A DNA stretch of 64,000 bases, taken from NCBI RefSeq assembly GCF_022788695.1, contig NZ_CP085154.1, positions 62,001 through 126,000 of the forward strand, in the 5' to 3' direction. The position numbers and the translations under genes are program-made. The stretch comes from Pseudosulfitobacter sp. DSM 107133 (GTDB lineage: Bacteria; Pseudomonadota; Alphaproteobacteria; Rhodobacterales; Rhodobacteraceae). Of the stretch, positions 1 through 64,000 are shown piece by piece. Below the pieces are notes generated by a model. It ran no database searches and was not told the DNA's origin. It saw only the letters and a program-made list of their open reading frames with translations. Numbering within the stretch: position 1 is the first letter of the stretch; each line of letters opens with the position of its first letter.

Positions 1-1309
1 CAACCAGGTGAACAACGTCCTGGGCTTTCCCTATCTGTTCCGCGGGGCGCTGGACATCAACGCACGCGCCATCAACGACGAGATGAAGATTGCCTGTGCG
101 CACGCGCTGGCGCAACTCGCGCGCGAGGACGTACCGGACGAGGTGGCGCTGGCCTATGGAAAGAACCTGACCTTCGGGCGCGATTACATCATCCCGACGC
201 CGTTCGACCCGCGCCTGATCCACCGTATCCCGACGGCTGTGGCCAAGGCAGGGATGGACACCGGTGCCGCGCGTCGCCCGATCATCGACATGGAAGCCTA
301 TGAGCTGTCATTGAAATCGCGGATGGACCCCACCGCGAACATCCTGCGCGGCATCAACGCCCGGGCGCGTGCGGCACAGGCGCGGATGATCTTTGCCGAG
401 GGCGACGACCCACGCGTTTTGCGCGCAGCGGTGATGTATCAACGGTCTGGTCTGGGCAAGGCGCTGGTTGTCGGGCGTTCGGACGACGTCAAAGCCAAGC
501 TGGAAGCCGCAGGTCTGGGCGACGCTGTGCGCGAGATCGAGGTCGTAAACGCGGCGAACACCCAGCATCTCGGAACCTACAAGACGTTTCTGTATGATCG
601 GCTGAAGCGACGCGGGTTCGACCGGTCGGACATCCACCGGCTGGCCGCGCGCGACCGGCATGTATTTTCCTCGTTGATGCTGGCGCATGGACATGGCGAT
701 GGTCTGGTGACAGGGGCCACGCGCAAATCGGCGCATGTTCTGGAACGTATCAACAATGTCTTTGATGCCGACGCCGAACATGGTGCGGCAGGGATCACCG
801 CGCTGTTGCACAAGGGGCGGATCGTGCTGATTGCCGACACGCTGGTGCACGAATGGCCGGACGAGGAAGATCTGGCCAATATCGCAGAACGCGGCGCTGT
901 CGTGGCGCGCCATCTGGGGATCGAACCGCGTGTGGCCTTTGTCAGCTTCTCGACCTTTGGCTATCCGGTGTCCGAGCGGGCCGAGAAAATGGCGATGGCA
1001 CCCAAGGTTCTGGACCGGCGTGGCGTTGATTTCGAATACGAAGGTGAAATGACCGTCGACGTCGCCATGAACGCCAAATCACAACAGGCCTATCCGTTCT
1101 CGCGTCTGACCGGGCCTGCGAACATTCTGGTGGTGCCGGCACGGCATTCGGCCAGCATTTCGGTCAAGCTGATGCAGGAAATGGGCGGGGCCACGGTGAT
1201 CGGGCCGATCCTGTCCGGCGTGGACCGGTCGATTCAAATCTGTTCGACGGTTTCGACCGCCAACGACATCCTGAACATGGCTGTTCTGGCCGCCTGCAAG
1301 GTCGGCTGA
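1..1309 (+). CDS. maeB: NADP-dependent malic enzyme, MaeB type with C-terminal phosphotransacetylase domain (5' truncated by window edge)
   Basis: The reading frame is open from the first base and the start lies outside the window. About 110 codons of the malic enzyme NAD(P)-binding part are visible, beginning in the conserved NQVNNVLGFPYLFRGALD stretch. They are followed by roughly 320 codons resembling phosphate acetyltransferase (ARAAQARMIFAEGDDPRVLRA, then a C-terminal PARHSASISVKLMQEMGG block). This fusion is the usual alphaproteobacterial MaeB layout. The enzyme decarboxylates malate to pyruvate with NADP+; the PTA-like part is generally regulatory rather than catalytic. The stop codon overlaps the next gene's ATG (TGATG), so the two are probably co-translated. 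Confidence 0.93.
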   Translation, partial: NQVNNVLGFPYLFRGALDINARAINDEMKIACAHALAQLAREDVPDEVALAYGKNLTFGRDYIIPTPFDPRLIHRIPTAVAKAGMDTGAARRPIIDMEAYELSLKSRMDPTANILRGINARARAAQARMIFAEGDDPRVLRAAVMYQRSGLGKALVVGRSDDVKAKLEAAGLGDAVREIEVVNAANTQHLGTYKTFLYDRLKRRGFDRSDIHRLAARDRHVFSSLMLAHGHGDGLVTGATRKSAHVLERINNVFDADAEHGAAGITALLHKGRIVLIADTLVHEWPDEEDLANIAERGAVVARHLGIEPRVAFVSFSTFGYPVSERAEKMAMAPKVLDRRGVDFEYEGEMTVDVAMNAKSQQAYPFSRLTGPANILVVPARHSASISVKLMQEMGGATVIGPILSGVDRSIQICSTVSTANDILNMAVLAACKVG

Positions 1310-2184
1310 TGGCAATCTGGAACCTCGGGTCGATCAACATCGACGTGGTCTACCGGGTGCCGCATTTGCCGGCACCCGGTGAAACCCTGGCCGCGACCGA
1401 GGTGATGCGCGGTCTGGGCGGCAAGGGGGCGAACATGTCGGTCGCCGCTGCCCGTGCTGCCGCCCGCGTTGCCCATATTGGCGCCGTTGGGGCAGATGGC
1501 GGCTGGACCGTGGACCGGCTGATGGAATACGGCGTCGACGTGCGTTATGTCGCGCGCCTGACCGGCGAAACGGGCCATGCCATTATCGCGGTGGATGACT
1601 CGGGCGAGAACAGTATTATTCTCTATTCAGGGGCAAATCGCGTTCTGGCCGGCGATATGATCGCGGCTGCGCTGTCCTCTGCCGACTTTGGCGACACGCT
1701 GCTGATGCAGAACGAAACCAACGGTCAGGCCGAGGCAGCGCAGATTGCCAGCCAATTGGGCCTGAAGGTGGTTTATGCCGCGGCACCCTTTGACGCAGAT
1801 GCGGTGCAAAAGGTTTTGCCCTATCTGGACCTTCTGGTGTTGAACGCGGTCGAGGCTGCGCAGCTCGCCGACAGTCTGGAGGCGAAGCTAGAAGATTTGC
1901 ACATCTCCCAGATCGTGGTGACGCGCGGGGCTGACGGCTGCGATCACTATGACAACATTCGCAAAACCAAGGTGCATTATCCGTCGGTCAAGGTTGACGC
2001 ACTTGACACCACCGGGGCCGGTGACACGTTCACCGGTTATCTGGTGGCCGGTCTGGACCGTGATTTGCCAATTGCACAAGCCATCGAGCTGGCCACAACC
2101 GCAGCGGCCATCATGGTAACGCGTCACGGAACGGCCGATGTCATTCCTGATCTGAAAGACATTGAAGATTTCAGGCTGCGCTAG
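1309..2184 (+). CDS. PfkB-family carbohydrate kinase (ribokinase-like)
   Basis: This 291-residue protein has the ribokinase/PfkB fold signatures. Near the N-terminus, GSINIDVVYRVPHLPAPGET and GLGGKGANMSVAAARA form the sugar-binding signature 1. Near the C-terminus, DTTGAGDTFTGYL is the ATP/anion-hole signature, with the catalytic Asp in GAGD. It would phosphorylate a sugar or nucleoside, as in ribose to ribose 5-phosphate; the substrate cannot be read from sequence. The ATG overlaps the malic enzyme stop codon by one base. No transporter or regulator for a sugar is next to it, so calling it RbsK outright would be unsafe. Confidence 0.88.
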   Translation: MAIWNLGSINIDVVYRVPHLPAPGETLAATEVMRGLGGKGANMSVAAARAAARVAHIGAVGADGGWTVDRLMEYGVDVRYVARLTGETGHAIIAVDDSGENSIILYSGANRVLAGDMIAAALSSADFGDTLLMQNETNGQAEAAQIASQLGLKVVYAAAPFDADAVQKVLPYLDLLVLNAVEAAQLADSLEAKLEDLHISQIVVTRGADGCDHYDNIRKTKVHYPSVKVDALDTTGAGDTFTGYLVAGLDRDLPIAQAIELATTAAAIMVTRHGTADVIPDLKDIEDFRLR

Positions 2185-2319
2185 GTTCTGGCGCCGTCAC
2201 GTCAAGGTTGACGGACCTCTGCTGAAAAGTAGGTAGATTTCCCACGCAAAGTATGTAACTTTAGTATGTGAGGCGGGGGCCTTACGTCTTACTGGAACCA
2301 AACAAGGTGGTTGCGTGAA

Positions 2320-3285
2320 ATGAAGATTCTAGCAGTTGATGATAACCCGTTTATTTTGGACTTTCTGCCGGCGGTCCTGCGGCAGGCAAATTTTACCGAT
2401 ATCAGCGTCGCCCCGTCCGGTCGTGAAGCGTTGGACATACTGGCGGCGACAGACAGGCCTTTTGACTGTCTGCTACTGGATATCGTGATGCCCGATATGG
2501 ACGGCATTACCCTATGCCGCGAAATCCGCAAACTTGCGGCCTATCGCAACACGCCGATCATAATGCTGACTTTGAACACCGATGCGGTGTCAATCGAACA
2601 GGCCTTTGTGGCCGGGGCCAATGACTATATTACCAAGCCGTTTTCGGTAAAAGATATCGTCGGCCGGCTGCGTGTCGCCAAGCGTATGTGGGAGAAAACC
2701 GATGTTGCACCACGTCTTAACCCATATGACATGCAGTCTGACAGCCAGCCGGGCCTGCACAAGTTTGCGCTGAGAAGTCCTGCGTTTATCGAAGGTGTCA
2801 AACAGATCGTTCAGCCGTTTTCACTGGGCAATTATGTATCGCAGCTTTCGCGTAACCATCTGGACAGCTGTCATATTTTTGCGGTTCGGGTCGAAGATAT
2901 TCAAAACATCTATATCCACGCTACCAGCCGCGAGTTCGCACAAGTGATGGCAGCCGTTGCGCGGTCTGTTTCGCGGGTTGTGAATTGCCCCGAGCTGTTG
3001 ATGACGCATTATGGAAATGGCACCTTGCTGTGTGTTCTTAACGGCGACAACGTCCCCGACTGGCCCGAGATCGAAGATCTGGTTCAGGACGAGGTCGACA
3101 GCTTGTCCCTGACCTATGAGGATGGCCGTGAAATGCCGGTTGCCGTGACAGTTGGTATGCCGGTTCACCCCAACGCCAGCCGGAATCAGCGGGTGAAAAT
3201 GACATTCGAACGGGCGATCAAACGGGCCGCGACCCGCGAGAAAGCCAAGTTCGACACATATGCGTCTGAATCGATGGCAGTATAA
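2320..3285 (+). CDS. Response regulator with degenerate GGDEF-like output domain
   Basis: The 321-residue protein starts with a canonical receiver: acidic pair D7/D8, phosphoacceptor D54 (LLLDIVMPDMDG) and K106 (ITKPF). The C-terminal half (about residues 150-315) follows the pattern of a GGDEF domain but lacks the GG[D/E]EF motif. YGNGTLLCVLNG occupies that position, followed by VAVTVGMPV and a final helix FERAIKRAATREKAKF like the ADxALYxAK ending. It is therefore probably a non-catalytic binding or output module. I chose ATG 2320 because AAGGTGG lies 9 bases upstream; an upstream TTG at 2311 sits too close to that site. IS110 copy 1 lies 22 bases after the stop. Confidence 0.82.
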   Translation: MKILAVDDNPFILDFLPAVLRQANFTDISVAPSGREALDILAATDRPFDCLLLDIVMPDMDGITLCREIRKLAAYRNTPIIMLTLNTDAVSIEQAFVAGANDYITKPFSVKDIVGRLRVAKRMWEKTDVAPRLNPYDMQSDSQPGLHKFALRSPAFIEGVKQIVQPFSLGNYVSQLSRNHLDSCHIFAVRVEDIQNIYIHATSREFAQVMAAVARSVSRVVNCPELLMTHYGNGTLLCVLNGDNVPDWPEIEDLVQDEVDSLSLTYEDGREMPVAVTVGMPVHPNASRNQRVKMTFERAIKRAATREKAKFDTYASESMAV

Positions 3286-3329
3286 GCTTGGCTTAGGGTC
3301 CAGACCCTTCTGTATCTCCGATCTGTTAT

Positions 3330-3500
3330 TGTTCCCCCGTCAGCGACCTTGGCCGAGGTCACTGACGGGACGGTGTATGGCGTCAGAGCCTTGTGGCCCA
3401 AGTTGAATTGGGACCACGTTTGCTAGCGAGCCAGCACTGTCTCTCTTCATCCATCTCGAACAGTTGCTTGTGGCCAGCTTGGACCACGGATCAGAAGGAA
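3330..3500 (+). ncRNA. Candidate IS110 bridge RNA, copy 1
   Basis: The transposon's left end can be read as a bridge RNA. A 5' stem-loop pairs 3336-3343 with 3362-3369 and 3345-3349 with 3356-3360. Two sister loops follow, each framed by CTTGTGGCC and GGACCACG. In the first, CAGAGCCT (3384-3391) equals the left target plus core at copy 2 (36960-36967), and GCTAG (3422-3426) is complementary to core plus right target CTAGC. In the second, ACAGTTGCT (3460-3468) equals the element's right end plus core (4472-4480), and CAGAAG (3492-3497) is complementary to core plus left end CTTCTG (3307-3312). The loop hairpins are 3393-3401/3408-3417 and 3470-3475/3481-3487, each with one bulged A. This is inference from pairing; RNA boundaries are approximate. 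Confidence 0.72.
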
Positions 3501-3506
3501 GAGAAC

Positions 3507-4466
3507 ATGAACAGGATAACACGAGACGCAATCCTTGGCATAGATGTCAGCCGCGATTGGCTGGACATTCATTGCCTGCCAAGCAATCAGAGACTTCGAT
3601 TGCCCAATTCCGAGGACGGGCATGCGCGCGTGGGCGCCCTGGCAAAGTCAGCCTGTGCGCTGGTTTGTTTTGAGGCCACAGGGGGGCAGGAATGGCGTCT
3701 GTGGTCGGCCCTCGACGTTGCAGGGGTCGCGACCAGGCAACTGCCGCCCGCGCAAATCAAAGCCTTTGCCGCCAGCCGGGGCACGCGGGCGAAAACGGAT
3801 AGGATCGACGCGGAGCTTATCGCGCGGTTCATGGCCTTTCGGCCTGATGCAGGGCGGACCTTGCCGCATGAAAAGATACGTCTTCTCAGGGCTTTGGTGT
3901 CCAAGCGTGGTCAGCTCGTCGAAACACGCAAACGGCTTTTGGCGCAAATCAAGGCGCATGCGAAACTGGGTTCGGATGATCTGTTCGACGTCATGGATGG
4001 TGACCTGAAAGACCTACTGGATCGCCAGATTGCAGGACTTGAGGTCCGGATCGAACAGATCATCGCCTCAGAGGAAGGCCTTGCCACGACTGCTGCCATC
4101 TTGCGTTCAGTTCCCGGCATTGGCCCGGTCGCCAGCACGATGTTGATCGCTGAAATGCCGGAACTCGGCCAGATCACGGGCGAACAAGCCGCCGCGCTGA
4201 CAGGCCTTGCGCCCATTGCCCATGACAGCGGCGCGATGCGGGGCAAGCGCGCTATCGGAGGCGGCCGGCGCCCGCTGCGACACGTTATGTTCCAGGCGGC
4301 GCTCGTCGCCAGTCACCACAATCCCGTCCTGAAGCCGTTCGCAGACCGCCTTCGCGAAGCCGGAAAACCACACAAAGTGATAATCACCGCCGTCGCAAGA
4401 AAGCTTGTGACAATCGTGAACGCCCTTTGCAAAAGTCGGCAGAAATGGACTACTCAACTCGCTTGA
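3507..4466 (+). CDS. IS110 family transposase (copy 1)
   Basis: This 319-residue recombinase has the N-terminal RuvC-like DEDD domain: ILGIDVSRDWLDIH with the first Asp, CFEATGGQEW with the Glu, and KTDRIDAELIARF with the last Asp pair. A coiled middle region follows. The C-terminal Tnp domain has SVPGIGPVASTMLIAEMPEL and HDSGAMRGKRAIGGGRRPLR, where the Ser of DSG is the likely nucleophile. ATG 3507 follows GAAGGAAGAG; upstream extension to a GTG at 3393 would run through the predicted bridge RNA. It moves the element by site-specific recombination guided by that RNA. Its protein sequence is identical to copy 2. Confidence 0.93.
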   Translation: MNRITRDAILGIDVSRDWLDIHCLPSNQRLRLPNSEDGHARVGALAKSACALVCFEATGGQEWRLWSALDVAGVATRQLPPAQIKAFAASRGTRAKTDRIDAELIARFMAFRPDAGRTLPHEKIRLLRALVSKRGQLVETRKRLLAQIKAHAKLGSDDLFDVMDGDLKDLLDRQIAGLEVRIEQIIASEEGLATTAAILRSVPGIGPVASTMLIAEMPELGQITGEQAAALTGLAPIAHDSGAMRGKRAIGGGRRPLRHVMFQAALVASHHNPVLKPFADRLREAGKPHKVIITAVARKLVTIVNALCKSRQKWTTQLA

Positions 4467-4478
4467 GAAATACAGTTG

Positions 4479-5123
4479 CTAGCTGCCCGGAACAAACGGG
4501 GCGTCATCGCCCCACAGCTCTTTGACCCGCTTGTCGCGCCCGCAGGCTTCCCGATAGGCCTTGTAGGCACTCGCTTTGGATTTGGGGCCAAAGCGGGTCA
4601 GCACCAGACCGGATTGCTTATAGTAATCCTGATGATAGGCGTCAGCTGGATAAAACGGCTGTGCGGACAGGATGGGCGTAACCACGGTCTTGCCCAAGGC
4701 GGCTTGGGCCTCGGTCTTGGCTTGTTGTGCTGCTTGCTTTTGCGCAGGATTGGCGGCGAAGATCGCTGTGCGATAGCTGTCGCCACGGTCGCAGAACTGG
4801 CCACCCGCATCCAGCGGATCGACAGAGCGGAAGAAAAGGTTCAGCAATGTGCCTGCTGTAACAATATCCGCGTCATAGGTGATTTGCACCGCTTCGTAAT
4901 GGCCAGTTCCGCCTGACACGACCTGCTTGTAGTTCGGGTTGGCCACGGTGCCCCCGGCAAAGCCTGATACGGCTTCTTTCACGCCTTTGACCTTTTCAAA
5001 GTCAGCCTCGACACACCAGAAACAGCCGCCGGCGACGGTAAGTGTTTTCATATCTGCGGCCTGAACAGCGGTGGCGGTGCCGACACAGGCGGCGGCGATC
5101 AAAAACAAACGTTGAAAAATCAT
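4479..5123 (-). CDS. msrA: Peptide methionine sulfoxide reductase MsrA, exported
   Basis: The 214-residue protein reduces the S-epimer of methionine sulfoxide using the catalytic Cys in [17 protein letters not shown]. It also carries conserved [15 protein letters not shown] and HQDYYKQS segments. The N-terminus ([22 protein letters not shown]) is a Sec signal peptide, so it acts in the periplasm, unlike the common cytoplasmic MsrA. Start 5123 has GGGAG 7 bases upstream; an in-frame ATG farther upstream lacks this. The stop codon TAG is built on the CT core (4479-4480) at the right boundary of IS110 copy 1, so the insertion lies immediately downstream but leaves the protein intact. Confidence 0.93.
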
Positions 5124-5225
5124 GACAAACTCCCTTTGGTTCAGCATGTAGGGGAAAGACCGTTTTGCTCAAGCAATTGACACACCGGTCACGCCAAGGT
5201 GAAGCCGCAAGACAAGGAGCAGCGC

Positions 5226-5936
5226 ATGAACACCAAACGGATCGCAATGTGGTCGGGACCGCGCAACCTGTCGACGGCGATGATGTACAGCTTTGGCGCG
5301 CGCAGCGATTCCAAGGTGGTGGACGAGCCATTCTATGCTGCCTATCTGAAAGCGTCGGGCATCGACCATCCGATGCGTGATGAGATTTTGGCGGCGCAGC
5401 CTACTGACGGGGAAAAAGTCGCTGAAACGCTGATTTCCCCTGTGTCAGAGCCTGTTTTCTATCAAAAGCACATGGCGCACCACATGATTGACGGCATCTC
5501 GCGCGACTGGATGGACCAGATGACCAACGTGTTCCTGATCCGCCACCCGGCCCGCGTTCTGGCCAGCTATGCGCAGAAACGCGAGGGGCCGAGCCTGAGC
5601 GACATCGGGTTTGTCCAGCAGGCGGCGCTGTTCGATGCAACCGAGGCACCTGTTGTCATCGATTCCGCCGACATTCGTGACAACCCCGAGGGGATGCTGC
5701 GCGCATTGTGTGATGCGATTGGAATCGATTGGGATGCGGGCATGTTGAACTGGCCTGCCGGTGGCCACGCCGACGACGGCGTATGGGCGTCCCATTGGTA
5801 CAACGCGGTGCACCGGTCAACGGGGTTCGCAGGGGCCGAAGGCCCGTTGCCGGAATTGCCGCCCGAATATCAGGACATCGCCGATGCGGCGATGCCCTAT
5901 TATACGCGGATGGCAGAGAAAAAACTTAGCCTTTAA
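5226..5936 (+). CDS. Sulfotransferase-like protein
   Basis: This 236-residue protein begins [20 protein letters not shown], which matches the P-loop-like 5'-phosphosulfate binding segment of sulfotransferase-fold proteins. [19 protein letters not shown] resembles the 3'-phosphate-binding region. Such proteins are often annotated as HAD/sulfotransferase or branched-chain aminotransferase-like; the acceptor is unknown. ATG 5226 is preceded by AAGGAG at the proper distance. The last 11 bases overlap the 3' end of the convergent argG. The divergent neighbour is msrA, 102 bases away. Confidence 0.75.
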
Positions 5937-7146
5937 GGCGACGGTTGCGCGCGGCCAGCAGTTTCAGGCGCAGGGCGTTCAGTTGAATGAACCCTGCGGC
6001 GTCTTTCTGGTCATAGGCGCCTGCGTCGTCTTCGAAGGTCACGTGTGCCTCTGAATACAGCGAGTGTTCGGACCAACGGCCCACGGTGCGCGCCAGACCT
6101 TTGTACAGTTTCAGACGCACGGTGCCTGTCACATGTTCCTGGCTGCGGTCGATCAACGCCTGCAGCATTTCACGCTCGGGCGAGAACCAGAAGCCGTTGT
6201 AGATCAGCTCGGCATATTTCGGCATCAGCTCGTCTTTCAGGTGCGCCGCACCCCGGTCCAGCGTGATCTGTTCGATGCCACGGTGCGCTTCCAACAGGAT
6301 GGTGCCGCCGGGCGTTTCATAGATGCCGCGTGATTTCATGCCGACAAAACGACCCTCGACCAGGTCAAGACGGCCAATGCCGTGCTTGCCGCCCAGTTCG
6401 TTCAGCTTGGTCAGCACAGTCGCAGGCGACATCGCTTCGCCGTTGACAGAGACTGCATCGCCCTTCTCAAACCCGACTTCGATGTATTCGGGCGTGTTTG
6501 GTGCATCCTCGGGCGCGACGGTGCGTTGATAGACGTAATCGGGCGCGTCCTGCGCGGGGTCTTCCAGCACTTTGCCCTCGGACGAGGTGTGCAGAAGGTT
6601 CGCATCGACCGAGAACGGCGCTTCGCCGCGTTTGTCCTTGGCCACGGGAATCTGGTTCTTTTCGGCAAATTCCAGCAGCTTGGTGCGGCTGGACAGATCC
6701 CATTCACGCCATGGCGCGATCACCTTGATGTCGGGGTTCAGCGCATAGGCGGCCAGTTCGAAGCGCACCTGATCGTTGCCCTTGCCGGTGGCACCGTGGG
6801 CGACGGCATCGGCGCCTTCGATGGCGGCGATTTCCACCAGACGTTTGGAAATCAGCGGGCGCGCGATCGAGGTGCCCAGCAAGTACAACCCTTCGTACAG
6901 CGCGTTGGCGCGGAACATCGGGAACACGAAATCGCGCACGAATTCTTCACGGACGTCTTCGATATAGATCGACGACGCGCCCATCATTTCGGCCTTGGCC
7001 CGCGCGGGCTCCAGCTCTTCGCCCTGACCCAGGTCGGCGGTGAATGTGACGACTTCGCAACCGTATTCGGTTTGCAGCCATTTCAGGATGATCGAGGTGT
7101 CGAGGCCGCCGGAATAGGCCAGCACTACTTTCTTTGGCGCGCTCAT
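5926..7146 (-). CDS. argG: Argininosuccinate synthase
   Basis: The 406-residue enzyme joins citrulline and aspartate with ATP to form argininosuccinate in arginine biosynthesis. It has the PP-loop [15 protein letters not shown], followed by [14 protein letters not shown] and [16 protein letters not shown]. Length and C-terminus ([15 protein letters not shown]) are typical of the alphaproteobacterial enzyme. I chose ATG 7146 ([14 protein letters not shown]), with GGAAAGAA just upstream; a longer open frame to 7221 adds residues with no family match. The 3' end overlaps the convergent sulfotransferase-like gene. Confidence 0.97.
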
Positions 7147-7260
7147 TGGTTCTTTCCACATTAGGGTTTTGCTGGCCGCGATATAAGGTTTCGGCCCTCG
7201 GGGCAAGATTGACCCTTGCACACAGGGCGCTTAGGGCTGGAATGACCTGAAAGGACTGCC

Positions 7261-8487
7261 ATGACGTTCAAAGATGATGCCCGGACCGCCACCGCCGAAA
7301 TGCGCGCGGTTTTCCCAGCGACCCCGCTGTTGCGCAACGATCTGCTGTCGGCGCGCTATGACGCTGACATCTGGCTGAAACGCGAGGACCTGAGCCCGGT
7401 GCGGTCCTACAAATTGCGCGGAGCGTTCAATGCCATGCGCAAGGTCATTCCGGGACAGTCGGTTTTTGTCTGCGCTTCGGCGGGCAACCACGCGCAGGGC
7501 GTGGCGTTCATGTGCCGGCACTTTGGCGTGCGTGGGGTGATCTTCATGCCGGTGACGACGCCGCAGCAGAAGGTGCAGAAAACGCGCATGTTCGGTGGGG
7601 ACGCCGTCGAAGTGCGGCTGATCGGTGACTATTTCGACGACACCCTCGCCTCGGCACAGGCATTTTGCGCGCAAGAAGGCGCGCATTTCCTGTCGCCTTT
7701 CGATGATGAGGACGTGATCGAAGGGCAGGCGTCTGTCGCCGTCGAGATCGAAGAACAGCTGGGCCGCGTGCCGGACCGTATTGTGCTGCCTGTGGGCGGC
7801 GGCGGGTTGTCGTCGGGGGTTTACAGTTATTTCGGGGCGGACACGCACTATACCTTCGTTGAACCCTCCGGTGCCAAAAGTCTGGCAGCGGCAGTCGAGG
7901 CGGGCCAGCCGACCGAGGTGAAGTCGGTCAACACGTTCGTGGACGGTGCTGCGGTGGCAACCATTGGCGTGCGCACCTTTGACCGGTTGCGCGGCATTGC
8001 CCGCAGCGATGTGATCGACCTGTCCGAAGATCGCATTTGCACAACCATACTGGAAATGCTGAACGTCGAGGGGATTGTTCTGGAGCCTGCCGGCGCCCTG
8101 AGCATCGAGGCGCTGGGCGATTTGCGGGACCATATTCGCGGTAAGACAGTGGTTTGTGTCGCTTCGGGCGGGAACTTTGATTTCGAACGTCTGCCCGAGG
8201 TTAAGGAACGCGCGCTGCGCTATTCCGGCGTCAAAAAATACTTCATCCTGCGGCTGCCGCAGCGCCCCGGTGCGCTCAAGGACTTCCTGTCGCTGCTGGG
8301 GCCCAACGACGACATCGCGCGGTTTGAGTATCTGAAGAAATCGGCCCGCAACTTTGGTTCGGTCCTGATCGGGATCGAAACCAGTGCGCCCGAGAACTTT
8401 ACCGGATTTTTCGCGCGGCTGGATGCGGGCGGCTTTGCCTATACGGACATCACCAACAACGAGACCGTCGCGCAATTTGTCATCTAG
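7261..8487 (+). CDS. ilvA: Threonine ammonia-lyase (threonine dehydratase)
   Basis: This 408-residue PLP enzyme converts threonine to 2-oxobutyrate, the first step to isoleucine. The PLP lysine lies in SPVRSYKLRGAFNAM, the asparagine loop in ASAGNHAQGVAF, and the glycine-rich phosphate loop in VGGGGLSSG. About 85 C-terminal residues (KKYFILRLPQRPGALKDFLSLLG onward) form an ACT-like regulatory domain, so feedback inhibition by isoleucine is possible. It is the short, single-ACT form. It is divergent from argG across 114 bases. Confidence 0.95.
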   Translation: MTFKDDARTATAEMRAVFPATPLLRNDLLSARYDADIWLKREDLSPVRSYKLRGAFNAMRKVIPGQSVFVCASAGNHAQGVAFMCRHFGVRGVIFMPVTTPQQKVQKTRMFGGDAVEVRLIGDYFDDTLASAQAFCAQEGAHFLSPFDDEDVIEGQASVAVEIEEQLGRVPDRIVLPVGGGGLSSGVYSYFGADTHYTFVEPSGAKSLAAAVEAGQPTEVKSVNTFVDGAAVATIGVRTFDRLRGIARSDVIDLSEDRICTTILEMLNVEGIVLEPAGALSIEALGDLRDHIRGKTVVCVASGGNFDFERLPEVKERALRYSGVKKYFILRLPQRPGALKDFLSLLGPNDDIARFEYLKKSARNFGSVLIGIETSAPENFTGFFARLDAGGFAYTDITNNETVAQFVI

Positions 8488-8497
8488 GGAGAGAGAC

Positions 8498-9310
8498 ATG
8501 GATTATCAGGACAAGGTTATTGTCGTCACCGGCGGGGCCAGCGGCATCGGTGCCGCGATGGTGCGCAAGTTTGCGGCCTTGGGTGCGCGGGTCTGCGTGG
8601 CCGATCTGAACATGGACGCAGCGCAGGGGCTGGCCGATCAGGTGGGCGGCATGGCGATGCTTTGCGATGTGACGTCCGAAGCCGACATCGTGGCGTTGTG
8701 TGACGGGGTTACCGCGACGTTGGGGCCGATTGATATGTTTGTCTCGAATGCAGGGTTGGGGCGTGGCCAGCCGGATCATGCGGCGTCGGCGTCGAATGAA
8801 ACATGGATGCTGAACTGGAACGTGCATGTGATGGCGCATGTTTACGCCGCGCGGGCGTTGCTGCCGCAGATGATTGAACGCGGGTCGGGGTATTTCGTCA
8901 ATGTCGCTTCGGCAGCGGGATTGCTGAACCAGATCGGTGATGCGGCCTATTCCGCGACGAAACACGCTGCTGTCAGCTTTGCTGAATCGCTGGCAATCAG
9001 CCATGGCCATGACGGAATCGGCGTATCTGTGCTGTGTCCGCAGTATGTGGCGACGCCGCTGATTGATCTGGCCGATGCAGATGCCGCCAACCATCCATCG
9101 TTGATGACGGCGGATGATGTGGCGCAGGCTACGATCGACGGGATTGCGCGCAAGCAGTTTCGCATTCTGTCGCACCCTGCGGTCGGCGAATACGTCAAGG
9201 TGCGTTCCAATGATCCCGACGCCTGGCTGGAAGGCATGCGCAGGCTCAAAGCCAAGGCGGAACGCGAGCTGGGTCAGGCCGGGATCAGGGATTTCTACAA
9301 GCTGGTTTAG
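8498..9310 (+). CDS. SDR family oxidoreductase
   Basis: The 270-residue classical short-chain dehydrogenase has the NAD(P)-binding motif VTGGASGIGAAM, the VSNAGLG stretch, and the catalytic Ser/Tyr/Lys in NVASAAGLL and YSATKHAAVSF. A GGAGAGAGAC leader precedes ATG 8498, ten bases after ilvA, so it is likely co-transcribed with ilvA. The substrate is not predictable. The C-terminal region (SNDPDAWLEGMRRLKAKAERELG) is longer than in FabG-type proteins. Confidence 0.85.
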   Translation: MDYQDKVIVVTGGASGIGAAMVRKFAALGARVCVADLNMDAAQGLADQVGGMAMLCDVTSEADIVALCDGVTATLGPIDMFVSNAGLGRGQPDHAASASNETWMLNWNVHVMAHVYAARALLPQMIERGSGYFVNVASAAGLLNQIGDAAYSATKHAAVSFAESLAISHGHDGIGVSVLCPQYVATPLIDLADADAANHPSLMTADDVAQATIDGIARKQFRILSHPAVGEYVKVRSNDPDAWLEGMRRLKAKAERELGQAGIRDFYKLV

Positions 9311-9360
9311 GCTCTGATCTGCTGGAATGTGTGCACCATCGACCTTGGCGAAGACTGATG

Positions 9361-9693
9361 CTAGGCCTCCAGAACACTGTTTTTTTGATCCAGAAAGCAG
9401 CTTTTTGAGGCATCATAGCTGTGCAACATCTGCGCGATGTCGACCTGATCGGCCTGACCCTGTCGGGCCATTTTCTCGCCTTTTTGGCACAGGTCAGAGA
9501 AATCTGAAAAGCCGAGGTTAAGCGCACAGCTTTTCAGGAAATGCAGGTCGTGTTTCAGATCGGCGGTATGCGGGGACTGGCGCATCCGCTCGGTCACCTC
9601 TTCAACCTCTTCGATAAACAGGTTGACCACCTCATCCATTTCTTCCGCGCCAATCTGGTCACGCAGCGCTGTTACCTGAGTCCAGTCAATCAT
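9361..9693 (-). CDS. Histidine phosphotransfer (Hpt) domain protein
   Basis: The 110-residue single-domain Hpt protein has its phosphoacceptor His at about position 51 in LHFLKSCALNLGF. Such proteins pass phosphoryl groups between receivers in phosphorelays. ATG 9693 is preceded by GGGAGG six bases upstream; an in-frame start at 9726 lacks this. It is divergently transcribed from a receiver-PP2C phosphatase gene across 156 bases, suggesting that the two belong to one signalling pathway. Confidence 0.83.
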   Translation of the reverse strand: MIDWTQVTALRDQIGAEEMDEVVNLFIEEVEEVTERMRQSPHTADLKHDLHFLKSCALNLGFSDFSDLCQKGEKMARQGQADQVDIAQMLHSYDASKSCFLDQKNSVLEA

Positions 9694-9849
9694 CGCAGCC
9701 TCCCTCTTGGGTCGTGGGGATAGCATGTCTGACAGAGGTAAATATTGCGTGAGTCATTCGATTTTTAGGCAGTTATCGCAATCTGATGACCATTCGTTAA
9801 CGGTGGTGGGCCACAAGTACGGGACAGAATTTGACGCGGAAATACTTTG

Positions 9850-11136
9850 ATGCAGGCAACCGTCCCGATTCAGACAGAGCAGCAGCACAGCGACGGGCCA
9901 GACCGGCGACGGCGGCGTATCGCGTTGATCGTGGATGACAGCCGTTTGCAGCGTCACATCCTGTGTAAAACGGTGCGCGGCTGGGGGTTCGACGTTGTCG
10001 AGGCGGCCTCGGGCGATGCGGCGCTGGAAATCTGTCGGGATGTGACCCCTGATCTGGTGCTCAGCGACTGGATGATGCCGGGCATGAACGGGCTGGAATT
10101 CTGCGATGCCTTTCGCAAGCTGGAAGGCGACGAATACGGCTATTTCATCCTGCTGACATCGAAATCGGAAAAAGAGGAAGTGGCACGCGGCCTTGAGGCC
10201 GGGGCCGATGATTTTGTCAGCAAGCCGGTGGATCTGAATGAATTGCGCGCGCGGATCACGGCGGGCGACCGCATTTTGCAGATGCAACGCGAACTGACAG
10301 GCAAGAACCAACTGATTTCGCAAACTTTACGCGAATTGCAACGCCTGTACGACAGTATCGACAAGGATCTGCTTGAGGCGAAAAAATTACAACAGTCTCT
10401 GGTGCGGGAACGCGCGGTTGCCTTTGAACAGGGGCATGTGTCGTTGCTGCTGCGTCCCAGCGGTCATGTCGGTGGTGATCTGGTCGGGTTCTTTCGTTCG
10501 GGCGACAACCATCTGGGGCTGTATGCCATTGATGTGTCGGGCCACGGGATCAGCTCGGCGCTGATGACGGCACGGCTCGCGGGCTATCTGTCGTCGACGG
10601 CACCGGATCAGAACGTGGCGTTGACGGCAAACTCTGACGGTATCTATCGCATTCGCCCGCCGCTTGAGGTCATGCGGGCGATCAACAATCTGGTTCTGAA
10701 CGAGATGGACACAGAGCACTATTTTACCATGCTTCTTGCCGATGTTGATCTGAACACGGGCAATGTTACCCTGGCACAGGCGGGCCATCCGCATCCTTTG
10801 GTGCAGCGCAGTGATGGGCGGATCGAGCAGGTCGGCCCCGGTGGATTTCCCGTGGGGCTGGTTCATGACGCCGAGTTTTCGCAGTTTGATCTGCAATTGC
10901 GTTCCGGCGACAGGCTTTTGCTGTGTTCCGATGGAGTCACGGAATGCCCGAACGATGCAGGTGATCTGCTGGACGAGGACGGGCTGGGACACATCATGCA
11001 CAGTCTTCATGGTGTCACCGGCCCCACATTTTTCGAGGCGCTGATCTGGAAGCTGAGTGAATTTGCGGGCAATCAGGATTTTCCCGACGACGTGTCGGGG
11101 GTGTTGTTCGAATATCAGGCCAGCCCCGCAACGTAG
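9850..11136 (+). CDS. Response regulator with SpoIIE/PP2C-type phosphatase output domain
   Basis: The 428-residue protein joins a receiver (DD29/30, phospho-Asp D73 in LVLSDWMMPGMNG, K125 in VSKPVD) to a linker coiled coil and a PP2C-like serine phosphatase. The phosphatase has metal-binding GHVGGDLVGFF and YAIDVSGHGISSALM, and later LLLCSDGVTECPN. This architecture is that of RsbU-like phosphatases that act on anti-anti-sigma factors; RbaY of Rhodobacter capsulatus is a known relative by architecture. No anti-sigma or STAS gene is adjacent. ATG 9850 follows a weak ribosome site. The end overlaps the convergent NUDIX gene by 22 bases. Confidence 0.87.
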   Translation: MQATVPIQTEQQHSDGPDRRRRRIALIVDDSRLQRHILCKTVRGWGFDVVEAASGDAALEICRDVTPDLVLSDWMMPGMNGLEFCDAFRKLEGDEYGYFILLTSKSEKEEVARGLEAGADDFVSKPVDLNELRARITAGDRILQMQRELTGKNQLISQTLRELQRLYDSIDKDLLEAKKLQQSLVRERAVAFEQGHVSLLLRPSGHVGGDLVGFFRSGDNHLGLYAIDVSGHGISSALMTARLAGYLSSTAPDQNVALTANSDGIYRIRPPLEVMRAINNLVLNEMDTEHYFTMLLADVDLNTGNVTLAQAGHPHPLVQRSDGRIEQVGPGGFPVGLVHDAEFSQFDLQLRSGDRLLLCSDGVTECPNDAGDLLDEDGLGHIMHSLHGVTGPTFFEALIWKLSEFAGNQDFPDDVSGVLFEYQASPAT

Positions 11137-11561
11137 CGCTGCAAGAACATCCGGTCGCCGGCGTTGCCGATGCTTTCGATTGCCTCGGCCCACGGCAACA
11201 CCAGCGTAATGTGGTCCGGTTCAATCGGATCGCAAATGCGCCGCGTCGGGTGCGCGACAAACACGGTACACAGCTTTTCGGCGCAAAGATCATACTCGGG
11301 CATGTAGACAAACCGCCGGAATGCGCCCAACCGCAGCGGTTGCGAGATCGCCCAGCCGGTTTCCTCCATCACCTCGCGGTGCAGTGTTTGCAGGGGGGAT
11401 TCGCCCGGATCAATGCCCCCACCGGGCAGCTGGATGTCCAGCCAGTCGCCTTGCTGACCCGTCAAAAGCACGCCGCCCGGAACCGGCAAAATCGCATAGG
11501 CGCCTGCGCGTTGGGTGTATTTCTGACCTTTGATCGGGGGCGGTCCCACGCGTCGGATCAT
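11115..11561 (-). CDS. NUDIX hydrolase
   Basis: The 148-residue protein carries a full Nudix box around GGGIDPGESPLQTLHREV followed by MEETGW, matching GX5EX7REUXEEXGU. It hydrolyses a nucleoside diphosphate linked to some moiety X; the substrate is unknown. It is convergent with, and overlaps by 22 bases, the receiver-PP2C gene. It is divergent from hslO across 77 bases. Confidence 0.85.
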   Translation of the reverse strand: MIRRVGPPPIKGQKYTQRAGAYAILPVPGGVLLTGQQGDWLDIQLPGGGIDPGESPLQTLHREVMEETGWAISQPLRLGAFRRFVYMPEYDLCAEKLCTVFVAHPTRRICDPIEPDHITLVLPWAEAIESIGNAGDRMFLQRYVAGLA

Positions 11562-11638
11562 GGCTTGCCCCTTTTACTGCGGATTGCGTCGCCTATATTG
11601 ACGCGATATGCCAACGACCGGCGCATAAGGAAACCCCA

Positions 11639-12628
11639 ATGACACTCGGAAACCAACTCGTGTGGGACGACACGGTCCTGCCTTTTCAGCTTGATGCCTC
11701 GGACATTCGTGGCCGCGTGGCGCGGCTGGACGGTGTGTTGGGCGGTATTCTCAAACAACATGACTATCCCACGCAGGTCGAAGCCCTGGTCGCCGAGATG
11801 GCGCTTCTGACGGCTTTGATCGGTCAAACCATTAAACTGCGCTGGAAGCTGTCGCTGCAAGTGCAATCCAAAGGTCCGGTGCGGATGATCGCGACCGATT
11901 ACTATGGTCCGTCCGAAGAGGGCGAGCCTGCCCGCATCCGCGCCTATGCCAGCTATGACGCCGACCGGCTGACCGATGGCGCGCCCATCGATAACGTCGG
12001 CGAGGGTTATTTTGCCGTCATTATCGACCAGGGCCAGGACATGGCACCCTATCAGGGTATTTCGCCGCTGGCGGGAACGTCGCTGGCGGCCAGTGCCGAG
12101 GCGTATTTTGCGCAGTCCGAGCAATTGCCGACACGGTTCCAGCTGAACTTTGGCAAAAGCACCGAAGGCAGCGGGGCGGAACATTGGCGTGCCGGGGGCG
12201 TGATGTTGCAGCACATGCCCGGAGCATCGCCGCTGATGGCGAAATCGGAAGGCGAGGGCGATGTTCTCAAGCCGTCCGACCTGCTGCATGGCGACAAGCA
12301 TGAGAACTGGAACCGCGTGAACATCCTGCTGGACACGGTCGAAGAGCTTGAGCTGATCGGCCCGCAAGTCCCGCCAAATGATTTGCTGCTGCGTCTCTTC
12401 CACGAGGAACTGCCGCGCGTGTTCGATACGCAAGCGGTGCGTTTTGGCTGCACCTGTTCGGAAGAGCGTGTACGCCAAAGCCTGTCGATCTATTCGGCGC
12501 GCGACATCGAAACGATGACAACAGACGATGGCCGCGTGACCGCCGATTGCCAGTTCTGCGGCGCGCATTACGATCTGGACCCGAAAACAGTTGGTTTTGA
12601 TGCAGAAAAGGCGCCCGGTGACGATTGA
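11639..12628 (+). CDS. hslO: Hsp33 redox-regulated chaperone
   Basis: This 329-residue protein matches Hsp33, a holdase chaperone switched on by oxidation of four zinc-binding cysteines. Those cysteines are visible as a CxC (GCTCSEERV) and a CxxC (DCQFCGAHYD) near the C-terminus. The N-terminal domain has the conserved ALIGQTIKLRWKLSLQVQSKGP stretch. ATG 11639 follows AAGGAAA. It leads a tight cluster with the NUDIX gene and cca. Confidence 0.95.
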   Translation: MTLGNQLVWDDTVLPFQLDASDIRGRVARLDGVLGGILKQHDYPTQVEALVAEMALLTALIGQTIKLRWKLSLQVQSKGPVRMIATDYYGPSEEGEPARIRAYASYDADRLTDGAPIDNVGEGYFAVIIDQGQDMAPYQGISPLAGTSLAASAEAYFAQSEQLPTRFQLNFGKSTEGSGAEHWRAGGVMLQHMPGASPLMAKSEGEGDVLKPSDLLHGDKHENWNRVNILLDTVEELELIGPQVPPNDLLLRLFHEELPRVFDTQAVRFGCTCSEERVRQSLSIYSARDIETMTTDDGRVTADCQFCGAHYDLDPKTVGFDAEKAPGDD

Positions 12629-13211
12629 TCTGAACGCCATCAAGGCCGCGCTGGACCGTCCGGGGCGGCCTTCGTCCGATTTTGACCTGAACCCTGGTAC
12701 GGTGCTGCCCGAGGGGCGTAAGCTGCGCCCGGCGGGTGTGCTGGCAGCGATGGTTGACGGCGCGGCGGGGCTGGAGCTGATCCTGACTACGCGGTCGTCG
12801 GCGCTGAAACATCACCCGGGGCAGATCGCCTTTCCCGGTGGCAAACAGGATGACACCGATACCGATGTGACCGCCGCTGCCCTGCGCGAGGCGCATGAGG
12901 AGATCGGCCTGCCGCCGGAACTGGTGCAGGTGCTGGGCACGCTGCCGCCGCATGAAACCGGCACCGGATTTCTGGTCACACCGGTTCTGGCCTATGTCGG
13001 CGAGCCGTTTCAGGTCTTGCCCGAAACCGGCGAAGTGGCCGAGGTGTTCCGGGTGCCGCTGAGCCATGTGCTGAACCCTGACAATTACATCACCCAATCA
13101 CGGCGCTGGCGCGGGGTGATGCGCACCTATTACACGGTGCCCTACGGTCCCTATTACATTTGGGGCGCAACCGCGCGTATGTTGCGGGCATGGACCGAAC
13201 GGATGACATGA
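12618..13211 (+). CDS. NUDIX hydrolase, CoA pyrophosphatase-like
   Basis: The 197-residue protein has the extended CoA-type Nudix motif: LKHHPGQIAFPGGKQDD, then AALREAHEEIGLPPE. It resembles NudL/PCD1-type enzymes that cleave coenzyme A into 4'-phosphopantetheine and 3',5'-ADP. I prefer GTG 12618, which has AAAAGG six bases upstream and overlaps the hslO stop. An ATG at 12600 would add six residues but has no ribosome site. Its stop overlaps the cca start (ATGA). Confidence 0.85.
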   Translation: MTIDLNAIKAALDRPGRPSSDFDLNPGTVLPEGRKLRPAGVLAAMVDGAAGLELILTTRSSALKHHPGQIAFPGGKQDDTDTDVTAAALREAHEEIGLPPELVQVLGTLPPHETGTGFLVTPVLAYVGEPFQVLPETGEVAEVFRVPLSHVLNPDNYITQSRRWRGVMRTYYTVPYGPYYIWGATARMLRAWTERMT

Positions 13212-14362
13212 AACTGTCTGCCGATGTGCCCTGGCTGAACGATGCCGGGGCGCTGGCGCTGTGTGCCGCACTTGAGGGTGCGGGGTTTCAGGCGTTGTTT
13301 GTCGGCGGCTGCGTGCGTAACGCGGTTCTGGGCGTTCAGGCCAGTGACATCGACATTGCCACCGATGCAACACCGGATCAGGTGCAAAAGGTCTGCAAAG
13401 ACGCCGGGTTCCGGACGATCCCGACCGGGATTGATCACGGCACGCTGACGGTGGTGATCGGGGGCGAACCCTATGAGGTCACCACCTTCCGCAATGACGT
13501 TGAAACCGATGGACGGCGTGCGGTCGTCGCCTTTTCCACCGATGTGACCGAGGATGCGCGGCGGCGTGATTTCACGATGAACGCGCTCTATGCCCGCGCG
13601 GATGGCACGGTGGTTGACCCGCTGGGCGGTTTGCCCGATGCGCTGGCGCGGCGGGTGGTGTTCATTGACGATGCCACCGACCGCATCCGCGAAGATTATC
13701 TGCGCATTTTGCGGTTCTTCCGGTTCTCCGCATGGTACGCGGACCCCGCGCATGGTTTTGACGCCGATGCGCTGGCCGCAATAGCGGACCATCTAGACGG
13801 GCTGGCGCAGCTGTCCGCCGAACGGGTCGGGGCCGAGATGACCAAGCTGCTGGGCGCGCCCGATCCCGCACCTGCCGTGGCGGTGATGGAGCGCGTGGGC
13901 GTGTTGGCACAGGTGTTGACCGGCGCACAGGTGCGGTGGCTGGCGCCGCTGATCCACGCCGAATCCATGCTTGACCTGTCACCCGATCCGATGCGCCGTC
14001 TGGCGGTTCTGGGGGGCGAGGATGTGGCCGACCGGTTGCGTTTGTCACGGGCGGATGCGCGGAAACTCGCGGTTCTGCGTGAGCTTGCGGGCACCGGCGA
14101 AGGAGCCGCCGAACTGGGTTATCGCCACGGACGGAACGTCGCGCTGGATGTGATTGCACTGCGGTCTGCGTTGTTCGAAACGCCTGTAAACGTGGGCGAT
14201 GCGGCAGCCGCGGCCCGGGGTGATGCGGCAAAGTTTCCAATCGCTGCGGGTGATCTGATGCCCGCGCTGCATGGCCCGGAACTGGGTGCAAAGCTGAAAG
14301 AGTTGGAGGCGCGTTGGATCGCTTCGGACTTTAAGCTGACCCGCGCGCAGCTTTTGGGCTGA
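13208..14362 (+). CDS. cca: CCA tRNA nucleotidyltransferase
   Basis: The 384-residue class II enzyme adds or repairs the 3' CCA end of tRNA. It shows LFVGGCVRNAVLG, the metal-binding DIDIATDATPD, RRRDFTMNALYA and the RNA-binding EDYLRILRFFRFSA segment. ATG 13208 overlaps the upstream NUDIX stop by four bases, so translation is likely coupled. A further in-frame upstream extension is antisense to no family residues and was dropped. Confidence 0.95.
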   Translation: MKLSADVPWLNDAGALALCAALEGAGFQALFVGGCVRNAVLGVQASDIDIATDATPDQVQKVCKDAGFRTIPTGIDHGTLTVVIGGEPYEVTTFRNDVETDGRRAVVAFSTDVTEDARRRDFTMNALYARADGTVVDPLGGLPDALARRVVFIDDATDRIREDYLRILRFFRFSAWYADPAHGFDADALAAIADHLDGLAQLSAERVGAEMTKLLGAPDPAPAVAVMERVGVLAQVLTGAQVRWLAPLIHAESMLDLSPDPMRRLAVLGGEDVADRLRLSRADARKLAVLRELAGTGEGAAELGYRHGRNVALDVIALRSALFETPVNVGDAAAAARGDAAKFPIAAGDLMPALHGPELGAKLKELEARWIASDFKLTRAQLLG

Positions 14363-14511
14363 CATTCCCCGCGTTTCGGGCTATCTGGATGCAAGACACG
14401 AGGAGAGTGCGACATGTACCGCGGGATTTGGTTTTCATAACCACAGCTGATTGAACGGGCTGCAATCGAGCGCAAGCCCCAGTTGAATTCCGTCTTTCCT
14501 ACAGGTCCCTC

Positions 14512-16350
14512 ATGTTCAAATTTTTCGAAAACCTCGTCGATCCCTATGCGCCTTTTGCCGAAACCAACACACCGCCCACGCGGTTGTGGCCGTTCATGCG
14601 CGAGTATGCCAAGCCGTTCAAAACAGTGTTTGTCCTGACGGGCATTCTGTCCATCGTCATAGCCGCGATTGAAATCGGGCTGATCTATTACATGGGGCGG
14701 GTCGTTGACCTGCTGCAAGGTACGCCTTCCGAAGTCTGGGCGGCGCACAAGGTCGAGCTGATCGCGGTAGCCATTTTTATCCTGACGTTGCGGCCGTTGA
14801 TCCAGTTGCTGGACGTGATGTTGCTGAACAACACGATCATCGTGAACTTTGGCACGTTGATCCGCTGGCGGTCGCACAAGCATGTCCTGCGGCAGTCCGT
14901 CGGCTGGTTCGAGAACGACTTTGCCGGACGCATCGCCAACCGCATCATGCAAACGCCTCCCGCCGCCGGCGAGGTGGTGTTTCAGGTGTTTGACGCGATT
15001 TCCTATTCGCTGGCCTATATGATCGGCGCGGCGATCCTGCTGTCCACGTCCGACGCACGGCTGTTGCTGCCGTTGGTGATCTGGATGGTGCTGTACGGAT
15101 TGCTGATCAACTGGACGACCCGGCGCGTCGGTCCCGCGTCCAAGGCGGCATCGGATGCGCGCAGCGCGGTCACGGGCCGTGTGGTCGATGCCTATACCAA
15201 CATTCATTCGGTCAAGATGTTCGCCCACCACGACAGCGAGCTGAACTATGCCAAGGAGGCGATCGAACACACGCGCAAGACGTTCCAGACCGAGATGCGG
15301 ATTTTCACCACGATGGATTTCTCGCTGGTGGTGCTGAACGGTCTGCTGATTGTCGGCGTTGTCGGTTGGGCGATTGCGCTGTGGGTTCAGGGGCAGGCGT
15401 CGGTCGGCACGGTTGCGGCGGCCACGGCGCTGGCGCTGCGGCTGAACGCGATGACCGGCTGGATCATGTGGGCGCTGACTACGTTCTTCCGCGAACTGGG
15501 TGTCGTGGCCGAAGGCATGGAAACCATTGCCCAGCCGGTGACGCTGGTAGACGCGCCCAAGGCGAAGCCGCTGGCGCTGACCGACGGGCGGATCGAGCTG
15601 AAGGCGTTGACGCATCACTATGGCCGCGCGTCCGGTGGGCTTGAGGCGATTGATCTGACGATCCAACCCGGCGAAAAGGTCGGGCTGATCGGACGGTCGG
15701 GCGCGGGCAAGTCCACGCTGGTCAAGCTGCTGTTGCGGTTTTACGACCCCGAAAGCGGGCGGATCGAGATTGACGGTCAGGACATCACCAAGGTGACGCA
15801 GGACAGTCTGCGGCTGAGTGTCGGTATGGTGCAGCAGGAAAGCAGCCTGTTGCATCGGTCGGTGCGCGAAAACATCCTGTACGGCAAACCCGATGCGACC
15901 GAGGCCGAGATGATCGCCGCCGCCAAACAGGCCGAGGCGCATGATTTCATCACCACGCTGACCGATCCGGCCGGCAACGTCGGCTATGACGCGCAGGTCG
16001 GCGAACGCGGTGTAAAGCTGTCGGGTGGTCAGCGTCAGCGGGTGACGCTGGCGCGGGTGATCCTGAAGAACGCGCCGATCCTGTTGCTGGACGAGGCGAC
16101 AAGCGCGCTGGACAGCGAGGTCGAGGAAGCGATTCAAGGCACGCTGTACAAGATGATGGAGGGCAAAACGGTGATCGCCATTGCGCACCGTCTGTCGACC
16201 ATTGCCGAAATGGATCGCATTCTGGTGCTGGACGCCGGAAAGATCATCGAAGACGGCAGCCACGACGCGCTTTTGGCCAAGGGCGGACTATATAGCCAGT
16301 TCTGGACCCGCCAGTCGGGCGGTTTCCTGAACCCAGAGGACCCGGCATGA
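14512..16350 (+). CDS. ABC exporter half-transporter (permease-ATPase fusion), first of a pair
   Basis: The 612-residue protein has an N-terminal six-helix exporter domain (about residues 1-330) and a C-terminal ATPase. The ATPase has Walker A (GRSGAGKST), signature (LSGGQRQR), Walker B (ILLLDEATSAL) and the switch His (AHRLST), all canonical. Its stop overlaps the ATG of a second half-transporter of similar size, so the two probably form a heterodimer with two competent ATP sites. The substrate is unknown; homologues are annotated as lipid or multidrug exporters. Upstream 14363-14511 carries a tiny possible leader ORF (14414-14440). Confidence 0.9.
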   Translation: MFKFFENLVDPYAPFAETNTPPTRLWPFMREYAKPFKTVFVLTGILSIVIAAIEIGLIYYMGRVVDLLQGTPSEVWAAHKVELIAVAIFILTLRPLIQLLDVMLLNNTIIVNFGTLIRWRSHKHVLRQSVGWFENDFAGRIANRIMQTPPAAGEVVFQVFDAISYSLAYMIGAAILLSTSDARLLLPLVIWMVLYGLLINWTTRRVGPASKAASDARSAVTGRVVDAYTNIHSVKMFAHHDSELNYAKEAIEHTRKTFQTEMRIFTTMDFSLVVLNGLLIVGVVGWAIALWVQGQASVGTVAAATALALRLNAMTGWIMWALTTFFRELGVVAEGMETIAQPVTLVDAPKAKPLALTDGRIELKALTHHYGRASGGLEAIDLTIQPGEKVGLIGRSGAGKSTLVKLLLRFYDPESGRIEIDGQDITKVTQDSLRLSVGMVQQESSLLHRSVRENILYGKPDATEAEMIAAAKQAEAHDFITTLTDPAGNVGYDAQVGERGVKLSGGQRQRVTLARVILKNAPILLLDEATSALDSEVEEAIQGTLYKMMEGKTVIAIAHRLSTIAEMDRILVLDAGKIIEDGSHDALLAKGGLYSQFWTRQSGGFLNPEDPA

Positions 16351-18179
16351 ACATTGCCAAATGGATACACGCCTTTCGTCCCGCAGACGGACCGCCACCA
16401 CAGACCCTGACCCCCTTCATGCGCTGGGCGCTGTCGGGGGCGTGGCCTGCGTTGTGGATCGCTGCGTTTTTCTCGGCGGCAGCGGGCACGGTCGAGGCGG
16501 GGACGGCGTGGATTCTGGGCAAGGTGATTGACGCCAGTTCGGCGCTGGGTCCTGACGGGTTCTTTGCGCCGGACAACCTTGTCCTGATCCTGGGCGCGGT
16601 TGCGTTCTTTCTGCTGGCGCGGCCCTTGTTGTTTGGTCTGTCCTCTTCGGCGAATGCGATCATCGTTCAGCCGAACCTGAACCCGCTGGTGCTGTCGCGT
16701 CTGCACCGCTGGACGCTGGGGCAATCGGTGCGGTTCTTTGACAACGATTTCGCCGGCCGTATCGCGCAAAAGCAGATGCAGACCGCGCGGGCGGTGACGG
16801 ATGTGGTAGTCGAGGTGATCAACGTCGTCGCCTTTGCGCTGGCGTCGCTGGCGGGGTCCATGCTGTTGCTGGTGGCGATTGACTGGAAGATCGGGCTGGG
16901 CTTTCTGGTCTGGCTGATGGGGTATTTCCTGATGATCCGCTGGTTCCTGCCGCGCATCCGCCATCGCTCTGCGGCGCGGGCGGGCGCGCGGGCGATGGTG
17001 TCGGGGCAGATCGTGGATACGATCACCAACATCAAGACGGTCAAGCTGTTCGCCCACGACGACCACGAAGACCGCGCGGCGCTGGGCGCCATGGGCAATT
17101 TCCGCCGGACCGCGCTGGATTTTGGCTATCTTTCGGCGGGCTTCCGGTTTTGCCTGATGACGCTGGCGGGGCTGTTGCCGGTGCTGCTGCTGGGCTGGAC
17201 GCTGATCCTGTGGAAACAGGGCATTGCCACACAGGGCGACATCGTCGCCGCCGGTGCCGTGGCCATCCGTATTGCGCAGATGACAGGTTGGGTCAGTTTC
17301 ACGCTGATGGCGATCTATTCCAGCGTGGGCGAGATCGAGGATGGTATTCACACACTGACGCCGCGCAACCGGACCGAAAACAACCCCGACGCGCGTGATC
17401 TGGACGTGGGACGGGGCGGCATCGTTATCAAGGACCTGGATTTTGCCTATGGACGCGACGTGGGCGGGATCTCGGGCGTGAACCTGCACATCGAGCCGGG
17501 GCAAAAGATCGGCATCGTCGGCGCATCGGGCGCGGGGAAGTCGACCCTCGTGGCGTTGCTGCTGCGGCTGTACGAGACCGAAGGCGGCACGATCAGCATT
17601 GATGGTACCGACACCAGCACCGTGACGCAGGAAAGCCTGCGGCGCAGCATCAGCATGGTCACGCAGGAAACCGCGATGTTCAACCGCTCGGCCATGGACA
17701 ACATCCGATACGGCCGCCCCGAGGCGACGGACGAAGAGGTGTTTCAGGCCGCCCGCGAGGCCGAGGCGCACAGCTTCATTCTGGATCTGGAAGACCACAA
17801 GGGCCGCGCCGGCTATCACGCCCATCTGGGCGAGCGCGGGGTGAAGCTGTCGGGTGGTCAGCGGCAGCGGATCGCATTGGCGCGCGCCATTCTGAAAAAC
17901 GCGCCGATCCTGATCCTGGACGAGGCAACCAGCGCGCTGGACAGCGAGGTCGAGGCGGCGATTCAATCGGCGCTGGACCGAGTGATGCAGGGCAAGACCG
18001 TGCTGGCCATCGCCCACCGTCTGTCGACGCTGACCGAAATGGACCGGATCATCGTGATGGATCAGGGCCGGATCGTCGAGGACGGCAGCCACGAGGCGCT
18101 GTTGAAAGAGGGCGGGCTGTACGCGCAGTATTGGAACCTTCAGTCGGGCGGGTTCCTGCGGACCGAAGCGGCAGAGTAG
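16347..18179 (+). CDS. ABC exporter half-transporter (permease-ATPase fusion), second of a pair
   Basis: The 610-residue protein is built like its upstream partner: a membrane domain with six predicted helices, then an ATPase with GASGAGKST, LSGGQRQR, ILILDEATSAL and AHRLST. It starts inside the partner's stop codon (ATGA), which argues for equal expression and a heterodimer. Compared with the partner, the catalytic residues of this ATPase are also intact, so it is not an asymmetric exporter with one dead site. A hairpin terminator follows 13 bases after the stop. Confidence 0.9.
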   Translation: MNIAKWIHAFRPADGPPPQTLTPFMRWALSGAWPALWIAAFFSAAAGTVEAGTAWILGKVIDASSALGPDGFFAPDNLVLILGAVAFFLLARPLLFGLSSSANAIIVQPNLNPLVLSRLHRWTLGQSVRFFDNDFAGRIAQKQMQTARAVTDVVVEVINVVAFALASLAGSMLLLVAIDWKIGLGFLVWLMGYFLMIRWFLPRIRHRSAARAGARAMVSGQIVDTITNIKTVKLFAHDDHEDRAALGAMGNFRRTALDFGYLSAGFRFCLMTLAGLLPVLLLGWTLILWKQGIATQGDIVAAGAVAIRIAQMTGWVSFTLMAIYSSVGEIEDGIHTLTPRNRTENNPDARDLDVGRGGIVIKDLDFAYGRDVGGISGVNLHIEPGQKIGIVGASGAGKSTLVALLLRLYETEGGTISIDGTDTSTVTQESLRRSISMVTQETAMFNRSAMDNIRYGRPEATDEEVFQAAREAEAHSFILDLEDHKGRAGYHAHLGERGVKLSGGQRQRIALARAILKNAPILILDEATSALDSEVEAAIQSALDRVMQGKTVLAIAHRLSTLTEMDRIIVMDQGRIVEDGSHEALLKEGGLYAQYWNLQSGGFLRTEAAE

Positions 18180-18192
18180 GACCGCACATGCA

Positions 18193-18220
18193 AAAGCCGC
18201 CCGATGATACGGGCGGCTTT
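18193..18220. terminator. Bidirectional hairpin terminator between ABC exporter and phoD
   Basis: AAAGCCGCCCG (18193-18203) pairs perfectly with CGGGCGGCTTT (18210-18220) around a six-base loop. The A and T tracts lie at the two feet of the stem, so it can stop transcription from both the ABC exporter genes and the convergent phoD. Confidence 0.85.
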
Positions 18221-18240
18221 GGTGTTTCAGGCGGCAAAGC

Positions 18241-19773
18241 TTAGGCCAGCTTGGGTTCCAGTTCGACCGACCACAGCTCGACATCGGCGCTGTCCATCAG
18301 GCGCACGGTCATCACGCCGGTGTCGGCGGCAATGTCGACCTTGCCGAAGAACTGCATACCGTCGCTGGGCGGCAGGTTGGCCTGACCCGGCTCGGGGTGC
18401 TTGGCATAGCGGACCTCGGGGCCGAATGTGTTGTCGTAATCGCTGGGGCCGAAGGTGCCCGCGTGCAGCGGACCCGATACGAACTCCCAAAACGGTTCAA
18501 ACTCCTGAAACACCGCGCGGTCGGGCGAGTAGTGGTGGGCTGCGGTGTAGTGCACATCGGCGGTCAGCCAGACGGTGTTGGTGATTTCAGCCGCCTTGAT
18601 GAACGACAGAACCGCCGCGATGTCTTTTTCGCGGCCCAGCACGGGACCGTCACCGTTTGCCCCGTTTTCCATGTTGTCGCCATCGCGCACCATCATGCCG
18701 ATCGGCATGTCCGAGGCGATGACCTTCCATGTGGCCGTGGAATTCACCATTTCCCGCTTCAGCCATGCCAGCTGATCGGCGCCAAGGAACGGCGTGCCTT
18801 CGGCTTCGGTGTTGGCAGTGTTGTCGCCGCGATAGGTGCGCATGTCGATGACAAAGATGTCCAGCAACGGGCCGTAGGACACCTTGCGATAGACGCGCAT
18901 CGGTTCGGCCAGCGATTGCCGTGTCGGCATCATTTCGTGGAATGCGCGGTGGGCACGGGCAGACAGCGTTTGCATGGATTTGACGGTGTAACGGTCGTCT
19001 TCGGCCAGCACTTCATCGGGGTACCAGTTGTTCGTAACTTCGTGGTCGTCCCACTGGGCGATGATCGGAACGGCGGCGTTCAGCGCCTTCACGTTCTTGT
19101 CCATGTAGTTGTACAGGTGCTGACCGCGGAATTCTTCCAGCGTCTCGGCCACTTTGGTCTTGGCGGGGGTGACGATGTTTTTCCAGAAGGTGCCGTCAGC
19201 CAGTTCGACCTCTTCTTTCAGCGGACCGTCGGCATAGACGGTGTCGCCCGAGTGCAGGAAAAAGTCGGGGTTGTGGCCCAGCATGGTGGCATAGGTGGTC
19301 ATGCCGCCGCGGTCCTCGTCGATGCCCCAGCCCTGACCTGCGGTGTCGCCCGACCAGACAAAGCTGATGTCGCGGTTGCCCATGGGCGCGGTGCGGAACG
19401 TGCCTGTGGTGGGTTCGGACAGGGTGCCGTCGGCCAGATCGGCCATGGTCACGCGGTAAAAGATGTCCTGATCGCTGGGCAGGCCGGTCAGGGCCATCTT
19501 GCCCGTGTAATCCGTAGGCGTGCCCACGGCCAGTGCGGGTACGGCGCGTGCGTCGGTCATGCTTTCGGTTGTGGCCCATTCTACCAGCATCTTGGCCTCG
19601 CGGTCGGCGCGGCTCCAGATCACAGCACCATCATGGGCGACATCGCCGGACATCACGCCGTGGGTGATCATCGGGCGCGATTGGGCGCGTGACAGGGACG
19701 GCATGGACATGGAAACGCCAAGGGCGGCGGTGCCCAGCAGGGTCTGGCGGCGGGTAAAGGTAATGCGTGGCAT
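18241..19773 (-). CDS. phoD: Alkaline phosphatase D family protein (PhoD-like), Tat-exported
   Basis: The 510-residue protein begins with a twin-arginine signal (TRRQTLLGTAALGVSMSMPSLSRA), so it is folded before export to the periplasm. The mature part has the PhoD N-terminal domain (HGVMSGDVAHDGAVIWSRAD) and metallophosphatase motifs: FVWSGDTAGQGWG, FLHSGDTVYADG, IAQWDDHEVTNNW and WLTADVHYTAAHH. PhoD enzymes are Ca/Fe-dependent phosphodi- and monoesterases for phosphate scavenging. I looked for a Pho box upstream and found no convincing one. The 247 bases 19774-20020 between it and the next small gene hold nothing I recognise. Confidence 0.92.
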   Translation of the reverse strand: MPRITFTRRQTLLGTAALGVSMSMPSLSRAQSRPMITHGVMSGDVAHDGAVIWSRADREAKMLVEWATTESMTDARAVPALAVGTPTDYTGKMALTGLPSDQDIFYRVTMADLADGTLSEPTTGTFRTAPMGNRDISFVWSGDTAGQGWGIDEDRGGMTTYATMLGHNPDFFLHSGDTVYADGPLKEEVELADGTFWKNIVTPAKTKVAETLEEFRGQHLYNYMDKNVKALNAAVPIIAQWDDHEVTNNWYPDEVLAEDDRYTVKSMQTLSARAHRAFHEMMPTRQSLAEPMRVYRKVSYGPLLDIFVIDMRTYRGDNTANTEAEGTPFLGADQLAWLKREMVNSTATWKVIASDMPIGMMVRDGDNMENGANGDGPVLGREKDIAAVLSFIKAAEITNTVWLTADVHYTAAHHYSPDRAVFQEFEPFWEFVSGPLHAGTFGPSDYDNTFGPEVRYAKHPEPGQANLPPSDGMQFFGKVDIAADTGVMTVRLMDSADVELWSVELEPKLA

Positions 19774-20020
19774 CGGATGCTCCGTGATTAATTGATAGCC
19801 GGAGCGATGCGCCGATTTGGTAACAGTGGGGTGATGGTCAGACGACAGAAATACGAAACCTGTATGACGTCAGGTTTGAATGTGCTGCCAGGCTCATCGT
19901 GGCACATGACAAAACGCGAACCGCTCCCTTGATCTGGTCAGGCGGCCCATTCGATCGGGTGCCCGGCCTTGGTCAAGAAAGCGGTGCGCGTTTGGTGTCG
20001 TGATGTAAGAAGAACGGTTG

Positions 20021-20185
20021 TCAGCCGAAGTTGTTGCGTCCGTCGTCCCGCACCTGTCCGTATTTCTGCGACGGTTTGTAATCTGACGTGTGTTCTTGTG
20101 TGTTGCGTTTGCCGGTCGCGGCAAAGATGATTGCGGCGACCAGGATGAGGGCAAGAAGCCCAAAAGCAAGCATATCGAGACTCAT
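20021..20185 (-). CDS. Small single-span membrane protein, 54 residues, unknown function
   Basis: A short frame with GAAAGGA just before its ATG encodes MSLDMLAFGLLALILVAA and continues to a Lys/Arg-rich soluble tail ending DDGRNNFG. Residues 5-24 form one hydrophobic helix; the tail is polar, with KPSQKYGQ and DDGR, and would face the cytoplasm if the N-terminus is outside. I do not recognise a family. The next gene on either side is phoD (downstream) and tadD (upstream, 245 bases away); the interval 20186-20430 has no other feature I can support. Confidence 0.6.
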   Translation of the reverse strand: MSLDMLAFGLLALILVAAIIFAATGKRNTQEHTSDYKPSQKYGQVRDDGRNNFG

Positions 20186-20430
20186 GATCCTTTCCTTTCC
20201 TCAAGCGTGTCTCGGGGGCTCAACACTGGCGAAAGGTCAAGGTTCCATGAATCGGGACCTGAATCAGATTCAAATTTTCACAGTTCGTGCAGGTAACAGT
20301 GGATTTAACGGGTGCTGGCCTTGAACCGCCCATTCGACACCACCGGCAGGTGGCATCTGGAACAGTGGTTAACCTGCCAAGCCCAGCACGCCAACACGGG
20401 CATGCTGAGTTGCTTTGCGCGCGCTACAGA

Positions 20431-21267
20431 TCAGGCGAAAACCAGAGATCCGATGGGGTTGCCGTCATTCATTGAACGGCGCAGGGCCCGATAAATCGCA
20501 ATGTTTTCTTCGATTTCCTTGGCGCTCATATCCAGCGACAGAGTGGCGCGGGCTTCGTTTTCCTGGCCGGCCAGACCATAGACCAACGCAAGATTGGCGC
20601 GCACATAGGGCGCTGCGTTCGGGTCGCGCACCAGTTCTTGCAGGATACTGATGGATTTGGCGGAATGACCAGTCAGCGCCAGCGACAGCGCATAGTTGCT
20701 GCGCAGGATGAAATTCGTGGGATAGGCGGACAAACCGTCCTGATAGACCTTTTGCGCCTTAAGATGTTGCGACATCGTATCCAGCGCCACACCCTTGCCG
20801 GTGATTGCCGAGATATTGCTGCGGTTGTTGCGCAGCGCCTTGTCGTAATATTTGATCGCCTCGTCCGGGCGTTTTTGCGACAGGTAGACGCGGCCCAAGA
20901 TTGCCAGAACATCGTCATTGCTGGGCGCCAGTTCATGTGCCCGCAACAGGACGGTTTCGGCCCTGCCATGCTGGCCCATGCGCGAATAGGCGTCACCGGC
21001 GCCTTTCAGGGCATCCACCGAATCCGGATTACTGGCCAGTTCCTTTTCGAACAATCTGGCGGCATTGGTATAATCGCCTGACTCTGCCGTAGCCTGCGCC
21101 AGCCGCAATGTGCTTGATCCGGCTGCGGTGGTTTGGTCCGGTCCGGCATTTGGCACTGTTTGCACCGCACAGGCGGACAGGCTGGCTGCGGCGACAATCA
21201 GACATAGGCGGCGAAAATGGGCAACAAGCAAAGTCAATGTAAAGCTCCGGTCTGTTTGGGTCGGCAT
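20431..21267 (-). CDS. tadD: TadD-like TPR lipoprotein of the Flp pilus system
   Basis: The 278-residue protein has a signal ending in the lipobox LSAC (Cys about position 33), so it is a lipoprotein. Tetratricopeptide repeats follow from about residue 52 to 245 (for example ARLFEKELASNPDSVDALKGAGDAY and AIKYYDKALRNN). TadD helps assemble the outer membrane secretin of Flp pili. It is the last gene of the minus-strand tad operon, 37 bases after tadG. The signal has an unusually long polar leader, so the true start could be internal. Confidence 0.82.
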   Translation of the reverse strand: MPTQTDRSFTLTLLVAHFRRLCLIVAAASLSACAVQTVPNAGPDQTTAAGSSTLRLAQATAESGDYTNAARLFEKELASNPDSVDALKGAGDAYSRMGQHGRAETVLLRAHELAPSNDDVLAILGRVYLSQKRPDEAIKYYDKALRNNRSNISAITGKGVALDTMSQHLKAQKVYQDGLSAYPTNFILRSNYALSLALTGHSAKSISILQELVRDPNAAPYVRANLALVYGLAGQENEARATLSLDMSAKEIEENIAIYRALRRSMNDGNPIGSLVFA

Positions 21268-21304
21268 TATGCGCCCCTGTTGTAATCTGTAATGCGCAAT
21301 GTGG

Positions 21305-23050
21305 TCACCTGACCAGCATGATCTGCCCGCAATGGGCCGCGTGAAGGGTCAGGTCAGCTTCGCCGATGCCGATGCCAAGCGTTTCCAGAATTGAATCCAG
21401 CACCGCGTCCAGCGGCACAAGGATCAGGGCCGGCAGCGGTTCCAGCAGGTTGGTGACCAGCGACAGAATGCTGGTCACGAGCGTCGAGAGCAGCCCGACC
21501 GAGGCGTCCAGCCGGATGTCGGCATCGGCAAGCAAGGTGCTAACGCCGGAACTCAGCAGCGATTCGGACCCGAAGGTTTTGGTCTGGCCCTGTTCTGCGC
21601 GGGTGAACTGGGTTTGCGAGGATTCTGAAACACCGATCGCTGCATGGGACTTGATCATGACATCAGCCCCAACGCTAAGCAGTATGCTGACGTTGATGTT
21701 CAGGCCCAGCAGCTTTGCATGTGTCAGGTTGTCGGTACTTAGCGGTGTCGTGTTGTCGGCAAAGTCGGGGGCAGGAAAGTTGCCCAGAAACAGTTCGGCG
21801 ACGTGGGTGCCGGTCTCTCCTGTCAGCGGGTCGATCCCGGTGTCGAAAGTCACCAGGGGTTCGGCGTCACCGGCTCCGCAATCAATCTCTGTCAGGGTGG
21901 CCGTGGCGCTGGCAATCTCAAGGTAGATCGGGACCTCGATATCAACGATATCCAGCGTGGTGGCCACGCCGGACAGAATGTCGGTGCTAAGCGTCAGGTC
22001 CAGTTTCATGCGCACCTGCGCGGTGTGCGCGGTGGCGCCTTTTTCTCCGAACATGATCCAGGCCGGGCGTTCGCCCACCACCAGTTGCAGCCGCGTCGCG
22101 GTCAGGTCGGGGATCGCCAGGTTCAGCGAGGTGTCGATATAGCGGTCGGCCGTGATCACATCGACCGAGGACATCAGCACATCCAGCACCGAAACGGTAA
22201 CCGTGGGCAGCACGTCCTCAAGCTGCGCCGCCACGTTGCCGCCTTCGACCCCGATCAGCTTTTCGGCATCCAGCAGCGCGCTCGCGCCCGAGTTCAGTAC
22301 TGCCTGCAACACCGCTGTCGACCCAGCCACCGCGCCTGTGTCCAAAAGCGCGCCTGCCACATGCGGCAGTTCGATGTCACTGCTCAGCAGGTCGGCGTAG
22401 GTCAGCGCCGTCAGCCCCGCGCGGGTGGCCAGCGCATCGGAAAAGGTCAACAGGTCGATATCGGCATCGGCCAGCGCCTGATAGTCCAGCAGTGTCAGGG
22501 AAATGTTGCTGCCTGTCGCTTCCGACAGCAGCGCGTTCAGCAGGCCTTCGTTCAGCGACAGCAAGCGCGACCCCAAACTGAAGCTTGCCAGATCAAACCG
22601 CGCTGCGGTCGCCCTGGCACCCAGTCGCGTCGAATCCTGGCTAAGAAAGGTGCGGGCGAAATACAGCGGTGATGCCTGGTGCAACTGGACGGTGGCGGCA
22701 TTCACATCATCATCCTCCAGGTTCCGGTCTGTCAGCCTGGCGTCCGGGGTCAGTGATGCGTCGCGCCGGTAGCGGGCATAGGTGATCGAGGTCATCGTGC
22801 TTGGGTCCAGACCGTTGCCATCAAGCGTGGTCAGCGCCCAATCGGCAGGGCTGTCGTGCAGATTTTTCACGGCGCTGACGGCGGCAAGATCGGCACGCGT
22901 TTGCAGCGTTTTTTGCTGGAAATAGAGCGAACTTAGATCAACCCCCAATGCGACGAACCCCAGCAGCATCGTCAGCACCAGTGCGAAAATGATCGCCGCC
23001 GCCCCGCGTTCGTCTGCGCAAAACCGCCAAAGCTTGTGCTTAATAGGCAA
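21305..23050 (-). CDS. tadG: TadG-like Flp pilus assembly protein
   Basis: The 581-residue protein opens with the TadE/TadG N-terminal pseudopilin segment (ADERGAAAIIFALVLTMLLGFVALGVDLSSLYFQQKTLQTRADLAAVSAV). The long exported part is rich in Leu, Ser, Asp and Thr, with few cysteines and no von Willebrand MIDAS I could see. The likely start is a TTG at 23050, overlapping the tadE stop, with GGAG eight bases upstream; no ATG lies near. The N-terminal fold is a confident match; the function of the large C-terminal part is unknown. Confidence 0.78.
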   Translation of the reverse strand: MPIKHKLWRFCADERGAAAIIFALVLTMLLGFVALGVDLSSLYFQQKTLQTRADLAAVSAVKNLHDSPADWALTTLDGNGLDPSTMTSITYARYRRDASLTPDARLTDRNLEDDDVNAATVQLHQASPLYFARTFLSQDSTRLGARATAARFDLASFSLGSRLLSLNEGLLNALLSEATGSNISLTLLDYQALADADIDLLTFSDALATRAGLTALTYADLLSSDIELPHVAGALLDTGAVAGSTAVLQAVLNSGASALLDAEKLIGVEGGNVAAQLEDVLPTVTVSVLDVLMSSVDVITADRYIDTSLNLAIPDLTATRLQLVVGERPAWIMFGEKGATAHTAQVRMKLDLTLSTDILSGVATTLDIVDIEVPIYLEIASATATLTEIDCGAGDAEPLVTFDTGIDPLTGETGTHVAELFLGNFPAPDFADNTTPLSTDNLTHAKLLGLNINVSILLSVGADVMIKSHAAIGVSESSQTQFTRAEQGQTKTFGSESLLSSGVSTLLADADIRLDASVGLLSTLVTSILSLVTNLLEPLPALILVPLDAVLDSILETLGIGIGEADLTLHAAHCGQIMLVR

Positions 23051-23456
23051 TGTAGCTGCTCCGCGTCAGTGTGACGAAATCGATACCGATAAACCCGCCC
23101 GCCAGCGCAACCGCCGAACCTTGCAGGTCATAGGTCAGCGACACCTGAATCCCGTCCGGGTCCGAAAGGGGTACGGTGGTGTAGGTTACCTTGTCCTGCG
23201 CCAGAAAAGTGAAACGCGCGTCGGCTTCGGTGATGAAAGTATTGGCCGCAGCCACTCTGTCGTCTTGCTGGAACTCGATTGCCGAATACCGCGCTGCCTC
23301 TGCGGCCAGTTGTTGCAGGCTGTTGGCAATGGCGAAATACTGGCCAAAGCAGATGATCCCGAACACCATCGACAACAGGATCGGCAGGACCAGCACAAAT
23401 TCGACCGCCGTGGCACCGTCTTCGGTCTTCAGGAAATGACGGGTGAAGGTTTTCAT
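23040..23456 (-). CDS. tadE: TadE-like pseudopilin
   Basis: The 138-residue protein has the pseudopilin signature KTEDGATAVEFVLVLPILLSMVFG, where the prepilin peptidase would cut after Gly and before Ala, leaving an exported domain of about 90 residues. It would be a minor component of the Flp pilus base. ATG 23456 overlaps the tadC stop by four bases, and its own stop overlaps the tadG start, giving a translationally coupled chain. Confidence 0.87.
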   Translation of the reverse strand: MKTFTRHFLKTEDGATAVEFVLVLPILLSMVFGIICFGQYFAIANSLQQLAAEAARYSAIEFQQDDRVAAANTFITEADARFTFLAQDKVTYTTVPLSDPDGIQVSLTYDLQGSAVALAGGFIGIDFVTLTRSSYIAY

Positions 23457-24415
23457 CCGAATCCACCATTCATGATGTTGTCCAGAATGCTCAGCGCTGC
23501 CGGGCCGACCAGCACAATGAACAGCGGTGGCATGATGAACAGGATCAGCGGCATCGTCATCAACGCCGGTGCGCGTCCGGCCTGTTCCTCGATTTTCAGC
23601 AAACGCCCGGCCCGTTCGTCGCGCATCAGGGTGCGCATGGCACCGGCAAAGGGCGTGCCGTAGCGTTCGGCTTGCATCAGCGCATTGGCAAAGATGGTGA
23701 TCTCGCTGAGCGGCAGGCGGGTGCTGAAATTGCGCCAGGCGTCGTCGCGGCTGGGCAGGATATTCAGCTCGGCCACCAGTTGCTGCATTTCGAAGGCCAG
23801 AGGCTGACAGAACATGCGGATTTCGGCGGCGACGCGGCTGAGCGAGGGGTTGGCGCTAAGGCCGGATTCGCTGGCGATGACCAGCAGTTCCAGCATATCG
23901 GGAAAGCTTTTGCGCACCTGTTTGAAACGGCGGTTGCGGATCTGGACCAGCACGACGTCCGGGGCCTTGGACAAAACAAGCGCAGCGCCGCAGCACCACA
24001 TCACGACAACCAACCAGTTGTCAGCCCTGTCGCCCCGTGCCACCACGAACCACAACACCGCCAGCAAAGCGCCCGTGGCCGGCAGCACAAGCTTGAGAAA
24101 GGCATAGATCAAGACCGCATCGCGGCTGCGAAACCCGGCGGTACGCAACAGTACGGTCGAGGTTTCCGCCTCGCCTCCGCGCATAATCGACACGCGTTCG
24201 AAGGTTTCCGTGGCAAGCTTGCGAAATACCTGTGCAATCTTCTGAAGCAGGGAACGGCGCTGTGCGGCGCTGCGCACGGGCATCCGCCCGAGGCTGCGGT
24301 TGATACGGCCCAGCCGGACGCGCCGGTCGAGTATGCTTAGCACGGACAACTGGAACAGGATCAGCACCGGCAAGGCGATGGCAAGCTGTGCCACAAAGGA
24401 GAGATCGCTAAACAT
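23453..24415 (-). CDS. tadC: TadC inner-membrane platform protein (T2SSF domain)
   Basis: The 320-residue protein has GspF-type features: N-terminal membrane helices, then a cytoplasmic four-helix domain (SFPDMLELLVIASESGLS, ILPSRDDAWRNFSTR, FANALMQAERYGTPFAGAMR) and C-terminal helices (PLILFIMPPLFIVLVGPAALSIL). With TadB it forms the platform that the TadA ATPase drives. I chose ATG 24415, which overlaps the tadB stop by eight bases; an upstream frame to 24475 lies inside tadB. Confidence 0.9.
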   Translation of the reverse strand: MFSDLSFVAQLAIALPVLILFQLSVLSILDRRVRLGRINRSLGRMPVRSAAQRRSLLQKIAQVFRKLATETFERVSIMRGGEAETSTVLLRTAGFRSRDAVLIYAFLKLVLPATGALLAVLWFVVARGDRADNWLVVVMWCCGAALVLSKAPDVVLVQIRNRRFKQVRKSFPDMLELLVIASESGLSANPSLSRVAAEIRMFCQPLAFEMQQLVAELNILPSRDDAWRNFSTRLPLSEITIFANALMQAERYGTPFAGAMRTLMRDERAGRLLKIEEQAGRAPALMTMPLILFIMPPLFIVLVGPAALSILDNIMNGGFG

Positions 24416-25376
24416 CGAGACGTGACAACTTGTACATGCTGAAAATTCCCAGGCACAGGCTGAACAATGCGGCACCAGCCATCACCTGGCCGCGGGGGTC
24501 GATCACCAGCGGGTTCAGATAGCCGGGGTTCATGATGTACAGCACAATGGCCACCACAAACGGCAGGCTGGACAGGATCACCGCGCTCACGCGGATTTCG
24601 GCGGACATGGCGGCGGCCTTTTTGCGCAGTTTCTTTCTGTCACGCAGCTGTTCGGCCAGGTTTTCCAAGGTCTCGACAAGGTTCCCGCCGGTTTCGGACT
24701 GTAGGTTGGTGGCCACAGTCACGAAATGCGCCTCGGGCGAACCGATCCGCGTGGCAACACCCGCCAGCGCCCGGATCAACGGCACGCCCAGCTTCAGCTC
24801 TTCACAGCACCGCCGGAATTCCTCCTGCGCGATCCCACGCGCATGCTGCGCCACGACCGCAAGCGCTGCCGGAATCGGCTGACCTGCACGCAGGCCGCGC
24901 GCCAGAATATCCAGGCAATCGGGCAGGGCATTGTTAAAGGCCCGCACCCGACGGGCCCGCAAGCCGCCAAGCGTCACATTGAACAATACCCACCCGGATC
25001 CGGCTCCGACAGCAACGGCCAAAGGCCAGACAAGCAGCCGCGCATACCAAAGGCCCAGCCCAACAGCCGACGCGATCAGCAGCATCACGATCAACGCGGC
25101 CAGCGGCGAAATCTCCAGCCCGGCCTCTTTCAACCGGACCTGAAGCAGGCCAACCACCCCGCCCTTTGTATGGCGCAACCCGTCCTTTTCTGTGTTTTGC
25201 AAGGCGTCCAGGCGGCGCATTACTCGGGCCGTGGCCCGCCCCGGATGATCCGAGCTGAAACGCACAAGCCGCGCGCGACGCAAGCGACGCGAACGATCGA
25301 GCAACATAAGGCCTGAAAACCCCAGGATCAGGCAGGTTAGAAAGCTCAGCACGAAATAGACAATGATCGGGGTCAT
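24408..25376 (-). CDS. tadB: TadB inner-membrane platform protein (T2SSF domain)
   Basis: The 322-residue protein resembles TadC in layout: helices at the N-terminus, a cytoplasmic GspF domain with ALPDCLDILARGLRAGQPIPAAL and ATNLQSETGGNLVETLENLAEQLRDRKKL, and C-terminal helices. It lies between tadA and tadC, overlapping both (four and eight bases). TadB and TadC together form the inner-membrane platform for Flp pilus extension. Confidence 0.9.
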   Translation of the reverse strand: MTPIIVYFVLSFLTCLILGFSGLMLLDRSRRLRRARLVRFSSDHPGRATARVMRRLDALQNTEKDGLRHTKGGVVGLLQVRLKEAGLEISPLAALIVMLLIASAVGLGLWYARLLVWPLAVAVGAGSGWVLFNVTLGGLRARRVRAFNNALPDCLDILARGLRAGQPIPAALAVVAQHARGIAQEEFRRCCEELKLGVPLIRALAGVATRIGSPEAHFVTVATNLQSETGGNLVETLENLAEQLRDRKKLRKKAAAMSAEIRVSAVILSSLPFVVAIVLYIMNPGYLNPLVIDPRGQVMAGAALFSLCLGIFSMYKLSRLDV

Positions 25377-26917
25377 GAGCGGTCCACCAACAGATCGCGC
25401 ACAGAGTTATCCAGCCCGTGTTCTTTCGCGCGGTCGATAAAATGGGGCAGGGTTCCGCAGCTTTGGAATGTGCCCGTGATTTCTTCACCGACACGTCCCT
25501 GCACGCGGTCAAAGCGGAACAGGTCTTGCATGCTGATGACTTTGCCTTCCATCCCGACCACTTCGGCAATCGAGGTCACGCGCCGCACACCATCATGCAT
25601 TCGTGAAATCTGCACGATCAGATGTAGTGCATCCTTCAGCTGGTCGCGGACAAAATCTGCGGACAAGGGCACACCGGACATCGCAATCAGGTTTTCCATC
25701 CGCGTCAGGGCCTCGCGGGGGCTGTTGGCGTGTACCGTGCTCATCGACCCGTCATGGCCGGTGTTCATGGCTTGCAGCATGTCCAATGCCTCGTCACCGC
25801 GAACCTCGCCAATGATGATCCGGTCGGGGCGCATCCGCAATGCATTGCGGAACAGGTGGCGCATGGACACTTCACCGGTGCCCTCAATTGTCGGGGGACG
25901 GGTTTCCAGGCGCACCACATGGGGCTGTTGCAGCCGCAGTTCCGCGGCATCCTCGATGGTGACAATCCGTTCGTTTGCAGGAATTTCGCGCGATACGGCG
26001 TTCAACATGGTTGTTTTACCAGCACCCGTACCGCCCGAGAACAGGATGTTCAGTCGCAAGTGGGCCGCAATCCGCAACAGTTCGGCCATTTGTGGGGACA
26101 GGGTGTTGCGGCTGGTCAGATCGGCAAGGGTCAGTTCGTCCTTGGGAAATTTGCGGATGGTGATGGTTGGCCCATCCACCGCCAGCGGCGGGATGGTCAC
26201 GTTGATCCGGCTGCCATCGGCCAAACGGGTATCGACCAGCGGGGTGCTCTCGTCGACGCGCCTGCCTGCTTGCGATACGATGCGGCTTGCAATGTTCATT
26301 ACATGCTGATCGTCCCGAAAGGACACGTCCGTCAGCTCAAGCTGGCCCGCTCGTTCGACATAGACCTTTTGCGGGCCGTTGACCAAAATATCAGAGACGT
26401 CATCGTCAGCCAGCAACCGTTCAAGCGGGCCAAAGCCCATCATGTCATCGACCACATAGCTGACCAGATCGGCGCTTTCGGCCCCGTTCAGGTCAAGCTT
26501 TTGGGCAGCGCAGGCGCTAAGCACCGCATCGCGGATGGTGTCGCGCTGTGCCTCGGGCGGCAGGGCTGACAGCGCTTGAAGATCCAGCAGCGTCAGTGCT
26601 TCGGGCAGGATTTTGCGGCTCAGCGCGTTCAGCCGTTTGGCAAAGCCCGGCATATAGCTGTTTGGCGCGACGCGTTCGGCACGCGGGGATGCCGCAGCGG
26701 GTGCGGGCTGGGTCGGGGGGGCGAAATGCTGCATCAACGCGCGCTGGTCGGCACGCGGCACGCTTTGGCCGGTCTGTGCTTCATACCAGTCGATCGCGCT
26801 GCTGATCTCGTGCCAGCCAATTGTCTCGCCCGCCTGCGCGACCTGCGCCAGGCGGGTCTCGATCACGACCTGCAAGCGGTCCAGACTCTCTTGGGGCAGG
26901 ATCGCAACTTCAGACAT
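25373..26917 (-). CDS. tadA: TadA/CpaF secretion ATPase
   Basis: The 514-residue hexameric ATPase powers Flp pilus assembly. It has Walker A (FSGGTGAGKTTMLNAVS), an Asp box (RIVTIEDAAELRL), Walker B (RPDRIIIGEVRGDEALDMLQAM) and a His box (NTGHDGSMSTVHANSPREAL). The N-terminal 130 residues are a CpaF-type helical region. The gene overlaps tadZ upstream by eight bases and tadB downstream by four. Confidence 0.95.
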   Translation of the reverse strand: MSEVAILPQESLDRLQVVIETRLAQVAQAGETIGWHEISSAIDWYEAQTGQSVPRADQRALMQHFAPPTQPAPAAASPRAERVAPNSYMPGFAKRLNALSRKILPEALTLLDLQALSALPPEAQRDTIRDAVLSACAAQKLDLNGAESADLVSYVVDDMMGFGPLERLLADDDVSDILVNGPQKVYVERAGQLELTDVSFRDDQHVMNIASRIVSQAGRRVDESTPLVDTRLADGSRINVTIPPLAVDGPTITIRKFPKDELTLADLTSRNTLSPQMAELLRIAAHLRLNILFSGGTGAGKTTMLNAVSREIPANERIVTIEDAAELRLQQPHVVRLETRPPTIEGTGEVSMRHLFRNALRMRPDRIIIGEVRGDEALDMLQAMNTGHDGSMSTVHANSPREALTRMENLIAMSGVPLSADFVRDQLKDALHLIVQISRMHDGVRRVTSIAEVVGMEGKVISMQDLFRFDRVQGRVGEEITGTFQSCGTLPHFIDRAKEHGLDNSVRDLLVDRS

Positions 26918-28151
26918 CGCTTGCTACTTTCTTCCAGCTCCAGAAGCCGCGCCGCGCCGATTTTCCCACTGCCAACGGCGTTTCCAGTTGCGCCACCAGC
27001 TGCGAGACCTTGCGGCCATATCCGCTGCGTGGTGACAGTTTCTGCAGCGGAACCCCTTTGACGGCGGCCCGTGCCAGATCGGCCCCGCATTGGGGCAGTA
27101 TCATGTCGATGTCACGGTCCAGCGCGGTCGAGATTTCGGATTTGCGCAGCCCTGCATCGCGCCGAACCTGCGACATGATACAGGTTATTCGCGGCCCTGA
27201 TTTGCGATCCCCGATGCGGTGCAGCAACCGGCTGCAACTGCGGATCGATGTGAACCCCTGGCCCAGAACCAGCACCAATTCGTCCATACCATCGACGATT
27301 GCCGGAGACTCGACCAGCAGGGTGCGTGGCAAATCCACGATCAATGTCGGGTAATCAGCCCTGATCTGTGACAGCAAGGCAGGAAAGCCGGCCTCGTACG
27401 ATCCGATGCGGCCCTGTTCGCTGGACTCGGCTGAATACAGCGCCAGACCGGCCATTGGCGTGGCCATTGTTGCGTTCAAAAAAGTGCGGTCCACCCGCTC
27501 TGGTGCCATCAGCGCCTCAAGCAGGCCCGAGGTGGTGTCCATGTCAAAATCAATCGCCAGCGAGCCAAAGCTGAGGTCGGCATCGACCAGCGCAACACTG
27601 CCCAGACTGTCACGCGCCAGTTTGCCCGCGCGCGCTTGTCCCAAATAGGCGACCGCCAGATTTGCCGCCAGAACGCTGGCGCCGACACCGCCGCTGACAC
27701 CGCAAATGCCAATGGTGCGCGCACTGGCCACAAGCGGTGCTGCCGGTGCGGGTGTCCCGTCCAGCCCAAGCGCCACTTCGGTGTCGTTTTCCAACGGCAG
27801 CACCAGATAATCGCGCGCACCCGCCGAGATGAAACGGCGATAGGTTTCGACACTGTTTTGCCGTCCCAACAGAACCAGCCGGACGCCTTCAAGCACCAGC
27901 TCGTTCACCATCGACAGGCTTGCGTCCATGTCTTCGGATCCCAACTCGACCACCAGCACATCACCCAGCGATGTCATGCCGGTCAGACGGGCTGCGGTTG
28001 CCAGTGTTCCCGCGTGGAAATTGACGCTGCCGTCACGACCAAGCTGGCGCGCGATCTGGTCGACGGCGGTCTTGGCTTCTTCAGAGGTGACAAATGCCTC
28101 GACCCGCACTGTGCCGGTGCGCATGTTCGCGGTGGAAAGGGGGCGGTTCAC
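26910..28151 (-). CDS. tadZ: TadZ/CpaE pilus localisation ATPase
   Basis: The 413-residue protein has an N-terminal receiver-like domain (about 1-150) followed by a ParA/MinD-like ATPase with a deviant Walker A (GVSGGVGASVLAANLAVAY) and SVALVDADLSFGSLAIDFD. TadZ marks the pole or site where the Tad machine assembles. The best start is GTG 28151, with AAGGAG six bases upstream; a longer open frame to 28442 overlaps cpaD and matches nothing. The receiver part lacks a clear phosphoacceptor, as is common for this family. Confidence 0.88.
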   Translation of the reverse strand: MNRPLSTANMRTGTVRVEAFVTSEEAKTAVDQIARQLGRDGSVNFHAGTLATAARLTGMTSLGDVLVVELGSEDMDASLSMVNELVLEGVRLVLLGRQNSVETYRRFISAGARDYLVLPLENDTEVALGLDGTPAPAAPLVASARTIGICGVSGGVGASVLAANLAVAYLGQARAGKLARDSLGSVALVDADLSFGSLAIDFDMDTTSGLLEALMAPERVDRTFLNATMATPMAGLALYSAESSEQGRIGSYEAGFPALLSQIRADYPTLIVDLPRTLLVESPAIVDGMDELVLVLGQGFTSIRSCSRLLHRIGDRKSGPRITCIMSQVRRDAGLRKSEISTALDRDIDMILPQCGADLARAAVKGVPLQKLSPRSGYGRKVSQLVAQLETPLAVGKSARRGFWSWKKVASDV

Positions 28152-28173
28152 ATCGGTCTCCTTGTCAGCAGTG

Positions 28174-28719
28174 TCATTTTCGCGCTGTCCGTGCTGTTTC
28201 GGCAGGGGCCAACACGTCGCCCGGTTCATGGACCATGACAGCAAGGTTGATGGCGCTGGCACAGCCCAGATCTTCAACTCCGGGCGTGCATTCGACCCGC
28301 ACGCCGCTGGCGCGAACAAGCCGGATAAGCCCGGTTTGACGGGGCACCGACGGATAGGTGGTAAAGCTTTGATCCATTCCGATGCGGACCCGCGATGGCA
28401 CGAATGACAGCGCAGCATGCATGGTTTCCTGACGTCCCGCATCTGTGCGGGGCGAACCGCTGGTGGGAATGGTTACGATCAGCACGTCGCCCTTGCGCAG
28501 GGCATTCTGTCGCAGAAAATGGTTGATCCCGGCACGTTCCGATTTCGAAAGCCCCGAAGACTTGGCACCAAAGCGATAGGTGTGTTGGGTCTCGACATAG
28601 GCTGCCGACATCCGGTCAACCGCGCCGACACCCATTTGCGGTACGCTGCAACCGGAGAGAGCTGTACCAAGTGCAAAGATGGCGATTGCGCCGCGCGCCT
28701 TGAGAAAATGCATAATCAT
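28174..28719 (-). CDS. cpaD: CpaD pilus assembly lipoprotein
   Basis: The 181-residue protein has a lipobox (ALSGCSVPQ) and the CpaD pattern of a secretin-associated lipoprotein, including LRKGDVLIVTIPTSGSPRTDAGRQE and a Cys pair (VECTPGVEDLGC) near the C-terminus. It is expected to help the CpaC secretin insert in the outer membrane. Its first ATG overlaps the cpaC stop (ATGA); a second in-frame ATG two codons later is possible. Confidence 0.83.
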   Translation of the reverse strand: MIMHFLKARGAIAIFALGTALSGCSVPQMGVGAVDRMSAAYVETQHTYRFGAKSSGLSKSERAGINHFLRQNALRKGDVLIVTIPTSGSPRTDAGRQETMHAALSFVPSRVRIGMDQSFTTYPSVPRQTGLIRLVRASGVRVECTPGVEDLGCASAINLAVMVHEPGDVLAPAETARTARK

Positions 28720-30068
28720 TGAAGGATAAGCCCCGCTTTGCCGTTGATGCTTTTGACTGAGACCGGGCCACCTTCATCCGGTGTGCCAAAGGTCAGTTCA
28801 CCCAGGAAATTGCGGCTCAGCCGGTCTGCGGGTCTGAATTTGTCCACCGGTGTTTTGAACTTGCCGGGGGCGCTGGGCTCTACAAGATAGGGGGTCACGA
28901 TGATGACCAACTCTGTCTCGCCCTGTTGGAAGCTGGTTGACCGGAACAGCGCGCCCAGCAGGGGAATTTCGCCCAGGCCGGGGATCGCTTTGATATTCTG
29001 CTGCGATGTCGCCTTGAACAGCCCGGCAATGGCAAAGCTTTGCCCGCTGCTGACCTCGATGGTGGTGGCCGCGCTGCGTTCAAGGATCAGGGGCAGGTTT
29101 TGCAGATCGGTGGTGCTGCCTTTGGAAAAATCAAGCTCGCGGATCTTGGTGTTGACCATCAGCTTGATCTTGTCCGACCGCAGAACCTCGGGTTCAAAAT
29201 CCAGTTCGACGCCAAAGGGTTCAAATACAACCCGAACCTCGCCATTCGAGGACTGGGTTTGATAGGGAAAGCGGCCACCGGCCAGAAAGGTTGCCTTGTC
29301 ACCCGACCGCGCCGTCAGGTTCGGTTCGGACAGGATGGTAACCAGTCCCTCGTTCTTGAGCGCCTCAAGCGTGACCCCCTGAAGCGAGTTTCCGACGCTG
29401 AAGTCAGCCCCCAGCGCATAGCCGCCCGTCACCGAGCCGCCCCCTGTCAGCCCGTTGCCCGACAGCGCGGTCCAGTTCGTGCCGAGATCCTCGGTGACTG
29501 TACGCGAAACTTCGGCGATCTTGACCTGAAGATTGATCTGCGCAGGCGTGTCCAGCGACAGGCTGTTGACCACCGGAACCGATTCACCTGCCAATGTCTG
29601 GACGATGGATTGAACCTGTTCAGCGTCGCGGATCGTGGCCACACGGCCCGTCATCACCAGTGCGCCGTCTACCTCGACAATCGAAAACCTTCCGCCTTGA
29701 ACCGAGGCGCGCGCGGCACCGTTCAGCGCGTCGATATTGGTCGTGACCTTGACCGAACTGGCCACCGACACCTCGTCCGAAGAGTCGATTACAAACAGCG
29801 TCGTTTCGCCCATCGACTTGCCGTAGATATACAACAGCGTTGGTGACTTGATCTCGACATCCGCGATTTCAGGATTGGCCAGGAATACCGTTTCGGACGG
29901 GCTGTCCAGTTTCAGCAGCTTGCCTTCGCCTGCGAACAGCTGAACCGGACGTCCGGTGCTTTCGATGTAGGTTTGGGCGTGGCTGGTTGCCGACAGGCCC
30001 AGCAGATTGGCCCCCAGCAGAAAAACAGTCACAAAAGAAACGGGGGGGGGCAGCAATCGAGATAACAT
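28716..30068 (-). CDS. cpaC: CpaC/RcpA outer-membrane secretin
   Basis: The 450-residue protein has a signal peptide ending ATSHAQ, an N-terminal BON-like domain, and a secretin core. The core carries LKNEGLVTILSEPNLTARSGDKATFLAGGRFP, VELDFEPEVL and the closing AIPGLGEIPLLGALFRS plus ETELVIIVTPYLVEP. It forms the channel through which the Flp pilus leaves the cell. I chose ATG 30068, in the right place for the signal peptide and with AGGA upstream; an open frame to 30236 overlaps cpaB. Confidence 0.92.
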   Translation of the reverse strand: MLSRLLPPPVSFVTVFLLGANLLGLSATSHAQTYIESTGRPVQLFAGEGKLLKLDSPSETVFLANPEIADVEIKSPTLLYIYGKSMGETTLFVIDSSDEVSVASSVKVTTNIDALNGAARASVQGGRFSIVEVDGALVMTGRVATIRDAEQVQSIVQTLAGESVPVVNSLSLDTPAQINLQVKIAEVSRTVTEDLGTNWTALSGNGLTGGGSVTGGYALGADFSVGNSLQGVTLEALKNEGLVTILSEPNLTARSGDKATFLAGGRFPYQTQSSNGEVRVVFEPFGVELDFEPEVLRSDKIKLMVNTKIRELDFSKGSTTDLQNLPLILERSAATTIEVSSGQSFAIAGLFKATSQQNIKAIPGLGEIPLLGALFRSTSFQQGETELVIIVTPYLVEPSAPGKFKTPVDKFRPADRLSRNFLGELTFGTPDEGGPVSVKSINGKAGLILQ

Positions 30069-30090
30069 GGCGATCCTATTGACTGTCAGA

Positions 30091-31038
30091 TTACGGGTTT
30101 GACCCCGTGGTATCTGGTGGTGAACTGGCAACAGCGCTGTCAGGCGCAGGAACGGGTTGAGGTAGAATGCTTTGGCTGCGCGAGGATGAGCTGCCCCGGA
30201 CAACGCGTACCCCGGAGGGCGCGACCGGCTTCGCACTGGGCGCAGGCAAGCCGGAAATCTGCGTGGCCAGGACGGGCGGATCGTTGGCGATCACCGGCAT
30301 GTCGTCATCGGTCTTCTGGCTTAGCACCAGAACCAGATCACCCGTATGGCGCGCCAGCGCCAGCACCTTGGCGCCCTCGGGATGCAGTTCCAGCGTGATT
30401 GTCCGTGGTGCCGCTGTATTGGTCACACCGGCGGAACCGTTCGACTGGTCTGTTGCGATCACCTGAACATTCTGAAGAACCGTGCGCACGGCACGCACGC
30501 CGCTTTGATCGTCATAGGACAGCAGCACATCAATTCTGTCGCCCAAATCAATCAGGCCGGCAGCTGCGGTTTCACCAGTCAAAGGCAGGGCAATCGCCCG
30601 CATTCCGGGACGCAGCAGTGTGGCAATACCGGCAAAAGTTGGGGTTTCCGCCACAGGTGGAACTTCAGGTTCTGGAATGGAATAAACTACAGGTTGTATG
30701 TCAGAGCTTACAAACGGCGTATTCGCCGGAATCATACGACGGGCGCTTAATTGAATTAGCGCCATCCTGTTTTCTTCGGTATCGGCAATTAAATTTTCGC
30801 CTGCCTGCCCTGAATTCATCTCAACAGACAATAATTCATGGCTGGAAATCTGCCCGCCGGAATCAATTGTAGAACCGGCGAATAGATAGGCTTCTTTTGG
30901 CACCACCGTTGCAATCATCGGCTGGCTTGGGGGCAAAGGCTCGGGCACGCTGTTCGCCTGAACGCCGACCCAAGCCACGCCTCCTGCAAGCACCAAGGAG
31001 GTCATAATCACAAGGATTGTGCGCGATGAGAACTCCAT
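30091..31038 (-). CDS. cpaB: CpaB/RcpC pilus assembly protein
   Basis: The 315-residue protein has an N-terminal membrane anchor (TILVIMTSLVLAGGVAWVGV), a SAF/beta-clip domain (ARRMIPANTPFVSSDIQ; MRAIALPLTGETAAAGLIDLGDRIDVL) and a Pro/Ser-rich disordered tail from about residue 270. CpaB sits in the periplasm and is thought to link the secretin to the inner-membrane machine. It lies 22 bases before cpaC and 22 after flp. Confidence 0.9.
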   Translation of the reverse strand: MEFSSRTILVIMTSLVLAGGVAWVGVQANSVPEPLPPSQPMIATVVPKEAYLFAGSTIDSGGQISSHELLSVEMNSGQAGENLIADTEENRMALIQLSARRMIPANTPFVSSDIQPVVYSIPEPEVPPVAETPTFAGIATLLRPGMRAIALPLTGETAAAGLIDLGDRIDVLLSYDDQSGVRAVRTVLQNVQVIATDQSNGSAGVTNTAAPRTITLELHPEGAKVLALARHTGDLVLVLSQKTDDDMPVIANDPPVLATQISGLPAPSAKPVAPSGVRVVRGSSSSRSQSILPQPVPAPDSAVASSPPDTTGSNP

Positions 31039-31060
31039 TTGTCCACCTTAGCCGTCGGGA

Positions 31061-31243
31061 CTATTCGGAAGTAAGTGCGGTGTTCACAGTCTGAAAGCCG
31101 GTGTGTACGTTCGTACCAAGAGTTGCAACCGTTCCCACGATTACGGCCGCAATAAGAGCCGCAAACAAACCATATTCAATCGCCGTCGCGCCATCTTCGT
31201 CACGAGCGAATCTTTTGATAAACTTCAGTGTCATGATTTTCAC
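31061..31243 (-). CDS. flp: Flp-type major pilin
   Basis: The 60-residue type IVb pilin has the processing and assembly signature DEDGATAIEYGLFAALIAAVIVG; cleavage would be after Gly18 to leave a mature pilin of about 42 residues starting ATAIEYGL. The frame begins at GTG 31243, with GAGG four bases upstream; ATG 31234 (MTLKF) is an alternative start. It is the first gene of the tad operon. The prepilin peptidase it needs is not in the window. Confidence 0.9.
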   Translation of the reverse strand: MKIMTLKFIKRFARDEDGATAIEYGLFAALIAAVIVGTVATLGTNVHTGFQTVNTALTSE

Positions 31244-31680
31244 TTAGCCTCGTTGTTTATTATTAATAATTCGCAGCATTTCTATTCTGATGCCGCGCAC
31301 ACTCATAGGCAGAAACCCGCCTAAGAAAAATATACGCACAACTTAAACGGTCGCGCAACATCGAATAGTGAAAAGGGATGCAAATCGTTATCTTTTGGCG
31401 GCTTCTTGGGAATTATGTCGAATATCTACATCCGTTAGTATGTTGTATACTTATACTAATGATATTAACTACAAACTAAAGATTGCAACTATTTACAAAT
31501 TGCCGCTATTTGCTTTGATTCGCATGCGCGGGTGGTCCGCGCAGAGCACAGGCAAGCACATGAAAGCCGACCTATGGATCGCTCTTGAAATCCAGAAACA
31601 GGGTGTAATGCGGCAGATACGCACTGGTGGCTGTTAAAAATGCAGAGGTTGGACAGCTATTCAGCGGCCATCGCGCGCCA
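31244..31680. other. AT-rich intergenic region upstream of the tad operon
   Basis: These 437 bases are much richer in A+T than their surroundings. They hold the tad promoter side, a possible sigma-70 promoter at 31329-31358 and a dyad at 31435-31459 (TTAGTAT, 11 bases, ATACTAA). A frame of 89 codons at 31368-31637 on the plus strand has low coding quality and no ribosome site, so I do not call it. On the far side lies the 3' end of the kinase gene, so the long AT-rich stretch is not explained by that gene's promoter. Confidence 0.5.
31329..31358 (-). promoter_or_regulatory. Possible sigma-70 promoter for the tad operon
   Basis: On the minus strand TTGCGC (31358-31353) and TATATT (31334-31329) are 18 bases apart, about 85 bases before the flp start. 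The -10 is close to consensus and the -35 is weak. This is a pattern match only. Confidence 0.3.
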
Positions 31681-33417
31681 TCAATGGTCGGCGGGCTCGT
31701 GGAAAACATCCTCGACGTCAAATGTCACCTCGGTGCGGTACAGATGGTCTGTCGAGGTGGTCTCGATCTTGCCGTTCAATTGCGTCGCAAACGCGCGGAT
31801 CAGTTGCGCGCCCAATCCTGCTTCGTTGGGTTCGATGTCCTTGAAGTTTGCACCAATCGAGTTTTCACAGATCAAACGCGCAGACCCGCCGTCCAGCTGC
31901 TTGAGCGAGACAAAAAGATAGGGTCTTTGACCATCCTCAGCGCCGATAAACTTTAGCGCATTGGTGCCCAGTTCCGAGGCCAGCAAGGTCAACGGAACTG
32001 CCTGATCGGGGAACAGCACGACCTCGTCGAAATCGTGTTTATAGTCGAGACCGCTGATATTGTTTGACAGCACCAGACGTTCAAACAGGTCTGGCAGCAG
32101 GGCGCCGGCATTGGTGCGGCTCAGGTTTTCGGTCTGGTACAGGCTTTTGTGGACCGAGGACAGGCTCATCACCCGCTCTTGCAGCCGGCGCAGGATATCG
32201 CGGGTCTCTGGCTCTGTGGCCTTGCGGATCTGCATGTTCATGATCGACGAAATCAGTTGCAGGTTGTTGCGCACCCGGTGGTGTATTTCTTTGAGCAGAA
32301 CGTTCTTTTCACGCAGCGCGTCTTCCATTTGCGCTTCGTCGTCCAGCAGGTGAAATGCCATTTCGGCAAGCGCATCTTCCAGGTCCTGCAATTCGGCAGA
32401 CAGCGAAAACTGATCCGAAGCCGATGGCAGCCGACGCGTGCGCGAAAACGCCTGCACCTTGTTGCGCAGATTTTTGACGTGGCGCACAACCAGCCGGTCA
32501 ACGGCATAATAGGCGACAGCCAGGCTGGCCACGAACATCAATAGTGGAAACAACAGGGGCGCGCTGGAGAACCAGCCAATAGCAGGCCTGCGATATTCGA
32601 CAGGCCATGCAGCCAGCGCGTAGACCAGTCCCGGCACAACCGGCACCACGGCAAAGGCCTGCTCCTGATCAAATTGGTTGTGGGCGATAAAGGTCTGGGT
32701 CCAGTTGCCGTTCAGCGCCTCGAATTTGAAATTCTGGGGCACATAGATGGTTTGGTCGGCTGTCGACGACACCGTGGTCAGAATGTCGCCACGTTCGTTG
32801 TAAGTGGTCAGGCTGAGCGGGCGGCGCGTGTTTGACGGCAGCCACGGCACACCCAGTTCGGAACGGGGCAGCGACATCGCGATATAGCCGCGAAAGGTAT
32901 CGTCCTGATAGGATGGAAACAGCACATCAATGGCCGCGCCACTGCCCGTGTCACTGTTGTGGGTCGGGTCGATCCACATGCGCGGGGTTGCGAATTGTTG
33001 GGTCAGGTCGGACCAACTGCTAAGATCCGTATTAGACCCGCCGGATGAGCAGACCATTGTGCCGCCGGGATCAAGGAAGCCGACAAAAGAATAGGCTCCG
33101 GTCTCTTTGATATACTGGCTCAGGTAATCGCCGCAGCGTTCCGGCTCGACCAGCATCAACTGCAAGACGGCTGTCAGTGCCTGCGCCGCACCAAATGCAC
33201 GCTCGAAAACCTGTCTTTCAGAGACAGCCGCAGTGTTGGTCAGCGCCAGCAGCGCCAGTTCCGAACGGTTGTCGACCTCGCGCGACAGATCGCGGGTTTG
33301 CAATACGCCCATGGCGCCAATCGGCAACAGCGCCAACGCCAGAAAGGCCGCGACCCAAAATCTCAGGCCGCGCGAAAACGTCCAGGTCGACGATCTGGCG
33401 CGTCCCGGGTTTGCCAT
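31681..33417 (-). CDS. HisKA_2/HWE-type sensor histidine kinase, probable PhyK of the general stress response
   Basis: The 578-residue kinase has two membrane helices (about 20-42 and 295-315) enclosing a periplasmic sensor domain, a HAMP-like linker and coiled coil, then LLKEIHHRVRNNLQLISSIMNMQ, the HisKA_2 phosphoacceptor box. The ATP-binding domain has PLTLLASELGTNALKF. Kinases of this family phosphorylate PhyR. The gene overlaps the ecfG stop by one base and forms an operon nepR-ecfG-kinase, so PhyR 800 bases upstream is the obvious partner. The sensed signal is unknown. Confidence 0.87.
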   Translation of the reverse strand: MANPGRARSSTWTFSRGLRFWVAAFLALALLPIGAMGVLQTRDLSREVDNRSELALLALTNTAAVSERQVFERAFGAAQALTAVLQLMLVEPERCGDYLSQYIKETGAYSFVGFLDPGGTMVCSSGGSNTDLSSWSDLTQQFATPRMWIDPTHNSDTGSGAAIDVLFPSYQDDTFRGYIAMSLPRSELGVPWLPSNTRRPLSLTTYNERGDILTTVSSTADQTIYVPQNFKFEALNGNWTQTFIAHNQFDQEQAFAVVPVVPGLVYALAAWPVEYRRPAIGWFSSAPLLFPLLMFVASLAVAYYAVDRLVVRHVKNLRNKVQAFSRTRRLPSASDQFSLSAELQDLEDALAEMAFHLLDDEAQMEDALREKNVLLKEIHHRVRNNLQLISSIMNMQIRKATEPETRDILRRLQERVMSLSSVHKSLYQTENLSRTNAGALLPDLFERLVLSNNISGLDYKHDFDEVVLFPDQAVPLTLLASELGTNALKFIGAEDGQRPYLFVSLKQLDGGSARLICENSIGANFKDIEPNEAGLGAQLIRAFATQLNGKIETTSTDHLYRTEVTFDVEDVFHEPADH

Positions 33418-33974
33418 CAGAACGCAGAGGAGCCGTTCGCTGCCACCACTGCGACCGTTGCGCTGTCGGTCATGATCATTGAATCCTCGTCTTCAAGGTG
33501 CATCAGTTCAGCCAGACGTTTGCGTCCGCGATTGGCACGGCTTTTGATCGTACCGACGGCAACGCCACACATTTCGGCAGCTTCTTCGTAGGAAAATCCC
33601 GACGCGCCCACAAGCACGAGTGTCTCGCGTTGTTCATCTGGCAATTGCGCAAAAGCCTTGCGGAAATCGGTCATTTGCAAACGTCCGTCATGGGCGGGCT
33701 TTTCGGCCATCTTGCCCGTGTGGATTCCGTCAACATCCGCGACTTCGCGTTTCACCTTGCGGCGGCTGGAATAATAGGTGTTGCGCAGAATGGTGAACAA
33801 CCATGCCCGCATGTTGGTGCCCTGCTGGAACTTGTCGATGTTTGTCCATGCCTTGACCACGGTATCCTGGACCATGTCGTCGGCCACGGCACCGTTGCGT
33901 GTCAAACTCAGGGCGAACGCCCGCAAGGCCGGCAGGTGGTCTACCAGCTCGTTTCTTGGATCTGAATCGCTCAT
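33417..33974 (-). CDS. ecfG: EcfG-type ECF sigma factor
   Basis: The 185-residue sigma factor has region 2 (LTRNGAVADDMVQDTVVKAWTNIDKFQQGTNMRAWLFTILRNTYYS) and region 4 (LPDEQRETLVLVGASGFSYEEAAEMCGVAVGTIKSRANRGRKRLAEL). The GTNMRAWLFTILRN block and the nepR neighbour identify it as the general stress sigma factor EcfG of alphaproteobacteria. Its ATG overlaps the nepR stop (ATGA), a typical coupling of sigma and anti-sigma factors. Confidence 0.93.
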   Translation of the reverse strand: MSDSDPRNELVDHLPALRAFALSLTRNGAVADDMVQDTVVKAWTNIDKFQQGTNMRAWLFTILRNTYYSSRRKVKREVADVDGIHTGKMAEKPAHDGRLQMTDFRKAFAQLPDEQRETLVLVGASGFSYEEAAEMCGVAVGTIKSRANRGRKRLAELMHLEDEDSMIMTDSATVAVVAANGSSAF

Positions 33975-34135
33975 TTATGGTCACCTGACCCCTTTTTGGC
34001 GTCTTGCTCCTGAAGCTGCGCAAGCAACTCCTTGAAGCGATCGGGAATCTCTTCCTCGACCTTTTCCTGAAAGACGCGTCGCAGGTTGTCGTCGATCTGC
34101 TTGCGTGTTCCAGAATTCGGTTCAGTGTTTGCCAT
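33971..34135 (-). CDS. nepR: NepR anti-sigma factor
   Basis: The 54-residue protein contains KQIDDNLRRVFQEKVEEE followed by IPDRFKELLAQLQ, matching the NepR core (two helices that bind EcfG until phosphorylated PhyR takes them away). It is too short for many gene callers. Its stop overlaps the ecfG start by four bases. ATG 34135 has no strong ribosome site. It lies 107 bases from the divergent phyR, in the normal alphaproteobacterial arrangement. Confidence 0.9.
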   Translation of the reverse strand: MANTEPNSGTRKQIDDNLRRVFQEKVEEEIPDRFKELLAQLQEQDAKKGSGDHK

Positions 34136-34182
34136 TGTTAAATTCGCCCAATATCAGAAGTATACTTTTGCGCACTTGGTTG

Positions 34183-34207
34183 GGAACAAAACACAGTATG
34201 CCGCGTT
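34183..34207 (+). promoter_or_regulatory. EcfG-type promoter of phyR
   Basis: GGAAC (34183-34187), 16 bases, CGTT (34204-34207) matches the published EcfG consensus exactly, and the -10 lies 35 bases before the phyR ATG. It predicts positive feedback of the stress sigma factor on its own activator. Confidence 0.8.
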
Positions 34208-34214
34208 TGGTTCC
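34190..34214 (-). promoter_or_regulatory. Overlapping EcfG-type promoter toward nepR-ecfG
   Basis: On the minus strand GGAAC (34214-34210), 16 bases, TGTT (34193-34190) differs from consensus only at the first -10 base. It overlaps the phyR promoter on the other strand almost completely, and lies 55 bases before the nepR ATG. Confidence 0.6.
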
Positions 34215-34242
34215 CAAGAAATTCGAAATTCGGGGAAATATT

Positions 34243-35058
34243 ATGACTTCTGAGAATACAGGCCAAGACCGTACAGCCGAGATTGGTTCGGTACTGCCTT
34301 ATCTGCGCCGCTATGCGCGCGCGCTGACTGGTTCGCAAACGGGCGGCGACCGCTATGCGGCGGCCTCGCTTGAAGCGATCCTTGCCGACAGCAGTGCGCT
34401 GGATCCGGGGCTGCATATCAAAACCGCCCTGTTCAAAGTGCTGCATGTGATCTGGCAGGCCAGCAAGGTCGATGCGATGGATTCTTCCGATGATATCATG
34501 GAGGGCGCTGCGCAAAAGCATCTGTCGAAACTGACAGACAACACACGCGAAGCGCTGTTGTTGCACACAATCGAAGAATTCGATTTTGGCGCGGTTGCCG
34601 ACATTATGGGTGTTGACCGCGACGAGGCCGAGCACCTGGTCAAAGTCGCACACCGCGAGATGGCCGACAGCATCGCAGGCCGTGTTCTGATTATCGAAGA
34701 CGAACCGATCATCGCGATGGATCTGGAAAACCTGGTGGGTGACCTGGGGCACCGGATCACCGGTATCGCACGCACCCGTGACGAGGCCGTAAAACTGGGC
34801 ACAGCGGACAAGCCCGATCTGATCCTTGCCGATATCCGTCTGGCGGACAACTCGTCTGGCATCGATGCGGTGAACGATCTGTTGGGGCAGTTTGGCAATC
34901 TGCCAGTGATCTTTATCACCGCTTACCCGGAACGTCTGTTGACGGGCGAACGTCCTGAACCTGCCTTTTTGATTTCGAAACCCTATAAGGAAGATCAGGT
35001 AAAATCGGCGGTCAGTCAGGCGATGTTCTTTTCAACAACCGCGACGCTGAAGGTCTGA
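34243..35058 (+). CDS. phyR: PhyR general stress response regulator
   Basis: The 271-residue protein has the PhyR layout: an N-terminal sigma-factor-like domain (residues about 10-130, from LPYLRRYARALTGSQTGGDRY to DIMGVDRDEAEHLVKVAHREM) and a C-terminal receiver (RVLIIEDEPIIAMDLENLV, phospho-Asp in LILADIRLAD, Lys in ISKPYKED). When phosphorylated, the sigma-like domain binds NepR and frees EcfG. ATG 34243 follows GGGGAAA. An EcfG-type promoter lies just upstream. Confidence 0.95.
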   Translation: MTSENTGQDRTAEIGSVLPYLRRYARALTGSQTGGDRYAAASLEAILADSSALDPGLHIKTALFKVLHVIWQASKVDAMDSSDDIMEGAAQKHLSKLTDNTREALLLHTIEEFDFGAVADIMGVDRDEAEHLVKVAHREMADSIAGRVLIIEDEPIIAMDLENLVGDLGHRITGIARTRDEAVKLGTADKPDLILADIRLADNSSGIDAVNDLLGQFGNLPVIFITAYPERLLTGERPEPAFLISKPYKEDQVKSAVSQAMFFSTTATLKV

Positions 35059-35093
35059 GTTTCAGAACCGGATTGCGCAACTGTTTCCAATGG

Positions 35094-35115
35094 CCCGTCG
35101 CAGATATGCGGCGGG
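35094..35115 (+). terminator. Hairpin terminator after phyR
   Basis: CCCGTCGCA (35094-35102) pairs with TGCGGCGGG (35107-35115) with one G-T pair and a four-base loop, followed by TCTTTGT. It lies 36 bases after the phyR stop. Confidence 0.65.
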
Positions 35116-35185
35116 TCTTTGTATGTGCGGGCATTGAAAACGGCGCGCGGCTGGAACATGTTGACGGAACAGAAAGGCGTTCCAC

Positions 35186-36700
35186 ATGAAGCAGAGCGAC
35201 GTTCTTATTGTCGGCGCAGGTCCGACAGGTCTGGTGCTTGCGCTATGGTTGCAGGCGCAGGGTGTCGGGGTTCGGATCATCGACAAGGCCGGCGGACCGG
35301 GCACAACGTCGCGGGCGATGGTGATCCACGCCCGCACGCTGGAACTGTACCGGCAGATGGGTATGGCCGACGCCGTGGTCGCCGCGGGGCATCCCAGCCG
35401 CGTGGTGAACATGTGGGCGCGCGGCAAGCGGCGCGCGCGGATCGACATGCGCGACTTTGGCGGCGATATCACGCCCTATCCCTATCTTCTGATTTTTCCA
35501 CAGGACCAACACGAGGCTTTCCTGTGCGACCAGATCGCCAGGCGCGGCCTGACGATCGAGCGCAACACCGAACTGTTGGAGGCCGAAGACACGGGCGATC
35601 AGGTGACAGCGACGCTGCGCGGACCTGATGGCACCACCGAGGTTTGCACAGCCCGTTTCATGGTTGGTGCTGACGGGGCCGCATCGACAGTGCGCAAGGG
35701 ATTGGGTGGCAGTTTCGACGGGGGCACCTATCAGGCGCTGCTGTATGTGGCCGACGTTGAGGTGGCGCAGGACACGTTCAACGGCAACGTCCACCTTTCC
35801 TTTGATGAGACCGACTTTCTGCTGGTGTTCCCATACGGCACCGAAGGCAAGATGCGGCTGGTGGGAAGCGTGCGGTCTGAACGGGTGGCGCAATCCGGCG
35901 AGCTGAACTTTGAGGATGTGGGCCACGAAAGTCTGCATGCGATGGGTATTACGGTAACGCACCTGAACTGGTTTTCGACCTACAAATCGCACCACCGCAT
36001 GACCGACCGGTTCCGGCAGGGCAACATCTTTTTGGCCGGGGATGCCGCGCATATACACAGCCCCGCGGGCGGGCAGGGGATGAACACCGGCATCGGTGAT
36101 GCGGTCAACCTGGCATGGAAACTGGCGGCGGTGGTGAACGGGCGCGGCAATCAGGCTTTGCTGGACAGCTATCACGATGAACGCGCAGCCTTTGCACGGA
36201 CATTGATAAGAACCACCGATCAGGCGTTCAATCTGGCCTCGCGTAAGGGCAGCCTGTTTGGCTTTATGCGCACCTATGTGGTGCCGAACGTGGCCAAGCT
36301 GGCCTTTGGGCTGGCGTCAGCGCGGGCGGCGATGTTCCGGGCGATTTCGCAGGTTGCGATCAGCTATTCGGACGGTCCGCTGGGCACCGGCACGGCAGGA
36401 TCGGTGTCGGGTGGCGACAGGTTGCCGTTCGTGCATTTGGACGGGGGCGACAACTATGGCCCGTTGGCAGACATCACATGGCAGGTGCATGTCTATGGCC
36501 AGCCATCCGGTGCTTTGCGCTCATGGTGCGCAGACCGTGACATTCCACTGCATGTCTTTGCATGGGGCAAAGGTTGTGAAGCCGCAGGGCTCATGCGCGA
36601 CGCTGCCTATTTGCTGCGTCCCGACACCTATGTGGGCTGCGCTGTGCCAAAGGGTGACGTCGAACCGCTGCAAGCCTATCTGACTCATCTGGGGGTATGA
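35186..36700 (+). CDS. FAD-dependent monooxygenase (PheA/TfdB/MhpA family)
   Basis: The 504-residue flavoprotein has the N-terminal dinucleotide motif VLIVGAGPTGLVLALWL, a DG motif region (MVGADGAASTVRKGLG) and the second FAD motif NIFLAGDAAHIHSPAGGQGMNTGIGDAVNLAWKL. The C-terminal part is a thioredoxin-like tail typical of phenol/3-hydroxyphenyl hydroxylases. It would hydroxylate an aromatic or related compound with NAD(P)H and O2; the substrate cannot be told. The stop codon is four bases before the MITE-like element. Confidence 0.87.
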   Translation: MKQSDVLIVGAGPTGLVLALWLQAQGVGVRIIDKAGGPGTTSRAMVIHARTLELYRQMGMADAVVAAGHPSRVVNMWARGKRRARIDMRDFGGDITPYPYLLIFPQDQHEAFLCDQIARRGLTIERNTELLEAEDTGDQVTATLRGPDGTTEVCTARFMVGADGAASTVRKGLGGSFDGGTYQALLYVADVEVAQDTFNGNVHLSFDETDFLLVFPYGTEGKMRLVGSVRSERVAQSGELNFEDVGHESLHAMGITVTHLNWFSTYKSHHRMTDRFRQGNIFLAGDAAHIHSPAGGQGMNTGIGDAVNLAWKLAAVVNGRGNQALLDSYHDERAAFARTLIRTTDQAFNLASRKGSLFGFMRTYVVPNVAKLAFGLASARAAMFRAISQVAISYSDGPLGTGTAGSVSGGDRLPFVHLDGGDNYGPLADITWQVHVYGQPSGALRSWCADRDIPLHVFAWGKGCEAAGLMRDAAYLLRPDTYVGCAVPKGDVEPLQAYLTHLGV

Positions 36701-36704
36701 CTTA

Positions 36705-36966
36705 GGCTCTGGACCCATTAATTCTATATACTCAGCGGCGATTTCGCGAAATTTCAAAGGTTTGGGGCGTGCAGCCAATAGTGGTTCTATTTGCAAGCGA
36801 CCCAAGACGTTGAAATGAAGCGAAATCGCCGCCCTTCGGGTTTGACGGATTTTCCCGCAGCCTGCGGCGCATCTGCTTAAAATAGAACCACTATTCTTGC
36901 GCAAATGCTTCTTGTCTGCGAAAAAATCTGTCAAACTGAGTATATAGAATTAATGGGTCCAGAGCC
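36705..36966. mobile_element. MITE-like palindromic element with 31-bp terminal inverted repeats
   Basis: This 262-bp non-coding element has perfect 31-bp inverted repeats at 36705-36735 and 36936-36966, beginning GGCTCTGGACCC. Inside are a second perfect inverted repeat of 16 bp (36777-36792 and 36880-36895) and imperfect arms that fold each half on itself (36735-36756 with 36811-36832; 36842-36860 with 36917-36935). With the IS110 copy removed, both ends abut TA (36703-36704; 36967 joined to 38140), suggesting a TA target duplication as for IS630 or some IS5 relatives. It has no transposase, so it would need one in trans. Confidence 0.85.
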
Positions 36967-36988
36967 TTCTGTATCTCCGATCTGTTAT

Positions 36989-37159
36989 TGTTCCCCCGTC
37001 AGCGACCTTGGCCGAGGTCACTGACGGGACGGTGTATGGCGTCAGAGCCTTGTGGCCCAAGTTGAATTGGGACCACGTTTGCTAGCGAGCCAGCACTGTC
37101 TCTCTTCATCCATCTCGAACAGTTGCTTGTGGCCAGCTTGGACCACGGATCAGAAGGAA
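36989..37159 (+). ncRNA. Candidate IS110 bridge RNA, copy 2
   Basis: This is the same sequence as the candidate in copy 1: 5' stem-loop 36995-37028, target loop with left guide CAGAGCCT (37043-37050) and right guide GCTAG (37081-37085), donor loop with ACAGTTGCT (37119-37127) and CAGAAG (37151-37156). At this insertion site the left guide matches the target perfectly for eight bases, whereas copy 1's target has one mismatch. Confidence 0.72.
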
Positions 37160-37165
37160 GAGAAC

Positions 37166-38125
37166 ATGAACAGGATAACACGAGACGCAATCCTTGGCAT
37201 AGATGTCAGCCGCGATTGGCTGGACATTCATTGCCTGCCAAGCAATCAGAGACTTCGATTGCCCAATTCCGAGGACGGGCATGCGCGCGTGGGCGCCCTG
37301 GCAAAGTCAGCCTGTGCGCTGGTTTGTTTTGAGGCCACAGGGGGGCAGGAATGGCGTCTGTGGTCGGCCCTCGACGTTGCAGGGGTCGCGACCAGGCAAC
37401 TGCCGCCCGCGCAAATCAAAGCCTTTGCCGCCAGCCGGGGCACGCGGGCGAAAACGGATAGGATCGACGCGGAGCTTATCGCGCGGTTCATGGCCTTTCG
37501 GCCTGATGCAGGGCGGACCTTGCCGCATGAAAAGATACGTCTTCTCAGGGCTTTGGTGTCCAAGCGTGGTCAGCTCGTCGAAACACGCAAACGGCTTTTG
37601 GCGCAAATCAAGGCGCATGCGAAACTGGGTTCGGATGATCTGTTCGACGTCATGGATGGTGACCTGAAAGACCTACTGGATCGCCAGATTGCAGGACTTG
37701 AGGTCCGGATCGAACAGATCATCGCCTCAGAGGAAGGCCTTGCCACGACTGCTGCCATCTTGCGTTCAGTTCCCGGCATTGGCCCGGTCGCCAGCACGAT
37801 GTTGATCGCTGAAATGCCGGAACTCGGCCAGATCACGGGCGAACAAGCCGCCGCGCTGACAGGCCTTGCGCCCATTGCCCATGACAGCGGCGCGATGCGG
37901 GGCAAGCGCGCTATCGGAGGCGGCCGGCGCCCGCTGCGACACGTTATGTTCCAGGCGGCGCTCGTCGCCAGTCACCACAATCCCGTCCTGAAGCCGTTCG
38001 CAGACCGCCTTCGCGAAGCCGGAAAACCACACAAAGTGATAATCACCGCCGTCGCAAGAAAGCTTGTGACAATCGTGAACGCCCTTTGCAAAAGTCGACA
38101 GAAATGGACTACTCAACTCGCTTGA
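37166..38125 (+). CDS. IS110 family transposase (copy 2)
   Basis: The encoded 319-residue protein is identical to copy 1: DEDD RuvC-like domain at the N-terminus and serine-containing Tnp domain at the C-terminus. The frame is intact, so the element is probably active or very recently active. ATG 37166 follows the same GAAGGAAGAG leader. Confidence 0.93.
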   Translation: MNRITRDAILGIDVSRDWLDIHCLPSNQRLRLPNSEDGHARVGALAKSACALVCFEATGGQEWRLWSALDVAGVATRQLPPAQIKAFAASRGTRAKTDRIDAELIARFMAFRPDAGRTLPHEKIRLLRALVSKRGQLVETRKRLLAQIKAHAKLGSDDLFDVMDGDLKDLLDRQIAGLEVRIEQIIASEEGLATTAAILRSVPGIGPVASTMLIAEMPELGQITGEQAAALTGLAPIAHDSGAMRGKRAIGGGRRPLRHVMFQAALVASHHNPVLKPFADRLREAGKPHKVIITAVARKLVTIVNALCKSRQKWTTQLA

Positions 38126-38137
38126 GAAATACAGTTG

Positions 38138-38506
38138 CTAGCTTTCGGCGAGGGGCGACAGGCCGATGTTTTGCAGGATGCGTTCAATGTCGCCGGTGCT
38201 GAACGGTGCTGCAACGCGATAGCCGTCGTGCAGGACTTCGGCAAAGTTTTCGTCATCAACTCCCACGCGCACGGTCGTGATGCAGCGGTCGCGCAGCAGG
38301 TCCATCAGCGTTGGATCGGTTGAATTTGCAGCATTGCCCAACAAAAAAGCCACCTCTGGTGTGCCGATCTGTTTCAGCGCGTCAATTGCCAGGGGCACGT
38401 CATCTACATGGTTAATCGTTGCTGCTGGAATGCAGTCATCCAGAATCTGCGAAAGATCCTCTGCGATCAGCACATCGCCCTGCACAATCAGGAATTTCGT
38501 CGTCAT
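38138..38506 (-). CDS. Pseudo-receiver protein (receiver fold without phosphoacceptor)
   Basis: The 122-residue single-domain protein aligns by eye with response-regulator receivers: FLIVQGDVLIAEDLSQIL at the start, PEVAFLLGNA at the phospho-Asp strand and AAPFST near the end. The acidic pair is altered (QGD), the phosphoacceptor Asp is replaced by Leu or Gly, and the conserved Lys before Pro is Ala. It should therefore not be phosphorylated. The gene is divergent from the Crp/Fnr gene across 94 bases. Its TAG stop contains the right CT core of IS110 copy 2; the coding part is intact. Confidence 0.65.
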   Translation of the reverse strand: MTTKFLIVQGDVLIAEDLSQILDDCIPAATINHVDDVPLAIDALKQIGTPEVAFLLGNAANSTDPTLMDLLRDRCITTVRVGVDDENFAEVLHDGYRVAAPFSTGDIERILQNIGLSPLAES

Positions 38507-38568
38507 TCTCTGCCCCCACGCTTATGACAGACCGGCATTATGGAACATTCTGGAATTTGGCGCATTAA

Positions 38569-38581
38569 ACTATGACATAGT
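38569..38581. promoter_or_regulatory. Perfect 13-bp palindrome before the Crp/Fnr gene
   Basis: ACTATG-A-CATAGT lies 20 bases upstream of the ATG at 38601, where a repressor or autoregulator would bind. It does not match the FNR box (TTGAT-N4-ATCAA). The binding protein is unknown. Confidence 0.4.
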
Positions 38582-38600
38582 GAATAAGGGATTTCCCATC

Positions 38601-39329
38601 ATGGCAACAAAATGCGCAAACTGCCCGTTGCAGCGCAGCGATGTGTTCGTTGACCTCAGCGAAGATGAAATCCGCTTTATGCAAAAGTTCAAGGTGGGCG
38701 AGCTGGCCGTGAACCCCGGAACGACCCTGTTGATGGAAGGATCGAACAGCCCACAGTTGTATACGGCGTTGCGCGGCATGGGGCTACGTTACAAGACATT
38801 GGAAAACGGCAACCGTCAGGTGATCAACTTCGTTTTTCCCGGCGATTTCATCGGCCTTCAGGCCGGGATCATGGGCGAGATGCAGCATTCGGTCGAAGCG
38901 ACCTCATCCATGACCCTGTGTGTATTCGACCGCAATGAATTCTGGAGTTTCTTCAAAAATCACCCCGAGCGTGCTTTTGATCTGACGTGGATGGCCGCAG
39001 CAGAGGAACATTTTCTGGGCGAGGCGTTGGCCTCGGTTGGTCAGCGTACGGCTTATGAAGCGGTCGCGTGGGCGCTGTGCAAGATCATGTTGCGCGGGCA
39101 GGCGCTGGGACTGGCCAAGGATCATGTGATGCCGATGCCTTTTCGCCAACAGGATCTGGCCGATGCTTTGGGCCTTTCGCTGGTCCACACCAACAAAACC
39201 CTCAGCAAGCTGCGCAATTCTCAACTGGCAAACTGGAGTGACGACATGTTGATCGTGCATGATCTGGGTGCATTGGCTGGTGCTGCCGAGATGACGCTGG
39301 AACCGATGATGAAGCGTCCGATCATGTAG
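38601..39329 (+). CDS. Crp/Fnr family transcription regulator
   Basis: The 242-residue regulator has a cyclic-nucleotide-binding-like beta-roll (PGTTLLMEGSNSPQLYTALRGMGLRYKTL; FVFPGDFIGLQ) and a winged helix-turn-helix with FRQQDLADALGLSLVHTNKTLSKLR. A CxxC (KCANCPLQ) at residues 5-8 recalls the FNR cysteine cluster, but I do not see the full set of four cysteines in the FNR pattern, so oxygen sensing is uncertain. ATG 38601 is chosen from the family start. It is followed closely by the convergent formate/nitrite transporter gene. Confidence 0.87.
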   Translation: MATKCANCPLQRSDVFVDLSEDEIRFMQKFKVGELAVNPGTTLLMEGSNSPQLYTALRGMGLRYKTLENGNRQVINFVFPGDFIGLQAGIMGEMQHSVEATSSMTLCVFDRNEFWSFFKNHPERAFDLTWMAAAEEHFLGEALASVGQRTAYEAVAWALCKIMLRGQALGLAKDHVMPMPFRQQDLADALGLSLVHTNKTLSKLRNSQLANWSDDMLIVHDLGALAGAAEMTLEPMMKRPIM

Positions 39330-39342
39330 CGGCTCCGCTTGT

Positions 39343-40191
39343 TTACGGATGTTCCAGCACGTCGTCCTTGACCTGACCCCATGCAATCAACGCGAACACG
39401 ACTGTGCCGCCAATAATATTGCCCGCCAAAACCGGGATGAAGAACCCGAACAGGGCCTCGCCGGCACCCACCAATCCCTGCACCGCAAGATAGGCCATTT
39501 CGACCGATCCCGCGACGATGTGGGTGAAATCACCTGCTGCAATCAGCCATGTGAACGTCAGGATGATGAAAAAACCGGCTTCATCGGCCTGTGGCAACAT
39601 CCAGACAATTGCGGCCACCAGAATACCCGCAGGAATGGCGCGAAAAAAGCTTTCGCCGGGCGGCATGTGGATTGCGTGTTCCGACAGGGACAGAAGTGCG
39701 GGGGCAAGATTGTCGGGGATCGCGGGTGTATAGGCATAAAGTGTGGCAATACAGAACGCGCCCAGCACATTTGCTCCCAGCACGATCGTCCACAGCCGTG
39801 CAACGCAGGCCATGTTATGCGCCGTTGGCTTGACCATCAATGGCAGGACCGTCGTGATTGTGTTTTCGGTGAACAGCTGCATCCGGCCCATAATCACCAG
39901 CAGGAAACCCAGAGAATAGCCAAAGTTCTCGATCAGGAATGACCATGGGGCATCGGGCAGGTAGGTGCGCAGGATGGCTTCGCCCAGTACCGAAAAGCTG
40001 ATCATGATGCCCGCAGCGGTGCCGGACCAGAACAAGGACCGCTTGGTGCGCGCAAGTTCTTCCTCGCCGTCGCGGCGGATCACTTCGTAGATCAGTTTTG
40101 ACGACAGTTTGGCCGCTGCCTCGACCGACTCGCGTTCGGTCTCTTCTTCCAGCGGCACTGCACCAGGATCGTTTTCGTGGATAGATACCAT
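39343..40191 (-). CDS. Formate/nitrite transporter (FNT) family protein
   Basis: The 282-residue protein has six predicted membrane helices in two repeats, with the FNT features SFLIENFGYSLGFLLVIMGRMQLFTENTITTVLP and FFIILTFTWLIAAGDFTHIVAGSVE. FNT proteins are pentameric channels for formate, nitrite or hydrosulfide. It has a longer acidic N-terminal tail (about 50 residues) than FocA. I chose ATG 40191; a longer frame reaches 40290 and cannot be excluded. The Crp/Fnr gene lies 13 bases away, convergent. Confidence 0.85.
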   Translation of the reverse strand: MVSIHENDPGAVPLEEETERESVEAAAKLSSKLIYEVIRRDGEEELARTKRSLFWSGTAAGIMISFSVLGEAILRTYLPDAPWSFLIENFGYSLGFLLVIMGRMQLFTENTITTVLPLMVKPTAHNMACVARLWTIVLGANVLGAFCIATLYAYTPAIPDNLAPALLSLSEHAIHMPPGESFFRAIPAGILVAAIVWMLPQADEAGFFIILTFTWLIAAGDFTHIVAGSVEMAYLAVQGLVGAGEALFGFFIPVLAGNIIGGTVVFALIAWGQVKDDVLEHP

Positions 40192-40318
40192 TATTGCGCG
40201 TTCCCGTTGACCATCAGCAGTTAACCCGCCGAGGTCCTGTTTGGTTCCCTGCAAAATTGCCGCCATTGCCGTGCAGCTGTTCAGCCCCACATTGAGGCAT
40301 GAAAGTTTGGAGAGATAT

Positions 40319-41545
40319 ATGTTCGGATCGCGCGCCTATGTTCTGAAAATCGCACAGGACGTGCGGTCGAGCTATTGGTTCATTCCCTCGACGCTTGTGT
40401 TTGCAGCGCTGCTGTTGTCCGAGCTGACCCAGTTTATCGACCATAATCCCGATGTTCTGCCGCTGGCCCTGCCGGATGATTTTCTGGATACGCAGGTTGA
40501 CGGCGCGCGCCAGACTTTGGCGGTAATCGCGCAGTCGATCATCGGTGTGACCGGCGTCATGTTTTCGATCACAATGGTGGCCGTGTCTTTTGCGTCGGGC
40601 AATTTCGGGCCGCGTCTGATTGGCAATTTCATGCGCGACCGGGGCAATCAGGTCAGCCTTGGCATTCTGATTTCGTCTTTTGTCTATGCGTTGATGATCT
40701 TGCGTGCCGTGCAAAGTTCCGGCGCGGACGGGCTGGAGTCCTTTGTTCCGCAATATTCGATGCTGGTGGCCTTGTTGCTGACGCTGCTGTCGGTGTCGAC
40801 ACTGATCTATTTCCTGCACCACATTCCCGAAACCATCAACGTGTCGAACATCTCTGCCGCTTTGGGTCGCAGGCTTGCAGGCGGAATCGAACGGATCATT
40901 GACAACCATGCAGACCGAACAGCGGAACCAGTCGAAGTCCCCGCCAAAGACGCGACGGCGACCGAGTTGAGCCTTGGGCAGGCGGGCTATATCCAGCAGC
41001 TTGATCTGGCGGGCCTGTGCACTCTGGCCGAGGAAAACGATTGGGTTATAGATGTCGCCGTTGAAATCGGCAGTTTTGTCAGCGTCCACGAGACTGTTCT
41101 GACGATCCATTCAGCCAGCGCCCCCACTGCCGAGCAATGTGACAAGCTGTGTTCCAGCTTTGCGGTTGGTGAAGAGCAGACCGAGGCGCAGGACATCACG
41201 TTTATGATCGACCAGCTGGTTGAAATGGCCGCGCGCGCCTTGTCACCGGGGGTGAATGATCCGTTTACCGCAATCAATTGCCTGAACTGGCTGCGCAATG
41301 GCATCAGCGTTGCGTTGCAGCACAAGGGTGGCCTGAACCCCGTGTCGCGCCCGCGCGTACAGTACCGCAGCCTGACGCTGAAGCATTTGCTGGACATCAG
41401 TTTCCGCGCGGCGGCGCCCTATTGCATGGCGGATAAAATGGCGCGCGACCACTGGATGTTCTGCCTGCGCAGCCTGCTGGATGCGGCCACGGGCGATCAT
41501 AAAAAGACCGTTGCCGCGCTGCTCAAGGATTTTTCAGGGGACTGA
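40319..41545 (+). CDS. DUF2254 family membrane protein
   Basis: The 408-residue protein has about four N-terminal membrane helices (for example WFIPSTLVFAALLLSELTQFI, QSIIGVTGVMFSITMVAVSFA, SLGILISSFVYALMILRAV, LVALLLTLLSVSTLIYFL) and a soluble C-terminal domain with RALSPGVNDPFTAINCLNWL, the DUF2254 hallmark. Its function is unknown. ATG 40319 follows GGAGAG. It is divergent from the formate/nitrite transporter gene. Confidence 0.85.
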   Translation: MFGSRAYVLKIAQDVRSSYWFIPSTLVFAALLLSELTQFIDHNPDVLPLALPDDFLDTQVDGARQTLAVIAQSIIGVTGVMFSITMVAVSFASGNFGPRLIGNFMRDRGNQVSLGILISSFVYALMILRAVQSSGADGLESFVPQYSMLVALLLTLLSVSTLIYFLHHIPETINVSNISAALGRRLAGGIERIIDNHADRTAEPVEVPAKDATATELSLGQAGYIQQLDLAGLCTLAEENDWVIDVAVEIGSFVSVHETVLTIHSASAPTAEQCDKLCSSFAVGEEQTEAQDITFMIDQLVEMAARALSPGVNDPFTAINCLNWLRNGISVALQHKGGLNPVSRPRVQYRSLTLKHLLDISFRAAAPYCMADKMARDHWMFCLRSLLDAATGDHKKTVAALLKDFSGD

Positions 41546-41613
41546 GCGCAGACGTTTGCCAAACCGGGCGGCTTGGCCCACAACAGGGCAATGATGTTCG
41601 AAAGGCCCCTGCC

Positions 41614-42309
41614 ATGAGCTTTGTCTTCCCGCCCGCCCCTCAGGCCGCTTTGGCTGTTGCAGGCCGCACCGACCGCTTTCCGGTGCGCCGTGTTTTCTGT
41701 GTGGGGCGCAACTATGCCGCCCACGCCCGCGAATTTGGCAATGATCCCGACCGCGATCCGCCGTTCTTTTTCACCAAACCTGCGGATGCGGTGGTGGATA
41801 CACCCTGCACGGTGCCCTATCCGCCGCTGACCGAGGACCTGCACTTCGAGATCGAGCTGGTCATTGCCATCGGAAAAGGTGGCGCCAACATCGCGGTTGC
41901 CGACGTGCCAAACCACATCTGGGGGGCGTCTGTTGGCATTGACCTGACCCGCCGCGATTTGCAGAACGAGGCCAAAAAGATGAGCCGTCCGTGGGACTGG
42001 AGCAAGGCCTTTGACCAGTCCGCGCCGATTGCCCCCATTGTGCCGATGGCCGATGTCCCCAGCCTGACCCAAGGGCGTATCTGGCTGGCCGTGAACGGCG
42101 AGATCAAGCAGGACGCAGACATTGCCGACCTGATCTGGCCTGTAGCCGACCATATCGCCACGCTGAGCCAGGCGATGACACTGGCCCCCGGCGACATCGT
42201 CATGACAGGCACCCCGGCCGGCGTGGGGGCGGTTACGCCCGGCGACGTGATAACAGGTGGCGTTGATGGCATTGGCGAATTGCAAGTAACCATTGGAGAA
42301 CCCGCATGA
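41614..42309 (+). CDS. Fumarylacetoacetate/fumarylpyruvate hydrolase family protein
   Basis: The 231-residue FAH-fold hydrolase has FCVGRNYAAHAREFGND, PFFFTKPADAV, the metal-binding EDLHFEIELVIAIGKGG and VMTGTPAGVGAVTPGDVI. With the overlapping GST-type isomerase gene (ATGA at 42306-42309) it makes up the end of a gentisate-type pathway, where the isomerase turns maleylpyruvate to fumarylpyruvate and this enzyme splits it to fumarate and pyruvate. The ring-cleavage dioxygenase is not in the window. Confidence 0.88.
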   Translation: MSFVFPPAPQAALAVAGRTDRFPVRRVFCVGRNYAAHAREFGNDPDRDPPFFFTKPADAVVDTPCTVPYPPLTEDLHFEIELVIAIGKGGANIAVADVPNHIWGASVGIDLTRRDLQNEAKKMSRPWDWSKAFDQSAPIAPIVPMADVPSLTQGRIWLAVNGEIKQDADIADLIWPVADHIATLSQAMTLAPGDIVMTGTPAGVGAVTPGDVITGGVDGIGELQVTIGEPA

Positions 42310-42950
42310 CCCTTGTTCTGCACAACTATTTTCGCTCGTCCACCTCGACACGGGTGCGGGCGGCACTGAACCTCAAGGGGCTGGACTATGACTATGTGTC
42401 CTATGCGCTGCTCAAGGACGAACAGCGCGGGGCGGCGCATCTGGCGCTGAACCCGCAAGGGCTGGTGCCGACATTGGTGACGGATGACGGTGCGCTGCCG
42501 CAGTCGCTGGCGATCATCGAGTGGCTGGACGAGGTCCACCCGCAGCCGCCATTGCTGCCCGCCGATGCATGGGGCCGTGCGCGGGTGCGCAGTCTTGCAC
42601 ATATTATCGCGTTAGATGTACATCCTGTGAACAACCTGCGCATTCTCAAGCATCTTGAAACCGAATACGGCGTTGATGCCGAAGGCAAGGCGGCGTGGTT
42701 CCGCAAGTGGGCGCAGGCGGGTATGGAAAGTCTCGAGGCGCGTTTGTCGTCCGAGCCCGAGACCGGCACGTTTTGTCATGGTGATACTCCCGGTCTGGCC
42801 GATCTGTGCCTGTTCGCGCAGGTGCTGAACAATTCCCGCTTTGGCGTGGAAATGGGCGCTTATCCCACCATCACACGCATTCACGACGCCTGCATGGCGC
42901 TGCCCGCATTCGAACGTGCGGCCCCGGCCAATCAGCCGGACGCCGTATGA
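42306..42950 (+). CDS. maiA: Maleylacetoacetate/maleylpyruvate isomerase (zeta-class GST)
   Basis: The 214-residue glutathione-S-transferase-fold protein has the zeta-class signature YFRSSTSTRVRAALNLKGLDYDY, NPQGLVPTLV and SLAIIEWLDEVHPQPPLLP. It uses glutathione to isomerise a maleyl compound. Its start overlaps the hydrolase stop by four bases, so the two are co-translated. Whether the substrate is maleylacetoacetate (tyrosine) or maleylpyruvate (gentisate) is undecided. Confidence 0.88.
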   Translation: MTLVLHNYFRSSTSTRVRAALNLKGLDYDYVSYALLKDEQRGAAHLALNPQGLVPTLVTDDGALPQSLAIIEWLDEVHPQPPLLPADAWGRARVRSLAHIIALDVHPVNNLRILKHLETEYGVDAEGKAAWFRKWAQAGMESLEARLSSEPETGTFCHGDTPGLADLCLFAQVLNNSRFGVEMGAYPTITRIHDACMALPAFERAAPANQPDAV

Positions 42951-43036
42951 TGCGACACCGTGGCACGCGGCCTTTGCGGGGGCGTGTGTTATTCTTGGGT
43001 CAGCCAAACCTGAACCCAGTTGATCGGAGTTGCCGA

Positions 43037-43504
43037 ATGAAACCCATGTTCCGTGTTCTCGCCATCCTTGCCCTTGCCACGCCTGCCTATGCAGACAGTC
43101 ACGCCATGGGCGATGCGGATGCGGGGGCCAAAACCTTCAAGAAATGCAAAAGCTGTCACATGATCGCAAACGGCGATGAGGTGATTGAAAAGGGCGGGCG
43201 CACCGGCCCGAACCTGTATGGTGTGATCGGTCGTCAGGCCGGCACCGCCGAGGGCTATAAGTATCAGAAAGACATCGTTGCTGCGGGCGAGGCCGGTCTG
43301 GTCTGGTCAGAAGAGTCGCTGGCGGAATATGTCGTTGATCCGCGTGAATTCCTGCGCGGGTTTCTGGACGATTCCAAGGCCAAGTCAGGCATGACATACA
43401 AGCTGAAGAAAGGCGGCGCAGATGTTGCAGCCTATCTTGCACGCGTCGGCCCCGAGGTTGCTCCAGCCGATGCCGAAACGGCGCCTGCCGACAACGACAG
43501 CTAA
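43037..43504 (+). CDS. Cytochrome c550/c2-type protein
   Basis: The 155-residue protein has a signal peptide (MKPMFRVLAILALATPAYADS), one heme site (KKCKSCHMI) and the axial Met in KSGMTYKLKKGG. It closely follows Paracoccus cytochrome c550 (KGGRTGPNLYGVIGRQAG; GFLDDSKAKSG) with an acidic tail. It carries electrons in the periplasm between the bc1 complex and terminal acceptors. ATG 43037 gives the signal peptide; upstream frame has no coding signal. Confidence 0.93.
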   Translation: MKPMFRVLAILALATPAYADSHAMGDADAGAKTFKKCKSCHMIANGDEVIEKGGRTGPNLYGVIGRQAGTAEGYKYQKDIVAAGEAGLVWSEESLAEYVVDPREFLRGFLDDSKAKSGMTYKLKKGGADVAAYLARVGPEVAPADAETAPADNDS

Positions 43505-43507
43505 GAT

Positions 43508-44872
43508 CTAACGGGTGGCGCGGCCCTGTGCCTGCGCTGCCAGTTCCGGCAGGCCATTGCGGGCATAGACCTCGGCCAGCATCCGGTTCAGCGGCACCCC
43601 GTCAGGATCATAGGTGCGCCGCATTTCCAGCACCTGCTGCGCCCGCGCCACGTCGCCGTTTTCCATCAACGCATCCAGATGGATCTGGTCAAACAGGTCG
43701 CGCTGGGCGTGGCTGCCGCCACATTCAGCCAGCCGGGGCAGGGCGATGCCCATCAGCCGCGCGGCTTCGGCCCAGTCGCGGTTGGCATGTGCCACGATCC
43801 CTTGGGCTGCGGGCAGCGCCACTTCGGCCCATGCGCGGTAATCGTGCAGCGTGCTGTCGGCGGCGCGGTCCGTGATCGCCTGCATCAGCACATTCATCGC
43901 TGCACGATCATCGGTGCGCCCCAGCCCATACAGGTATTGCAGCGTCAGGAACGGGCTGACCGTATCGGCCCCGCGCTGCGCCACATGGGCCACCACATCG
44001 GCCCAGCGGTCGCCCACGTCGATGCCCGCGAAGTCCAGCCGCGCCAGCAGCGACACGGCCCCGACCTGATCCTGACTGTAGTCCTTGGCCAGCCCCCAGA
44101 CGTGTTCATCATAGGCTTGCAGTACATCGGCGTGCCGCCCCTGGCTGATGTAGAACAGCGCCAGATGCCACCAGTTGTGGCTGTGCATAAAGCTGTTCAG
44201 ATCGCGCCATGTGTCCGCGACGCTTTCCAGAAAGACAATGCCGCCGGTCACGTCGCCGCGCGTCAGATAGATATGCGCCAGCGCGTGATGCGCCCATGGC
44301 TCGTCATGGCGCAGTTGCATGGCGCGGCGCGCGGCGGCTTCGGCCTGATCCAGCAGGTGACATTCCTCGTATCCGAAGGCCAGCATCCCGTGGGCATAGG
44401 CGATGTCGTCAGCCCCTGGAAAGGCGCGGGTGGCAATGCGCAGCATCGCGGGAAAGTCGCCGGTGTTGAACGTGTGGTACTGGCCCAGTTTCAGCATCAC
44501 CATGTCGCGCGGATAGCGGCGGATGGTTTCCTCGCACAGGGCAATCAGTTCTGGAATCCGACCGTCGTGGAACAACCGCGCGGCGTTCACCGTGGCCTGT
44601 TCGCGCGGGGTGGCGTTCGGGGCGGCAGCTTCGGCAGCCTTCAGAAAGGGCGCGGCCAGTTTCGGGGCAACGGGGGCTTCCAGCAGCATATACAGGATCG
44701 CGGCATAGGCGTTGATCAGCGCGCAATCGGGCGCGGCTTCTGCGGCCTTCAGCACGTTGGTGGCCTTGGTCTGAAAGCTGATGAAACCGTGCACAAAGTC
44801 TTCGATGCCTTGCAGGGCGGCATTATCGGCACCGGTGACGGGTAGGCCATAGAGGTCGGTCATCTCAGGCAT
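43508..44872 (-). CDS. TPR protein resembling TTC38
   Basis: The 454-residue protein is built of helical repeats through its whole length (for example LDQAEAAARRAMQLRHDEPWAHHALAHIYL and SFMHSHNWWHLALFYISQGRHADVLQAYDEHVWG). HSHNWWHLALFY is characteristic of the tetratricopeptide repeat protein 38 family found in bacteria and animals. The molecular function is unknown. It is the last gene of the minus-strand transporter cluster, overlapping the P1 peptidase gene by eight bases. Confidence 0.8.
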   Translation of the reverse strand: MPEMTDLYGLPVTGADNAALQGIEDFVHGFISFQTKATNVLKAAEAAPDCALINAYAAILYMLLEAPVAPKLAAPFLKAAEAAAPNATPREQATVNAARLFHDGRIPELIALCEETIRRYPRDMVMLKLGQYHTFNTGDFPAMLRIATRAFPGADDIAYAHGMLAFGYEECHLLDQAEAAARRAMQLRHDEPWAHHALAHIYLTRGDVTGGIVFLESVADTWRDLNSFMHSHNWWHLALFYISQGRHADVLQAYDEHVWGLAKDYSQDQVGAVSLLARLDFAGIDVGDRWADVVAHVAQRGADTVSPFLTLQYLYGLGRTDDRAAMNVLMQAITDRAADSTLHDYRAWAEVALPAAQGIVAHANRDWAEAARLMGIALPRLAECGGSHAQRDLFDQIHLDALMENGDVARAQQVLEMRRTYDPDGVPLNRMLAEVYARNGLPELAAQAQGRATR

Positions 44873-45869
44873 TCAAATCCCTCCAGCACGGCAAAAGGTC
44901 GTCCGGCTCAGCGTGGGCCAGATAGACGCCGCGTGCAATGGCCCGTGACAGGCAGACCGCAGCGGCATGGCCGATCACCGACAGGTCGCGGTGATCATCC
45001 TGCATGGGCCGCGCGCCGGTGGACAGGGCAAAGACCAGATCGCCGTCGCCGGGGCTGTGCGCAGGCACGCAGGCGCGGCCGATGCCGTCATGCGCGGCCC
45101 ATGCAACACGCTGGCATTGCGCCTTTGTCAGGGCGGCATCGGTGGCGACAATGGCGATGGTGGTGTTGGCGCGTTCGATCACCGCACTGACCTTGCGGCT
45201 GTCCAGCGTACGTCCCAGCCCGCTGGCGGGGTCGGGGCCAAGGCCGCCGAATTCACCATCAATCTCGAAGGGGGCGGCCCAGAAATGTGTGTCGCCCGGT
45301 GTGGTCACGGCCCCCATCGGGTTCGCCGCCACCAGCGCGGCCACGGTCGTACCATCCGGCAACACCAGCGATGCCGAACCCAGCCCGCCTTTCATCATCG
45401 CCGTAATCGCCCCGGTGCCCGCACCAACGCTGCCCAGATCAAAGCTGTCGCTGGCGGCTTCAAGTGCTGCGCGGCCCAGCTTGCGATAGGGGTTTTCGTC
45501 CCAATCCTTGTCGCCGCCCGACAGCAGGTCAAAGATGATCGCGCCCGGCACCAGCGGGATCACGGCATCGGCAATCCGGTAACCGCGCCCCATCGCCCGC
45601 AGCCCGTCAACCACACCCGAACAGGCATCCAGCCCATAGGCCGAGCCGCCCGACAGCACCAGCGCATCGACCGCCGCCACCGATTTGTCGGGTTGCAGCA
45701 GGTCCGTCTCGCGCGTGCCGGGCGCGCCGCCCATAACGGCCACGGATGCGGTGAACGGCGTATCGGCGGTGACGATGGTCGCCCCCGATTTCAGCACTTG
45801 GTCGGTGGCGTTGCCGACACGCAGGCCGGGCACGTCGGTCAGCAGGTTGCGGGGGCCGGGTGTCATCAT
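44865..45869 (-). CDS. P1 family self-cleaving peptidase (DmpA/NylC-like)
   Basis: The 334-residue protein belongs to the DmpA/BapA/NylC Ntn-hydrolase family: TDVPGLRVGNATD, VDALVLSGGSAYGLDA, SVGAGTGAITAMMKGGLGSAS. The self-cleavage site and nucleophile align with ERANTTIAIVATDAALT: cleavage between Asn235 and Thr236 would expose an N-terminal Thr, as in the nylon-oligomer hydrolase NylC, rather than the Gly/Ser site of DmpA. It would hydrolyse small amides or peptides. Neighbours are a peptide ABC transporter, an aldehyde dehydrogenase and an SDR. Confidence 0.88.
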   Translation of the reverse strand: MMTPGPRNLLTDVPGLRVGNATDQVLKSGATIVTADTPFTASVAVMGGAPGTRETDLLQPDKSVAAVDALVLSGGSAYGLDACSGVVDGLRAMGRGYRIADAVIPLVPGAIIFDLLSGGDKDWDENPYRKLGRAALEAASDSFDLGSVGAGTGAITAMMKGGLGSASLVLPDGTTVAALVAANPMGAVTTPGDTHFWAAPFEIDGEFGGLGPDPASGLGRTLDSRKVSAVIERANTTIAIVATDAALTKAQCQRVAWAAHDGIGRACVPAHSPGDGDLVFALSTGARPMQDDHRDLSVIGHAAAVCLSRAIARGVYLAHAEPDDLLPCWRDLNA

Positions 45870-45870
45870 G

Positions 45871-46221
45871 TCAGATCCGTGGTTTCGGGGCGGCTGTGGC
45901 CGGATCGCCGGTGTTCGGCACGCCCTTGGGTTCGATCAGCAGCACCTTGCATTCGGCTGCGGCGCGGGGCCGGTGGGTGACGCCACGCGGCACGATAAAC
46001 AATTCCCCCGCGCCGACACGGTGCTGGGCGTCTTCCAGCTCCATCACCATCTCGCCTTCGAGCACCAGAAAGAAATCATCGGTGTCCTCGTGCAGGTGAA
46101 AGGGGAACGCGCCCTGAAATTTGACCACCATCACGTCATTGTCGTTGTAATCAGCGACCACATGCGGGTCCCAATGGGTGCTGAACTGTGCCAGCTTGGC
46201 CGCCAGATTGACTGTCCTCAT
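45871..46221 (-). CDS. Cupin-domain protein
   Basis: The 116-residue single-cupin protein has the metal-binding motif FPFHLHEDTDDFFLVLEGEM and the second motif GELFIVPRGVTHRP. Its role is unknown; small cupins like this are isomerases, dioxygenases or sugar-binding proteins. ATG 46221 overlaps the SDR stop by four bases. It is one base before the P1 peptidase start. Confidence 0.8.
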   Translation of the reverse strand: MRTVNLAAKLAQFSTHWDPHVVADYNDNDVMVVKFQGAFPFHLHEDTDDFFLVLEGEMVMELEDAQHRVGAGELFIVPRGVTHRPRAAAECKVLLIEPKGVPNTGDPATAAPKPRI

Positions 46222-46958
46222 ATGCAGCGCCCTCCGTCCACTTCCATGGCAACGCCGGTGATCATGCTGGCCTCGTCCGAGCACAGGAACAGCGCGGCAT
46301 TTGCCAGATCTTCGGGTTGCGAAAAACGGCCCAGCGGGATCGTCGACAGGAACTTGGCGCGTATTTCCGGTGTGTCCTCGCCCATGAAGGATTTCAACAA
46401 TGGCGTTTCCCCCGCCACCGGGTTCAGGGCGTTGACGCGCACGCTGCTGGGGGCCAGTTCGACGGCCATCGTGCGGGTCGCGGTGATCATCCAGCCCTTT
46501 GATGCGTTGTACCAGTTCAGGTTCGGACGCGGCGACACGCCTGCGGTGGACGCGATGTTCAGGATCGCACCGGTGCCGCGTTGCTTCATATGCGGCACAA
46601 GGCTGCGGGCGGTCAGATAGACCGATTTCATGTTGACGTTGAACACGCGGTCAAACTCGTCCTCGGTTACGTCTTCCATCGGTTGCGGCAGATGGGTGAT
46701 GCCGGCGTTGTTCACCAGAATATCCACATGACCCAGCGTTTTCAGCGCAACATCGGCCATGGCCTGCACCGATGCGCCCTTGCCCACGTCAACCTGACAG
46801 TATTCCGCGCCCAGATCGGCAGCGACCTTGGCCGCGCCGTCCCCGTTGATGTCAGCCACCAGAACACGCGCACCTTCAGCGGCAAAGCGGCGCACGATGC
46901 CTTCGCCAAAGCCTGAGGCGGCACCTGTCACGATCGCTGTTTTTCCGTTTAGTCGCAT
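46218..46958 (-). CDS. SDR family oxidoreductase
   Basis: The 246-residue classical SDR has the Rossmann motif VTGAASGFGEGI, NNAGITH, catalytic Ser in NIASTAGVSPRPN, and YNASKGWM with Tyr/Lys. It ends in GVAMEVDGGRCI, the FabG/glucose dehydrogenase-type C-terminus. It would oxidise a hydroxyl or reduce a ketone in the same pathway as the adjacent aldehyde dehydrogenase. Confidence 0.87.
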   Translation of the reverse strand: MRLNGKTAIVTGAASGFGEGIVRRFAAEGARVLVADINGDGAAKVAADLGAEYCQVDVGKGASVQAMADVALKTLGHVDILVNNAGITHLPQPMEDVTEDEFDRVFNVNMKSVYLTARSLVPHMKQRGTGAILNIASTAGVSPRPNLNWYNASKGWMITATRTMAVELAPSSVRVNALNPVAGETPLLKSFMGEDTPEIRAKFLSTIPLGRFSQPEDLANAALFLCSDEASMITGVAMEVDGGRCI

Positions 46959-46994
46959 GGTGTTCTCCCTGATGTCGGTATTGTGGGTGCGCGG

Positions 46995-48443
46995 TCAGCC
47001 GTGATGCGCGGCGACCGTTTTGAGTGTGGAAAAGCCGTAGAGGGCCTCGAACCCTTTTTCCCGCCCATGGCCGGACTTGCCGCTGCCGCCGAACGGCAGT
47101 TCAACACCGCCACCTGCGCCATAGTTGTTGATGAACACCTGACCGGCACGCAGCGCCTTGGCCAGCCGCATCTGGCGCGCGCCGTTGGCGGTCCAGATGG
47201 CGGCGACAAGGCCGTAGTCGGTGCTGTTGGCAATCTGCACCGCTTCCTCTTCGGTGTCGAAGGGGATCAGCACCTGAACCGGGCCGAAAATCTCGTCGCG
47301 GGCTAATGTGTGATCGGGCGGCACATCTGCAAACAGTGTCGGCAGCACATAGGCCCCGTCGGCATGGGCGTTTTGCAATTGTCCGGTGGCGGCGATGGTC
47401 AGGTCCGCGCCCTTGTCCAGAAAGCCCTGCACGATGTCGCGCTGGCGGTTGGAGATCACCGGACCCACGCGCAAATCGTCCATTGCGGGGCCGACAGTCA
47501 GCGCGCGATAGGCCTCGGCCATGCGGTTGCGCACGGCGTCATAGACACCGCGCTGCACCAGAATGCGCGAAGACGCCGAACAGGTCTGGCCCGCATTCTG
47601 GATGCCCGCGTTGACCAGAAACGGCAGCGCTGCATCCAGATCGGCATCGTCAAAGACCAGCTGCGGGGACTTGCCGCCCAGTTCCAGCGTCACGGGCACC
47701 ACGTTGGCACCCGCTGCCTGTTGCACCAGCGCGCCGGTGCGCACCGATCCGGTAAAGCTGATGTGGTGAATGCCGGGGTGGCTGGTCAGGGCGGCACCGG
47801 CCTCGACGCCAATGCCCGTGACGACGTTCAGCGCGCCATCGGGCAGGCCCGCGTCCTGACAGATGCGGGCAAAGGCCAGCGCGGTCAGACATGCCTCTTC
47901 CGCCGGTTTCAGCACACAGGCGTTGCCCATGGTCAGGGCGGCCCCGACGCTGCGCCCGATGATCTGCATCGGATAGTTCCACGGCACGATATGCCCCGTG
48001 ACCCCGTGCGGCTCGCGCAACGTATAGACGGTGTAGCCGTCCAGATAGGGAATGGTCGCGCCATGCACCTTGTCGGCGGCCCCGCCGTAGAATTCCATGT
48101 AACGGGCCAGTGCGACTGCATCGGCACGGGCCTGGGTCAGTGGTTTGCCCACGTCGCAGGCCTCAAGCGTGGCCAAAGCGTCGACGTGTTCCAGCACGCG
48201 GCGGCCAATCTCGGTCAGGATGCGGCCCCGTTCCAGCGCCGTCATACGGCCCCAATCCCCGTCCAAGGCGGCCTGTGCCGCAGTCACAGCAGCGTCGATG
48301 TCAGCGCTGGTGCCGCGCGCGATTTGCGCCAGTGCGCTGCCATCCGACGGGTTGACCAGCGGGATCGTTTCACCGCTGGCGCAGGGTCGCCATGTGCCAC
48401 CGATCAGAATTTCGGTGGGATCAAACCAAAGAGGGTTAGACAT
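46995..48443 (-). CDS. Aldehyde dehydrogenase family protein
   Basis: The 482-residue enzyme has the catalytic Cys in QNAGQTCSASSRILVQ, the Glu in LELGGKSPQLVFDDAD, and the cofactor loop FTGSVRTGALV. It oxidises an aldehyde to an acid with NAD(P)+; the substrate is unknown. It overlaps the upstream ABC ATPase gene by eight bases and is followed by the SDR, so an alcohol-to-acid sequence is plausible. Confidence 0.92.
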   Translation of the reverse strand: MSNPLWFDPTEILIGGTWRPCASGETIPLVNPSDGSALAQIARGTSADIDAAVTAAQAALDGDWGRMTALERGRILTEIGRRVLEHVDALATLEACDVGKPLTQARADAVALARYMEFYGGAADKVHGATIPYLDGYTVYTLREPHGVTGHIVPWNYPMQIIGRSVGAALTMGNACVLKPAEEACLTALAFARICQDAGLPDGALNVVTGIGVEAGAALTSHPGIHHISFTGSVRTGALVQQAAGANVVPVTLELGGKSPQLVFDDADLDAALPFLVNAGIQNAGQTCSASSRILVQRGVYDAVRNRMAEAYRALTVGPAMDDLRVGPVISNRQRDIVQGFLDKGADLTIAATGQLQNAHADGAYVLPTLFADVPPDHTLARDEIFGPVQVLIPFDTEEEAVQIANSTDYGLVAAIWTANGARQMRLAKALRAGQVFINNYGAGGGVELPFGGSGKSGHGREKGFEALYGFSTLKTVAAHHG

Positions 48444-50043
48444 GTGCGGTGGCCTTGTTTGTCAGATCGGGCAGCGACGGTGCGGCGGCGATCAGGGTTT
48501 GAGTGTAGGGGTGTTGCGGGTCGGAAAAGACCTGTTCGGTGGGTCCATGTTCAACGATCTGGCCCGATTGCATCACCAGCACACGGTCGCTGACCGTGCG
48601 CACCACGCTCAGGTCATGGCTGATGAACAGATAGGTCAGATCGTATTGGCGGCAGAGATCGGCCAGCAAATCAAGTATCTGCGCGCGCACCGAAACATCC
48701 AGTGCGCTGACCGCCTCGTCAAAGACGATGATTTCGGGGCGGATGATCAGTGCCCGCGCGATGGCGATGCGCTGGCGTTGCCCGCCCGAAAACTGGTGGG
48801 GGTATTTGTCGGCATCCGCCGCGGACAGGCCCACAGCCTCGAGCGTTTCGGCGATCAGGTCGGTGCGGGCCTGCCCCTTGGGCGGGTCGTCCAGCAGATA
48901 GAACGGTTCGGTGATCAGCCGTGATACGCGATGGCGCGGGTTGAAGCTGCCGTAGGGGTCCTGGAACACCACCTGCATGTTGCGGCGCACGGCAAGGTTG
49001 GCGCGGCCCGCCGAAAACACCGGCGCGCCGTTCAGGGTGATGCTGCCGCCTTGCACATCCTCCAGACCCAGAATCGCCCGTGTCAGGGTCGATTTTCCGC
49101 ATCCGCTTTCCCCGACAAGGCCAAGGCGTTCGCCCTTTTTGATGTCAAAGCTGACGTTGTTCACGGCGCGAAAGGTGCCGGGCGCACCGAACAGCGACTT
49201 GCGCGGTGTTCGGTAATCGCGGCTAACTCCATCGACACGCAACAGGGGCGCATCGGATTTCAGCGGCGGCAGATCAACCTGATGGGTCGAGGCGGCAAAC
49301 AGCAATCGCGTATAGGGGTGGCGCATGTTGCGCAGCAGGTGGGCGGTGTCGCCCTGTTCGACGATCTTGCCATGTTGCATGACCACAATACGGTCGGCCA
49401 TTTCCGACACCACGGCCAGATCATGGGTGATCATCAGCAGCCCCATGTCATCCTCGCGCGCCAGCTTGGCCAGCAGTTGCAGGATTTGGGCCTGTGTCGT
49501 GACATCCAGTGCGGTTGTCGGTTCATCCGCGATCAGCAGCGCGGGGCGCAGGGCGATGGCCATGGCGATGACAACCCGCTGGCGTTGGCCACCGGACAGT
49601 TCGTGCGGGAACCGCCCCAGCGGAAAGCGGTCTTGTGGCAGGCCGACGCGGGTCAGGGTGTCGGCGGCGATCTGCATCGCCTCGGCGCGGGTGCCGGCAC
49701 CATGGATCAGGATGGTTTCGGCCACCTGATCACCGATGGTTTTCACCGGATTCAGCGCGGTCATGGGTTCCTGAAACACCATGCCGATGGCATTGCCGCG
49801 CAGGGCGCACATCTGCGCCTCGGTCCGGGTCAGCAGGTCGGTGTCGCCCAGCATAATCCGACCCGTGGCGCGCGCGCCATCAGGGGCCAGCCCCATCACA
49901 GAAAAGGCGGTCATCGACTTGCCCGACCCGCTTTCGCCGGTGATTGCCACAACCTCGCCCTTGGCGACCTCGAAAGTTACATCGTGCAGCACCGGATGGC
50001 TGTGGATGCCCATTGTCAGGTTTTGAACGCTCAGCAGGCTCAT
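48436..50043 (-). CDS. Dipeptide/oligopeptide ABC transporter, fused dual ATPase
   Basis: The 535-residue protein fuses two ATPases, like GsiA or YejF: Walker A GESGSGKS at residues 36-43 and GESGCGKS in the second half, with LSGGQRQRV and FSGGQRQRI signatures and Walker B regions PALLIADEPTTAL and EIIVFDEAVSAL. It powers the two permeases encoded just upstream. ATG 50043 overlaps the permease stop (ATGA). Confidence 0.93.
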   Translation of the reverse strand: MSLLSVQNLTMGIHSHPVLHDVTFEVAKGEVVAITGESGSGKSMTAFSVMGLAPDGARATGRIMLGDTDLLTRTEAQMCALRGNAIGMVFQEPMTALNPVKTIGDQVAETILIHGAGTRAEAMQIAADTLTRVGLPQDRFPLGRFPHELSGGQRQRVVIAMAIALRPALLIADEPTTALDVTTQAQILQLLAKLAREDDMGLLMITHDLAVVSEMADRIVVMQHGKIVEQGDTAHLLRNMRHPYTRLLFAASTHQVDLPPLKSDAPLLRVDGVSRDYRTPRKSLFGAPGTFRAVNNVSFDIKKGERLGLVGESGCGKSTLTRAILGLEDVQGGSITLNGAPVFSAGRANLAVRRNMQVVFQDPYGSFNPRHRVSRLITEPFYLLDDPPKGQARTDLIAETLEAVGLSAADADKYPHQFSGGQRQRIAIARALIIRPEIIVFDEAVSALDVSVRAQILDLLADLCRQYDLTYLFISHDLSVVRTVSDRVLVMQSGQIVEHGPTEQVFSDPQHPYTQTLIAAAPSLPDLTNKATAHV

Positions 50044-50855
50044 ATCCGTGACACCCGCAGTTTCGGGTCCAGCATGTCGCGCAGCCCGTCGCCCAGCAGG
50101 TTCAGGCCCAAAACGGTGATGATGATTGCACAACCGGGGATCAGCGCCATGTGCGGTGCGATACTGACCAGCGTTTGTGCATCGGCCAGCATCCGGCCCC
50201 AACTGGGCGTGGGCGGTTGCGCACCCAGACCCACATAGGACAGCGCCGCCTCGGCCAGAATACCCAAACTGAACTGGATCGTCGCCTGCACGATCAGCAG
50301 GTTGGCGACATTGCCCAGCACATGTTCAAACGCGATCCGCGCGTCGCCCTTGCCGGAAACGCGCGCCGCCATGATGAATTCGCGCGCCAGAATGGGTAGG
50401 GCACCGCCGCGGGTGACGCGGGCAAAGACCGGAATGTTGAAGATGCCGATGGCGATGATCGCATTGATCGCACCGGCGCCAAAGATGGCAGTGATCAGGA
50501 TGGCAATGACCAGACTGGGAAAGGCAAAGACCAGATCGTTGCCACGCATAATCAGTTCGTCCACCCAGCTGCCCTTGCGCGCGGCGGCCCACAGCCCCAG
50601 CGGCACGCCGATCAGCATACCGATGCCCACCGCGACAAAGGCCACGGCGATGGAGGTGCGCGCACCAACCATGATCATCGACAGGATGTCGCGCCCGAAA
50701 TGATCGGTGCCCAGCCAGTGCAGGGCATTGGGGGTTTGCAGCTTTTGCGGGATGTCCATCGCGGTGTGGGCAAAGGGCGTCCAGACAAAGCTGAGCAAGG
50801 CGGCCAGCACGACCAGCGATGTCAGCAGCCCTCCGATGATCAGGTTGCGGCTCAT
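50040..50855 (-). CDS. Peptide-type ABC transporter permease (DppC-like)
   Basis: The 271-residue permease has about five membrane helices and the EAA loop GGALPILAREFIMAARVSGKGDARIAFEHVLGN. The N-terminal LGTDHFGRDILSMIMVGARTS motif is typical of DppC. It is coupled by ATGA overlaps to the ATPase gene and to the DppB-like permease gene. Confidence 0.92.
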   Translation of the reverse strand: MSRNLIIGGLLTSLVVLAALLSFVWTPFAHTAMDIPQKLQTPNALHWLGTDHFGRDILSMIMVGARTSIAVAFVAVGIGMLIGVPLGLWAAARKGSWVDELIMRGNDLVFAFPSLVIAILITAIFGAGAINAIIAIGIFNIPVFARVTRGGALPILAREFIMAARVSGKGDARIAFEHVLGNVANLLIVQATIQFSLGILAEAALSYVGLGAQPPTPSWGRMLADAQTLVSIAPHMALIPGCAIIITVLGLNLLGDGLRDMLDPKLRVSRI

Positions 50856-51799
50856 GTGCGGTTCCTCAGGCGGGGATCGACAAGCGCATAGGCCAGATCA
50901 ACCGCAAAATTCACCAAGATGACGGAAAACACCAGCAGCATGACCACGCTTTCCACCACGATCAGGTCGCGGGCGCTGATCGACTGGAACACCAGCCGTC
51001 CCAGTCCGGGCAGATAGAACACCTGTTCGATGATGATTGCGCCCGCCAGCAGGAACGAGAATTGCAGCCCGATGATGGTCAGCACAGGAATCATTGCGTT
51101 GCGCAGCCCGTGCCGCCACAGCGCCTGTCCGCGCGTCAGTCCCTTGGCCCGTGCGGTGCGCATGAAATCCTCGCCCAGCACGTCCAGCAGCGCCGAGCGC
51201 ATGACCCGCGACAGGATCGCCGCCTGTGGCAGCGCCAGCGAAATCGCGGGCAGGGTCAGCGACCACAGGCCCGCGCCCAGCCCCTTGTCCCAGCCGACAA
51301 AGCCACCCGCACTGAACCAGCGCAGGTTGATGGCGAACAGCAGCACCATCATCATGGCAAACCAGAAATTCGGGATCGCGACACCCAGTTGTGTGGCCCC
51401 CATCACGGCCACATCGCCCGCCTTGCCCCGGCGCGACGCGGCATAGATGCCGGTGGGAAAGGCAATCAGCGTGCTCAGTGTCAGCGCATAGACCGCCAGC
51501 GGCAGCGACACCCACAAACGGTCGGCAATCATCTGCGCGACTGGGGTGCGATAGGTGTAGGAGGTGCCGAAATCACCGGTCAGCAGCCCGCCGACCCATG
51601 TCAGGTAACGCTGCCATTTGGGCACGTCCAGCCCCAGCTCGGTACGCAGGGCGGCGATGGTGTCGGGTTGCGAATTGATCCCCAGCATAAAGGTTGCCGG
51701 ATCGCCCGGCGCCACTTCGATCACAAAGAAGATAACCAGCGACGCAACGGCGAGGCTGATGCAAAGCGACAGAAGGCGTTTGAGGGTATAGCGTAGCAT
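50852..51799 (-). CDS. Peptide-type ABC transporter permease (DppB-like)
   Basis: The 315-residue permease has six membrane helices and the DppB motif VIEVAPGDPATFMLG plus the EAA loop DVLGEDFMRTARAKGLTRGQALWRHGLRNAMIPVL. It forms a heterodimer with the DppC-like permease. I chose ATG 51799; a GTG three codons earlier is possible. It is the first gene of the cluster and is divergent from the histone-deacetylase-like gene. Confidence 0.92.
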   Translation of the reverse strand: MLRYTLKRLLSLCISLAVASLVIFFVIEVAPGDPATFMLGINSQPDTIAALRTELGLDVPKWQRYLTWVGGLLTGDFGTSYTYRTPVAQMIADRLWVSLPLAVYALTLSTLIAFPTGIYAASRRGKAGDVAVMGATQLGVAIPNFWFAMMMVLLFAINLRWFSAGGFVGWDKGLGAGLWSLTLPAISLALPQAAILSRVMRSALLDVLGEDFMRTARAKGLTRGQALWRHGLRNAMIPVLTIIGLQFSFLLAGAIIIEQVFYLPGLGRLVFQSISARDLIVVESVVMLLVFSVILVNFAVDLAYALVDPRLRNRT

Positions 51800-51925
51800 T
51801 GCCGGCACGTTAGGCGCGGATCGCGGCAGGGTCTAGCGCTGTCAGCATCGCAGGCCATAGGACGCTGCGAAAATTGGTGGCGGGCTGTTTTGTCGGCTGT
51901 CCTCTCTGTGCGCAAACGTGGTGTA

Positions 51926-53062
51926 ATGGGGCGGATGTCTGCCATAGTCCCCTTGCCGCGTCCGCTGTTCATCGGACACGAGATTTACCGCGCCTCGACC
52001 TACGGGCGCTGGCATCCGCTGCGGGTGCCGCGCGTGTCCACGGTGATAGATCTGTCGCGGGCGCTGGGCTGGCTGCCGCGCGCGGCCTATGTCACCAGCC
52101 CGCGCGCCAAACCTGCGGCACTGACCGGATGGCACAGCCCCGAATACATCGCCGCCCTTTTGCGTGCCGAGGCAGAACAGGCCGTCAGTGACGCAGTGCG
52201 CGCGCGGCACCATCTGGGCACGCCGTCAAATCCGGTATTCCCCGAAATGTTCCGCCGTCCGGCGACAGCGGCGGGCGGGTCGTTGCTGGCGGGCGAGCTG
52301 CTGTCGGGCGGCGGCGCGGTGTTTCACCCCGCAGGCGGCACCCATCACGGGATGCCGGATCGTGCCAGCGGGTTTTGCTTTCTCAATGATCCGGTGCTGG
52401 CAATCCGGTCGCTGCGGGCCAGCGGGGCGGCGCGTATCGCCTATATTGATATCGACGCCCATCATGGCGACGGGGTCCAGCACGGGTTTGCAGATGATCC
52501 CGACACGCTGGTGCTGTCCGTGCACGAGGCGGGTCTGTGGCCGCGCACCGGTGCGCTTGAGGATCAGGGCGCGGGCAAAGTGTTCAATCTGCCGGTGCCG
52601 CGGTTGCTGAACGACGATGAAATGGCGCTGATCCGCGATGGGTTGATCCTGCCCGCCGTGGCCGCATTCCGTCCTGATGCAATTGTGCTGCAATGCGGTG
52701 CCGATGCGGTGGCGGATGATCCGTTGTCGCATCTGTCTTTGTCGAACAACGCGCATTGGCAGATTGTGGCGGGGCTGATGGGCATGGCACCGCGCCTGCT
52801 GGTGCTGGGCGGTGGCGGTTACAATCCGTGGTCGGCGGGGCGCCTGTGGACGGGGGTCTGGGCCACGCTGAACAGCCATGCGATTCCGCCTCTGTTGCCC
52901 GAACCCGCGCAACAGGTGCTGCGCGGTCTGGTGTTTCAGGGCAACGCGCGGGGGCGCAATCCTGATCCTGCGTGGTTCACCACCCTGCGCGACACCCCGC
53001 GCGGCGGGCCAATACGCGACAGCGTGCGGGCCGATGTGGCGCGGCTGGCAGCGCGGTTTTAG
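51926..53062 (+). CDS. Histone deacetylase family protein (AcuC-like)
   Basis: The 378-residue protein has the zinc hydrolase signature of the family: FHPAGGTHHGMPDRASGFCFLND (His pair), YIDIDAHHGDGVQHGF (metal ligands Asp, His) and the GGGGYNPWSAGRLW loop. In bacteria these deacetylate acetoin-pathway proteins, acetylpolyamines or small amides. The start is uncertain: ATG 51926 or ATG 51935; neither has a clear ribosome site. It lies on the opposite strand inside the peptide-transporter gene set, overlapping the convergent cupin gene by four bases. Confidence 0.88.
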   Translation: MGRMSAIVPLPRPLFIGHEIYRASTYGRWHPLRVPRVSTVIDLSRALGWLPRAAYVTSPRAKPAALTGWHSPEYIAALLRAEAEQAVSDAVRARHHLGTPSNPVFPEMFRRPATAAGGSLLAGELLSGGGAVFHPAGGTHHGMPDRASGFCFLNDPVLAIRSLRASGAARIAYIDIDAHHGDGVQHGFADDPDTLVLSVHEAGLWPRTGALEDQGAGKVFNLPVPRLLNDDEMALIRDGLILPAVAAFRPDAIVLQCGADAVADDPLSHLSLSNNAHWQIVAGLMGMAPRLLVLGGGGYNPWSAGRLWTGVWATLNSHAIPPLLPEPAQQVLRGLVFQGNARGRNPDPAWFTTLRDTPRGGPIRDSVRADVARLAARF

Positions 53063-53466
53063 CCTGCAGGCGCAATGGCATAGTCGGCGTCACTGACATG
53101 TTCCAGCCAGTCGGCGGCGGTGCCATCCAGCGCCTCCTGCATCGCCATATGCACCATCTCGCTGTCAGGCGCGGCGCCGTGCCAATGCTCCTCGTGCGGG
53201 GGTATCCAGACCGTATCGCCGGCCGAAATGACGCGCGGCGGCTGCCCGCGCAGGGCAATGCGCCCTTCGCCTGACATCACATGCAGGGTCTGGCCCAGCG
53301 GATGCGTGTGCCATGCGGTGCGTGCGCCCGCAGAAAAGGTGACGATCAGCGCGCGCAGACGTGCAGGCTCGGGCGCGGTGACAACGGGGTCTTGCCAGAC
53401 ATCGCCGGTAAAATACTCTGCCGGTGCCTGTGTGCGGGGTCGTGCGCCGTATTTGTGGATGTCCAT
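53059..53466 (-). CDS. Cupin-domain protein (quercetinase-like)
   Basis: The 135-residue single cupin has TAWHTHPLGQTLHVMSGEG and GDTVWIPPHEEHWHG. It resembles the (R)-mandelonitrile lyase-like or carboxymuconolactone-associated cupins; function unassigned. AAAGGAG precedes ATG 53466. It lies 71 bases downstream of the periplasmic substrate-binding gene, with a terminator between. Confidence 0.83.
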   Translation of the reverse strand: MDIHKYGARPRTQAPAEYFTGDVWQDPVVTAPEPARLRALIVTFSAGARTAWHTHPLGQTLHVMSGEGRIALRGQPPRVISAGDTVWIPPHEEHWHGAAPDSEMVHMAMQEALDGTAADWLEHVSDADYAIAPAG

Positions 53467-53492
53467 CGGTGATCTCCTTTGAGGAAAAGCAA

Positions 53493-53518
53493 AAAGGGCG
53501 ACGTTGCCGCCGCCCTTT
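53493..53518 (-). terminator. Hairpin terminator after the peptide-binding protein gene
   Basis: On the minus strand AAAGGGCG (53518-53511) pairs with CGCCCTTT (53500-53493) around a ten-base loop and is followed by TTGCTTTTC. It lies 20 bases after the stop of the solute-binding gene. Confidence 0.72.
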
Positions 53519-53537
53519 GTCAAAATGGTAACACCGC

Positions 53538-55016
53538 TCAGTCCGCCCAGCTGACGCCGGTCAGGTCGGTGGCCTGTGTTGGTGCGTTCGCCCACAGGCC
53601 CTGCACTTCGGCCTTGGCCACCGACAGCGCCGCGAGCTGGAACAGGTAGCCGTTCACGTAATCCTCGGAAATCATGCGCTGGGCGTCGCCCAGCAGTTGC
53701 GTGCGCATGTCGGGATCGGTGGTGCTGTTCAGCTTGGTCATCAGCGCCTGGAAATCCGGGTTGTTGTATTGGAAATAGTAATCCGGGTTGGCGTAAATGC
53801 CGATGTCCATCGGTTCGGTGTGCGAAATGATGGTCAGGCCAAAGTTCTTGCCCTTGAACACGGTTTCCAGCCACTGCGCCCATTCGACGTTGATGATCTC
53901 GGCCTTGATGCCGACCTCGGCCAGCTGTGCCGCGACAATCTCGCCGCCGCGACGGGCATAGGACGGGGGCGGCAGGTGCAGCGTGGTTTCGAACCCGTCG
54001 GCAAAGCCAGCCTCGGCCAGCAGTGCCCTGGATTTCTCGGGGTCATATTCGCTCAGGCCGGTCAGATCGACATAGGCAGGGTTGTGCGGTGCGAAATGCG
54101 TGCCGATGGGCGTGCCGTAACCGAACATTGCCCCGTCGATAATCGCCTGACGGTCGATGGCATGGGCCAGTGCCTCGCGGACCTTGACGTTGTCAAAGGG
54201 CGGCTGGGCGTTGTTGGTCGACAGAATCGTTTCGCCCTCGGTGCTTCCGACCAGCACCTGAAAGCGTGGGTCGGCCTCGAATTGTGGCAGGTTTTCGGGG
54301 GCGGGAAAGCCCGAGAACACGTCCACGTCCTCGGCCATCACAGCGGCAAAGGCGGCGGTTGGGTCCGAGATGAATTTGAACGTCGCCTTGGCCAGTGCCG
54401 GCGCATCCCCCCAATAGGCGTCGTTGCGTTCCAGTTCGATCTTGTCGCCCTGCACCCAGTTCACGAATTTGAACGCGCCGGTGCCGATGGGCGTCTGTTT
54501 GATGTTCTCGATGCTTTCGGGTGCCACGATCACCGCGTCGCCCCATGCCATGTTGAACAGGAAGTTGCCGTTCGGCTCGGACAGGGTGACCTTGACCGTC
54601 AGCGGATCAACCACCGCCACATCCGCGATTCCCGCGAACAGGCCCTTTTGCGCGTTTACGCTGTCTTCGGCACGGGCACGATCCAGGCTGAACTTCACAT
54701 CTTCGGCGTCCATCGTGGTGCCGTCGTGGAACGTCACGCCGTCATGCAGTTTGAACGTATAGGTCAGCCCGTCGTCGGAAATCTCCCAGCTTTCGGCCAG
54801 ACCGGGCACGATGGACCCGTCGCCCATAAAGCGTGTCAGCCCTTCGAAGACGTTGGAATACAGAACCGAATCGATCGCACCGGCGGCGGCGCTGGTGGGA
54901 TCAAGGTGCGGTGGTTCAAGTTGCAGGGCGACGGTGATGTCGTCTTTGGCCAAAGCCGATCCGGCGATCAGCGCAGCCGATGCAACCCCCAGTAAAAGCG
55001 AACGGATGTGAAACAT
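53538..55016 (-). CDS. ABC transporter substrate-binding protein, family 5 (peptide type)
   Basis: The 492-residue periplasmic protein has a signal peptide ending GSALAKDD and SBP family 5 features: EPPHLDPTSAAAGAIDSVLYSNVFEGLTRF, LAESWEISDDGLTYTFKLHDGVTFHDGT and AEDVKFSLDRA. It would bind a peptide or similar solute and deliver it to the two permeases and dual ATPase encoded beyond the deacetylase-like gene. It has its own transcript, ended by the hairpin at 53493-53518. Confidence 0.93.
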   Translation of the reverse strand: MFHIRSLLLGVASAALIAGSALAKDDITVALQLEPPHLDPTSAAAGAIDSVLYSNVFEGLTRFMGDGSIVPGLAESWEISDDGLTYTFKLHDGVTFHDGTTMDAEDVKFSLDRARAEDSVNAQKGLFAGIADVAVVDPLTVKVTLSEPNGNFLFNMAWGDAVIVAPESIENIKQTPIGTGAFKFVNWVQGDKIELERNDAYWGDAPALAKATFKFISDPTAAFAAVMAEDVDVFSGFPAPENLPQFEADPRFQVLVGSTEGETILSTNNAQPPFDNVKVREALAHAIDRQAIIDGAMFGYGTPIGTHFAPHNPAYVDLTGLSEYDPEKSRALLAEAGFADGFETTLHLPPPSYARRGGEIVAAQLAEVGIKAEIINVEWAQWLETVFKGKNFGLTIISHTEPMDIGIYANPDYYFQYNNPDFQALMTKLNSTTDPDMRTQLLGDAQRMISEDYVNGYLFQLAALSVAKAEVQGLWANAPTQATDLTGVSWAD

Positions 55017-55146
55017 GTCGAAGACTCCCGGTTGGTTTTTTTGAAAGGCTAGCCAGTTCCTTGGGCTTTGGCCAGCGTGCCGTGTTGCGCATGTAAGGCC
55101 AAGCGGTTATGGCGGCGGCTTTCGCATATTTTCAGGCAGTGGTGAC

Positions 55147-56397
55147 ATGGCGACCCTTGGTATTGATTTTGGCACATCGAATTCGGCAGCGGGCTATGCG
55201 ATTGACGGCCAGCCGCATCTGGTTGCGCTTGAATCCGGCGAACAGACCCTACCCACGGCGGTGTTCTTTGATTTTGATGCGCGCAAGGCCGTGTACGGGC
55301 GGCCGGCCAATGATGCGCTGATTGCGGGCGACGAGGGGCGGTACATGCGTGCCCTCAAAAGCCTGCTGGGCACGCCATTGATGCGCGAAAGCCGGATGCT
55401 GCTGAACGAACGGCAGGATTTCATCACCATCGTGGCGCGGTTTCTGGCCACAATGAAGGCGCGCGCCGAAGCGGAAAGCGGGCTGCGCTTTGACAGGGCA
55501 TTGTCGGGGCGTCCGGTGTTGTTTCACAGCGCCGATGCGGCGCGCAATGCGCAGGCGTTGGTGGACCTGAGCGAATGCTATCACAAGGCGGGATTTGAAG
55601 CGGTCAGGTTCATGCCTGAACCCGAGGCCGCCGCATTGGCCAGCCGCGCGGCGTTGCAGGCCGGTGATCTGGGGTTGGTCGTCGACATTGGCGGCGGGAC
55701 CTCGGATTTTACCGTGTTCCGCCACGGGGCGGCGTCGGGCATTGATATTCTTGCCAGTCATGGTGTGCGTCTGGGCGGCACCGATTTCGACCGGCGGCTG
55801 TCGTTGGATCATGTGATGCCGCATCTGGGGTTGGGCAGCGACATCCGCCACGCCTTTGGCGATCAGGTGCATACCGCGCCCCGCGCGTTGTTTGCCGATC
55901 TGGCGACATGGCAAAAGATCCCCTTTCTCTATGCGCCCGAAAGCCGTCGCGCGGCGCAGGATCTGGCGAAATACGCGGTGCAGCCCAATTTGCTGAACCG
56001 GTTGGTGCGGGTGCTGGAGGAAGAGCTGGGTCACGATCTGGCCTTTGCGGTCGAAGCGGGCAAGATCGCGGCGAATGATCCCGGCGCGACCTCGTTGCCA
56101 GAGATCAAACTGTCCTTGTTAGAGTCTGGTTTGTCGGTTCCACTGCCCGCCGCGATGATGTGGGCCGGATTGGCCGATATGGCAGATCAGGTGGGCGAGG
56201 CCGCGATGCAGGCGGTGGTGCAGGCGCAGGTCGCGCCAGAGGCCATCGACCGGCTGATCTTTGTCGGGGGTTCCAGTCTGATGGCAGTAATACAGGGCGC
56301 CCTGACGCAACGCTTTCCCAAGGCCGGGGTTCATCACGGGGCTGCGTTGACCGGCATTGTCGAAGGTCTGGCGCTGGCATCCGAAACGGCGTTTTGA
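55147..56397 (+). CDS. Hsp70-like protein (YegD family)
   Basis: The 416-residue protein has the actin/Hsp70 ATPase motifs LGIDFGTSNSAAGYA (phosphate 1), LVVDIGGGTSDFTVFR (phosphate 2) and DRLIFVGGSSLMAVIQ (adenosine). It stops after the nucleotide-binding domain, so it lacks the substrate-binding domain of DnaK. YegD-like proteins are stand-alone Hsp70 relatives of unknown function. Confidence 0.87.
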   Translation: MATLGIDFGTSNSAAGYAIDGQPHLVALESGEQTLPTAVFFDFDARKAVYGRPANDALIAGDEGRYMRALKSLLGTPLMRESRMLLNERQDFITIVARFLATMKARAEAESGLRFDRALSGRPVLFHSADAARNAQALVDLSECYHKAGFEAVRFMPEPEAAALASRAALQAGDLGLVVDIGGGTSDFTVFRHGAASGIDILASHGVRLGGTDFDRRLSLDHVMPHLGLGSDIRHAFGDQVHTAPRALFADLATWQKIPFLYAPESRRAAQDLAKYAVQPNLLNRLVRVLEEELGHDLAFAVEAGKIAANDPGATSLPEIKLSLLESGLSVPLPAAMMWAGLADMADQVGEAAMQAVVQAQVAPEAIDRLIFVGGSSLMAVIQGALTQRFPKAGVHHGAALTGIVEGLALASETAF

Positions 56398-56487
56398 CGG
56401 TGCATATGACGCGCAGGTTGCAAAAGTCGGGCTGGCGCATGTGCTGAAAAACAGTCATGCGCTGTGTGGGGTAAAGAGGTACGTTTC

Positions 56488-57687
56488 ATGTTGAACGCAT
56501 TTATTGTTCTGGTGACTGTCGGCGCAGGGGCATTGCTGCTGTATCCCAAACTGGCGCAGGCCCGCCTGTGGCGCGCCGCGATCACCCCCCTGGCGTCAAT
56601 CATCGGCAGCGGGTTTCTGGTGCTGGGGCCGATCCTTGATTCGTCCTATGGCAAATACGCGCCGTTGGTCATGCTGGTCTTGTGTCTGATGGCCTACTGT
56701 TTCGGCGCGGCGATCCGGTTCAACATTGCACGCAGGGCCGACGAGGTGAGCGCGCGCAACACCACAGAAAATGCGCTTGAGACACTTGCATCATGGGCAC
56801 TGGCTTTTTCTTATGTGATTTCCGTGGCTTACTATCTTAATTTGCTGGGCTCTTTTGCCGTCAGCATGACGCCGTTGAACACACCTGTTGACGCCAAGCT
56901 GGTGACCAGCGGTGTTTTTGCGGTGATCCTGATGATTGGCTGGACCAAAGGGTTTCACGCACTTGAACGGGTCGAACAGATTTCGGTCGGGGTAAAGCTG
57001 GCCATTATCGCGGGGCTGTTGTTCGGGCTGGGCTGGTATTTTGTCAACACGGCTGTCGCCGGTGATCTGATTGCCAAGCCTGCACAGGTGGGTGGCATCC
57101 ATGCGCTGACGCTCTTTGCGGGGCTGCTGGTGACTGTTCAGGGGTTTGAAACATCGCGGTATCTGGGTGCGGATTACAGCGCACCCGAGCGGATACGGTC
57201 GATGAAGCTGGCGCAGTGGCTGTCGACGGCAATTTATATGATCTACATCCTGCTTCTGACCTATGCGATGGAACCCGGCACCATACAGCTGAGCGAAACG
57301 GCTATTATCGACTTGATGGCCGTTGTCGCGCCAATCCTGCCGCTGTTGCTGATCGCGGCGGCGATCAGCGCCCAGTTCAGCGCGGCGGTGGCCGATACGG
57401 GTGGTTCCGGCGGTTTGATTGCCGAACTGACCGGCGGACGTGTGACGACCCGTGTGGGCTATGCCGTGCTGGTGGCCATCGGGCTGGTGCTGACATGGGC
57501 CGCCAGCGTGTTCGAAATCATCAGCTACGCCTCGCGCGCTTTTGCGCTGTACTACGCGATACAGTCCGCGATTGCGGCGATTGGAGCGTGGCAAAACGCT
57601 GGCGGGCGGCCCAAGGCCGTGGGCTTTGCCGCCCTTGCCGTGCTGGGCATTGCCATCGCGATCTTCGGGGTGTCGGCCGAAGGCTAG
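56488..57687 (+). CDS. Membrane transporter, APC superfamily-like
   Basis: The 399-residue protein has about eleven hydrophobic segments from MLNAFIVLVTVGAGALLLYP to the C-terminus. ITPLASIIGSGFLVLGPIL near residue 30-50 resembles the unwound helix 1 region of APC-type amino acid transporters, and GFETSRYLGADYSAPERIRSMKLA resembles the loop after helix 6. The substrate is unknown. GAGGT stands eight bases before ATG 56488. Its last four bases overlap the convergent M20 gene. Confidence 0.7.
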   Translation: MLNAFIVLVTVGAGALLLYPKLAQARLWRAAITPLASIIGSGFLVLGPILDSSYGKYAPLVMLVLCLMAYCFGAAIRFNIARRADEVSARNTTENALETLASWALAFSYVISVAYYLNLLGSFAVSMTPLNTPVDAKLVTSGVFAVILMIGWTKGFHALERVEQISVGVKLAIIAGLLFGLGWYFVNTAVAGDLIAKPAQVGGIHALTLFAGLLVTVQGFETSRYLGADYSAPERIRSMKLAQWLSTAIYMIYILLLTYAMEPGTIQLSETAIIDLMAVVAPILPLLLIAAAISAQFSAAVADTGGSGGLIAELTGGRVTTRVGYAVLVAIGLVLTWAASVFEIISYASRAFALYYAIQSAIAAIGAWQNAGGRPKAVGFAALAVLGIAIAIFGVSAEG

Positions 57688-58958
57688 CCCTTGGGCAGCA
57701 AAAGCGTCTCTAACGCGGCGCCCATGACCTTGGCGCTGTCCACCATGTCGTCGATTCCGATGTATTCGTCGGGCTTGTGCGCCAGTTCCAGCAGGCCGGG
57801 ACCATAGGCGATACAGTTCTTCAGCTTGCCGATGCGGTCGATGTGTTTCTGGTCGTAGGACCCGGGCGACGCCACATAGGTCGGCGGCTTGCCCATCACA
57901 TCCTCGATTGCTTTCGCAACAGTCTCTACAACGGGGGCACTCTTGTCCGTCATCGACGGGATCACGCTGTTCAGCTCGGTCAGTTCATATTCAAAATCGG
58001 GCCGGGTTTCGCGCAAACCTTCCAGCAGCGCCTTTACCTCGTCACGGACCTGATCCAGCGTTTCCTCGACCAGATAGCGCCGGTCGATCACGATGCGGCA
58101 GCTGTCGGGGACGCAATGCGCGGGCAGGCCGGTGAAATCGTCGGTCTGTTCCTTTTGTCCGCCGTGGATCGAGTTGATGTTCATCGTCGACTGCCGCGCG
58201 CCTTCGGGCACCACGGGCATTTCGGTGAACCGTGCGGCCATCGCCGGGTACAGTTTGGTTTCAAATTCGGACAGGACGGCGCCCATGTGGCGCACGGCGC
58301 AGTCCCCTAGGAACGGCATCGAACCGTGGGCAATCTCTCCCTTGGTTTCGATCTCGGCCCACCAGCCGCCGCGGTGGCCCAGACAGATGCGATCCTTTTG
58401 CAAGGGCTCGGGGATAATGACGTGTTGCACCTTGTTAGGGTCGAAAAATCCCTGCTCTGCGAGATAGGCAACACCGCCATAACCGCCCGATTCCTCGTCC
58501 GCCGTGCCCGAGATTTCGATGGCACCCTGAAAATTCGGATGCTCTTCGATGAAGGCTTCGGCGGCGATGATCGACGCGGCCAGCCCGCCCTTCATGTCGC
58601 AGGCCCCGCGCCCGTAGATCTTGCCGTCCGAGATGTCGCCGCCAAAGGGATCAAAGGTCCAGCCCTGACCGACCTCGACCACATCGGTGTGGCTGTTGAA
58701 GTGTATGCACTCGCCTGTTTGCGTCCCCTCGCGGCGCGCCACGATGTTCCAGCGAGGGTAACGATCACTGTCGCCGGGTGTGCCATGGGCGCGGATCAAT
58801 TGAGTCTGAAATCCGTGTTTGCTCAGGCGTTTTTCCAGAAATTCGCAGATCTCGCGGTAATTCTCACCTGGAGGGTTCAGCGTGGGAATGCGGATCAGGT
58901 CCTGCGTCAGCTGGATCAGGTCATCGCGTTTGGCGGTGATGCGTCGGGAAAGTGTCAT
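57684..58958 (-). CDS. M20 family metallopeptidase (ArgE/DapE-like)
   Basis: The 424-residue zinc enzyme has the metal ligands in HFNSHTDVVEVGQG, ACDMKGGLAAS, TADEESGGYGG and the final His in SPGSYDQKHIDRIG. Members remove acyl groups from amino acids (acetylornithine deacetylase, succinyl-DAP desuccinylase). The specific substrate is not readable. Downstream gene context (class V aminotransferase) suggests amino acid metabolism. Confidence 0.88.
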   Translation of the reverse strand: MTLSRRITAKRDDLIQLTQDLIRIPTLNPPGENYREICEFLEKRLSKHGFQTQLIRAHGTPGDSDRYPRWNIVARREGTQTGECIHFNSHTDVVEVGQGWTFDPFGGDISDGKIYGRGACDMKGGLAASIIAAEAFIEEHPNFQGAIEISGTADEESGGYGGVAYLAEQGFFDPNKVQHVIIPEPLQKDRICLGHRGGWWAEIETKGEIAHGSMPFLGDCAVRHMGAVLSEFETKLYPAMAARFTEMPVVPEGARQSTMNINSIHGGQKEQTDDFTGLPAHCVPDSCRIVIDRRYLVEETLDQVRDEVKALLEGLRETRPDFEYELTELNSVIPSMTDKSAPVVETVAKAIEDVMGKPPTYVASPGSYDQKHIDRIGKLKNCIAYGPGLLELAHKPDEYIGIDDMVDSAKVMGAALETLLLPKG

Positions 58959-59007
58959 GGTGATAGTTTTGAACCTATGCGCGGGAATGGCAAGGCGCGC
59001 AGTTCGC

Positions 59008-60261
59008 TCAGGCCTCGTCGGACATTTTTTTCATGGCTGACAGAAAGGCGGTGACTTCAGCCTCTGAGTTGTAATGGCACAGGGACACGCGCACCGCAGC
59101 GGGCAGACCCAGCGGGTCCAGCACGTTGCCGGAATAGTGGTCAGCCTTGCGCACATGGGTGCGAATGCCCTGATCGTTCAGGCGGGCGACGATATCCGTA
59201 GCGGGCATTCCGTCCATGGCAAAGCAAACCAGACCCTCGCGCGCCGGATTGTCGTTGCCGCCGATGATCTGCACGCCGGGCAGGTCGGTCAGACCGGGCA
59301 GATTGCCGGTGCCGTTCAGCATGGTGTCGGTCAGGTGTTTTTCGTGGGCGTGGATGGCCTGGCCTGCCGCCTCGATCCGCGCGCGGCGGTCGGTGGCGTC
59401 GGACACCTGTCCGCCCAGCCAGTCGAAATAGGCAACCACATCCGAAAATGTCGCATAGGCGCCGGTGTCGCGGGTGCCCATTTCCCAGTTTTCCGATGGC
59501 CCGCCCATCAACGCCTCAAGCGGTTGCTGGCTCAGCCGGTCGGATGCCCATGCCACGCCATAACCGTGGCGCGAGAAGACTTTGTATGGGCTGACCACAT
59601 AGCCGTCGATGCCTGCGGCTGCGATGTCGATGCCGCCGTGGCTGGCGTGCTGAATACCGTCCACGATGATCAGGCAATCGGGCGACACGGCGCGAATGGT
59701 TTGTGAAATCGCTGCAATGTCCATGCCCATGCCGGTCACGGGCGAGGTGTGCAGGATCGTGGCGACGCGCACATCCGGCGTCATCGCGGCGGCGTAATCC
59801 TGTGCGGTGACCAGCCCGCGTGCGGCGTCATGGGGCACGCTGATATAGTCTACACCGGCGTTTTTCGCCCAGATCTGCGCGGCACTGCGCGAGGCAGGGT
59901 GTTCGATGGTGGACCCGATCACCGTGCCCTTTGCACCCATCACCGCCGTGCGGATCAGTCGAAACAACAGTTCGGTGCCGCTTTCACCGACAAAGAACTG
60001 GCCCGAGGGCGCGTTGAAGAATGTGGCCATATCCGCCTTGGCCGTCTGGATGATCCCGACCAGCGCCTTGGCCGCCGGGTTGTCGCGTCCCTGGTTGTCG
60101 GGGATGGCTGCAAACTTGGCCGAGGTCTCGACGGCCGATTTCAGCGTCAGCGCGCCGCCTGCGTTTTCGAAAAAGATGCGCGGCCCGGCAAAGGGGCATT
60201 CGTCGACATGGGCAAATCGGGCGCGGATGTCTTCCAGCAGGGGGGCAAGCGGTGACGGCAT
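59008..60261 (-). CDS. Class V aminotransferase
   Basis: The 417-residue PLP enzyme has the fold of NifS/isopenicillin-N-epimerase relatives: FFENAGGALTLKSAV, GSTIEHPASRSAAQIW, IIVDGIQHASHGGIDI and the PLP lysine in VSPYKVFSRHGYGVAW. It may be a cysteine desulfurase-like or amino acid racemase-type enzyme. I chose ATG 60261, preceded by AAGGA seven bases upstream; a much longer open frame to 61221 runs antisense through the methyltransferase. Confidence 0.87.
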   Translation of the reverse strand: MPSPLAPLLEDIRARFAHVDECPFAGPRIFFENAGGALTLKSAVETSAKFAAIPDNQGRDNPAAKALVGIIQTAKADMATFFNAPSGQFFVGESGTELLFRLIRTAVMGAKGTVIGSTIEHPASRSAAQIWAKNAGVDYISVPHDAARGLVTAQDYAAAMTPDVRVATILHTSPVTGMGMDIAAISQTIRAVSPDCLIIVDGIQHASHGGIDIAAAGIDGYVVSPYKVFSRHGYGVAWASDRLSQQPLEALMGGPSENWEMGTRDTGAYATFSDVVAYFDWLGGQVSDATDRRARIEAAGQAIHAHEKHLTDTMLNGTGNLPGLTDLPGVQIIGGNDNPAREGLVCFAMDGMPATDIVARLNDQGIRTHVRKADHYSGNVLDPLGLPAAVRVSLCHYNSEAEVTAFLSAMKKMSDEA

Positions 60262-60366
60262 TTTGATGTCCTTTGGGGTGTCGCGTATTGGTCTGCCAAA
60301 TTCGCGACGGGTGCAACTGTTCGATGGGGCTTCTGTGTGGCGACGCTTCGCGCTAAGGAACGCGCT

Positions 60367-61584
60367 ATGACACAACACACAATCATACGCCTTGGACATC
60401 AGGGCGACGGCATTGCCGAAGGCCCGGTTTTTGTTCCCCGCACGTTGCCCGGCGAAGTGGTCAGCGGGACGCTGAATGACTCGCAACTGACCGACGTGCG
60501 CATCGAAGTGCCGTCGGACGACCGCGTCGCGGCCCCCTGTCGCCATTACAAAAGCTGCGGCGGCTGCCAGTTGCAGCACGCCAGCGATGCGCTGGTGGCG
60601 GATTTCAAGGCGGATGTGGTCAAGGCGGCGCTGTCTGCCCACCGTCTGGAAACCGAGGTGCGCCCGACGCTGACCTCGCCCGCGCAGTCGCGCAGACGGG
60701 CGACGTTTTCGGTGAAACGCACCAAAAAGGGCGCAACCGCAGGGTTTCACGGCCGTGCGTCCGGTGTGATTGTCGAAGTGACCGATTGCCTGCTGGTCGA
60801 CCCCGCGCTGTTGCCCGCGCTTGAGGTGGCCAAGGCGCTGGCGCTGGTCGGCTCCAGCCGCAAGGCCGAGATGTCGGTCGCCGCAACCCTGTCGGGCGAG
60901 GGGCTGGACATTTCGGTGCAGGGCGGCAAGCCGCTGGACGGTCCGCTGCGCATTCAATTGGCGCAGGCAACCGAGACGCACGGGTTGTGCCGTCTGGCGT
61001 GGGACGGCGAAGTGATTGCCGCACGCGGGCAGGCGTTCCAGACCTTTGGCGCGGCGCGGGTCGTGCCTCCACCCGGCACATTCCTGCAGGCCACGGTGCA
61101 CGGCGAACATGCCTTGCAGGCGTTGGTGATGGAAATTTGTGCAGGGGCCAAGTCGGTCGCGGACCTGTTCGCAGGCTGCGGCACCTTCAGCTTTCCCTTG
61201 CTGGCCCATGCCGAAGTGCACGCGGTTGAAGGCGACGCCGAAATGACGGCTGCGCTGGCGGCAGGCTGGCGCGCGGCGGGCGGTTTGCGCCCCCTGACCT
61301 CCGAGGCGCGCGACCTGTTCCGGCGTCCCTTGCTGCCGGATGAGTTGAAACGATTTGATGCCGTGGTGATCGACCCGCCGCGGGCAGGGGCTGCCGCTCA
61401 GGTCGCGCAGATCATCGAAAGCAGCGTGAAAACCGTGGCTTATGTCTCGTGTAATCCGGTGACATTTGCGCGAGACACAGCACAGTTGGTCGCGGCAGGC
61501 TTTGTGCTGGAATGGGTGCAGCCGGTGGACCAGTTTCGCTGGTCGTCACATGTGGAACTGGTCGGCAAGTTGACGCGGGCCTGA
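60367..61584 (+). CDS. Class I SAM-dependent RNA uracil C5-methyltransferase (RlmD/TrmA family)
   Basis: The 405-residue enzyme has a cysteine cluster (CRHYKSCGGCQLQHA with a later Cys in TDCLLVDP) for a 4Fe-4S centre, a SAM-binding region (VADLFAGCGTFSFPLL) and the catalytic region IDPPRAGAAAQ and YVSCNPVTFARD. It methylates uracil C5 in rRNA or tRNA. Whether it is RlmD, RlmC or another family member cannot be set from sequence alone. AAGGAA precedes ATG 60367. Confidence 0.9.
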   Translation: MTQHTIIRLGHQGDGIAEGPVFVPRTLPGEVVSGTLNDSQLTDVRIEVPSDDRVAAPCRHYKSCGGCQLQHASDALVADFKADVVKAALSAHRLETEVRPTLTSPAQSRRRATFSVKRTKKGATAGFHGRASGVIVEVTDCLLVDPALLPALEVAKALALVGSSRKAEMSVAATLSGEGLDISVQGGKPLDGPLRIQLAQATETHGLCRLAWDGEVIAARGQAFQTFGAARVVPPPGTFLQATVHGEHALQALVMEICAGAKSVADLFAGCGTFSFPLLAHAEVHAVEGDAEMTAALAAGWRAAGGLRPLTSEARDLFRRPLLPDELKRFDAVVIDPPRAGAAAQVAQIIESSVKTVAYVSCNPVTFARDTAQLVAAGFVLEWVQPVDQFRWSSHVELVGKLTRA

Positions 61585-61689
61585 CCTGTTTTTAAGCGAT
61601 AACGGCTTGGTGAATACGCGGATTCGGTGTACGAATACCGCGCAGTAAATGGTAGCCTGATAACGGGCACACAAGGCAGGACGATTACG

Positions 61690-62187
61690 ATGAAACGCAG
61701 GGCACTGATCCTTGGCGGCGTTGCGGCGGCGATTGTGCCCGCGTGTACCCCCAGCAAATTCAAACGCTACAACGGTCCTGCCGTGACATTTGTGGTGGTG
61801 AACAAGTCCAAGCGCGAGATGTTCCTGCTGCACAAGGACCGGGTGCTGAAAGCCTATACCATTGATTTGGGATTTGCGCCAATTGGCCACAAGTTCTTTG
61901 AGGGCGACGGACGCACCCCCGAGGGCGTGTATCTGATTGACCGGCGCAATCCGAACAGCAAGTTCCACCTGTCTGTCGGCATTTCCTATCCGAACCAAGC
62001 CGACCGCGCAGCGGCCGAAGCCATGGGTAAAAGCCCTGGCGGCGACATCTTTATTCACGGAAATTCGGAGAAGCGGAAAAAGGGGCAGAACGACTGGACC
62101 TGGGGTTGTATCGCTGTGACCGACAAAGAGATTGAAGATATCTATGCCATGGTTGGCGACGGGACACCGATCCAGATCAATCCTTAA
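61690..62187 (+). CDS. L,D-transpeptidase (YkuD) lipoprotein
   Basis: The 165-residue protein has a signal with a lipobox (IVPACTPS), so it is probably a lipoprotein. The YkuD domain shows IFIHGNSEKRKKGQNDWTWGCIAV, with the catalytic Cys in WGCIA and His in IHG. L,D-transpeptidases form 3-3 cross-links in peptidoglycan or attach lipoproteins to it. Confidence 0.88.
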   Translation: MKRRALILGGVAAAIVPACTPSKFKRYNGPAVTFVVVNKSKREMFLLHKDRVLKAYTIDLGFAPIGHKFFEGDGRTPEGVYLIDRRNPNSKFHLSVGISYPNQADRAAAEAMGKSPGGDIFIHGNSEKRKKGQNDWTWGCIAVTDKEIEDIYAMVGDGTPIQINP

Positions 62188-62232
62188 GCGCGCGGTGGCG
62201 ACGGGCCGGTGGCCCGCCGCGAGATCAGCCGT

Positions 62233-62868
62233 TTATTCGGTTGTTGCAACAATGCCTGCGGCATCGTCCTGAGACGTTGTGGTTTGATCCACGCGCGCAG
62301 GGACCCGACGCGACGCGGTCGGGTTGGCCAACGGTACGATTGCAGTGCTGTTGGGGTTGGCCATGACCAGCGTCCACCAGATTTTGCCGTTGTTTTCCTG
62401 ATACCACGCAAAGCCCATCTGGCTGGCGTCACGCGCCAGAATCGTGCGACGGGTGTCTTGCTGGTCCATCCATGCAGCCAGCGTTTCCAGCTCTGATTCG
62501 TATGTTTCCGAGATGTTTTCGCCGACAAGACGCCCCGGGTAGCCAACGCGTTGCAGGCGATCAATGGGCGAAGATCCGTCCGAACCAAAGTGCCAGGGGC
62601 GGTTTTGCACCGACATGTCGCGCGAATGGGTCGCGGCGGCGGCGTTCAACTGCGGGTTCAGCTCGACAGGTGCGGCCCCTTGGGCCTGACGCATTGCGTT
62701 GACCGAATCAAGCATACGGTATTGCAGTTTTGACGTGTCCCCCGCGCGGATGCGGTAGAGTTTTGGCGCCGGACGTCCGTCCGATGTGAGTGTTGGCTGC
62801 GAGGGTGGAGCAGCGCAAGCGCTCAGCACCAGAAGGCCTGCAAGAAGCAGGGAGACAATACGGATCAT
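62233..62868 (-). CDS. CAP/SCP-domain lipoprotein
   Basis: The 211-residue lipoprotein (lipobox LSACAAPP) contains a CAP domain: LDSVNAMRQAQGAAPVELNPQLNAAAATHSRDM, GENIS and a closing WWTLVMANP segment. The first His/Glu region fits the CAP family's conserved cavity. It lies between two L,D-transpeptidase genes, convergent with the first and divergent from the second, so a cell-envelope role is likely. A C-terminal Thr/Ser-rich tail of about 25 residues looks disordered. Confidence 0.83.
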   Translation of the reverse strand: MIRIVSLLLAGLLVLSACAAPPSQPTLTSDGRPAPKLYRIRAGDTSKLQYRMLDSVNAMRQAQGAAPVELNPQLNAAAATHSRDMSVQNRPWHFGSDGSSPIDRLQRVGYPGRLVGENISETYESELETLAAWMDQQDTRRTILARDASQMGFAWYQENNGKIWWTLVMANPNSTAIVPLANPTASRRVPARVDQTTTSQDDAAGIVATTE

Positions 62869-63036
62869 AACAGGCTCCAGTCGATTGGTTTTGCAATGGG
62901 ATACAGTGCTGTGCGTGGCAATTCAAACGCACATCGGCGTGAGCTTGCCAGATGACGGTTGTTTGAATTGCGACTGCGTCTTTCGGGCCATATATACAAG
63001 GGTAAATGCATTATTCGCAGAACAGGAAGACATAAA

Positions 63037-63627
63037 ATGTCCAGCAAGCGTTTTGAATTCAAGAACCGTCGCGCCTTTTTGGCGGGGTCTGCTGCGTTGC
63101 TTGCAACGCCCGCACTTGCACAGATTCCTGCGGGTCAGGCCGAGCGTGATCCTACGCAATCTGTACGTCGCAACATTTCGAGCTTTCGCACGCTCGACTG
63201 GCAGCCTTATTTCGATAACCTGAAAAAGGGCGCTATTCTTGTCGATATTGACAGCCGTGCCGTGCATTTCTGGAACGAAGACCGTTCCGTCTATAAACTG
63301 TATCCCTCCAGCGTACCGCTGACCGATGACCTGACCCGCCGCGGTCGCACAAGTGTTGTGCAAAAGGTCGAGGGGCCCAGCTGGCGCCCGACACCGTCGA
63401 TGCAACAGCGCAACCCCGAGTGGCCTGACTATATCGGTCCCGGCCCAGACAACCCCTTGGGAACACATGCTTTGTATCTGAGCTGGACCTATTACCGGAT
63501 CCACGGAACCCATGACACGCGCAAGATTGGCCGTAAATCTTCCAACGGATGCATCGGTCTTTACAACGAACATATTCAGGAATTGTTCGCCATGGCCAAA
63601 GTGGGCACACAAGTGTTGCTAATTTGA
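63037..63627 (+). CDS. L,D-transpeptidase (YkuD), exported
   Basis: The 196-residue protein has an export signal with a twin-arginine-like start (KNRRAFLAGSAALLATPALAQ) and a YkuD domain: LGTHALYLSWTYYRIHGTHDTR and SSNGCIGLYNEHI with the catalytic Cys. It lacks a lipobox, unlike the L,D-transpeptidase at 61690. AACAGGAAGA stands before ATG 63037. Confidence 0.9.
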   Translation: MSSKRFEFKNRRAFLAGSAALLATPALAQIPAGQAERDPTQSVRRNISSFRTLDWQPYFDNLKKGAILVDIDSRAVHFWNEDRSVYKLYPSSVPLTDDLTRRGRTSVVQKVEGPSWRPTPSMQQRNPEWPDYIGPGPDNPLGTHALYLSWTYYRIHGTHDTRKIGRKSSNGCIGLYNEHIQELFAMAKVGTQVLLI

Positions 63628-63765
63628 CGACATCGGATTGATTAGCACGGGTTGCACGGCAAAGTGGGTTTGCAATCGCCTTAGATTGCTGTTTACAAAG
63701 AGATACGAGGTAAGTCTTGGGTGCGCGTCTGCACATTTGCTGGCGCGCTTTTTCTGGAGGTTAAC

Positions 63766-63945
63766 ATGAAAAAACTCGTTCTCGCCGCCGCTCTGACAGC
63801 TGCTGCAACTACCGCATTCGCCGGCGCTCCTGCCGATCCGATCATCGAAGCACCCGTCGTGGTTGAAGAAGCTACTTCTTCGTCCTCCGGCATCCTGCTG
63901 CCCCTGCTGCTTCTGGCACTGGTGGCTGCAGCTGTTGCTGACTAA
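63766..63945 (+). CDS. Small exported protein, 59 residues, Rhodobacterales-type
   Basis: The protein has a clear signal peptide (MKKLVLAAALTAAATTAFAG), a short acidic linker (PADPIIEAPVVVEEATSSSS) and a C-terminal hydrophobic helix (GILLPLLLLALVAAAVAD). It would sit in the inner membrane with its linker outside. I recognise it as a common small protein of this order but not its function. GGAGG precedes ATG 63766 by six bases, and a strong terminator follows. Confidence 0.8.
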   Translation: MKKLVLAAALTAAATTAFAGAPADPIIEAPVVVEEATSSSSGILLPLLLLALVAAAVAD

Positions 63946-63965
63946 GCGACGCTTCGCACCAATAG

Positions 63966-63993
63966 AAAAGGCGGTGCTTCGGTGCCGCCTTTT
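63966..63993 (+). terminator. Intrinsic terminator after the small exported protein gene
   Basis: AAAAGGCGG (63966-63974) pairs with CCGCCTTTT (63985-63993); a C-TTCG-G loop closes the stem and a run of T follows. It is 21 bases after the stop. Confidence 0.92.
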
Positions 63994-64000
63994 TTTTGTC

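Follow-up and report, generated by a model that had tools for sequence, protein, structure and literature searches.

The question raised by this locus is whether an insertion sequence carries, in its own left end, an RNA that leads it to its insertion sites, and what such an RNA would read. The window, which is the whole 64,000-nucleotide stretch of Pseudosulfitobacter sp. DSM 107133 analyzed here, holds the element on its forward strand at positions 3309-4480 (a length counted with one CT core). An earlier note, drawn up from the letters of the window, had described a complete bridge RNA in the left end of this element. The strings on which it relied are all present, i.e. the stem-loop at 3336-3369, CAGAGCCT at 3384-3391, GCTAG at 3422-3426, ACAGTTGCT at 3460-3468 and CAGAAG at 3492-3497. 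The description of 3309-4480 as an IS110-group insertion sequence with a predicted IS621-type bridge RNA encoded in its left end is essentially right.

An IS110-group element and its copies

The recombinase gene (3507-4466, forward strand) codes for a protein of 319 aa which contains the PF01548 and PF02371 domains and displays the DEDD character of the IS110 group. The protein scores 190.9 bits against the NCBIfam model NF033542 (IS110 RNA-guided transposase, cut-off 140), and two entries of the PDB set match it in sequence, namely IS621 (E 6.8e-28) and ISCro4 (E 1.2e-27). The non-coding ends are long on the left and short on the right, with 198 bp before the recombinase gene and 14 bp between the gene and the right core.

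Of the 17 matches returned by a search of the own assembly, 14 are copies with 99-100% identity, two are diverged left ends and one is short and weak. Nine aligned positions inside the element vary across the 14 copies, one of which (L014) bears a one-base deletion in the recombinase gene. The second copy in the window (L007) lies on the forward strand at 36968-38139, coordinates obtained by arithmetic from the assembly search. The two diverged matches (L015 and L016) are solo left ends of related elements; the first carries the guide TTGACC-CT at the target TGGACC-CT, which is the opposite strand of the palindrome described below.

Alignment of the 14 junctions defines the CT core, found at 3307-3308 on the left and at 4479-4480 on the right of the described copy. 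As in the IS110 group, long terminal inverted repeats are absent from the 14 junctions and no duplication extends past the core. The right junction reads ACAGTTG|CT|AG in 14/14 copies and is then followed by any base, so that the right target is AG (4481-4482 in the described copy). The left flank preceding the core is CAGACC in 12/14 copies and CAGAGC in the remaining two (L007 and L010). The left target guide, however, reads CAGAGC-CT in all 14, and the described copy, whose left target is CAGACC (3301-3306), therefore mismatches its own guide at one base. The identity previously noticed between CAGAGCCT and the left flank thus holds at copy 2 but not at the described copy, which has CAGACCCT and shares that C with 12/14 copies. 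Similarly, the target proposed as CAGAGC-CT-AGC was correct in its general form but is better written CAGA(C or G)C-CT-AG-N on the basis of the 14 copies. The right target guide had been read as the complement of CTAGC; CTAG is indeed present at 14/14 sites, but the base that follows varies among the copies. C was consequently rejected as a third base of the right target, and the guide is best read as CTAG. The discovery of further copies at unrelated sites would have spoken against the bridge RNA described in the earlier note, and all 14 copies found sit at CAGA[C/G]C-CT-AG.

The predicted bridge RNA

The putative bridge RNA extends over positions 3336-3504 of the forward strand, these limits being deduced from its fold and covarying stems. 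This stretch folds better than 200/200 dinucleotide shuffles (z -3.84). It opens with a 5' stem-loop (3336-3369) and continues with a target-binding loop (3373-3437), closed by the outer stem 3373-3381/3430-3437, and a donor-binding loop (3442-3504), for which folding and stem analysis indicate an outer stem at 3442-3448/3498-3504 and an inner stem at 3470-3475/3481-3487. Four predicted guides are distributed among the two loops. The target loop carries the left target guide CAGAGC-CT (3384-3391), which covaries with the left flank, and the right target guide CTAG (3423-3426), complementary to the CTAG of the 14 copies and shifting together with the target in one relative. In the donor loop, the left donor guide ACAGTTGC (3460-3467) is the same as the right-end region 4472-4479, and the right donor guide CAGAAG (3492-3497) is complementary to CTTCTG of the left end.

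The stems were evaluated on an alignment of the window copy with 53 relatives, from which L095, L097, L148, L151, L162 and duplicates were omitted. In this set of 54, 95.8% of the cells belonging to the 37 modelled pairs are paired, and 20/37 pairs undergo changes on both sides. The resulting covariation score is reached by 0/500 shuffles, the count of pair types by 30/500, and structures slid along the alignment score much lower than the modelled one. The signal sits in the 5' stem (10/12 pairs with both-side changes) and in the outer stem of the target loop (8/8); the remaining three helices contribute 1, 0 and 1 pairs. The outer stem of the donor loop, without any both-side change, is too invariant for a covariation test. 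None of the 4227 Rfam families of the library, which may or may not include one for bridge RNAs, matched the window at the gathering score.

The possibility that this RNA is a relic, no longer used, and that the copies spread by homologous exchange was also considered. The candidate RNA is known here from sequence alone, and the substitution G3373T, present in 6/14 own copies, unpairs the foot of the target-loop stem; both forms have spread nonetheless. The existence of 14 near-identical copies with differing right flanks, and with an intact gene in most of them, makes a relic very improbable. A bridge RNA with target and donor loops, as first proposed from the left end, is instead supported by the covariation of guides with targets, of guides with donor ends and of the stems in relatives; the guides are detailed below.

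Guides and targets among relatives

A scan of species genomes confirmed 135 loci, of which 80 were kept and 75 entered (L144, L145, L152, L155 and L163 being omitted). Fifteen of the latter have no recognizable left end, one has an N in its flank and one (L120) was excluded because its left end is false, leaving 58 relatives with a usable left end in addition to the 14 own copies. Guide and flank were compared over the eight bases preceding the core in 38 distinct pairs, L151 and L162 being omitted. The earlier note had suggested looking for such covariation in related genomes: 199/304 letters agree, a value reached by 0/10000 shuffles (mean 126.9, sd 11.7), although this shuffle ignores kinship. 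Taken separately, the fifth to second bases before the core each beat 2000/2000 shuffles, and the other four positions are weaker.

As relatedness is not accounted for by the shuffle, a sharper line of evidence is provided by a one-base switch among close relatives. The own guides read CAGA and the target has A in 14/14 sites; in relatives whose guide reads CTGA, the target has T in 33/37, the exceptions being L088, L104, L161 and L162. The Fisher probability of this association is 7e-10, or 2e-8 when the own sites are collapsed to 11. In a sister clade the guides read AAACAC, GAACAT and similar, with flanks that are mostly similar and two plain exceptions (L128 and L137). For the right target guide, a single relative (L143) displays clear covariation, with the different guide TAATAG facing the different target CTATTA. 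Some relatives present in a single copy (L087, L088) have a right guide that is at odds with its target. At the fourth base, a predicted A is accompanied by A in 5/17 rows and a predicted G by A in 3/50. A further relative (L086) has CT as its left core and TT as its right core, which would fit an original TTAG target.

The donor guides match the ends of the element itself. The right donor guide tracks the left end, CAGAAG occurring with CTTCTG and CATAAG with CTTATG, and 70/72 rows agree at the changing base. The left donor guide is nearly invariant among relatives. All four guides had been said to meet at CT, which is true of the 14 own copies, where the left donor guide continues from ACAGTTG into CT, but of 0/58 relatives, in which CA, AA, AC, AT, CC or GA is found. 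The CT core in the left donor guide was thus rejected as a general feature.

A covariance-model search matched 28/394 genomes of the family, own included. In the class, 3/385 genomes gave a match, of which one is the own genome, another had already been obtained within the family and the third is new and weak. A simple pattern recovered the left end of 16 of the 29 other loci of the family search, and 9 of these were new. Guide and flank agree at 5 or 6 of 6 bases in 6/9 new loci and match poorly in L217 (4 bases), L213 (3) and L209 (0). The guide of another clade fits the flanks of L218 and L224 as well as or better than their own guide. A new guide, TAGCTC, is found in L223 at the site TAGCCC.

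Guide and target are not always fully matched. In the second position ahead of the core, a G in the guide faces target C in 12/14 own copies and in 10/19 relatives, and guide C faces target C in 17/18 relatives (Fisher p 0.008, relatives only). In the own genome, 12/37 mismatched CAGACC sites are occupied vs 2/15 matched CAGAGC sites, so that the mismatch is no visible bar to insertion. Unoccupied CWGASCCTAG sites number 51, i.e. 38 CAGA (25 with C and 13 with G at the mismatched base) and 13 CTGA, many of which may be due to chance since the reversed control gives 28. If CAGA and CTGA sites were equally used, the probability of finding all 14 copies at CAGA would be 0.03, which makes this choice a weak test on its own. 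Natural IS110 targets are described as having mostly zero to two mismatches, and mismatches as being poorly tolerated in IS621 screens.

These results also bear on the proposal that the recombinase protein alone recognizes a CTAG-containing motif and that the matching RNA arms merely reflect shared ancestry. The free use of mismatched sites and the neglect of relatedness in the 38-pair shuffle would be in keeping with it. It does not account for a one-base guide change that pairs with a one-base target change in close relatives, for the joint alteration of right guide and right target in L143, or for the new guide of L223 at a near-matching site. Considering the guide/flank agreement over shuffles and the A/T switch, targeting by the protein alone is held most unlikely.

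Target sites and a proposed mechanism

The sites occupied by the 14 own copies fall into three sets. Five copies (L006, L007, L008, L010 and L011) adjoin the outer tip of a MITE-like element, which measures 260-346 bp, has inverted tips and is bordered on its other side by CTAG or TTAG. According to inverted-repeat and MITE searches, one such element occupies 36706-36965 of the window on the forward strand, its outer tip being the target of copy 2. The MITE is matched over its whole or nearly whole length at no fewer than 20 places in the genome, and unoccupied tips reading CAGASCCTAG were found; as 40/57 candidates were scored, MITE counts are lower bounds. In five other copies (L001, L003, L004, L005 and L012) the insertion interrupts a near-palindrome, [CT]TAGGGTCCAGACCCTAG, always on the strand reading CAGA. 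The last four (L002, L009, L013 and L014) show neither MITE tip nor palindrome by the tests used. A further repeat, CTAGGTCACATACCCATAAAAGGG, starts at the CTAG of several target sites (L003, L175, L176, L177 and L191).

The neighbors of the relatives were examined for transposase genes, with an IS5 query taken from L103 and an IS481 query taken from L138, both loci being among those counted. With a flank of at least 250 bp, an IS5-type transposase stretch lies at most 300 bp from the junction in 20/32 loci with a CTGA-type guide. In the sister clade, under the same flank condition, IS481 is present in 7/16 loci (one of them with IS5 as well) and IS5 alone in 1/16. Loci with flanks shorter than 250 bp gave a transposase match in 1/5 (CTGA-type) and 1/3 (sister clade). 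For the 14 own copies, no IS5 or IS481 gene was found at a distance of 300 bp or less. The IS5 element of L103, two pieces of which match NF033580 (one above and one below the cut-off), spans 839 bp between its outer tips and has a CTAG on either side, which places the insertion at the outer border of the inverted repeat. The far flank of the IS481 element of L138 is not CTAG. A partner for the inverted repeat could be located at the far end in 8 of at most 72 copies, five of which are own (flanks under 20 bp being skipped), and the identity of the flanks in relatives therefore rests mainly on the transposase matches. IS5-group elements prefer and duplicate a YTAR target, and IS481 elements prefer CTAG (NCTAGN); IS1384 may be IS5-like. 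Duplication of YTAR by the IS5 group would account for conservation on the right side stopping after four bases.

A dispersed host palindrome, comparable to the REP targets of IS621, could alternatively be the true target, the transposon tips being taken by resemblance. An 18-bp near-palindrome, CTAGGGTCCAGACCCTAG, is dispersed in the genome (e.g. window 3295-3308 together with 4479-4482), the 14-bp pattern GGTCNNGACCCTAG has 48 matches vs 1 for the reversed control, and by eye several of these palindromes directly follow stop codons. The five own copies that split [CT]TAGGGTCCAGACCCTAG-like palindromes are consistent with this proposal, which is possible but rather unlikely given that MITE tips hold as many own copies, that relatives lie beside IS5 genes in 20/32 and IS481 genes in 7/16 loci, and that five of five palindrome insertions are on the CAGA strand and none on TGGA.

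The flanks suggest instead a target consisting of a terminal inverted repeat's outer tip and a CTAR flank, to which the RNA would steer the element. To pass from one IS family to another, it is apparently sufficient to change the left target guide, since the right guide would read the shared CTAR and the left guide the repeat tip. We lean, with some reserve, towards the view that this IS110 clade occupies the borders of other insertion sequences: the right guide would read the CTAR site used by IS5- and IS481-type elements and the left guide their repeat tip, so that a switch to a local variant of the repeat would likewise require a change of the left target guide alone. Because the inverted repeat is not cut upon insertion, the transposon to which it belongs may still be able to move.

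The following mechanism can be proposed, its recombination steps being modelled on IS621. Excision would produce a circle in which the joined ends form a promoter. The second loop of the bridge RNA (ACAGTTGC, CAGAAG) would bind the circle junction and the first loop (CAGAGC-CT, CTAG) the target, following which the recombinase would swap strands at CT. Since the guide would read the outer tip of MITE or IS5-type inverted repeats and then CTAR, the element would come to lie next to other transposons, or wherever an isolated copy of the motif occurs. The predicted circle junction contains TTGCTT and TATTGT separated by 17 bp. At least 4/6 letters of TATAAT are found at that distance in 38/52 distinct junctions, a raw count without shuffle control. 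Expression of the bridge RNA may originate from these promoter-like boxes. Beside the core, the repeat ATACAG/CTGTAT is replaced by ACACA/TGTGT in the sister clade. As a whole, it is highly probable that this IS110-group element encodes a recombinase and a bridge RNA of the IS621 kind that reads repeat tips plus CTAR.

IS621 is reported to have a bridge RNA, and one is predicted for 85.7% of the IS110-group elements (PMC11208160); the junction of the IS621 ends makes a promoter and the right target guide is 4 nt long (PMC11208160, PMC11208158). The present element resembles IS621 in its left-end RNA, composed of a 5' stem-loop, a target loop and a donor loop, in a left guide of about 8-9 nt, a 4-nt right target guide and a CT core, and in a junction promoter (predicted here) and a short ATA/TAT repeat beside the donor (PMC11208160, PMC11208158). 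It differs by its guides, which appear to address inverted-repeat tips plus CTAR instead of REP, by the left donor guide of its relatives, devoid of core letters, and by the repeat beside the core, which is 5-6 bp long and covaries. Judging by the titles of the reports, IS4321/IS5075 insert in the inverted repeats of Tn21 and IS1383 in those of IS1384; these are likewise IS110-family elements entering the inverted repeats of other transposons. In contrast to them, the present element inserts at the outer edge of the repeat; IS4321/IS5075 are of the IS1111 group by title, whereas the present element belongs to the IS110 group with its RNA in the left end. In the seekRNA of IS1111 and IS110 elements, an element-encoded RNA also picks the target, but the accessible part of that report stresses IS1111 members with subterminal repeats of 11-13 bp (PMC11187229). 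Among the titles and abstract openings covered by our search, which extended to few subscription journals, no report of IS110-group elements aimed at IS5 or IS481 ends was encountered.

The mechanism itself is already established for IS621, and the target biology is modestly interesting. The one-base guide/target switches, and the sister clades aimed at different IS families, would constitute a natural experiment in guide evolution, and the own genome offers a multi-copy natural case of mismatch tolerance. The distribution of the insertions also suggests where such elements may find abundant sites at which they do little harm.
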